From Burkholderiaceae bacterium (lineage in GTDB: Bacteria; Pseudomonadota; Gammaproteobacteria; Burkholderiales; Burkholderiaceae_D): DNA of 33,282 nt. The stretch lies in the NCBI GenBank assembly GCA_023653025.1, contig JAMNXS010000031.1:1-33282 (forward strand). The letters are read 5' to 3'. The position numbers and the translations under genes are program-made. Below the pieces are notes generated by a model. The model was given only the letters and a program-made list of their open reading frames with translations. It was not told the DNA's origin and ran no database searches. Of this stretch, positions 1 to 33,282 are shown piece after piece; the first letter of the stretch is position 1; each line of letters opens with the position of its first letter.

Positions 1-423
1 CAGCTTCGCCAACAATTCACTGACCGCGCTCAAGCGGTCGCATTCCCCTCGCCCTTTCATCGCAAGGGACAAGCGGCGGCGATTGTCGCCGGCAATCGCT
101 GCCGGGGGCAGTCCGTCACTTGCCCTAAATCAAAGTTTCCGGAAATTCAGACTAGTTTGTTAGTGCTTGCACGCTGCTGCAGCTTGATTCGGCGGGGCAT
201 TGTTACAAAAAAGACACGGCGCTTAGTACATTTGCACTATTCCGGTTTTGTGGTGACGGGTGGACACTGCAGGCAATGACAAATAAGCAACATTTGTCAG
301 GAAGTCGGGAAAAGGCGTGGTGCCGGATCCCGAATCTGCTGAGGGACCTGGAAGGCGTCTTCTGCAACATGACCGCCCGCCAGCCCGATGCTCTCATCAA
401 CGTTGTCCATTGAGGAGTTTCCA
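1..423. other. Upstream region of the tad locus, no gene seen
   Basis: No convincing coding frame lies before the pilin. The region is mixed: G+C-rich up to about 115, then A+T-richer from about 120 to 300, as expected of a promoter region for the pilin operon. An imperfect sigma-70-like pair can be drawn (TTGTTA at 200-205), but no good -10 stands at the right distance, so I do not call a promoter. A 7-bp inverted repeat (79-85 with 93-99) is present without a T tract. Confidence 0.5.
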
Positions 424-603
424 ATGAATGCACTGAAAAAGAAAGTACAAGCCTTCCTCGCTGATGAGCAGGGCGCTACCGCGGTGGAGTACGGAATGAT
501 GGTGGCTCTGATTGCCGCAATTATCGTTGGAACCGTGGCGTTGATTGGCCAGAATCTGGGCACAGCATTCACCACGGTTCTAACTGCGCTTACTGGTGGC
601 TAA
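424..603 (+). CDS. flp: Flp/Fap-type type IVb pilin
   Basis: Major pilin subunit of the Tad (tight adherence) pilus, 59 aa. The short basic leader ends at Gly17, followed by ATAVEYG: the expected type IVb prepilin cleavage site, with Gly at -1 and Glu at +5 and the Tyr that follows it in Flp pilins. A continuous hydrophobic helix (about residues 24-42) and a short polar tail ending in GG follow. The ATG at 424 is chosen because GAGGAG lies at 412-417, 7 nt upstream; an in-frame ATG at 388 has no such site and would spoil the leader. It heads the tad gene cluster and is presumably matured by the peptidase encoded next. Confidence 0.95.
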   Translation: MNALKKKVQAFLADEQGATAVEYGMMVALIAAIIVGTVALIGQNLGTAFTTVLTALTGG

Positions 604-648
604 AAAAAAATACACGCCAACTCATGCGTACTCGCCGGGAGGTTGACC

Positions 649-1218
649 ATGTGGGGTTTGTTTGTCAGCGAAACAGGAATGCCATCGGCCAGCCTCGCTG
701 CCCTTCTAGTGACTGCTTCGCTGGCTGCTTACCACGACTGGCGCTCCTGGCGTATCCCCAATACTTTGGTTGCCGGCAGCATGGCCGCTGCGGTCATGCT
801 TGCCTTTTTTTCTCTTGAAGGGATGGGGATAGTCGCATGCCTTTTCGGTGGACTCGCCGGGCTCACAGTCTTTATGCCGTTGTATCTAGCGGGTGGAGTG
901 GGTGCAGGGGACGTGAAACTGATGGGGAGCCTCGGCATGCATGCAGGATGGATGATGACCTTGGAAATTGCAGTCGTCAGTGCATTGGTGGGCGGTTTGT
1001 GGGCAGTAACCAGTATTGTCCAGCGGTCGGAGACAGTAGCCTGGCTGAGACTGAAGTGCAGACCACTGCTCGGGTTGGCGCTGCACGAAAAGAAAACCTC
1101 AGCAATTCCGCGTCGCGAACCGCCGATTATGAAATCCGGCTCTGCGGGAACACTGCCCTATGCCGTTGTAATCGCCATTGGAACAGCATTAGTCATCGGC
1201 TCGAGGTTCATGGTCTGA
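649..1218 (+). CDS. cpaA: Prepilin peptidase (A24 family, TadV/CpaA)
   Basis: Inner-membrane aspartic protease that cleaves the Flp prepilin and TadE-type pseudopilins. The 189-aa protein has several membrane helices. Both catalytic aspartates are visible: one in YHDWRSWRIPN after the first helix and one in the GxGD motif GGVGAGDVKLMG. It lacks the N-terminal methylase domain of PilD-type enzymes, as is normal for TadV/CpaA. The ATG at 649 is preceded by GGGAGG (637-642). It lies 45 nt after flp. After the second Asp motif the protein carries a longer polar stretch (about residues 125-165) before a last hydrophobic helix, which is slightly unusual. Confidence 0.9.
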   Translation: MWGLFVSETGMPSASLAALLVTASLAAYHDWRSWRIPNTLVAGSMAAAVMLAFFSLEGMGIVACLFGGLAGLTVFMPLYLAGGVGAGDVKLMGSLGMHAGWMMTLEIAVVSALVGGLWAVTSIVQRSETVAWLRLKCRPLLGLALHEKKTSAIPRREPPIMKSGSAGTLPYAVVIAIGTALVIGSRFMV

Positions 1219-1228
1219 AGCGATGACA

Positions 1229-1257
1229 CACGCCGGGCGCAGGCGCCAAAAGGCGTG
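1229..1257 (+). other. Intercistronic stem-loop between cpaA and cpaB
   Basis: CACGCC (1229-1234) pairs with GGCGTG (1252-1257). Inside, GGCGC (1236-1240) pairs with GCGCC (1243-1247) around a two-base loop. There is no T tract, so it is not a simple terminator. It could stabilise or process the mRNA between the highly expressed pilin end of the operon and the assembly genes. Confidence 0.4.
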
Positions 1258-1280
1258 CGTCCTTGACAGCCGGAGGAATC

Positions 1281-2231
1281 ATGAAAAAGACAAGAATATT
1301 TACGATGCTCGGCATCGCCGTCATGGCCGGATTACTGGCGGTGGTGCTGGCTTCGCGCTGGCTGAATCAGCAATCGACCGCCGGAATCTCCAAAGTCGCC
1401 GTCGCCGCCTCGGACATCAGCCTCGGCCAGCGCCTGACGCCCGAACTGATCCAGCTCGTCGACTGGCCCTCGGGCAGCACGCCGCATGGGGCTTTCACCG
1501 ACATCAGCAAGCTGGACGGCCGCGTGCTGAAAACCAGCGTGCTGCGCGGCGAACCCGTGCTCGAAGCCAAACTGTCACCGCAAGGCACGCAGGGCGGGCT
1601 ATCGGCCGTCATCGGCGACGGCAAGCGGGCGATCACGGTGCGCGTGAATGACGTGATCGGTGTCGCCGGCTTCGCGCTCCCCGGAAACTATGTCGACATC
1701 ATCGTCAACACGCAGCGCGATACCGGCGACCAGAATGCGCGCGACAAGAACATCTCCAAAATCGTCCTCGAGCGAATCCTTGTGCTGGCCGTCGCGCAGG
1801 AAGTCAGCCGCGACGAAACCAAGCCGCGCGTCGTCAATGCGGTCACGCTCGAAGTGTCGCCCGACCAAGCCGAAAAAATCGACCTCGCACGCAGCGTCGG
1901 CACTCTGTCGCTGGTACTGCGCAACCAGGTCGATCCGCAGCCGGTGACCACTGCCGGGGCAACCAAATCGACGCTGCTGCAGGAGAGGCAAGTCGAGGTT
2001 GTGAAGGTCGCAGCAAAAAGAAGCGATGCGCCGGCGGCAAGGCCGATGCGTGCCGTCGCCCAAACGAAACGCGAGCAGAACATGCCGGCAGCGCAACCGG
2101 TGGCTGCCAAGGCTGCTGCACCGGCAGTCGCCCCGCCAGTGCAGCCACCGGCCGAGCAGCCGGCGCCCGCAATCAAGCAGTCCTGCATCGGCGTCATCAA
2201 TGGTCTGCGCAGCTCACAGGAATGCTACTGA
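1281..2231 (+). CDS. cpaB: Flp pilus assembly protein CpaB/RcpC (SAF domain)
   Basis: Periplasmic, inner-membrane-anchored component of the Tad secretion apparatus, thought to work with the CpaC secretin. The 316-aa protein has one N-terminal membrane helix (about residues 7-25) and a SAF domain beginning near VAVAASDISLGQRLTPELI. Next comes the RcpC region (ITVRVNDVIGVAGFALPGNYVDII), then an Ala/Pro/Lys-rich tail from about residue 240. The extreme C-terminus has two cysteines (SCIGVINGLRSSQECY) that could form a disulfide. The ATG at 1281 has GGAGG at 1272-1276. cpaC follows after 31 nt. Confidence 0.92.
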   Translation: MKKTRIFTMLGIAVMAGLLAVVLASRWLNQQSTAGISKVAVAASDISLGQRLTPELIQLVDWPSGSTPHGAFTDISKLDGRVLKTSVLRGEPVLEAKLSPQGTQGGLSAVIGDGKRAITVRVNDVIGVAGFALPGNYVDIIVNTQRDTGDQNARDKNISKIVLERILVLAVAQEVSRDETKPRVVNAVTLEVSPDQAEKIDLARSVGTLSLVLRNQVDPQPVTTAGATKSTLLQERQVEVVKVAAKRSDAPAARPMRAVAQTKREQNMPAAQPVAAKAAAPAVAPPVQPPAEQPAPAIKQSCIGVINGLRSSQECY

Positions 2232-2262
2232 GGTCGCTCCACTCGGAAAAAGGAGAAGAACA

Positions 2263-3777
2263 ATGAAACGACGCATGCCCGCAATGACCGCAGTGGCCGC
2301 CTGCCTGCTTGCAATCGCCACTTCCGCACTGGCACAGGACAGCGATACTACCGGCCGGCCGGCCGCAGGCAAGGTCGCGCCGAGCCAGGTCAACGAACTG
2401 CCGCCGCTGAACTGCAACGGCGAGCCGGCGACGCCGAGCAAGATGACGCTGCCGATCGGTAAGTCGACGCTGCTCAAATTGCCGGAGGCCGTGACGAATC
2501 GTACGCTCGGCAATCCGGCGGTCGCCCAGGCGATGCTGGTATCGCCGCAGACGTTGTACCTGCTCGGTGTCGAGATCGGTGCGACCAACATGATCTTGCA
2601 GGGCCGCAGTGGTCGCTGTACTGCTATCGATGTCGTCGTGACGATGGATACGAGCGCTCTGCAGTCGGCGCTGCAGGAATTGATGCCGGATGAAAAGGAC
2701 ATCAAAGTGACCGCAGCGGCTGACAGCCTGATTCTCAGCGGTACCGTCAGCGATGCACTTGCTGCTTCCCGCGTCCATGATTTGGCACTGGCCTATGTAC
2801 GCCGCCCCGCCCGGGTTACGCCCGAGGCCCAGCAGGAGGGCATGGCCAGCTCTACAAATATCGTTCCGGGGCAAAACGCGCTGGCCACCAACATCGCGCT
2901 GCAGCAACTCCGGGTCGTCAATCTGCTGCAAGTCAGTGCAGCCCAGCAAGTCATGCTTGAGGTGAAGGTCGCAGAAGTATCGAAGACCCTGCTGGACAAA
3001 CTGGGCGCAGGTGTCAGCGGCAGCCCGACCTCGGGCGGTGCGACATTCAGAATCCTTTCGGACTTCCTCGTCGGTAATCTCGGCGGAAACCTGAGCATCA
3101 CACGCGCTTCCGGCTCCGGCGTATACCTCGATGCCGAGAAAAAGGACACCCTGATCAAGGTACTGGCCGAGCCGAACGTGATGGCCATCAGCGGGCAAGA
3201 GGGCAGCTTCCTTGCCGGTGGCCGCATCCTGATACCAGTGACGCAAGACGCTCTGGGACGGGTCATCCTCGAAGAGAAGGAATTCGGCGTCGGCCTGAAA
3301 TTCACGCCAACGGTCCTGGCCGGCGGCCGCATCAATCTCCGTGTGGCGCCTGAAGTGTCGGAACTCGCGCGCGAGGGTGTGAATGTCGGCGCGGCGAATA
3401 CGACGAGCCGGCTGATCCTCCCGCTGATCACCACACGCCGCGCATCGACCACCGTGCAGCTAGTCGACGGCCAGAGCTTCGCCATCGGCGGCCTGATCAA
3501 GAACAACACGACCAGCAACATCAAGGCCTTCCCGGTACTCGGCGAGATTCCGGTCATCGGTGCCCTATTCCGCAGCACCGACTTCCAGAACGACCGCACC
3601 GAACTGGTGTTCGTCGTCACGCCGCGGCTGGTCAAGCCGCTGCCGGCAAATTACAAGCTGCCGACCGACGGCTACAAGGACCCGAGCCGCCGCGAGCTGT
3701 TCATCGACGGCAAGCTCGAGGGATCGGGCAAGCCGGCCGAATCGAAAGACGGCGCAGCCGGCTTTCAACTGAAATGA
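2263..3777 (+). CDS. cpaC: Tad-type outer-membrane secretin CpaC/RcpA
   Basis: Forms the outer-membrane pore of the Flp pilus system. The 504-aa protein has a Sec signal peptide ending near SALAQ. An N-terminal secretin domain follows (LPIGKSTLLKLPEAVTNRTL, the pilus-type N domain), then a BON-like segment with KVTAAADSLILSGTVSDA. The secretin core runs from about residue 225 and ends with the signature FPVLGEIPVIGALFRS and ELVFVVTPRLVKPL. The start at 2263 follows AGGAGA (2251-2256); the same frame is open further upstream, through the end of cpaB, but without a site. The stop overlaps an ATG of the next frame, but the better next start is at 3789. Confidence 0.95.
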   Translation: MKRRMPAMTAVAACLLAIATSALAQDSDTTGRPAAGKVAPSQVNELPPLNCNGEPATPSKMTLPIGKSTLLKLPEAVTNRTLGNPAVAQAMLVSPQTLYLLGVEIGATNMILQGRSGRCTAIDVVVTMDTSALQSALQELMPDEKDIKVTAAADSLILSGTVSDALAASRVHDLALAYVRRPARVTPEAQQEGMASSTNIVPGQNALATNIALQQLRVVNLLQVSAAQQVMLEVKVAEVSKTLLDKLGAGVSGSPTSGGATFRILSDFLVGNLGGNLSITRASGSGVYLDAEKKDTLIKVLAEPNVMAISGQEGSFLAGGRILIPVTQDALGRVILEEKEFGVGLKFTPTVLAGGRINLRVAPEVSELAREGVNVGAANTTSRLILPLITTRRASTTVQLVDGQSFAIGGLIKNNTTSNIKAFPVLGEIPVIGALFRSTDFQNDRTELVFVVTPRLVKPLPANYKLPTDGYKDPSRRELFIDGKLEGSGKPAESKDGAAGFQLK

Positions 3778-3788
3778 CGGAGGCCAGA

Positions 3789-4073
3789 ATGAACAAGCAT
3801 GCTCTTTCCAGTGGTCTTCGGTTCGGCGCCCTCGCTTCCCTGCTGCTCGGGCTGCAGGCTTGCGCTCCCACCACGCCGCAATGGGACAGCCGCTTCGGCG
3901 AGACGGTGCGGCTGACGTCGCAGCAGCAGACGCTGAATCCGAATGCCGGCGGCGACGCGCCGGTCAATGGCATCGACGGCGCGACCGGCCGCGAGTCCAT
4001 CGGCCGCTACCGCAGCAGCTTCCGTGAGCCGCCACCCCCGGCAGCCCCGATTTCCATCGGCGTGCAACGCTGA
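3789..4073 (+). CDS. Small Tad-locus lipoprotein (CpaD-position)
   Basis: A 94-aa exported protein with a signal sequence ending in a lipobox, LLLGLQAC (Cys27 by count), so probably a lipoprotein. The mature part is short, polar and Pro-rich at the end (REPPPPAAP). It sits where cpaD/rcpB-type lipoproteins usually lie, between the secretin and TadZ, and may assist secretin placement in the outer membrane. It is much shorter than classical CpaD (about 200 aa), and I see no CpaD domain signature, so the role comes from position only. ATG 3789 is preferred over 3774 because ACGGAGG (3777-3783) precedes it and the signal peptide begins there. Confidence 0.75.
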   Translation: MNKHALSSGLRFGALASLLLGLQACAPTTPQWDSRFGETVRLTSQQQTLNPNAGGDAPVNGIDGATGRESIGRYRSSFREPPPPAAPISIGVQR

Positions 4074-4131
4074 CGAAAATCGAATCGGCACGCTGCCCCG
4101 GCACGCTTCCCATTCCCAGGACATTCCAACC

Positions 4132-5310
4132 ATGAATGCACTCATCGTCAGTGCCGACAACGACGCCCGGTCCGCCGTCCAGCGGGTCTGCGGCGCGCGG
4201 ACGCCACCGATCACCGTAGTGCGCGAAATGCCGGGCATGCTGTCGCTCGGCGCCGGTGTCACGCTCGGCAAGCCCGACCTGATATTTTTCGACGCGCGGG
4301 GTTCGGTGGATCGCGCGCTCGAAGAGCTCACCCGCGTATCGGCCAAGTACCCGAAGGCGATGGTGGTGCTGCTGGCGCCGATGCAGTCGCCGGACCTGCT
4401 GATTGCCGCCATGCGGATCGGCGTGCGCGAGGTCGTCAGCTTTCCGCTCGACCTGGTCGAGCTGAATGCCGCCATCGACCGCCTCGACGCCAAGGCGCGT
4501 GAAGCCGACCGCGAGGAAGGCAAGCTGGTGTCGATCGTCTCCAGCAAGGGCGGCAGCGGCGCCACTTTCCTTGCCGCCAACCTGTCGTATGCCCTGTCTG
4601 CCGTGGCCCGCAAAAAGACGCTGCTGGTCGACCTGAACCTGCAGTTCGGCGATGCGGCGCTGTTCATCTCCGACGAAAAGCCGGCGATGACGATGGCCGA
4701 CCTGTGCGCGCAGATCGGCCGCCTCGACGAGCACCTGCTGCGCTCCGCGCTGATCCATGTCACGCCGGACTTCGGCGTGCTGGCCGCATCGCCGAACGCG
4801 GACCCGGACGACCGGGTGCGGCCCGATCATGTCGCCGCCATTCTGGCGCTCGCCCGGCAGCACTACGATTTCATCCTGCTCGACGCTGGCCGGCAGGTCA
4901 ATGCGGTGACCATTCGCGCGATGGATGCAAGCGACCTGATCATGCCGGTACTGCAGCAGAGCCTGCCCTTCATCCGCAACGGTCAGCGCATGCTCGACAT
5001 GTACGCCACCCTCGGCTACCGGAAGGACAACATCCGCCAGATACTGAACCGGCATGACGACGCCAACCCGATCACCCGCGCCGATATGGAGCGCGGCCTC
5101 GGCCACCGGATCGCGCATCTGATGCCGAACAATTTTGAAGTCGCCAATGAGTCGATCAACCAGGGCGAGCCGGTCTTGCGGCTGGCCCGCGGCAGCAACC
5201 TGTCCAAGGGGCTGATCGACATCGTGCGCTCGCTGACGGAATCGCCGGTCAGTCATTCCGGCAGCATCATCCGACGGCTGTTCGCCCGCAACCCGGTTCC
5301 CACGCACTGA
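4132..5310 (+). CDS. cpaE: Pilus localisation ATPase TadZ/CpaE
   Basis: Cytoplasmic ParA/MinD-superfamily protein that places the Tad machine at the pole. In the 392-aa protein the first 130 residues form a receiver-like domain (MNALIVSADNDARSAV, LIFFDARG). The ATPase domain starts at LVSIVSSKGGSGATFLAANL. This Walker A is deviant: the usual KGGxGKT has Ala-Thr where Lys-Thr is expected, as often in TadZ. LLVDLNLQFGDAALFI is the switch region and FILLDAGR the Walker B. AGGA at 4118-4121 is a modest ribosome site. The frame is open upstream, but an earlier start would overlap the lipoprotein gene. Confidence 0.92.
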   Translation: MNALIVSADNDARSAVQRVCGARTPPITVVREMPGMLSLGAGVTLGKPDLIFFDARGSVDRALEELTRVSAKYPKAMVVLLAPMQSPDLLIAAMRIGVREVVSFPLDLVELNAAIDRLDAKAREADREEGKLVSIVSSKGGSGATFLAANLSYALSAVARKKTLLVDLNLQFGDAALFISDEKPAMTMADLCAQIGRLDEHLLRSALIHVTPDFGVLAASPNADPDDRVRPDHVAAILALARQHYDFILLDAGRQVNAVTIRAMDASDLIMPVLQQSLPFIRNGQRMLDMYATLGYRKDNIRQILNRHDDANPITRADMERGLGHRIAHLMPNNFEVANESINQGEPVLRLARGSNLSKGLIDIVRSLTESPVSHSGSIIRRLFARNPVPTH

Positions 5311-5324
5311 AGGAGACGACCCGT

Positions 5325-6704
5325 ATGCATGCCATCCTGCCTTCCGTCGAGCCGACCATGATGACCCTGCGCGAAAAACTCGCAGCGGCCGATCAGGGCA
5401 GCGATTCGGTTCTGAGGGACGAGTTCCATACCGACGCCTTCCGCGCACTGAGCCAGCGCCTGTACCACGCGATCTTCGAGCGCATCGACCTCGAGCGCCT
5501 GCAGCAGCTGTCGGGCGACGAGTTCAAGCGCGAACTGTCATTGCTGATCGAGCGGATACTCGACGACGAAAACCTGGCGGTCAACCAGGCGGAGCGGCGC
5601 CGCCTCGTGCAGGACATGCAGAATGAAATGACCGGCCTCGGGCCGATCGAGCCGCTGATGTCCGACCACGGCATTTCCGACATCCTCGTCAATTCGCACC
5701 GGCAGGTCTATGTCGAGCGCAAGGGCCGGCTGGAGTTGACGCCGATCCAGTTCCACGATGATGCCCACGTGATGCGCATCATCGAAAAAATCGTTTCCCG
5801 CGTCGGACGCCGGATCGACGAATCGAGCCCGATGGTCGATGCGCGCCTCGAGGATGGCTCGCGCGTCAATGCCATCATCGCCCCGCTGGCGCTCGACGGC
5901 CCGGTATTGTCGATCCGGCGCTTTGCGGCCCAGCCGCTGACCATCATCGACCTGATTGCCCACCACACGCTGACGCCGCAGATCGCCGAGCTGCTGGAAG
6001 CCCTGGGCGAGGCCAAGGTCAACATCCTGATCTCGGGCGGCACCGGCAGCGGCAAGACCACGCTGCTGAACGTGATGTCGGCGTTCATTCCCGCATCCGA
6101 GCGCATCATCACCATCGAGGATGCCGCCGAGCTGCAGTTGCAGCAGCCGCACGTGGTGCGCCTCGAGACGCGCCCGCCCAACATCGAGGGCAAGGGCGAG
6201 GTATCGCAGCGCTCGCTGGTCAAGAACGCGCTGCGGATGCGGCCGGACCGCATCATCCTCGGCGAGGTCCGGGGCGCCGAGGCGCTGGACATGCTGCAGG
6301 CGATGAATACCGGCCACGAGGGTTCGCTGGCCACGATCCATGCCAACACGCCGCGCGACGCGCTGTCGCGCCTGGAGAACATGATCGGCATGGCCGGCGG
6401 CCACCTCGGGCTGCGCGCGATGCGGCAGCAGATCGCGTCGGCCGTCACGGTGGTGATCCAGCTAATGCGCCAGACCGACGGCAGCCGCAAGCTGATCAGC
6501 CTGCAGGAAATCACCGGCATGGAGGGCGACATCATCACGATGCAGGAAATCTTCGGCTTCCGGCGCACCGGCGTGACCGCGGAAGGCAAGGTAAGGGGCT
6601 ATTTCACGGCAACCGGCATCTGCCCGCAGTTCGACCAGCGGCTGAGGGAATTCGGCGTGCCCGTGCCGGAGGCCATCTACCTGCCGTCGCCGGCGCTGGC
6701 CTGA
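5325..6704 (+). CDS. cpaF: Flp pilus assembly ATPase TadA/CpaF
   Basis: Hexameric secretion ATPase of the type II/IV family that powers Flp pilus polymerisation at the inner membrane, 459 aa. The N-terminal domain (about residues 80-210) holds GLGPIEPLMSDHGISDILVN. The motor domain has Walker A GGTGSGKTT (about residues 238-246), an Asp box IITIEDAAELQL, Walker B DRIILGEVRG and the His box GHEGSLATIHAN. All motifs are intact, so the enzyme should be active. AGGAGA (5311-5316) sets the ATG at 5325. It lies 14 nt after tadZ and 14 nt before tadB, so these genes are surely co-transcribed. Confidence 0.96.
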   Translation: MHAILPSVEPTMMTLREKLAAADQGSDSVLRDEFHTDAFRALSQRLYHAIFERIDLERLQQLSGDEFKRELSLLIERILDDENLAVNQAERRRLVQDMQNEMTGLGPIEPLMSDHGISDILVNSHRQVYVERKGRLELTPIQFHDDAHVMRIIEKIVSRVGRRIDESSPMVDARLEDGSRVNAIIAPLALDGPVLSIRRFAAQPLTIIDLIAHHTLTPQIAELLEALGEAKVNILISGGTGSGKTTLLNVMSAFIPASERIITIEDAAELQLQQPHVVRLETRPPNIEGKGEVSQRSLVKNALRMRPDRIILGEVRGAEALDMLQAMNTGHEGSLATIHANTPRDALSRLENMIGMAGGHLGLRAMRQQIASAVTVVIQLMRQTDGSRKLISLQEITGMEGDIITMQEIFGFRRTGVTAEGKVRGYFTATGICPQFDQRLREFGVPVPEAIYLPSPALA

Positions 6705-6718
6705 ACACGGAGGATGCG

Positions 6719-7696
6719 ATGAACCTGCTCTATTTCGGTTTCGCGATAGCCGTCTTCATCGCGGCGGCCCTCGCGGTCGAGGCGCTGTGGCAGTGGTGGT
6801 TCTCGACCCAGAGCAAATCCGCGCGCCGCTTCAGCCGCCGCATTGCCGCGCTGTCGGACGGCGCCGGCGGCAGCGCGCGCCGCGTCTCGCTGCTCAAGCA
6901 GCGCCGGCTGGCCGACTCCGAAGGAATGGAGACCTTCCTGCGCAAGTGGCCGCTGGCAGAGACGGCCGATACCTGGCTGCAGCAGGCGGGCAGCCAGTGG
7001 AACGTGGGGAGGCTGCTGCTGTTGTGCGCGATTGCCGCGACGGCCGGCCTTGCGGCAGGCGTGTTGCTGTTTTCCGGATGGCTGATGGGCATTGCGCTGG
7101 CCGGCTTTGGTAGCCTGGTGCCACTGCTGCTGGTCAGCAACCAGCGCTCGCGCCGGCTGCACCAGCTTCAGCTCCAGCTGCCGGAAGCCGCCGACCTGAT
7201 CGCCCGCAGCCTGCGCGCCGGCCATGCGCTGCCGTCGACGCTGCAAATGGTGGCCGAAGAGATGCCGGAGCCGATCTGTTCCGAGTTCCGGTCGGTGGCC
7301 GACGAGATCAACTACGGCCTCGGCCTGCAGCCGGCCATGCAGCGACTGGCCGAGCGCGTGCCGCTGGACGACTTGCGTTTCCTCGTCATAGCGGTGCTGA
7401 TACAGCGCGAATCCGGCGGCAATCTGGCCGAGCTGATGCAGAAGATGGCGACGCTGATACGCGAGCGCCTGAAGCTCTTCGGGCAGATACGTTCGCTGTC
7501 GGCCGAGGGACGGCTCTCCGGCTGGATCCTGTTCCTGCTACCGATCGGGATGGCGCTGCTGATGATGGTGATCAACCCGACCTACATCGGCAAGCTGGTC
7601 GAGGATCCGATGGGGCAGACGCTGCTCGGTGTCGCCTGCATCCAGATGCTGATGGGCGCTCTCTGGATGCGGAAGATCGTGAACCTGCGGGTCTGA
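6719..7696 (+). CDS. tadB: Inner-membrane platform protein TadB
   Basis: One of the two T2SSF-domain platform proteins that couple the TadA motor to pilin insertion. The 325-aa protein has an N-terminal helix (residues 3-25), then a central pair of helices (LLLLCAIAATAGLAAGVLLF and GIALAGFGSLVPLLLV). A cytoplasmic T2SSF domain (LQLQLPEAADLIARSLRAGHALPSTLQMVAEEM through LIRERLKLFGQIRSLSAEGRLSGWIL) and two C-terminal helices follow. CGGAGG (6708-6713) precedes the ATG. Its partner tadC follows. Confidence 0.94.
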   Translation: MNLLYFGFAIAVFIAAALAVEALWQWWFSTQSKSARRFSRRIAALSDGAGGSARRVSLLKQRRLADSEGMETFLRKWPLAETADTWLQQAGSQWNVGRLLLLCAIAATAGLAAGVLLFSGWLMGIALAGFGSLVPLLLVSNQRSRRLHQLQLQLPEAADLIARSLRAGHALPSTLQMVAEEMPEPICSEFRSVADEINYGLGLQPAMQRLAERVPLDDLRFLVIAVLIQRESGGNLAELMQKMATLIRERLKLFGQIRSLSAEGRLSGWILFLLPIGMALLMMVINPTYIGKLVEDPMGQTLLGVACIQMLMGALWMRKIVNLRV

Positions 7697-7729
7697 CCGC
7701 CCGCGCTGTCAACAATGACGGGAATCGTG

Positions 7730-8656
7730 ATGGACGGACAATCGCTGCTTTTTCTGGTTGTGGTGTTTCTTGCGGCATCCGGCGTGACCGGCCTCGCGCT
7801 GTGGCTGCTGATGCCGAGCCGCGTCCAGCAACGCGTCGCGCAGACCCAGGCCGCCGCACCCGGGCGTGCCACCGGTGGCCGCTGGACCGCCGGCCTCGCC
7901 GCTGCCGTCAAGCCGCTGGCCAAGCTGTCGCTGCCCGCCGAGGGATGGGAAGGCTCGGCCATGAAGCTGCGCTTCATCAATGCCGGGTGGCGCGGCACAT
8001 CGGCGCCCGTGATTTTCTTCGGCATCAAGACGATGCTGGCTTTCTGTCTGCCCCTGCTGGTGCTGCTGTCCGGTGGTGAGCCGCTGCTGGCCTCGGGCAG
8101 CGCGAAGATCCTGCTGGTCACGGCCGGTATCGGCTATTACCTGCCCAATCTCGTGCTCAGGCATGTCATCGCGGTGCGGCAGCGCGAGATCTTCGAATCC
8201 TTCCCCGATGCGCTCGACCTGCTGATCATTTGCGTCGAGGCGGGCCTGAGCCTCGATCAGGCGCTGGCCAAGGTGGCCGCCGAAATCGACATCAAGAGCA
8301 AGGTACTCGCGCAGGAACTGCAGCTGGTGCAGATCGAGCTGCGCAGCGGCTTTACGAAAGAGGCCGCACTGCGCCATCTGGCCCTGCGCACCGGCGTCGA
8401 GGACATCGACCTGCTGGTCGCGATGCTGATCCAGGCCGACCGCTTCGGCACCAGCATGGGCGACTCGCTGCGCGTGCACGCCGACAACCTGCGCACCAAG
8501 CGCCGCCAGCGTGCCGAGGAGGCGGCCGCGAAGATCGCCGTCAAGCTGCTGCTGCCGCTGATCTTCATGATCTTTCCGACGCTGATGCTGGTCTTGATGG
8601 GACCGGCCGTGATCCAGATTTACCGCGTACTGCTGCCGACGATGTCGGGCAACTGA
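7730..8656 (+). CDS. tadC: Inner-membrane platform protein TadC
   Basis: Second T2SSF-domain platform protein of the Tad pilus, about 308 aa. It has an N-terminal helix (LLFLVVVFLAASGVTGLALWLL), a middle helix pair and the T2SSF core (ESFPDALDLLIICVEAGLSLDQALAKVAAEI, GTSMGDSLRVHADNLRTKRRQRAEEAAAKIAVKLLLPLIF). A final helix near the C-terminus completes it. Two starts are possible: ATG 7715 has no ribosome site, while ATG 7730 has GGGA at 7720-7723, so 7730 is preferred with modest certainty. Confidence 0.92.
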   Translation: MDGQSLLFLVVVFLAASGVTGLALWLLMPSRVQQRVAQTQAAAPGRATGGRWTAGLAAAVKPLAKLSLPAEGWEGSAMKLRFINAGWRGTSAPVIFFGIKTMLAFCLPLLVLLSGGEPLLASGSAKILLVTAGIGYYLPNLVLRHVIAVRQREIFESFPDALDLLIICVEAGLSLDQALAKVAAEIDIKSKVLAQELQLVQIELRSGFTKEAALRHLALRTGVEDIDLLVAMLIQADRFGTSMGDSLRVHADNLRTKRRQRAEEAAAKIAVKLLLPLIFMIFPTLMLVLMGPAVIQIYRVLLPTMSGN

Positions 8657-8674
8657 GGATTCAAAGGAGGCGAC

Positions 8675-9784
8675 ATGAAGACAAGAACCGGACTCTGCAT
8701 CATGCTCTGCGGCGGCATGCTGACAGGCTGCTCGTCACTGACCGACGGCAGCCTCGCCTTCTGGAAGACCCCGCCGAAAATGGCGATGACGGCCGACGGG
8801 GAGTACCAGCGCGGCCGGCAGTTTCATCTGGCGGGCCAGTATCCGGAAGCCCAGAAGGCTTACCTGAGCGCGCTGTCCATCGACCCCCAGCATGCGGAAG
8901 CGAAGAACGCGATGGCCGCCCTGATCGGCGCCAGCGGCGACGTCGACCGCGCCATCGGCATGCTGGTCGAACTGGGCCAGCGTCATCCGCAATCGCATGT
9001 GTATGCCAATCTCGGCCATGCCTACCAGATGCGAGGCCAGCTCTTCGATGCGCGCGACGCCTACCAGCGCGCGGTGGACCTCGACGCCGGCAACGAGAAC
9101 GCGCGGCGCCGGCTGGCGGCGCTTGAACAGCAGCTTGGCGCACGGGCGGTGGTCGACGTGCCCATCGTACCCGCCGTGCCCGCTCAACCCGATACCGAGC
9201 CTGTCGCCGCGCCTTCGCCGGCCGGCGGCATCGACCTCGTCTCGAACGGCATCTATGCCATCCGCTATCCGGTGGCGAGCACCGCGATCCCGGATCGCCC
9301 TGCCGTGAACCTGCTGGCTGCGCCGCAAGCTCTGGTGGCGACAGCGCCGGCCGTGGTGCCAGTGGCCGCAGCGCCAATGGCCGCAGCGCCGGTGCCCGTG
9401 TCGCTGCTCGCCGCACCGGCCGACAGCCGCGGCAGCGCGGTGCCGCGCGTCGCAACGCGCATCTTCACGGTCGAGCTGGTGAACGGCAACGGCGTGACGG
9501 GATTGGCGCGGCAACTGAAGACGCTGCTACCGCGAGCCGAATGGGCGGTCGTGCGCACGGCCAACCATTCCGATTTCCTCGTCCGGCAGACCCGCGTCGA
9601 GTACGTGCAGCCGCACAAGCCGGCTGCGCGCCGGCTTGCGGAGGACCTCGGCGGCCGGCCCGCGCTGCGCCCGAACGAAGAACTGAGCGGCGCCCGGCTG
9701 CGCGTGGTGCTCGGCCACGACTTCAAGGATCTGGACGACCTGAAGCAGCGGCTGGCCACGGCCGAGCCGCAGCCGGCGTCCTGA
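8675..9784 (+). CDS. tadD: TadD-like TPR lipoprotein with LytR_C-type C-terminal domain
   Basis: A 369-aa lipoprotein; the lipobox LTGC is at about residue 19. Residues 45-150 contain tetratricopeptide repeats (YQRGRQFHLAGQYPEAQKAYLSALSIDPQHAEAKNAM and the following units), the TadD pilotin/assembly module. A long Ala/Pro/Val linker (about 165-255), with near-repeated VAAAPMAAAPVPV, leads to a C-terminal domain starting IFTVELVNGNGVTGLARQLKTLL and ending LRVVLGHDF. That pattern fits the LytR/CpsA C-terminal (LytR_C) domain, which probably meets cell wall or polysaccharide. Plain TadD proteins end after the TPRs. AAAGGAGG (8663-8670) is a near-consensus ribosome site. It converges with the hydrolase, the two stops lying 6 nt apart. 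Confidence 0.85.
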   Translation: MKTRTGLCIMLCGGMLTGCSSLTDGSLAFWKTPPKMAMTADGEYQRGRQFHLAGQYPEAQKAYLSALSIDPQHAEAKNAMAALIGASGDVDRAIGMLVELGQRHPQSHVYANLGHAYQMRGQLFDARDAYQRAVDLDAGNENARRRLAALEQQLGARAVVDVPIVPAVPAQPDTEPVAAPSPAGGIDLVSNGIYAIRYPVASTAIPDRPAVNLLAAPQALVATAPAVVPVAAAPMAAAPVPVSLLAAPADSRGSAVPRVATRIFTVELVNGNGVTGLARQLKTLLPRAEWAVVRTANHSDFLVRQTRVEYVQPHKPAARRLAEDLGGRPALRPNEELSGARLRVVLGHDFKDLDDLKQRLATAEPQPAS

Positions 9785-9790
9785 TGCGGA

Positions 9791-10984
9791 TCAGTTGATC
9801 GCCAGCGGCGGATTCAGATTGCCCGGCTCAGCCCACACGACATCATGGTCGATCGAGTACAACTTGCACGGCACCTTGCTGTTCTTCTGGCAGGAAGCCA
9901 CCGCGCGCGCCGCAGGATCGTCGCCTTCCTCGGCCCAGCTCCAGGCGCCCGAGCTCGAGAGCGCGAAGGCGCGCGGCGCCGATTTCTGCAGGTACTCGCG
10001 GTAGCCGTTGCGTCCCTTGTCGGTCAGGTAGGGAATGGCGCTCACGTTGTCGACTGTGGCGAAAGTCGTCGCTGGCGGACGCGGCGTGTCGGCGATGGCC
10101 ACCGTCACCTCGGTCGGCATGCCGATGCCGCGCAGGAAGCGCTCGACTTCGGGCAGCCAGATCGATACACCGTCGCGGCTGCCGACCATGCCGTGCGCAT
10201 CGTTCTTGAACGGCCCGTAGGCGATCAGCTGCGACGGGCCGCCGGCCGCCTGATAAGCCTGCTGCAGCCGCTGCGCGAGCGGGTGGTCGAAGAAAGTGTC
10301 GTTCTCGCCGTAGAACCACAGGCTGGGCAGCGAGGTCGCCGCGCCATAGCTGGCAAAAGCCGTCACCAGCGAGCTCTTCCAGTCGCAGTTGCCGCCGTCG
10401 ATGCGCAGCCCGCCCGCGAAGTTCAGCAGCCCGCGCACGCCCGGATACTGGCGCGTGCCGAAGGCCATCGTCGCGAGGCCGCCATACGACTGGCCGGCCA
10501 CGACGATGCGGCTCCGGTCGACCCACGGCTGCTTGACGAGCGCATCGAGCACGGCCGTCACGTCGTCGGCCTGCTGCTGACCGTTGTCCTTCATGTTGCA
10601 GCCGTAGTCGCTGTAGGTGCCGCTCGATTGCGAGAAGCCCTTGCGCATCGGCACCACGACGGCATAGCCGCGCTTGACGAACTCGCGGCTCATCGACAGG
10701 AAGCGGTCGCGCTTCTGGTTGACCGGGTTGCCGCGTTCCTTGCCGTGGTTCATCACCAGCAGCGGGAAGGGGCCGGTGCCGGGCGGCTTGTAGATCGTGG
10801 TCTCGAACTGAAACGTGCTGCCGTTCTGCACGACGGGCAGCATCAGCACCTGTTCATTGACCGTCGGATCGACCGTCGGCGGCAGCGTATTGGCCGCATG
10901 GCCGGTCGGCGACAGGCTGATGGCGGCCAGTGCGATGGCGGAGGTAAGACGGCGGAACGTTCCTGCGAAAGTGAGTCGGTTCAT
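9791..10984 (-). CDS. Secreted alpha/beta hydrolase (dienelactone-hydrolase-like)
   Basis: A 397-aa protein with a Sec signal peptide ending near PTGHAA, so periplasmic or secreted. The alpha/beta-hydrolase fold is clear: oxyanion region LLVMNHGKERG, nucleophile elbow VAGQSYGG (Ser about 166), acid candidate FYGENDTFFDHP and histidine candidate KNDAHGMVGS. The last 90 residues form an extra module (RNGYREYL, FALSSSGAWSWAEE, CQKNSKVPCKLYSIDHDVVW) that I have seen on other secreted proteobacterial proteins but cannot name. The substrate is unknown. It lies opposite to the tad genes and splits tadD from tadE/tadG. A promoter and an overlapping palindrome stand in front of it. Confidence 0.8.
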   Translation of the reverse strand: MNRLTFAGTFRRLTSAIALAAISLSPTGHAANTLPPTVDPTVNEQVLMLPVVQNGSTFQFETTIYKPPGTGPFPLLVMNHGKERGNPVNQKRDRFLSMSREFVKRGYAVVVPMRKGFSQSSGTYSDYGCNMKDNGQQQADDVTAVLDALVKQPWVDRSRIVVAGQSYGGLATMAFGTRQYPGVRGLLNFAGGLRIDGGNCDWKSSLVTAFASYGAATSLPSLWFYGENDTFFDHPLAQRLQQAYQAAGGPSQLIAYGPFKNDAHGMVGSRDGVSIWLPEVERFLRGIGMPTEVTVAIADTPRPPATTFATVDNVSAIPYLTDKGRNGYREYLQKSAPRAFALSSSGAWSWAEEGDDPAARAVASCQKNSKVPCKLYSIDHDVVWAEPGNLNPPLAIN

Positions 10985-10996
10985 GTCGGCTTTGCG

Positions 10997-11015
10997 ATGA
11001 GCAAGAGTTGCTCAT
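10997..11015. promoter_or_regulatory. Operator-like perfect palindrome
   Basis: ATGAGCAA-GAG-TTGCTCAT is an 8-bp perfect inverted repeat with a 3-bp centre. It begins 12 bp before the hydrolase start codon and overlaps the end of the proposed -10 box and the transcription start. This is the geometry of a repressor site. It could also fold as a small hairpin in the leader RNA. Confidence 0.5.
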
Positions 11016-11042
11016 GCTAAAGACCGGCTTTCCTCACTTCAA
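11014..11042 (-). promoter_or_regulatory. Candidate sigma-70 promoter of the hydrolase
   Basis: Read on the - strand: -35 TTGAAG (11042-11037), a 17-bp spacer and -10 TAGCAT (11019-11014), each 4 of 6 to consensus. Transcription would begin near 11007, inside the palindrome. Confidence 0.4.
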
Positions 11043-11169
11043 TGACTGGAGGAACAATTTTCTGGCAGAAAAATCGAAAGTTTGAAGTCTTCTAAGGGAT
11101 TGAAAAAGTGGCAGCGTGAAGCACTGCAAGGGTCGATGAACGAGAAAGGCTTTAGGGGGAGTGATATCA

Positions 11170-11592
11170 ATGAATCGCATGAGACCGATACATCGAACAA
11201 GTCGCGGAGGGGCAGCAGTCGAGTTCGCGATTGTTCTCCCATTGCTACTGCTGATCATTTTTTCGACGATCGAATTCAGCCTTGCGCTGTACGACAAGGC
11301 CGTCATTACCAATGCGGCGCGCGAAGCGGCGCGCGCGGGGGTGGTGGTGAGAACGACGCGGCTGACCAACGCCCAGATCGAGGCAAAGGCGCTCAGCTAC
11401 GCAGCGGACCGCTTGGTTTCGTTCGGCAGCGGAGCGCCTACAGTCGCAGTGAACAATGGCGGCGGTGTTTCGGGCGCCAACCTGACGGTGACCGTCAACT
11501 ACACGTTCACGGGTCTGGGACTGGGGCCATTGCTGTCGGCAATGACGGGGCCGATAACGCTGTCATCAACCGCGACGATGATCAATGAATAA
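11170..11592 (+). CDS. tadE: TadE-like pseudopilin
   Basis: Minor pseudopilin of the Tad system, 140 aa. The leader ends in SRGG, followed by AAVEFAIVLPLLLLIIFSTIEF: the TadE motif with a prepilin-type cleavage site and a single membrane helix. The mature domain is Val/Thr/Gly-rich. ATG 11170 is chosen because AGGGGGAG (11154-11161) lies 8 nt upstream; the GTG at 11161 is inside that site. Base composition here and in tadG is visibly less G+C-rich than in tadA-tadD. tadG follows after 17 nt. Confidence 0.9.
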   Translation: MNRMRPIHRTSRGGAAVEFAIVLPLLLLIIFSTIEFSLALYDKAVITNAAREAARAGVVVRTTRLTNAQIEAKALSYAADRLVSFGSGAPTVAVNNGGGVSGANLTVTVNYTFTGLGLGPLLSAMTGPITLSSTATMINE

Positions 11593-11609
11593 CGATTGCA
11601 GGTGAGATC

Positions 11610-12779
11610 ATGATGCCTTCCATTTTTTCCAAACGGCCCCGCTGGTCGATGGTCCCGCGCAAGCAGAAAGGCGCGGTTGCCGTAATCACTGCATTTACGC
11701 TGGTGTCCTTGATCGGTGTGGGTGCGTTTGCCATAGATTTTGCCCACGCGTATGTGGTAAGAAATGAACTACAGAACAATGCCGATGCAAGTGCACTTGC
11801 CGGGGCATCGTGCTTGTTTTCCAGGGCGGATTGCGCCAATACCGGCTTGCCGGAACCCACGTGGGACAGTGCAAAAAACAAGGCAACGGCTTATCTTCAG
11901 CATAACAAGGCGGAGAGCCGAACCTTGTCCAAGGCAGAAGTGCAAGCCGGATACTGGAACTTGTCCACTTCCGTTTTTACCCCCGCGCCTGTTGCGCCGG
12001 GCTGGGCGCAGACTGCCAATGACGTGCCGGCAGTACAAGTCAATGTTCCGCTGGATTCGGCCAGCAATGGAGGAGGGGCCAGCACCTTCCTGTCCCGGAT
12101 CTTCGGTCACAATGACATTCCGCTGGATGCTCGTGCAGTGGCCGTCATATCGCCTCCGCAAGGGGTGAGCCCGAGCACGCTCACGCCTTTCGTTTTGTCC
12201 AAATGCCTGTTTGATCGTTATTGGGACTCGGCGAAGAACGAACCGCTCGTGGCAGACAGGAAGACCGATATTGTCGTGGGACCCGGCAACAAGCAGGATG
12301 TGACGATAACGACGAAGGCAGGCGAGACCTACAGATTTCCGGCCGTATCCGAGTATGTTTTCAAGGGCACGAGTTGTGATTCTGGTCAATGGACAACCTT
12401 CGACCTCGACTCGAATTCGGCCAACGATGTCCGGAAACTGATCAACGACGGCAACCCGACGCCGCTAAGCATTGGCGGCGATACCTATATCGCCAGCGGC
12501 AACATGGCATCCATGTACCAGGAAATCCAGAACTGCAGCGCAGCCGGCACCAAGGCATGCCAGTACAGCGTCGTTCCCGTTGTCGATGATTCGAGCCAGA
12601 TAAGAACCGACCAGAAAATCGTCGCGTTCGCTTGCGTGGAGGTGCTTTCTGCCAGCTGGGCAGGTCAGGTTAAATACATCGAGATGCAGCTCAGCTCCGA
12701 CACCTCGAAATGCAATGTGAGCGGCACTCCGGGCGGCCCGAACCTCGGTGCTGTCGTTCCGCCCCGGCTCGCCCTGTAA
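11610..12779 (+). CDS. tadG: TadG-like pilus assembly protein
   Basis: A 389-aa protein with the TadE/TadG N-terminal helix (QKGAVAVITAFTLVSLIGVGAFAIDFAHAYVVRNELQNNADASALAGA), typical of TadG-family 'Tad-like Flp pilus assembly' proteins. The rest is extracytoplasmic. It contains many cysteines in likely pairs (CLFSRADC, SKCLFDRYW, NCSAAGTKACQYS, SKCNVSG), suggesting disulfide-stabilised loops. No VWA metal-site motif is evident, unlike some longer TadG proteins. AGGTGA (11600-11605) precedes ATG 11610/11613; the second ATG is an equally good start. It is convergent with the next gene, stops 6 nt apart, and no terminator is visible between. Confidence 0.82.
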   Translation: MMPSIFSKRPRWSMVPRKQKGAVAVITAFTLVSLIGVGAFAIDFAHAYVVRNELQNNADASALAGASCLFSRADCANTGLPEPTWDSAKNKATAYLQHNKAESRTLSKAEVQAGYWNLSTSVFTPAPVAPGWAQTANDVPAVQVNVPLDSASNGGGASTFLSRIFGHNDIPLDARAVAVISPPQGVSPSTLTPFVLSKCLFDRYWDSAKNEPLVADRKTDIVVGPGNKQDVTITTKAGETYRFPAVSEYVFKGTSCDSGQWTTFDLDSNSANDVRKLINDGNPTPLSIGGDTYIASGNMASMYQEIQNCSAAGTKACQYSVVPVVDDSSQIRTDQKIVAFACVEVLSASWAGQVKYIEMQLSSDTSKCNVSGTPGGPNLGAVVPPRLAL

Positions 12780-12785
12780 AGCGCG

Positions 12786-13874
12786 TCAGCGATCGATGCG
12801 GCGAGTCTGGCCCGTCGGCGTCGCGTAAAAATGTCCGGGGCTGATTCCAGCCTCGGCAACAGCGGACTCGAGCGCAGGCGGCGGCTCATCCAACGCCTCA
12901 TCCGTCAACTCGAACGCCCCCCAATGTATCCCCAGCGACCTGCGCGCCCGCAGGTCGCGGTGGATCTGCACCGCTTCCTCCGGATTCACGTGCTGCGGCT
13001 TCATGAACCAGCGTGGCTCGTAGGCGCCGACCGGTATCATCGCGAAATCGAAGTCACCGAAGCGGCGGTGGATGTCGATGAAGTCCTTCGAGTAGCCGGT
13101 GTCGCCGGTGAAGAACGCCTTGAACGGCTTGCCGTCGGCCTGCGATTCGATCACCCAGCCGCCCCATAGCGTCTCGAAGCGGTCGAACAGCCCGCGCGCC
13201 GACCAGTGCTGCACCGGTACGAAATGCAGGCGGCTGCCGCCGACAGGGTGCGACTGCCACCAGTCCAGCTGCTGCACGTTTGCTATGCCCTGGCGCTTCA
13301 GCCAGTCGCCGACGCCCAGCGGCATCAGGAACAGCGGCGGGCCGCCGGCCTGCTTGTCCAGCGCGCGTAGCGTCGGCAGGTCGAGATGATCGTAATGATT
13401 GTGCGAGACGATCACCGCGTCGATGCGCGGCAACTCGTCGATGCGCATGGCGGGCGGCGTCTTGCGTTTGGGCCCTATCCACGACAGCGGCGACGCGCGC
13501 TCGGAAAACATCGGGTCGGTCAGGATATTCAGGCCGCCCACTTGCAGCAGCACGGTCGCATGGCCGATCCATGTGGCGGTGGCCTCGCTGCGGTTCTGCT
13601 TCAGCCAGTCGATGTCAGGGCGCTCGACCGGAAACGCATAGCCGTTGGCTGGCGGCTTGGGCAGGCCGTCGCGCCAGCGCTCCCACTGCCAGCGCAAGAA
13701 GTTGCCGCCGATGGGCCCCTGAAGGTAGTTGTTGCGAAAGCCCTCGCGCGTGTGATGCGGCTTCGACGGATCGAAATACGGATTGACGTTCGTGCAACTG
13801 GCGCATGCGGCTGCCAGCACGAAGGTGGCCAGCAGGCGCGTACTTGTGGACCGTATCGGCCGCATCGCCGTCAT
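12786..13874 (-). CDS. MBL-fold metallo-hydrolase, RomA/NAPE-PLD-like, exported
   Basis: A 362-aa protein of the metallo-beta-lactamase superfamily. An N-terminal hydrophobic signal (LLATFVLAAACASC) with nearby cysteines suggests an envelope lipoprotein. The metal site is visible: VSHNHYDHLD (HxHxDH), PVQHWSARG, FTGDTGYSKDF and the late His in GIHWGAFELTDEALDEPP. The overall pattern (GHATVLLQVGGLNILTDPMFSERASP) is that of NAPE-phospholipase-D/RomA-like enzymes, so a phosphodiester or lactone substrate is possible but unproved. Its ATG (13874-13872) shares one base with the parC stop (TGATG), implying coupled translation. A second ATG at 13865 would shorten it by three residues. Confidence 0.8.
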   Translation of the reverse strand: MTAMRPIRSTSTRLLATFVLAAACASCTNVNPYFDPSKPHHTREGFRNNYLQGPIGGNFLRWQWERWRDGLPKPPANGYAFPVERPDIDWLKQNRSEATATWIGHATVLLQVGGLNILTDPMFSERASPLSWIGPKRKTPPAMRIDELPRIDAVIVSHNHYDHLDLPTLRALDKQAGGPPLFLMPLGVGDWLKRQGIANVQQLDWWQSHPVGGSRLHFVPVQHWSARGLFDRFETLWGGWVIESQADGKPFKAFFTGDTGYSKDFIDIHRRFGDFDFAMIPVGAYEPRWFMKPQHVNPEEAVQIHRDLRARRSLGIHWGAFELTDEALDEPPPALESAVAEAGISPGHFYATPTGQTRRIDR

Positions 13875-16189
13875 CAGCCGAGCGCCTCGAGCCGCTCGAC
13901 TTTCATGCGCGAGGTCAGCAGCTTGCCCTTGCGCGCACGCTTGCCAACATGGGCCGTCAGGTCGGCGCCGGAGAGGTTGGTTTCCTGCGGCTTGCCGCTG
14001 CGCTGTCCGCTGCCGATCACCTTCACGCCCTTGGGGCCGATCGCTTGCGCCGCCAGCAGCTTCTCGTCGAGGTCGAGCTCCATCAGGATCACGCCGCGGC
14101 CGCCGCCGGGCTGGGTCTTTATCTCGTCGATGCCGAACGCCAGCAGCCGGCCGTTTTCCGACAGGCAGGCGATCCGGGTCGCGCCCTTGGCGATCACGCG
14201 CGGCATCACCGGCTCGTCGCCGGTATCGAGTGTCATGAACGACTTGCCGCCTTTCTGGCGCGACACCATGTCGCCGGCCTTGGCCGAGAAGCCGTAGCCA
14301 GCGGTCGAGGCGAGCAGCAGGGCGGTATCGGCCGCGCCGGCAAAGTAGTGGATAAGCCGGGTGCCGGATTCGACTTCGACCAGCGTCGTTACCGGCACGC
14401 CGTCGCCGCGCGCGCCCGGCAGCTGCGCGACCGACACCGAGTACACGCGGCCATTCGAGCCGAAGGCGAGCAGGGAATCGGTGGTGCGGCACTCGAAGGT
14501 CGCGTACAGCGCATCGCCGGCCTTGAAGCCGAACTGCTGCGCGTCGTGGCCATGGCCCTGGCGCGCACGCACCCAGCCCTTTTGCGAAACGATCACGGTG
14601 ACTGGCTCGTCGATCACCTTCTGCTCGGCGACCGCGCGCTCGGCCTCCTTGATCAGCGTGCGGCGCTTGTCGCCGTACTGCTTCGCATCGCCCTCGATCT
14701 CCTTGATCAGCAACTTCTTCATCGACGCCGGATTGTCGAGCAGATCCTGCAGCGTGACCTTTTCCTTGCGCAGTTCGGCCAGTTCCTGCTGTACCTTGAT
14801 CGCTTCCAGCCGCGCCAGTTGCCGCAGCCGGATCTCGAGGATGTCTTCGGCCTGCCGCTCGGAGAGCTTGAAAGCCTGCATCAGCGCGGGCTTGGGCTCG
14901 TCCGATTCGCGAATGATCCGGATCACCTTGTCGATGTTCAGCAGGACCGCCTCGCGGCCTTCGAGGATGTGGATGCGGTCGTCGACCTTGCCGAGCCGGT
15001 GCCGCGTGCGGCGGGTGACGGTCGCGAAGCGGAAGCCGATCCATTCGCGCAGGATCTCGCCCACGCCTTTCTGGCGCGGACGGCCGTCGGCGCCGATCAT
15101 CACGAGGTTGACCGGCGCATTGTTCTCGAGCGACGTGTGCGCGAGCAGCAGGTTGCTGAATTCTTCCTGGTCCTGGTTCTTCGATTTCGGCTCGAACACG
15201 AGTCGCACTGGCGCGTCGCGGCCGGATTCGTCGCGCACGGTGTCGAGCACCGACAAGGTGGTTTGCTTCGTCGCCAGCTGCTCGGGCGTCAGGCTCTTCT
15301 TGCCGAGCTTGACCTTGGGGTTCGTCAGTTCCTCGATCTCTTCGAGGATCTTCTGCGCCGAGGTACCCGGCGGCAGTTCGGTGACCACCAGCTGCCACTG
15401 GCCGCGGGCGAGGTCCTCGATCTTCCAGCGCGCGCGCACCTTGATGCTGCCGCGTCCGCTCTGGTAGATCTCGCTGATCTGCGAGGCCGGCGTGATGATC
15501 TGCCCGCCGCCGGGGAAGTCGGGGCCGGGGATCAGCGCCATCAGTTCGTCATGCGAGAGCTTCGGGTTCCTGATGACGGCCACGGCCGCCGCGGCGACTT
15601 CGGTCAGGTTGTGCGACGGGATCTCGGTGGCGAGGCCGACCGCGATGCCGGAGGCGCCGTTGAGCAGCACGAAGGGCAGGCGCGCCGGCAGCAGCTTCGG
15701 CTCTTCGCTCGAGCCGTCGTAGTTGGGCGCGAAATCGACGGTGCCCATGTTGATTTCGTCGAGCAGCAGGCGCGAGATCGGCGTCAGCCGCGCTTCGGTA
15801 TAGCGCATCGCCGCCGCGCCGTCGCCGTCGCGCGAGCCGAAATTGCCGTGGCCATCGACCAGCGGATAGCGCAGCGCGAAGTCCTGCGCCATGCGCACCA
15901 TCGCGTCGTAAACCGACTGGTCGCCATGCGGGTGCAGCTTGCCGAGCACGTCGCCGACCACGGCCGCCGACTTGCGCGGCTTGGCCGCCGGATCGAGCTT
16001 CAGCTGGTCCATCGCATACAGGATGCGCCGCTGCACCGGCTTCTGGCCGTCGCAGACGTCGGGTAATGCGCGGCCCTTGACGACCGAGATCGCGTAATCG
16101 AGATAGGCGCGCTCGGCAAAGGTGGCGAGCGTCAGCGACTCGCCGGCGTCGTCGGCGGCGGATTCGAAGAGGTTGGTTTGGTCGGTCAT
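13874..16189 (-). CDS. parC: DNA topoisomerase IV subunit A
   Basis: Breakage-reunion subunit of topoisomerase IV, which decatenates daughter chromosomes; 771 aa, full length. The catalytic tyrosine is Tyr130 in [11 protein letters not shown], and DNA-gate residues surround [12 protein letters not shown] (86-97). The tower and coiled-coil region and a C-terminal beta-pinwheel (repeated segments such as [35 protein letters not shown]) follow. Absence of a GyrA box and the neighbouring parE support ParC rather than GyrA. At the quinolone hot spot, where E. coli ParC has Ser80, this protein has Gln91; the Glu84 equivalent is Asp95. No clear ribosome site precedes ATG 16189. Confidence 0.95.
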
Positions 16190-16204
16190 GGTTTGCGTTG
16201 TTGC

Positions 16205-16288
16205 GGCGGATTTCGCTTCGCTCTATCCGCCCTACGGAAGTGGTCGTGCGTAGGGGCGTAGGGCGGATAGAGCGAAGCGAAATCCGCC
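16205..16288. repeat. Palindromic dispersed repeat, copy A (parE-parC gap)
   Basis: Two perfectly complementary 31-base arms, 16205-16235 and 16258-16288, flank a 22-bp centre. The right arm begins GTAGGGCGGATAGAGCGAAG and ends AATCCGCC. The structure would form a very stable cruciform or RNA hairpin. Copy C has identical arms, copy B is diverged, and copy D is cut by the window end. Each full copy is followed by the bases AT. Confidence 0.9.
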
Positions 16289-16300
16289 ATTTCCCATCAT

Positions 16301-18292
<1,992 letters not shown>

Positions 18293-18398
18293 TCGGAGGG
18301 GTGGGATGTGGAATCGGAGGAGCCCGTTGGGGCAAACCGGGCAATTCTAATGAATTTTGTCAGGGATGGCCGGATTCGGTAGGAGGCGGCGGTATGAC

Positions 18399-18487
18399 GG
18401 CGGGTTTCGCCTGCGGCTCTACCCGCCCTACGGCAACTCCTGATCGCTTACGAACCGTAGGGCGGATAGAGCGCAGCGAAATCCGCC
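18399..18487. repeat. Palindromic dispersed repeat, copy B (diverged)
   Basis: The right arm 18457-18487 differs from the copy A arm by one base (GCGCAGCG for GCGAAGCG). The left arm 18399-18431 is degenerate, 33 bases with several changes and a small insertion. It lies between the VWA gene end and the parE start. The divergence suggests an old insertion. Confidence 0.75.
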
Positions 18488-18503
18488 ATGCGATGCCATG
18501 CCA

Positions 18504-19673
18504 CTACTTCGACAACACCTGCATCGCCCGGTCGAGCCCCTCCATCGTCACCGGATACATGCGGTTGGACATCAGCTGACGGATGATCGCGATCGATTGC
18601 CGGTATTGCCACAGGCCCTCGGGCTCGGGGTTGAGCCAGATGGTTTTCGGAAACTGGTGGGCGAAGCGCTGCAGCCAGACCGCGCCGGCCTCTTCGTTGT
18701 TGTATTCGACCGAGCCGCCCGGCTGCACGATTTCATACGGGCTCATCGTCGCATCGCCGACGAAGATCAGCTTGGTGTCCGGCGGATACTTGCGCAGCAC
18801 GTCCCAGGTCGCGAAGCGCTCCGCATGGCGGCGGCGGTTGTTCTTCCATAGCGTTTCGTACACGCAGTTGTGGAAATAGAAGAACTCCATGTTCTTGAAC
18901 TCTGAGCGGGCCGCCGAGAACAGTTCCTCGACCTGCGCGATGTGGTCGTCCATGCTGCCGCCGACGTCCATCAGCATCAGCACCTTGACCTTGTTTTTGC
19001 GCTCGGGCTGCATTTTCAGGTCGAGCCAGCCGGCATTGTTGGCGGTGGCGCGTATCGTGTCGTCGAGCGCGAGTTCTTCCTGCAGTCCTTCGCGGGCAAA
19101 CTTGCGCAGCCGCCGCAGCGCGACCTTGATGTTGCGGGTGCCGAGCTCGCGTTCACTGTCGTAATCGCGGAAGGCGCGCGCTTCCCAGACCTTGACCGCG
19201 CTGCGCTGGCCGCCTTTGCCGCCGATGCGTATGCCCTCCGGGTTGACGCCGCCATTGCCGAAGGGCGAGGTACCGCCGGTGCCTATCCACTTGTTGCCGC
19301 CCTCGTGGCGGGCCTTCTGCTCGTCGAGCAGCTGCTTGAGGCGCTCCATCAGCTTGTCATAGCCGAACTTCTCGAGCTGCGCGCGCTGCTCGGGCGTGAG
19401 CTCGCGCTGTATGCGCTTCATCAGCCAGTCGAGCGGGATCTCGGGCGTCTTGTCGAACAGTTGCTGCGCCCCGTGGAAGTAATGGCCGAAGGCCTTGTCG
19501 AACTTGTCGAAGTGGGCTTCATCCTTCACCAGCGTGGTGCGCGCGAGGTAGTAGAACTCGTCGAGCGAGGAGGCGATCACCTGCTTGTCGAGCGCCTCGA
19601 GCAGGATCAGGAACTCCTTGATCGAGACCGGAACCTTCGCATCCTTGAGCGTGAAGAAGAAGTCGATCAGCAT
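18504..19673 (-). CDS. VWA-domain protein (CoxE-like), partner of MoxR ATPase
   Basis: A 389-aa cytoplasmic protein. The N-terminal 200 residues are helical and charged (IDFFFTLKDAKVPVSIKEFL, YYLARTTLVKDEAHFDKFDKAF). The C-terminal half is a von Willebrand A-like domain: KVLMLMDVGGSMDDH gives the MIDAS DxGxS, and LIFVGDATMSPYE carries the later Asp/Thr. VWA proteins of this CoxE type work with MoxR AAA+ ATPases as chaperone-like pairs that mature metalloenzymes or complexes. The MoxR gene lies 15 nt upstream, so they form one unit. The client is not evident; the nearest redox genes are the divergent cytochromes c. Confidence 0.85.
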   Translation of the reverse strand: MLIDFFFTLKDAKVPVSIKEFLILLEALDKQVIASSLDEFYYLARTTLVKDEAHFDKFDKAFGHYFHGAQQLFDKTPEIPLDWLMKRIQRELTPEQRAQLEKFGYDKLMERLKQLLDEQKARHEGGNKWIGTGGTSPFGNGGVNPEGIRIGGKGGQRSAVKVWEARAFRDYDSERELGTRNIKVALRRLRKFAREGLQEELALDDTIRATANNAGWLDLKMQPERKNKVKVLMLMDVGGSMDDHIAQVEELFSAARSEFKNMEFFYFHNCVYETLWKNNRRRHAERFATWDVLRKYPPDTKLIFVGDATMSPYEIVQPGGSVEYNNEEAGAVWLQRFAHQFPKTIWLNPEPEGLWQYRQSIAIIRQLMSNRMYPVTMEGLDRAMQVLSK

Positions 19674-19688
19674 GTCGGCGGGTCGCGC

Positions 19689-20543
19689 TTAACGGTTCTG
19701 CCGCGACATGAAGACCAGCCGCTCGAACAGGTGCACATCCTGCTCGTTTTTGAGCAGCGCGCCATGCAGCGGCGGCACGATGCTCTTGTGGTCTTTCGAC
19801 TGCAGCGCTTCGGGCGGGATGTCTTCGGCCAGCAGCAACTTGAGCCAGTCCAGCAGTTCGGAGGTCGACGGTTTCTTCTTCAGCCCGGGCACCTCGCGCA
19901 GCTCGAAGAACGTATGCAGCGCCGAGGCCAGCAGGTCGCGCTTGATGGTCGGGAAATGGACATCGACGATTTGCTGCATCGTCTCCTTGTCCGGGAATTT
20001 GATGTAATGGAAGAAGCAGCGGCGCAGGAAGGCGTCCGGCAGCTCCTTCTCGTTGTTCGACGTGATGATGACCAGCGGCCGGTGCTTCGCGCGCACCATC
20101 TCGCGCGTTTCGTAGACGTAGAACTCCATGCGGTCGAGTTCGCGCAGCAGATCGTTCGGGAATTCGATGTCGGCCTTGTCGATTTCGTCGATCAGCAGCA
20201 CAACCGGCTCGTCTGCCGTGAACGCCTGCCAGAGCACGCCCTTGACGATGTAGTTGTGGATGTCCTTCACGCGCTCGTCGCCGAGCTGCGAATCGCGCAG
20301 CCGCGACACCGCGTCGTATTCGTACAGGCCCTGCTGCGCTTTGGTGGTGGACTTGATATGCCATTGCAAAAGTGGCATCTCCAGCGCGGCGGCCACTTCC
20401 TCCGCGAGCATGGTCTTGCCGGTGCCGGGCTCGCCCTTGATCAGCAGCGGACGCTGCAGCGTGAGGGCGGCGTTGACGGCGAGTTTCAGGTCCTGCGTGG
20501 CAACGTACTGGTCGGAGCCATCGAAGCGTTTGGGCGCGTTCAT
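19689..20543 (-). CDS. MoxR-family AAA+ ATPase
   Basis: A 284-aa AAA+ protein. Walker A is GEPGTGKTMLAEEV (about residues 37-50), Walker B VVLLIDEIDKAD, sensor 1 IITSNNEKELPDAFLRRCFFHYIKFP with the arginine finger pair, and a helical lid follows. It is the motor half of a MoxR-VWA chaperone pair with the downstream gene. Upstream, the - strand has a -10-like TATACT (20581-20576) without a good -35. It is divergent from the cytochrome operon. Confidence 0.9.
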   Translation of the reverse strand: MNAPKRFDGSDQYVATQDLKLAVNAALTLQRPLLIKGEPGTGKTMLAEEVAAALEMPLLQWHIKSTTKAQQGLYEYDAVSRLRDSQLGDERVKDIHNYIVKGVLWQAFTADEPVVLLIDEIDKADIEFPNDLLRELDRMEFYVYETREMVRAKHRPLVIITSNNEKELPDAFLRRCFFHYIKFPDKETMQQIVDVHFPTIKRDLLASALHTFFELREVPGLKKKPSTSELLDWLKLLLAEDIPPEALQSKDHKSIVPPLHGALLKNEQDVHLFERLVFMSRQNR

Positions 20544-20693
20544 CGGGAATCGTCGAGTCGGGAAAGAAGCGGCTCAGTATAAACGACGGCCCGACACCGG
20601 GCTGCACGGCAGTGCCAGCATCGGCAGCACCGCAGAGGATAGAACCCTACTGAAGGGTCATCTATTTGGTGAATAGCAGCCGGAAATACAAAT

Positions 20694-20721
20694 CGACAGA
20701 GCCCGGTGTTTTGGTTAGAAT
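20694..20721 (+). promoter_or_regulatory. Sigma-70 promoter of the cytochrome c pair
   Basis: -35 TCGACA (20694-20699), a 16-bp spacer and -10 TAGAAT (20716-20721); both boxes match consensus at 5 of 6. Transcription would start near 20728, giving a leader of about 90 nt with a T-rich stretch at 20730-20736. Confidence 0.6.
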
Positions 20722-20818
20722 TTGGGCGCTTTTTTTGCACGGGCAGGCAACACAACAAGCTGGTCCACTCTAAAAAGCCTGTTTCCGTCACCTCGTTTTA
20801 TCCAACTACCGGGCTATC

Positions 20819-21139
20819 ATGAAAAAACTCTTTGCTCTCCTCGCTCTGGCGGGTGTGGCTCAGGTGTCCGCGGCCGCTGACATCAAGGGCGACGCCGCTG
20901 CCGCCAAAAACAAGGTAGCGATGTGCGTCGGCTGCCATGGCATCGCCGGTTACAAGGCGACTTACCCCGAGGTCTATCGCGTTCCGATGCTGGGCGGCCA
21001 GTCCGAGAAGTACATTGCCGCCGCGCTGAACGCCTACAAGAAAGGCGAGCGCAACCATCCGTCGATGGTAGGCATCGCCAAGGGCCTGTCCGACCAGGAC
21101 ATCGCCGATCTCGCCGCCTACTACGCGCAGCAGAAATAA
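20819..21139 (+). CDS. Periplasmic mono-haem cytochrome c (class I)
   Basis: A 106-aa electron carrier with a signal peptide ending near VSAAA. One haem site, CVGCH, and a probable axial Met in HPSMVGIAKGLSDQDIADLAAYYAQ. The pattern is cytochrome c553/c4-like. It is followed after 12 nt by a second cytochrome of the same type; the two resemble the halves of dihaem cytochrome c4. Likely role: passing electrons between the bc1 complex and terminal oxidases or other periplasmic enzymes. The ribosome site is weak. Confidence 0.9.
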   Translation: MKKLFALLALAGVAQVSAAADIKGDAAAAKNKVAMCVGCHGIAGYKATYPEVYRVPMLGGQSEKYIAAALNAYKKGERNHPSMVGIAKGLSDQDIADLAAYYAQQK

Positions 21140-21151
21140 ACGGAGCTCTTC

Positions 21152-21490
21152 ATGAAAAAGATTGTTGCCCTGCTGGCGCTTGCGCTGTCCGTCAATGCCT
21201 TCGCCGGCAATGTCGAGGCAGGCAAGGCCGCCGCACAGAAGTACAACTGCGCATCCTGCCACGGCGCAGACTACAACACGCCGATCGACCCCAGCTACCC
21301 GAAGCTGGCCGGCCAGCATGCCGACTACCTGAAGCATTCGCTGAAAGCCTACCAGCGCGGTGGCAACGCCGCCAATGGCCGCGGCAACGCGATCATGGCC
21401 GGCATGGCCAAGCCGCTGTCGGCCAAGGACATCGACGACATTTCCGCCTACCTCGCCAGCCTGCCGGGCTCGCTGGTGGTGCGCAAGTAA
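21152..21490 (+). CDS. Periplasmic mono-haem cytochrome c (class I), second copy
   Basis: A 112-aa protein with a signal peptide ending near NAFAG, haem site CASCH and axial Met candidate in AIMAGMAKPLSAKDIDDISAYLASL. It is a paralogue of the preceding cytochrome (shared GGQ/AGQ-YL-ALKAY and LS-DI--ISAYLA pattern). GGAG (21142-21145) precedes the ATG. Ends 15 nt before a strong terminator. Confidence 0.92.
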   Translation: MKKIVALLALALSVNAFAGNVEAGKAAAQKYNCASCHGADYNTPIDPSYPKLAGQHADYLKHSLKAYQRGGNAANGRGNAIMAGMAKPLSAKDIDDISAYLASLPGSLVVRK

Positions 21491-21505
21491 CTCTGCGCTG
21501 TCCTG

Positions 21506-21533
21506 AAAAAACCGCGGCTTGCCGCGGTTTTTT
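21506..21533. terminator. Bidirectional rho-independent terminator
   Basis: ACCGCGGC-TT-GCCGCGGT (21511-21528) is flanked by A and T runs (A from 21506, T to 21533). It lies between the convergent cytochrome operon and the DUF1841 gene and can serve both. Confidence 0.9.
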
Positions 21534-21556
21534 GTTGTCCGCTGCTGTCCTGCGGA

Positions 21557-21985
21557 CTACCCCCGTGCTTTGCGGTTGACGCAGTCGATGTAGGCCTGCC
21601 CGTCCGGCGGTGTGCCGTTGCGCTGCGCGGTCCACAGCATTTCGCCGAGGCACTCCATGATGGCGTGCTGCGCGTCGTGCTCGCCCGACCGGGCGGCGAG
21701 CCGGACATAGGCGTCGCGTATGCCGGGCGGCTGGTCAATCGATACCTGTTCCGAAATCGACAGGTGCATGGCGAGGTGGAGGAAGGGGTTCGACTGGCCC
21801 TTGCCGATATCGTAGTCGGCGGCCTGCGCGGCGTTGGCGTCGGCCAGTTCGGCTTCGTATTCCGGATGCTGCAGCAGCCAGTCGCGCGCGATTGCTTCCA
21901 GCGGCGTCAGGATCTCGCCGGCGCCGGCCTTGCGCCAGGTGTCACAGAAGAAGCGACGGACTTCGTCTCGGGTGGGATTGAACAT
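21557..21985 (-). CDS. DUF1841 family protein
   Basis: A 142-aa soluble protein that matches the DUF1841 family (FNPTRDEVRRFFCDTW, HPEYEAEL, GKGQSNPFLHLAMHLSISEQVSIDQPPGIR, HDAQHAIMECLGEMLWTAQRNG). The family is common in beta- and gammaproteobacteria; its function is not known. The conserved His residues in NPFLHLAMHL and HDAQHAIMECLGE suggest a metal- or ligand-binding helical bundle, which is only inference. It is the last gene of a - strand run rsxB-nth-small ORF-DUF1841. Confidence 0.9.
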   Translation of the reverse strand: MFNPTRDEVRRFFCDTWRKAGAGEILTPLEAIARDWLLQHPEYEAELADANAAQAADYDIGKGQSNPFLHLAMHLSISEQVSIDQPPGIRDAYVRLAARSGEHDAQHAIMECLGEMLWTAQRNGTPPDGQAYIDCVNRKARG

Positions 21986-21994
21986 GACAGTACT

Positions 21995-22105
21995 TTACCC
22001 CGACTCCGCTCGGAACCCGACCGCCAGCGGCTGCGTCCTGGCACCCATCTTGCCCATCTCGCCGAGCCCGACGGCGGTGTGGAAAAAGGCTGCCACGCTG
22101 GTCAC
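21995..22105 (-). CDS. Candidate 36-aa small ORF coupled to nth
   Basis: A GTG start overlaps the nth stop (GTGA), and a 36-codon frame follows with TAA at 21997-21995. The peptide contains AAFFHTAVGLGEMGKMGART and ends VGFRAESG. It fills the gap between nth and DUF1841 exactly. I recognise no family. It could be a real coupled small protein, the remnant of a larger gene, or chance. Confidence 0.3.
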   Translation of the reverse strand: MTSVAAFFHTAVGLGEMGKMGARTQPLAVGFRAESG

Positions 22106-22752
22106 AGGCCCTGGTCGGGCGCGGGGGTCTTGGGGCGGTACTCGCAGAGGTCGGCAATCAGGCAGTTCCAGCATTGCGGGCTGCGCGCGGTGCAGGTGTA
22201 GCGGCCGTGCAGGATCAGCCAGTGATGCGCGTCCATCAGGTAGTCGGCCGGCACGAACTTCATCAGCTTCGCCTCGACGATATCGACATTCTTGCCGGGT
22301 GCGATACCGGTGCGGTTGGAGACGCGGAAGATATGCGTGTCGACCGCCATCGCCGCCACGCCGAAGGCGGTATTGAGCACGACATTCGCGGTCTTGCGGC
22401 CGACGCCAGGTAGCGCCTGCAGCGATTCGCGGTCGCGCGGCACGTGGCCGCCATGCTGCTCGACAAGCAGCCGGCAGGTCTCGATTACGTTCTTCGCCTT
22501 GGTCTTGTAGAGGCCGATGGTCTGGATGTAGGGGATCAGTCCGTCGACGCCCAGCGCGTGAATGGCGGCCGGCGAATTCGCTATCGGATACAGCCTGCGC
22601 GTAGCCTTGTTGACCGAGACATCGGTCGCCTGCGCCGACAGGATCACCGCGATCAGCAACTCGAACGGCGTCGTGTACTCGAGCTCGGTGGTGGGGTGCG
22701 GATTGGCCTGCTTCAGGCGCTCGAAAATCTGCCGGCGTTTGTCTGCGTTCAT
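22102..22752 (-). CDS. nth: Endonuclease III
   Basis: Bifunctional DNA glycosylase/AP lyase that removes oxidised pyrimidines in base excision repair. The 216-aa protein has a helix-hairpin-helix [13 protein letters not shown] with catalytic Lys120 and Asp138 in [10 protein letters not shown], both at the same numbers as in E. coli. The [4Fe-4S] cluster cysteines are Cys187, 194, 197 and 203, again at E. coli positions. The start overlaps the rsxB stop by 4 nt (ATGA), so translation is coupled. The frame is open upstream inside rsxB, but 22752 is the family start. Confidence 0.97.
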
Positions 22753-23462
22753 GGCTTGTCTTGCGCGGGGTCCTGTACGGTGTCCTGCGCCGCCTTCTCC
22801 TTCTGCAGGCGCGCGCGCTCCATCGCCGCCTGGATGATGGCGCGCTTGCGCTCCTTTTCCGCCTGCTCGGCCGCGCCGGCCGGCGTCGAGGCGTCCACTT
22901 CCTTCAGCTTGGCGACGGCCTTGGCGGCCAGCCGCGCGTCGTTTTCTTCCTTGTCGCGCCTGAGCCTGTGCGCGCGCGCCGCGTGCCGCTGGCGCGCGGC
23001 GTCGGCGTCCTGCTGCGTCCAGGCGGCCCAGGCGGTGCGGCCCGGCGTGGCCGTGACCATGCTGATGCAGTCGACCGGGCAGGGCGCCACGCACAGGTCG
23101 CAGCCGGTGCACAGCGCCGGCACGACGGTGTGCATCTGCTTGGCAGCGCCAACGATGGCATCGACCGGGCAGGCCTGGATGCAGAGCGTGCAGCCGATGC
23201 AGACCGCCTCGTCGATCACGGCCACCGGCCGCTCGCGCTCGTGGCCATGCGCGGGATGGATCGGAATGACCGGCTTGCCGAGCAGCGCGGCAATGCGCGC
23301 GACGCCTTCAGCGCCGCCCGGCGGGCACTGGTTGTAGCCGGCGCTGCCGTCCGCGATCGCTTCCGCGTACGGACGGCAGGCGGGGAAGCCGCATTTCGTG
23401 CACTGCGTCTGCGGCAGCAGGTCCTCGATGCGTTCGGCCAGTGATTTCGGGGATTCGGACAT
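22749..23462 (-). CDS. rsxB: RnfB/RsxB-type iron-sulfur protein (no membrane anchor)
   Basis: A 237-aa ferredoxin-like protein. An N-terminal 4Fe-4S domain has Cys21, 24, 29 and 46 ([16 protein letters not shown] and GYNQCPPGG). Two ferredoxin motifs follow, [15 protein letters not shown] and [15 protein letters not shown]. The C-terminal 100 residues are a charged, Ala/Lys/Arg-rich helix without known fold. Canonical RnfB begins with a membrane helix; this one does not, and no other rnf genes are nearby, so it likely acts as a soluble electron carrier. The coupling with nth, itself an Fe-S enzyme, is a common beta/gammaproteobacterial arrangement. Confidence 0.9.
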
Positions 23463-23500
23463 ATCCCGGCATTATCCGATATTTGCCGCTGCCGAAAGCA

Positions 23501-23528
23501 ACAAGGCCGCCCCGAGGGGCGGCCTTGT
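23501..23528. terminator. Hairpin downstream of phaZ
   Basis: A perfect 13-bp stem, 23501-23513 with 23516-23528, around a 2-base loop. On the - strand it is followed by TGCTTTC, a weak T tract. It probably ends the phaZ transcript. It lies just before rsxB, which runs in the same direction. Confidence 0.7.
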
Positions 23529-23545
23529 GCCGGAGCCTGCGCGCG

Positions 23546-24781
23546 TCAGGCGTGCGCCCTGATGAACTCCGCGATCTTCGGCGCGATGATCTCGCGCCAG
23601 CGGCGGCCGGAGAAGATGCCGTAATGGCCGCACTTGGGCGCGGTGAAGTGCTGCTTGTCCTGCTTCGGTATGCCCGCGCACAGGTCCTGCGCGGCGCGCG
23701 TCTGGCCGGAGCCGGAGATGTCGTCCAGTTCGCCCTCGATGGTGAACAGCGCGACGTTCGTGATGTCCTGCGGCCGCACCGGCTTGCCCTCGACTTCCCA
23801 GGTGCCGAGCGGCAGTGCGTGGTCCTGGAACACGGTCTTGATGGTCTCGAGGTAGTACTCGGCCGGCATATCGAGCACGGCGTTGTACTCGTCGTAGAAT
23901 TTGCGGTGCTCCTCGGCCGACTCGTTGTCGCCTTCGCGCAGGTGCAGATAAAACTCCCAGTGGCTCTGCGCATGGCGGCGCGGATTCATCGCCACGAAGC
24001 CGGCATGCTGCAGGAAGCCCGGATAGACACGGCGGCCATAGCCCGGATAGTTCGGCGGCACGTTGTAGATGACGTTGTTCTCGAACCAGGCGTAGGGCTT
24101 GTTGGTCGCGAGGTCGTTGACCGCTGTCGGCGACTTGCGCGGATCGATCGGGCCGCCCATCATCACCATCGTCTTCGGCATCACCGGCTCTTTGGCGCTG
24201 GCCATCAGCGAGATCGCGGCCAGTACCGGCACCGTCGGCTGGCAGACCGAGATCACGTTCACGCCGGCACCGAGGAAGCGGATGAACTCCTGCACGTAAT
24301 AGACATAGTCGTACAGATGGAAGGAGCCGTGCTCGAGCGGCACCATGCGCGCATCGGTCCAGTCGGTGATGTAGACGTCATGCTCGGGCAGCAGCGCGCG
24401 CACGGTGTCACGCAGCAGCGTCGCATGATGGCCCGACAGCGGTGCCACCAGCAGCACGACGGGTTGCGCTAGCTCGCGCAGCGCCGGGTCGCGGTGGTCC
24501 TTGCGGAAATGCAGCAGCTTACAGAACGGCTTGTCGTCGGCGACCTCCTCGATGACGGCAGTCTTGACGCCGGCCACCTCGGTCGACGTGATGCCGAAGG
24601 CCGGCTTTTCATATTCCTTGCCGAGCCTGAACATCAGTTCATAGCCGGCCGCGATCCGCTGCGCAAAGGGCGTATGGGCAAAGGGCGATACCGGGTTGGT
24701 GAACAGCTTCGACGATGCCTCGGCCCACTGGATCAGCGGGCTGAGCAGGGTGCGGTTCATCTCGTGCAGTTGGTAGAGCAT
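23546..24781 (-). CDS. phaZ: Intracellular polyhydroxyalkanoate depolymerase
   Basis: Mobilises stored PHB/PHA granules by hydrolysing the polymer. The 411-aa protein is typical of the PhaZa1 family, which uses a cysteine nucleophile: Cys180 in VISVCQPTVPVLAA, in place of a lipase Ser. The Asp candidate lies in IEGELDDISGSGQT and the His in PKCGHYGIFSGRRWRE. Also seen are LLVAPLSGHHATLLRDTV, the oxyanion-side motif, and a long N-terminal LYQLHEMNRTLLSPL region typical of the family. GAGGGG precedes the ATG by 5 nt. A PHA-granule-type protein is encoded at the window end. Confidence 0.95.
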   Translation of the reverse strand: MLYQLHEMNRTLLSPLIQWAEASSKLFTNPVSPFAHTPFAQRIAAGYELMFRLGKEYEKPAFGITSTEVAGVKTAVIEEVADDKPFCKLLHFRKDHRDPALRELAQPVVLLVAPLSGHHATLLRDTVRALLPEHDVYITDWTDARMVPLEHGSFHLYDYVYYVQEFIRFLGAGVNVISVCQPTVPVLAAISLMASAKEPVMPKTMVMMGGPIDPRKSPTAVNDLATNKPYAWFENNVIYNVPPNYPGYGRRVYPGFLQHAGFVAMNPRRHAQSHWEFYLHLREGDNESAEEHRKFYDEYNAVLDMPAEYYLETIKTVFQDHALPLGTWEVEGKPVRPQDITNVALFTIEGELDDISGSGQTRAAQDLCAGIPKQDKQHFTAPKCGHYGIFSGRRWREIIAPKIAEFIRAHA

Positions 24782-25073
24782 GGTGACCCCTCATTCAAGA
24801 CGCTCGAATTGTGTCGCGTAGTCGGTGTTTCTGCAATGCAGCAAGCACAATACTCGAACATTTGATCGAATAAAGCATGAGCAGCCCCGGCTTTGCCTGT
24901 CATTTGCCGCGGGGATCGACGCTCTCGACGCACGGCAGCGCAGCTGCCGCATTTTTTCCTGAATGTAACACACCGATTGTGCGCTCCGCGCCGAACCGGT
25001 TGGTCATTTTGCAACCATTTATTCTGCGTGTCCGATGGCGGGAAAGCCGAGCATGGTCATTGCCGCACCGTCA

Positions 25074-25096
25074 TTCCCGACTGCCGCAGTCGGGAA
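25074..25096. repeat. Perfect 10-bp inverted repeat, dRS3-like
   Basis: TTCCCGACTG (25074-25083) and CAGTCGGGAA (25087-25096) around CCG. The outer ATTCCC...GGGAA frame resembles the small dispersed ATTCCC-N8-GGGAAT class of repeats known in Neisseria and other betaproteobacteria. A second stem, TTGCCGG/CCGGCAA (25111-25117 with 25125-25131), follows. Confidence 0.5.
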
Positions 25097-25172
25097 ATTA
25101 GACCGCAGTTTTGCCGGAATTGTCCCGGCAAAGCCGCACGGTCGGACTTTTATCCGAGGGAGCGCAAAGGGG

Positions 25173-25205
25173 TTGACGGTCGTGCATGCTTGCCCGTGAT
25201 ACACT
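25173..25205 (+). promoter_or_regulatory. Candidate promoter of the DUF2946 operon
   Basis: TTGACG at 25173-25178 and an extended -10, TGaTACACT, at 25197-25205. The spacer (21 bp) is too long for a standard pair, so the extended -10 would have to carry it. Transcription would begin at about 25212, at or next to the ATG at 25214, giving a leaderless or nearly leaderless mRNA. No ribosome site is seen before that ATG, which fits. Confidence 0.3.
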
Positions 25206-25213
25206 CTGCGCCG

Positions 25214-25600
25214 ATGAATTTCCGCTCGTCTTCCCGGTTCCCGCTCGCCGCGCTGCTGCTGTTCGCCCTGCTGATGCAGGCGCTGCTGCCGGCGTGGGCG
25301 GCTGCGCGCACGGCGTCGCCGGCGCGCTGGATCGAGGTCTGCTCGGTGTCCGGCCTGCAGCGGATACAGGCCGACCCGGCGCAGGACCCGGTGCAGGGCA
25401 AGGCGCAGAAAACGGCGGCGCATGCCGGCGCCGACCACTGTGCGCTGTGCGTTGCCTCGGGCGCCGTTCCCCGGTTTGATGTCACCCCGCATCTTCGCGC
25501 CGGTCTCTCCGACGCGTCGCCGGCAGTTGTTCCCGGCCTTACCTTCATCGTCTTCCCCGGACACGCGCTCCATTCGCGCGCACCGCCCCCATTCTCCTGA
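25214..25600 (+). CDS. cruR: DUF2946 copper-sensing leader protein (CruR/BP2923 type)
   Basis: A 128-aa DUF2946-family protein with one N-terminal hydrophobic helix (about 9-30), the family motif WIEVCSVSG (Cys43) and a CxxC in DHCALC (Cys76, Cys79). The C-terminus is RAPPPFS, with RAPP at residues 122-125 (25577-25588). In Bordetella pertussis a DUF2946 protein with CxxC and a C-terminal RAPP heads a TonB-receptor operon and acts as a regulatory uORF. There the ribosome arrests on RAPP without copper; copper bound to the nascent CxxC relieves the arrest and Rho then stops transcription before the receptor gene (established for bp2923; the symbol cruR is from memory). Motifs, order and spacing here match, so the same role is inferred. 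No ribosome site is visible at the start. Confidence 0.85.
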   Translation: MNFRSSSRFPLAALLLFALLMQALLPAWAAARTASPARWIEVCSVSGLQRIQADPAQDPVQGKAQKTAAHAGADHCALCVASGAVPRFDVTPHLRAGLSDASPAVVPGLTFIVFPGHALHSRAPPPFS

Positions 25601-25661
25601 CGTCAAGACCCGTTTTCCGCACCGGCCTACGCTAGCAGGCCGGGCTGACTGCTTTCAGGAG
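25594..25661 (+). promoter_or_regulatory. Anti-Shine-Dalgarno / Shine-Dalgarno switch between leader and receptor
   Basis: CTCCTGA (25594-25600), which includes the leader's stop codon, is perfectly complementary to TCAGGAG (25655-25661), which contains the receptor's ribosome site. Between them CCGGCCT (25622-25628) pairs with AGGCCGG (25637-25643). The first part of the gap (25601-25628) is C-rich and poor in G, as a Rho loading site would be. A ribosome halted on the RAPP codons would cover the left strand of the long helix and expose the receptor's start site. The pairing is seen in the sequence; the switch is inference. Confidence 0.55.
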
Positions 25662-25667
25662 TATTAC

Positions 25668-27770
25668 ATGCGTTATTCGCTACCGCGCGCGCTCGCGGCT
25701 GCGGCCATGGCCATTGCCGACGCGGCAATGGCCGACAACGGGGCACTGCCCGCGGTGACGGTCACCGCCACCCGCGAGCAGGTGCCGCTGTCTGAAACCC
25801 CGTCGTCGGTCGGCATCATCGGCCGCGACGCCATCGAACTCGTGCGCCCGGCGCATCCGCAGCAGCTGCTTGGCCAGATTCCGGGCGTGGCCATCGGCGT
25901 CACCAACGGCGAAGGCCACACCACGGCGATCCGGCAGGGCTTCACCACCAGCCCGCTCTACCTGTTCCTCGAGGACGGCATACCGATCCGCGCGACCGGC
26001 AACTTCAACCACAATGCGCTGTACGAACTGAACCTGCCCTCGGCCGGCGGCGTCGAGGTGGTGCGCGGCATCGGCTCGGCCTTGTACGGATCGGATGCGA
26101 TCGGCGGCATCGTCAATGTCCTCACGCGCACGCCGCGCGAATCGCGCGGCGCCGACCTGTCGCTGGAGGCGGGCAGCTTCGGCTGGGGCCGGCTGCTCGG
26201 CGGTCTCGACAGCGGGCGCATCGGCCAGAGTGCGGTGCGCGCCGACCTCAATCTCACGCACACCGACGGCTGGCGCGAGCGCACCGCCTATGACCGACAG
26301 AGCGTGAACCTGCGCTGGGATTACGAGCGCGACAACAGCACGGTTATCAAGACCATTTTCGGCGCGACGCATATCGACCAGCAGACCGGCGCCAACTCGC
26401 CGCTGCCACTGGACTTCTACCTGAACAGCCCGACCGTCAACCTGCGCTCGCCGGCCTACCGCATCGTCGATGCGCTGCGGCTGTCGTCGAATATCGAGAC
26501 CGATCTCGGGCGTGGGCAATTGCTGAGCATCACGCCGTATTTCCGCGACAACCGGATGGAGCTCAACGGCAGCTTCAACTTCTCGTGTACCAACGCCGGC
26601 GTCTGCACCGGCCGGATCGAGAACACCGCAGTGCAGTCGTTCGGGCTGATGCTGAAATACCGGAAGAACCTCGACGACGCGCTGCGCACGCGCGTGATCG
26701 CCGGCCTCGACCTCGACACCAGCCCCAGCAGCCGCAGTGAGGACAGGATCGACCTGGCCTCGACCGGCAGCGGCGCGGCGCGCAACTTCACCTCGTACCA
26801 GGTGAACGGCAGGATCTACGACTACAAGGTCAACTATCAGAGTGTCGCGCCTTACACCCATCTCGAGACCTCGCCCTCCGAACGGCTGCGCGTCACGGCC
26901 GGTCTGCGCCTTGACCTGGCACGCTACGCGATCGACAACCAGCTAACCGGCAACGCCGGCGGCTTCTTCCAGCTGGCCGATACGTCGCGCAGTTTCGAGC
27001 GGCTGAGCCCCAAGCTCGGCCTCACCTATGCGCTGGGCGCCAGCGCGCATATGTTCGCGTCTTATAACCAGGGCTTTCGCACGCCGTCGGAGAACCAGCT
27101 GTTCCGCTCTGGCGGAACGACGGCTGCCGCGGCCAATGCCGCGCTCAACCTGCGGCCCATACTGGCCGACCAGTTCGAGCTGGGCCTGCGCGGCGTCGCG
27201 CAGGGTTTCAGCTACGAGCTGGTCGCATACCTGCTGAACAAGCGCGACGACCTGCTGTCTCAGCGCGATGCCAGCAATGTCGTGGTGCAGACGAATAACG
27301 GCACGACGCGGCACAAGGGCATCGAGCTCGGTCTCGGCAAGGCGCTGACATCGCAGTGGCGCATCGACGTTGCCGCCGCCTACGCGGATCATCGCTACGT
27401 CGACTGGTCGGGTAGCGGGCAGAGCGGTGCCTTCAATTTCTCCGGAAACTATGTTGAGGCATCGCCGCGCCTGCTGTCGAACTCGCGCCTGACGTGGATA
27501 CCTGCAGCCGGCACGCTGATGCAGCTGGAGTGGGTGCGCATTGGTTCGTATTTTCTGGAGGCAAGCAACCTGCAAGGCAAATACGGCGGGCACGACTTGT
27601 TCAACCTGCGCGCGTCGCAGCGTATCCATGCGCGCTGGACCCTGTTCGCGCGCGTGACCAATCTCGCCGACCGGCGGCATGCCGACAGCGCCTCCTTCGG
27701 CTCTGGCGCCGCGCTGTTCTCGCCGGGCTTGCCGCGCGCCGGCTACATTGGTGTGGAGGGACGATGGTGA
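25668..27770 (+). CDS. TonB-dependent outer-membrane receptor (probable copper uptake, BfrG-like)
   Basis: A 700-aa TonB-dependent transporter. After a signal peptide ending near AMAD comes the TonB-box region and the plug (VTVTATREQVPLSETPSSVGIIG through VEVVRGIGSALYGSDAIGGIVNVLTR). A beta-barrel then continues to a typical end, GYIGVEGRW, with an aromatic last residue. An extracellular-loop candidate holds two cysteines (FSCTNAGVCTG). AGGAG (25657-25661) is 6 nt before ATG 25668. The substrate is not readable from the barrel; copper is inferred from the DUF2946 leader and from the Bordetella operon, where the same gene order is copper-repressed. Its stop overlaps the start of the next gene. 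Confidence 0.88.
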   Translation: MRYSLPRALAAAAMAIADAAMADNGALPAVTVTATREQVPLSETPSSVGIIGRDAIELVRPAHPQQLLGQIPGVAIGVTNGEGHTTAIRQGFTTSPLYLFLEDGIPIRATGNFNHNALYELNLPSAGGVEVVRGIGSALYGSDAIGGIVNVLTRTPRESRGADLSLEAGSFGWGRLLGGLDSGRIGQSAVRADLNLTHTDGWRERTAYDRQSVNLRWDYERDNSTVIKTIFGATHIDQQTGANSPLPLDFYLNSPTVNLRSPAYRIVDALRLSSNIETDLGRGQLLSITPYFRDNRMELNGSFNFSCTNAGVCTGRIENTAVQSFGLMLKYRKNLDDALRTRVIAGLDLDTSPSSRSEDRIDLASTGSGAARNFTSYQVNGRIYDYKVNYQSVAPYTHLETSPSERLRVTAGLRLDLARYAIDNQLTGNAGGFFQLADTSRSFERLSPKLGLTYALGASAHMFASYNQGFRTPSENQLFRSGGTTAAAANAALNLRPILADQFELGLRGVAQGFSYELVAYLLNKRDDLLSQRDASNVVVQTNNGTTRHKGIELGLGKALTSQWRIDVAAAYADHRYVDWSGSGQSGAFNFSGNYVEASPRLLSNSRLTWIPAAGTLMQLEWVRIGSYFLEASNLQGKYGGHDLFNLRASQRIHARWTLFARVTNLADRRHADSASFGSGAALFSPGLPRAGYIGVEGRW

Positions 27771-28939
27771 ACCGACTGCTCAAATTGATCGCTGCCATCG
27801 CGGCGCTGGCCTTCCTGCTGCCGGTGTCGGCGCAGCACGCGGGCCACGGCAAGCCGCAACTGGCATCCAGCGCCGCATTCGCGCCGGACGGCGCGCTGTG
27901 GCTGGTCGGCGTCGAGCGCGGCAAGCTGTTCCTGCAGCGCCGCTCCGACAGCGGCGCGTGGCAGGAGCGGCGCGTGCTCGACCACGGCGACGACCTGGTG
28001 TCGACCAACGGCGACAACCGTCCGAAGCTCGCTTTCGGCCCGCACGGGCGGGTGGCGATCAGCTACACGCGGCCGCTGGCCAAGCCCTACACCGGCGAGA
28101 TCCGTATGCTGCGCTCCGACGACGGCGGAGAGAGCTTTTCGCCGCCGTTCACCGTGCACCAGGACCGGCAGGTCATCACGCACCGCTTCGACTCGATCGT
28201 CTTCGATGCGCGCGGCGATCTGTACACCTTCTGGATCGACAAGCGCGATGCCGAGCGCGCGTGGGCGGCGGCCAACGGCGATCCGGCGGCCTACGAGGGC
28301 GCGGCGATCTACTACAACGTCTCGACCGACGGCGGCAAGAGCTTCGGGCCCGATACCCGGCTGGCCGACTACAGCTGCGAATGCTGCCGTATCGCCGTGG
28401 CCGCCGAGCCGGACGGCGGCGTGGCGCTGCTGTGGCGCCATGTGTTTGCGGGCAGCGTGCGCGACCATGCGTTCTCGGTCGTCGGCACGACCTCGCCCGC
28501 AGCCATCGTGCGCGCCAGCGCCGACCAGTGGGTTTTGAAGGCCTGCCCGCATCACGGCCCCGGCTTGGCGCGCGATGCCAAAGGCGGCTATCACGCGGTC
28601 TGGTTCGGCGACAAGGGCGGCCGCCAGCGCGTGCGCTACGGGCGGCTGGATGCGGCCGGGCGGCCGCAGGGCAAGCCGGTCGAGCTGCCGGACGAGCGCG
28701 CGGAACACGCCGACGTCGCGGCGGCCGGCGCTACCGTGGTGATCGCGTGGCGCAGTTTCGACGGCGAGCGCACGCGGCTGCGCGCATGGGTATCGGGCGA
28801 CGGCGGTCGCCGTTTCGCCTTGCGCGAACTGGGCGCGTCCGCGCTGCAGAATGACCATCCGCGCATGGCGGCGCAAGACGGCCGCATCGCCGTCGTCTGG
28901 AGAACCGAAAATGACGTTCAGGTTCACGATCTGCGCTAG
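27764..28939 (+). CDS. Periplasmic sialidase-like beta-propeller protein with Cys/His clusters
   Basis: A 391-aa protein with a signal peptide (cleavage near PVSA) and a mature N-terminus beginning QHAGHGK. Three Asp-box (BNR) motifs are seen, RSDDGGESF (117-125), STDGGKSF (187-194) and SGDGGRRF (344-351), so a beta-propeller is likely. It has unusual metal-type motifs: CECC at Cys205/207/208 and CPHHGP at Cys261-His263-His264. I see no reason to believe it cuts sialic acid. In the copper-type operon it may receive copper from the receptor in the periplasm (inference). The ATG at 27764 overlaps the receptor stop by 7 nt; GGAGGG (27756-27761) is close. It corresponds in position to the third gene of the Bordetella operon. 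Confidence 0.8.
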   Translation: MVNRLLKLIAAIAALAFLLPVSAQHAGHGKPQLASSAAFAPDGALWLVGVERGKLFLQRRSDSGAWQERRVLDHGDDLVSTNGDNRPKLAFGPHGRVAISYTRPLAKPYTGEIRMLRSDDGGESFSPPFTVHQDRQVITHRFDSIVFDARGDLYTFWIDKRDAERAWAAANGDPAAYEGAAIYYNVSTDGGKSFGPDTRLADYSCECCRIAVAAEPDGGVALLWRHVFAGSVRDHAFSVVGTTSPAAIVRASADQWVLKACPHHGPGLARDAKGGYHAVWFGDKGGRQRVRYGRLDAAGRPQGKPVELPDERAEHADVAAAGATVVIAWRSFDGERTRLRAWVSGDGGRRFALRELGASALQNDHPRMAAQDGRIAVVWRTENDVQVHDLR

Positions 28940-29381
28940 CCTGCTCGCGCTCGCGGCAGGCGGCGGCGCCGCCGCCCCGGCGGCGGTCGAGCCTTTCGAC
29001 AAAAGCAGCTGGCCGGCGCTGCTGGCTCCGGCATCGCGGCCGGCGATCGTGGTCTTCACGTCGGTCGGCTGCACCCATTGTCCGGGAGCGATCAAGCGGC
29101 TTGCCGCGCAGCGGACAGCGGCGAATCCGCGCGTGACACTGGTCGTGGTGTCGATGGACAGCGACGACGATGCGGCGCTGCTGCGCGACCCGCACTACGC
29201 GCCGGCTGACCGGCTGCTCAGCTTCCGCGGGCATCCGCAGGCGCTGCAGTATTCGGTCAATCCGGGCTGGCGCGGAATGACGCCGTATGTGGCCTTCATC
29301 GACGGTAAGGGCGGAGTGCAGTTCGTGCTGGGAGAGCCGAAAGCGAGCGTGTCGGCCGAGTGGTTGAAGGCGGTTCGGTAG
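28911..29381 (+). CDS. Periplasmic thioredoxin-like protein
   Basis: A 156-aa protein with a signal peptide (hydrophobic to about residue 25) and a thioredoxin fold: AIVVFTSVGCTHCPGAIKRL gives the CxxC (Cys54-Thr-His-Cys57), and GMTPYVAFIDGKGGVQ carries the cis-Pro (Pro125). It starts inside the sialidase-like gene (29-nt overlap), with GGAGA at 28899-28903, so it belongs to the same operon. It could keep the cysteine clusters of the neighbour reduced, reduce Cu(II), or bind copper itself in the manner of Sco/TlpA proteins. The CTHC active site is less usual than CPYC or CxPC. The operon appears to end here, before repeat copy C. Confidence 0.85.
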   Translation: MTFRFTICASLLALAAGGGAAAPAAVEPFDKSSWPALLAPASRPAIVVFTSVGCTHCPGAIKRLAAQRTAANPRVTLVVVSMDSDDDAALLRDPHYAPADRLLSFRGHPQALQYSVNPGWRGMTPYVAFIDGKGGVQFVLGEPKASVSAEWLKAVR

Positions 29382-29408
29382 CGAGTGCGGCGGATCCGTC
29401 GGCTGCGT

Positions 29409-29492
29409 GGCGGATTTCGCTTCGCTCTATCCGCCCTACAGTTTTATATCGTGGTGTAAACGTAGGGCGGATAGAGCGAAGCGAAATCCGCC
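29409..29492. repeat. Palindromic dispersed repeat, copy C
   Basis: 31-base arms at 29409-29439 and 29462-29492, perfectly complementary and identical in sequence to those of copy A. The 22-bp centre is different and A+T-rich. It lies downstream of the thioredoxin-like gene, between convergent genes. Confidence 0.9.
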
Positions 29493-29510
29493 ATCACAAC
29501 TTCCCGCTGC

Positions 29511-29541
29511 AGAAAAATAAAAAGGCGCCCGCAGGCGCCTT
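29511..29541 (-). terminator. Rho-independent terminator of the ferredoxin reductase gene
   Basis: AAGGCGCC (29522-29529) pairs with GGCGCCTT (29534-29541) around CGCA. On the - strand the stem is followed by a long T-rich tract (29521-29511), ideal for intrinsic termination. Confidence 0.88.
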
Positions 29542-29565
29542 CCTGATCCAACTTGGTACGACGTG

Positions 29566-30621
29566 TCAGTCGAACACCGGCGTCTCCACGCCCAGCACCT
29601 TGTGCAGCTTCGGCGAGGTGGTCGTGTACTGCATGTGGATTTTCTTCTCCGGGAAGATGATCGGCGCCGCGCCGAAGGCGGCCAGCGCCGCTTCGTGGAA
29701 GCCCGACAGGATCAGCTTCTTCTTGCCCGGATAGGTATTGATGTCGCCGACGGCGAAGATGCCCGGGACGTTGGTCTCGAACTTCTCGGTGTCGACCACC
29801 AGCTGCTTGCGCTCGATGGCAAGGCCCCACTCGGCGATCGGGCCGAGCTTCGGCGACAGGCCGAAGAACACCAGCAGGTCGTCGAGCGGCAGGCGGCGCG
29901 TGACGCCGTCGGCGCCGGTGACCTTGATCTCGGTGAGCTTGTCGTCGGCTTCTTCGAAGCCGGTCACCTGGCCGATCAGCAGCTGCATTTCGTACTGCTC
30001 GCAAAGCTCCTTCATCTTCGCGACCGAAGCCGGCGCGGCGCGGAACTCTTCGCGGCGGTGCAGCAGGATGACCGACTCCGCCTTGCCCTGCAGGTTCAGC
30101 GCCCAGTCGAGAGCGGAGTCGCCGCCGCCGCAGATGACGATATTGCGGCCCGCGAAGCGCGACGGATCCTTGACGCGGTAGAACAGCTGCCGGTTCTCGA
30201 ACTTGTCGATGCCGTCGACCTTGATCGTGCGCGGCTGGAACGAACCGACGCCGGCGGCGATGAAGATGGTCTTGGTGATGAACCGGGTGCCGACCGAGGT
30301 CTCGAGGTCGAAGCGGCCATCCTCGCGCTTCTGCACCAGCACCACTTCCTGCCCGAGGTGGAAGGTCGCGCCGAAGGGCTCGATCTGCTTCATCAGGTTG
30401 TCGGTCAGTTCCTGGCCGGTGCAGCTGGGCACGGCGGGAATGTCGTAGATCGGCTTGTCCGGATACAGCTCCACGCACTGGCCGCCGACGGCGTTCAGCG
30501 AGTCGATGACGTGGGCCTTGATCTCGAGCAGGCCGAGTTCGAAGACCTGGAACAGGCCAACCGGGCCGGCGCCGACGATGACGGCATCGGTTTCTATCGG
30601 GGTTTTGTCAGTGGTGTTCAT
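29566..30621 (-). CDS. Ferredoxin/flavodoxin-NADP+ reductase, thioredoxin-reductase-like type
   Basis: A 351-aa FAD/NAD(P)-binding oxidoreductase. The FAD site is [17 protein letters not shown] at the N-terminus, the NADPH site [18 protein letters not shown], and the second FAD motif [20 protein letters not shown]. It lacks the redox CxxC of thioredoxin reductase, and the whole sequence ([21 protein letters not shown]) matches the TrxR-like ferredoxin-NADP reductases. It is preceded in the same direction by fdxA, its probable electron partner. The start at 30621 fits the family; an extension to 30663 is open but has no ribosome site. Confidence 0.92.
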
Positions 30622-30718
30622 TCGATTGCGGATAAGTCGGGTATCGTATTCGTCGTGCATCAAATGCCAACCCCGGCCGGGGCCGGGGCGGGTCGGGGCG
30701 GCAGCTTCAGTCTCGCGG

Positions 30719-31042
30719 TCAGCGTTGCAGGAATTGCAGCTTCTCTTTCACGTCTTTCCATTCGTCGGCTTCGCCCAGCGCCTCTTTCGATTTCGTGATC
30801 GACGGCCATTTGCGGGCCAGTTCGACGTTGAGCTTGATGAACTGCTGCTGGTCGGACGGCACGTCCTCCTCTGCGTAGATCGCGTTGACCGGGCATTCGG
30901 CCACGCACACCGCGCAGTCGATGCACTCGTCGGGGTCGATCGCGAGGAAGTTGGGGCCTTCGCGGAAGCAGTCCACCGGGCACACATCGACGCAATCCGT
31001 ATAACGGCAGCGGATGCAGGATTCGGTAACAACGTGGGTCAT
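30719..31042 (-). CDS. fdxA: Seven-iron ferredoxin FdxA
   Basis: A 107-aa ferredoxin of the Azotobacter FdI type with one [3Fe-4S] and one [4Fe-4S] cluster. The cysteines are at 9, 12, 17, 21 and 25 ([17 protein letters not shown]) and at 40, 43, 46 and 50 ([12 protein letters not shown]), shifted by one from Azotobacter. The C-terminal extension ([28 protein letters not shown]) is typical. It shares orientation with the reductase gene 97 nt downstream. A G/C-rich palindrome (CCCCGGCCGGGG, 30671-30682) lies between and could attenuate. The promoter is given separately. Confidence 0.96.
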
Positions 31043-31088
31043 GAGGCCAGTCCTATCTATTCTTGAAACGGGAATCGCAAAGCCTTGT

Positions 31089-31117
31089 ATTTTAAGGCAA
31101 ACAACCGTGCGTCACAA
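31089..31117 (-). promoter_or_regulatory. Sigma-70 promoter of fdxA
   Basis: On the - strand: -35 TTGTGA (31117-31112), a 17-bp spacer and -10 TAAAAT (31094-31089, 5 of 6). The start of transcription would be about 40 nt before the fdxA ATG. Confidence 0.5.
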
Positions 31118-31165
31118 ACCTCGTTTAGATGATTTTTGAATATGTAAATACCCGGCCGCGCCGCT

Positions 31166-31181
31166 GCCGGCCCAGGCCGGC
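31166..31181. other. G+C-rich hairpin in the fdxA-lutC gap
   Basis: GCCGGCC (31166-31172) and GGCCGGC (31175-31181) form a 7-bp stem around CA. It stands alone in otherwise A+T-rich sequence between two divergent genes. It may separate the promoters or be a repeat remnant. Confidence 0.4.
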
Positions 31182-31299
31182 GCCGTTCGTGAATATTTTG
31201 TTATTCGCTGCTGAAATCAAATCAAGCCCGCAAAACCCCTACGCGAAAACCAGGATTCATGGCCTGAGCTAGAATCTGGCAACGTTTTCCGAGGAGACC

Positions 31300-31962
31300 A
31301 TGGATACATCCGCCGCACGCGCCGCCATTTTCAGCCGCATCCGCGCCGCCCAGAGCCGTCCGTCCCAGCCGACCCCGGCCGAACTCGAGCAGGTGCGGCA
31401 GTATCTCGGCAGCCACGCCGCCGGCCCGCGCCCGGACCTGGGCGCCGACCTGGTGGCCCGCTTTCGTCAGCAGGCCGAGCGCACGTCGCAGACGCTCGAC
31501 ACGGTGCAGTCGCTGGACGAGGTGCCGGCGGCCACCGCCCGCTACCTCGCCGGACTCGGCCTGCCGAAGCAGGCGATTGCCTGGCAGACGCTGGCCGGCC
31601 TGCCGTGGCAGCCGGCGGGCCTCGCGGTCGAGTTCCGCAAGCCCGTCAACGAGGACCTGGTCGGCGTCACCGGCTGCTTCTGCGCGGTCGCCGAGACCGG
31701 CACGCTGATGCTGCTGTCAGGGCCGGACACCTTCTCGTCGGCGGCGCTGCTGCCCGAAACCCATATTGCCATCGTGCCCGTGTCGCGCATCGTCGGTTCC
31801 ATCGAGGATGCGTTCGCGCTGGCCAAGGCCGAGCGCGGCGAATTGCCGCGGGCGACCAATTTCATCTCGGGCCCGTCGCGCACCGGCGACATCGAGCAGA
31901 CCATCGTGCTCGGCGCGCACGGCCCGTATCGCGTTCATGTGATTCTCGTCAACGGAGCCTGA
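31300..31962 (+). CDS. lutC: LutC/YkgG-family protein (DUF162)
   Basis: A 220-aa protein of the LutC family, the small partner of the LutABC L-lactate oxidation complex. Family motifs are the C-terminal NEDLVGVTGCFCAVAETGTLMLLSGPDTFSSAALLPETHIAIVPVSRIV and GPSRTGDIEQTIVLGAHGP. lutA and lutB are not adjacent here, so the role as a lactate dehydrogenase part is inferred from the family only. GAGGAG (31291-31296) precedes the ATG, and a -10-like TAGAAT stands at 31270-31275. The next gene, a 2-hydroxyacid dehydrogenase, starts 4 nt after the stop, linking both to 2-hydroxyacid metabolism. Confidence 0.88.
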   Translation: MDTSAARAAIFSRIRAAQSRPSQPTPAELEQVRQYLGSHAAGPRPDLGADLVARFRQQAERTSQTLDTVQSLDEVPAATARYLAGLGLPKQAIAWQTLAGLPWQPAGLAVEFRKPVNEDLVGVTGCFCAVAETGTLMLLSGPDTFSSAALLPETHIAIVPVSRIVGSIEDAFALAKAERGELPRATNFISGPSRTGDIEQTIVLGAHGPYRVHVILVNGA

Positions 31963-31966
31963 TGCC

Positions 31967-32947
31967 ATGAAGCCCACAGTCCTTGTCACCCGAGCGGTAT
32001 TCCCCGAAGTGATCGAGCTGCTGTCGCAGCATTTCGACGTCGAATCCAACCAGGTAGACGAGGTCTACGGCGAAGACGAGCTCAAGCGCCGGCTGCAGGG
32101 CAAGGTCGGGCTGTTCTCCAATCCGACCGACGGCGTGTCGGCCGACGTGATCCGCAGCGTGCCGGGGCTGAAGGCGGTCTGCAACATGGCCGTCGGCTAC
32201 AACAACATCGACGTCGCCGCCGCCACCGAGGCCGGCATCCTGGTCACCAACACGCCCGACGTGCTGAACGAAACCACCGCCGACCTCGGCTGGGCGCTGC
32301 TGATGGCTGCCGCGCGCCGGGTCACCGAATCCGAGCACTACCTGCGCGCCGGCCTGTGGAAGAAATGGTCGTACGACGGCTTCCTCGGCGCCGACATCCA
32401 CGGCTCGACCGTCGGCGTCATTGGCATGGGGCGCATAGGCCAGGCGATAGCGCGCCGTTCAATCGGCTTCGACATGCAGGTCGTCTATCACAACCGCTCG
32501 CGCCTGACGCCGGAGCAGGAAGCCTATGCCAACCACGCACGGTATCTCGGCAAGGAAGAACTGCTGCGCACCGCCGACCACGTGGTGCTGGTCTTGCCGT
32601 ACTCGCCGGCCTCGCACCATACGATAGGCGCGGCCGAACTGGCGCTGATGAAGCCGACCGCCACGCTGGTCAACATTGCGCGCGGCGGCATCGTCGACGA
32701 CGCCGCGCTGATCGACGCCCTGAAGCGCGGCACGATCGCCGCCGCCGGCATCGACGTCTTCGAGAACGAGCCGGCCTTCAACCCCGGCTTCCTCGAGTTG
32801 AAGAATGTCGCGCTCACACCGCACATCGGCAGCGCATCGCGTCCGACCCGGATGGCGATGGCCACGACGGCGGCCCGGAACCTGATCGCCGCACTGTCCG
32901 GGCAAGTACCGCCCAACCTGCTTAACCCCGAAGCACGCCAACCCTAA
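31967..32947 (+). CDS. D-2-hydroxyacid dehydrogenase (glyoxylate/hydroxypyruvate reductase type)
   Basis: A 326-aa NAD(P)-dependent reductase of 2-oxoacids such as glyoxylate, hydroxypyruvate or 2-ketogluconate. The substrate domain comes first (VAVGYNN-type segment NMAVGYNNIDVAAATEAGILVTNTPDVLNE). The Rossmann motif is VGVIGMGRIGQAIARR and the catalytic triad NIARGGIVDD (Arg), DVFENEPAF (Glu) and LTPHIGSAS (His). After GMGRIG the cofactor loop reads VVYHNRSRL; Asn-Arg-Ser instead of an acidic residue suggests NADPH preference. GGAGC (31954-31958) overlaps the end of lutC, so it is translated in the same operon. Confidence 0.93.
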   Translation: MKPTVLVTRAVFPEVIELLSQHFDVESNQVDEVYGEDELKRRLQGKVGLFSNPTDGVSADVIRSVPGLKAVCNMAVGYNNIDVAAATEAGILVTNTPDVLNETTADLGWALLMAAARRVTESEHYLRAGLWKKWSYDGFLGADIHGSTVGVIGMGRIGQAIARRSIGFDMQVVYHNRSRLTPEQEAYANHARYLGKEELLRTADHVVLVLPYSPASHHTIGAAELALMKPTATLVNIARGGIVDDAALIDALKRGTIAAAGIDVFENEPAFNPGFLELKNVALTPHIGSASRPTRMAMATTAARNLIAALSGQVPPNLLNPEARQP

Positions 32948-32956
32948 GGTCCACGA

Positions 32957-33253
32957 ATGCCCGATATCACGCTGGTCGAGAATCACACGCTGTCACCGGA
33001 CGATGCACGCGCCGTCGCGCAGAAAGTCGCCGACCAGATGGCCGCCGATTATGAAATGACCTATGCGTGGGAGGGCGAGGTGCTGGCGTTCAGGCGCAGC
33101 GGCTTCTCCGGCACGCTCGCGCTCGGCGAAGGCCGGGTACAGCTCGACCTCGATCTCGGTTTCATGCTCAAGGGCTTCAAGACCAAGATCGAGCAGCAGG
33201 TCGGCGCGAACATGCGCAAATTGTTTTCGGGGGATGCGACGGAGGAGGCGTAG
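32957..33253 (+). CDS. Polyhydroxyalkanoic acid system family protein
   Basis: A 98-aa protein matching the small PHA-system family (PHA_gran_rgn): start PDITLVENHTLSPDDARAVAQKVADQMA, the YAWEGEVLAFRRSGFSGTLALGEGRVQLDLDLGFMLKGFKTKIEQQV core and a short tail. Members lie near PHA genes or are granule-associated; the molecular role is unclear. It starts 9 nt after the dehydrogenase stop, with AAGG at 32946-32949. Together with phaZ it indicates a PHA-storing organism. Confidence 0.88.
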   Translation: MPDITLVENHTLSPDDARAVAQKVADQMAADYEMTYAWEGEVLAFRRSGFSGTLALGEGRVQLDLDLGFMLKGFKTKIEQQVGANMRKLFSGDATEEA

Positions 33254-33269
33254 GTCGCGGGATTGTTGC

Positions 33270-33282
33270 GGCGGATTTCGCC
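33270..33282. repeat. Palindromic dispersed repeat, copy D (cut by window end)
   Basis: The last 13 bases match the start of the left arm (GGCGGATTTCGC) of copies A and C. The preceding TTGTTGC is also shared with copy A. The rest lies outside the window. Confidence 0.6.

Follow-up and report, generated by a model that had tools for sequence, protein, structure and literature searches.

The locus studied here raises the question whether the gap between a small CruR-type leader and the following receptor gene controls translation in addition to transcription. It lies in a stretch of 33,282 nucleotides from a Burkholderiaceae bacterium (contig JAMNXS010000031.1), the whole of which is referred to as the window. 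For CruR of Bordetella pertussis, arrest of the ribosome at RAPP has been published (PMC12992588). At CruR-bfrG(crtA), Rho-dependent termination over a gap of 162 bp has been described, with the following gene initiated 'de novo', and the published polarity is copper OFF (PMC9426467). Roy et al. regarded the CruR gaps as incompatible with translational coupling (PMC9426467), and crtA is also treated in PMC12914433. The first-pass annotation of the window proposed that the stop codon region of the leader masks the Shine-Dalgarno (SD) sequence of the receptor gene by basepairing and that a ribosome stalled on RAPP would release it, in the manner of SecM.

Leader, gap and predicted helix in the window

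The features of the locus are compiled in Table 1. With a score of 37.2 bits, the leader lies above the curated cut-off of PF11162 (23.7 bits) and is assigned to DUF2946. It ends in RAPPPFS and combines, as expected for the CruR type, a CXXC motif with a C-terminal RAPP close to the stop codon. The first proline of RAPP is located five codons ahead of the stop, a spacing found in 96 of the 128 loci compared below. For CruR, the CXXC motif has been proposed as the copper sensor (PMC9426467), and by analogy CALC of the window leader is a putative copper sensor. None of the 25 NCBIfam matches listed for the receptor, out of 27, reaches its cut-off. The two ORFs 3′ of the receptor (27767-28936 and 28869-29378) are without an NCBIfam match, the former having just weak BNR-repeat matches below the Pfam cut-off. 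Neither of them is a PepSY_TM gene, the type which comes after more than 75% of crtA genes (PMC12914433). On the 5′ side of the leader, two close inverted repeats were noticed (25074-25096, 11 exact bp around a 1-nt loop; 25105-25137, 13 nt, 85%), possibly a REP-like element or a portion of the leader 5′ region.

Table 1. Coordinates of features at the leader-receptor locus of the window.
Feature	Position	Strand	Basis and remarks
Leader ORF, 128 aa, DUF2946 (CruR-type)	25214-25600	+	Pfam PF11162, E 5.5e-9; start codon inferred
CALC, CXXC motif of the leader	25439-25450	+	read from sequence
C>G region, coding strand	25440-25647	+	GC skew to -0.43 at 25544-25621; spans leader end and gap
RAPP, putative arrest motif	25577-25588	+	sequence; expected P site 25583-25585, A site 25586-25588
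Anti-SD strand CTCCTGA	25594-25600	+	exact complement of 25655-25661; contains leader stop TGA 25598-25600
Inner hairpin, 7 bp with 8-nt loop	25622-25643	+	CCGGCCT 25622-25628 / AGGCCGG 25637-25643
TCAGGAG, receptor SD (AGGAG 25657-25661) and bases pairing with the leader stop	25655-25661	+	sequence
TonB-dependent receptor, 700 aa	25668-27770	+	Pfam TonB_dep_Rec_b-barrel 7.4e-38, Plug 3.1e-17

Both proposed stems, the 7-bp pairing of CTCCTGA with TCAGGAG and the second stem of 7 bp inside its loop, are exact and were placed correctly. The outer helix grows to nine of ten possible pairs with a single T-T mismatch (25591-25600/25655-25664) and encloses a loop of 54 nt. In a partition function calculation for 25540-25700, the seven outer pairs have probabilities of 0.91-1.00 and the inner hairpin has 0.96-1.00. 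The sequestration of the SD, as in a SecM-like switch, is predicted from these pair probabilities (0.91-1.00) together with the conserved complementarity described below. A 121-nt fold holds both helices (z -2.21), and 3 of 200 shuffled sequences were at least equally stable.

How often such a helix arises by chance was estimated in two ways. In 56 ordinary neighbouring gene pairs taken from 20 stretches of 20 kb, a Watson-Crick helix of at least 7 bp linking the stop region to the SD region of the following gene occurred once, and this control set as a whole gave z -1.4. When ends of RAPP-type leaders were swapped onto foreign SD regions, such helices were found in 5.72 of 71 clusters, which is about 1 in 12. 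A lone 7-bp helix at the window locus is unusual but not decisive and is suggestive only; the decisive evidence against chance comes from relatives which keep the helix with altered strands.

Complementarity of leader ends and SD regions in relatives

DUF2946 was detected in 14 of 21 genus and 248 of 294 family genomes, and in 46 of 120 and 32 of 160 genomes of the order and phylum samples, respectively. The receptor served as a second query to reach orthologues. With L001-L008 excluded, the 258 loci yielded 203 RAPP-type leaders with a downstream gene (25 more are without one), 175 of which are unique; leaders closer than 90 nt to the start of the locus were also excluded from this catalogue. 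Requiring an ATG start, an SD energy of -3 or better and a gap of at least 35 nt removed 47 loci and left 128 of the 175 in 71 clusters. The automatic start calls contain some errors, as in L047 and L083, both of which are kept in the 128-locus test. From the genus comparison L047, L053, L083 and L072 (minus strand) were removed by hand.

The end of each leader (stop -12 to +12) was paired with the SD region (start -20 to -4) of its own locus and with those of other loci. The mean duplex energy was -10.01 kcal/mol for matched partners versus -8.32 kcal/mol for permuted ones (sd 0.28), a difference reached in none of 5000 permutations. Over the 71 clusters, the mean Watson-Crick helix measured 5.49 bp for matched and 4.60 bp for swapped partners, and helices of at least 7 bp occurred in 19.8 matched clusters versus the 5.72 given above. 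The hypothesis arose from genus and family loci, and 38 clusters come solely from the later order and phylum searches. In these later clusters the excess was -10.48 versus -8.31 kcal/mol (sd 0.39; 0 of 5000), and in the 33 clusters with family loci alone it was -9.47 versus -8.33 kcal/mol (P 0.0036). It was seen at gaps of up to 130 nt (41 clusters, -10.75 versus -8.48, 0 of 5000) as well as at longer gaps (30 clusters, -9.01 versus -8.05, P 0.013). The excess stays when swaps are limited to clusters of similar GC content (z -5.0), when the window cluster is removed (z -6.0), and among leaders ending otherwise than in TCC-TGA (z -3.6). Lifting the SD and start filter restores all but 6 of the 175 loci (169 loci in 123 clusters) and gave z -7.6. 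DUF2946 leaders without R[AGS]PP also showed an excess (-8.69 versus -7.52, P 0.018; 18 of 21 usable, five loci skipped), a set which is not a clean negative control because many of its members still end in PP variants.

The position of the signal was resolved by profiles along each partner. Relative to the stop codon, the leader-side excess has its maxima at positions -6 (z -5.8) and 0 (z -6.2). On the partner side the maximum lies at position -10 relative to the start codon (z -6.1), with shoulders at -4 (z -4.3) and -16 (z -2.8), and |z| is at most 1.6 beyond this peak. These peaks correspond to the leader stop codon against the SD. Outside -12 to 0, |z| exceeds 2 on the leader side only at -42 to -54. 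This weaker excess toward the SD (-42, z -3.4; -48, z -2.2; -54, z -2.4) lies about 14 codons before the stop, and the clusters leading it at -42, among them L254, L235, L249, L225, L246 and L238, form 3-6 bp at the stop.

Beyond the fixed TCC/GGA core, eight flanking positions were paired at a frequency of 0.589 versus 0.513 for permuted partners (sd 0.015; 0 of 3000 permutations, 57 groups). Singly significant are -6 (P 0.0065), -4 (P 0.006), +3 (P 0.0145) and +4 (P 0.0005), and no significant covariation was obtained in the 57 groups for -5, +1 and +2 taken singly. Of 81 distinct leader ends with a final Ser, 74 encode it by TCC; the share of TCC is 37% among 346 Ser codons just upstream, the baseline being these upstream codons and not C-terminal Ser codons in general.

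The variants found among individual loci illustrate this conservation. In the window cluster (six loci), four have CTCC-TGA/TCAGGAG, one of which (L057) is lengthened to 9 bp, L020 has TTCC-TGA with one U-G pair, and L017 has a TAA stop with the helix shifted to CTCTCC/GGAGAG. Since the core helix is near-invariant in the window genus, the evidence rests on the comparison between genera. In a neighbouring genus the strands read CTCGTTTAAG/CTTAAACGAG, and all ten columns are paired in L051 and L072 (11 bp in the catalogue). Long helices occur in L027 (13 bp), L115 (11 bp) and L018 (8 bp, TTA standing opposite TAA). Of the 18 rows counted in the 22-locus cluster, 9 show pairing at one of the helix columns, and a single clear double change was found (L082); the anchored column counts omit 4 of the 22 rows of this cluster and 1 of the 6 of the window cluster.

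Gaps upstream of orthologous receptors gave a similar picture. Four of 34 gaps (L318, L324, L338, L348) were removed, and the remaining 30 include four repeats of genus loci already in the 71-cluster test (L279, L280, L281, L283). In 26 of the 30, pairing between the SD core and the leader end is predicted at P>0.5. L356 carries TGCTCCTGAAC/GTTCAGGAGCA with 11 bp, and L294 has 10 bp. In L310, for which the start call is less certain (SD energy -2.7), both strands have changed together to GACTCTCAG/CTGAGAGTC, forming 9 bp. The interior of 29 orthologous gaps tends to fold on itself more stably than mononucleotide shuffles (mean z -1.74) with differing sequences, and many of these gaps form different hairpins at the position of the inner hairpin. 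With a loosened motif, 46 of 80 receptor relatives are without a RAPP-type ORF upstream, some of them being clipped by contig edges. L061 (G003) is a receptor orthologue with two TAG codons within the match, and no adjacent RAPP leader was found for it.

Conservation or covariation of the pairing had been named beforehand as one observation on which the proposal was to stand or fall, and it is borne out by the matched-versus-swapped comparison, the position profiles, the flanking covariation and the orthologous gaps. The strong form of the pairing is predicted for part of the group. The SD core is predicted to pair with the leader end at P>0.5 in 32 of 71 clusters, versus 16 of 71 with a foreign leader tail, and by gap length in 24 of 41 clusters up to 130 nt and 8 of 30 longer ones. 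Leader-SD pairing in RAPP leaders is not universal, since 39 of the 71 clusters are without strong predicted pairing. Taken together, six loci of the window genus located before another receptor, across gaps of 158-208 nt, are without an excess (+0.25 kcal/mol), L018 excepted, and in genus g18 a helix of at least 7 bp is present in just 4 of 22 usable leaders.

The type of the downstream gene fails to separate pairing from non-pairing leaders. Of 20 cluster representatives picked for pairing, 15 precede a TonB receptor Plug gene and two a PCu(A)C copper chaperone gene (L115, L227); ten weakly pairing representatives include three Plug, two TonB_C, one PCu(A)C and one PepSY_TM gene. Five RGPP leaders (L372, L374, L376, L383, L386) are located 37-51 nt ahead of a gene of 147 aa and keep, by eye, an 11-bp leader-SD helix with at least one G-U pair, which reads CTTTGCCTGAC/GTCAGGTAAAG in L374 and L376.

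Stalled-ribosome model and competing explanations

A published CruR toeprint points to the third and fourth residues of RAPP as those in the P and A sites (PMC12992588). On this basis the P site, initially assumed at about 25586, is moved to 25583-25585. With the first base of the P site taken as lying 15 nt behind the leading edge, this edge is near 25598. The leader strand would still be covered as proposed, though over five of its seven bases. When the footprint 25569-25598 was kept unpaired, the predicted cost of SD opening in the segment 25540-25700 fell from 7.12 to 3.36 kcal/mol. Over four modelled segments the cost was 5.63-7.24 kcal/mol for the free RNA and 2.45-3.36 kcal/mol for the stalled state, and it stayed at 6.85-7.56 kcal/mol when a control block (25605-25621) was used. 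Across the 71 clusters, the stalled footprint freed the SD by 2.06 kcal/mol (sem 0.30), compared with 0.14 kcal/mol (sem 0.15) for a block 24 nt upstream.

In the mechanism that we propose, the last codons of the leader and its stop would pair with the downstream SD, aided by the hairpin between them. When copper is scarce, a ribosome may halt on RAPP, by analogy with Bordetella CruR. The leading edge of the halted ribosome would hide most of the leader strand, leaving the SD free and the receptor translated. Copper would lift the halt and let the ribosome terminate, after which the helix would form again and mask the SD; the masked, untranslated message would additionally be exposed to Rho. 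A terminating ribosome would likewise cover the leader strand, so the switch would depend on dwell time.

The possibility of a fortuitous helix has an obvious basis in composition: the leader end is C-rich, with its proline codons and presumed Rho site, SDs are rich in purines, and a degree of pairing is inevitable, as seen from the -8.32 kcal/mol that swapped partners already reach and from their 5.72 of 71 clusters with at least 7 bp. However, matched partners exceed swapped ones within GC blocks too, the signal is confined to the stop region (plus -42 to -54) on the leader side and to the SD on the partner side, and long helices are seen with unrelated sequences. We consider an origin by chance or composition extremely improbable. 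The permutations, the swaps within GC blocks, the position profiles and the control set of ordinary gene pairs all speak for rejecting chance and GC content.

A more serious competitor is control at the level of transcription only, with Rho acting as in Bordetella. The helix would then just shape the gap, acting for instance as a pause site for RNA polymerase or a barrier to Rho, and SD masking would be incidental. Rho-dependent termination has indeed been demonstrated for CruR (PMC9426467), and the C>G region of the window is in the same place. Yet the helix partner is the SD itself and not other parts of the gap or the start of the gene, and in L310, with its less certain start call, SD region and leader end have both changed in a matching way. 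This explanation appears unlikely. The inclusion of the stop codon in the helix and the closure of the 54-nt loop could instead point to a re-initiation device, in which the helix brings the receptor start near the leader stop and the gene is ON upon release of the arrest. The paired element is the SD, however, which would need reopening, and expression at arrest release runs against the published CruR polarity of copper OFF (PMC9426467); such a device is very unlikely.

A SecM-like translational switch operating beside the published Rho mechanism is in our view the probable function of the leader-receptor gap in the window. The proposal of a translational switch is upheld as far as the helix, the matched complementarity in relatives, its location at the stop codon and the SD, and the modelled release of the SD are concerned, all of which were computed here; its stall and copper steps are carried over from relatives. 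For the window leader, arrest, copper sensing and polarity would then be those described in the papers on these relatives. The simplest account would be one stalled ribosome with two effects, unmasking of the SD and exclusion of Rho, both of which would turn the gene ON at low copper. For the group as a whole, the odds lean slightly toward a general rule: RAPP copper leaders of the order and beyond may encode the anti-SD for the downstream gene within their last codons and stop, their C-terminal nucleotides (Ser TCC, stop TGA) being selected as a strand of an RNA switch, and uptake genes may be doubly controlled by SD unmasking and Rho exclusion. If true, one stalled ribosome would govern both transcription and translation of copper uptake, and a simple sequence rule would be at hand to find such switches.

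Relation to known leader peptides

Among the closest described systems, CruR-bfrG(crtA) of B. pertussis shares with the window the DUF2946 leader, CXXC, the C-terminal RAPP and a TonB-dependent receptor as the next gene, as well as the C>G region over leader end and gap, which has been reported at the Bordetella Rho-dependent terminator (PMC9426467). It differs in that no SD masking is described for CruR in the consulted parts of PMC9426467, PMC12992588 and PMC12914433. A Bordetella-like CruR locus was sought in genus g18 and none was recognised.

The principle itself is known from export control. In SecM-secA and uDF_RQH_Enterobacterales-secDF2, a ribosome stalled on an arrest peptide opens an SD-masking stem-loop, but protein export is sensed instead of copper, and the proteins belong to other families (PMC10987492). 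For the arrest peptides ApcA, ApdA and ApdP, an SD-masking hairpin is not predicted according to the consulted part of PMC7897499.

A further close counterpart among copper leaders is CutF-cutO of Rhodobacter capsulatus. It resembles the window in its DUF2946-like leader, its proline-rich C terminus and a gap stem-loop which shields the next SD (PMC9973294, PMC8456105), and a mutated anti-SD uncouples expression from the leader (PMC9973294). In contrast, CutF has a CXXXC motif, a gap of 40 bp and a multicopper oxidase downstream, and copper turns expression ON (PMC9973294, PMC8456105). Its authors stated that CutF and CruR are apparently not isofunctional, and they approached the question whether other leaders act alike through gap length rather than complementarity (PMC9973294); a family-wide conservation test of the CutF stem-loop was not found in the consulted part of that paper. 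The gene types next to the leaders studied here, receptors and, in L115 and L227, PCu(A)C proteins, suggest uptake or delivery genes and a polarity opposite to that of CutF.

In the literature searched, mainly open-access journal articles, no further report of SD masking by RAPP/CruR leaders was found. The initial statement that no report is known holds for the RAPP/receptor type, and has to be narrowed to it, as the same principle has been published for the DUF2946 leader of CutF-cutO (PMC9973294). The kind of switch is known from a few other leaders; its spread in this group looks new. Should the conserved SD-masking helix act as proposed, CruR (copper OFF) and CutF (copper ON) would represent two settings of a single device.
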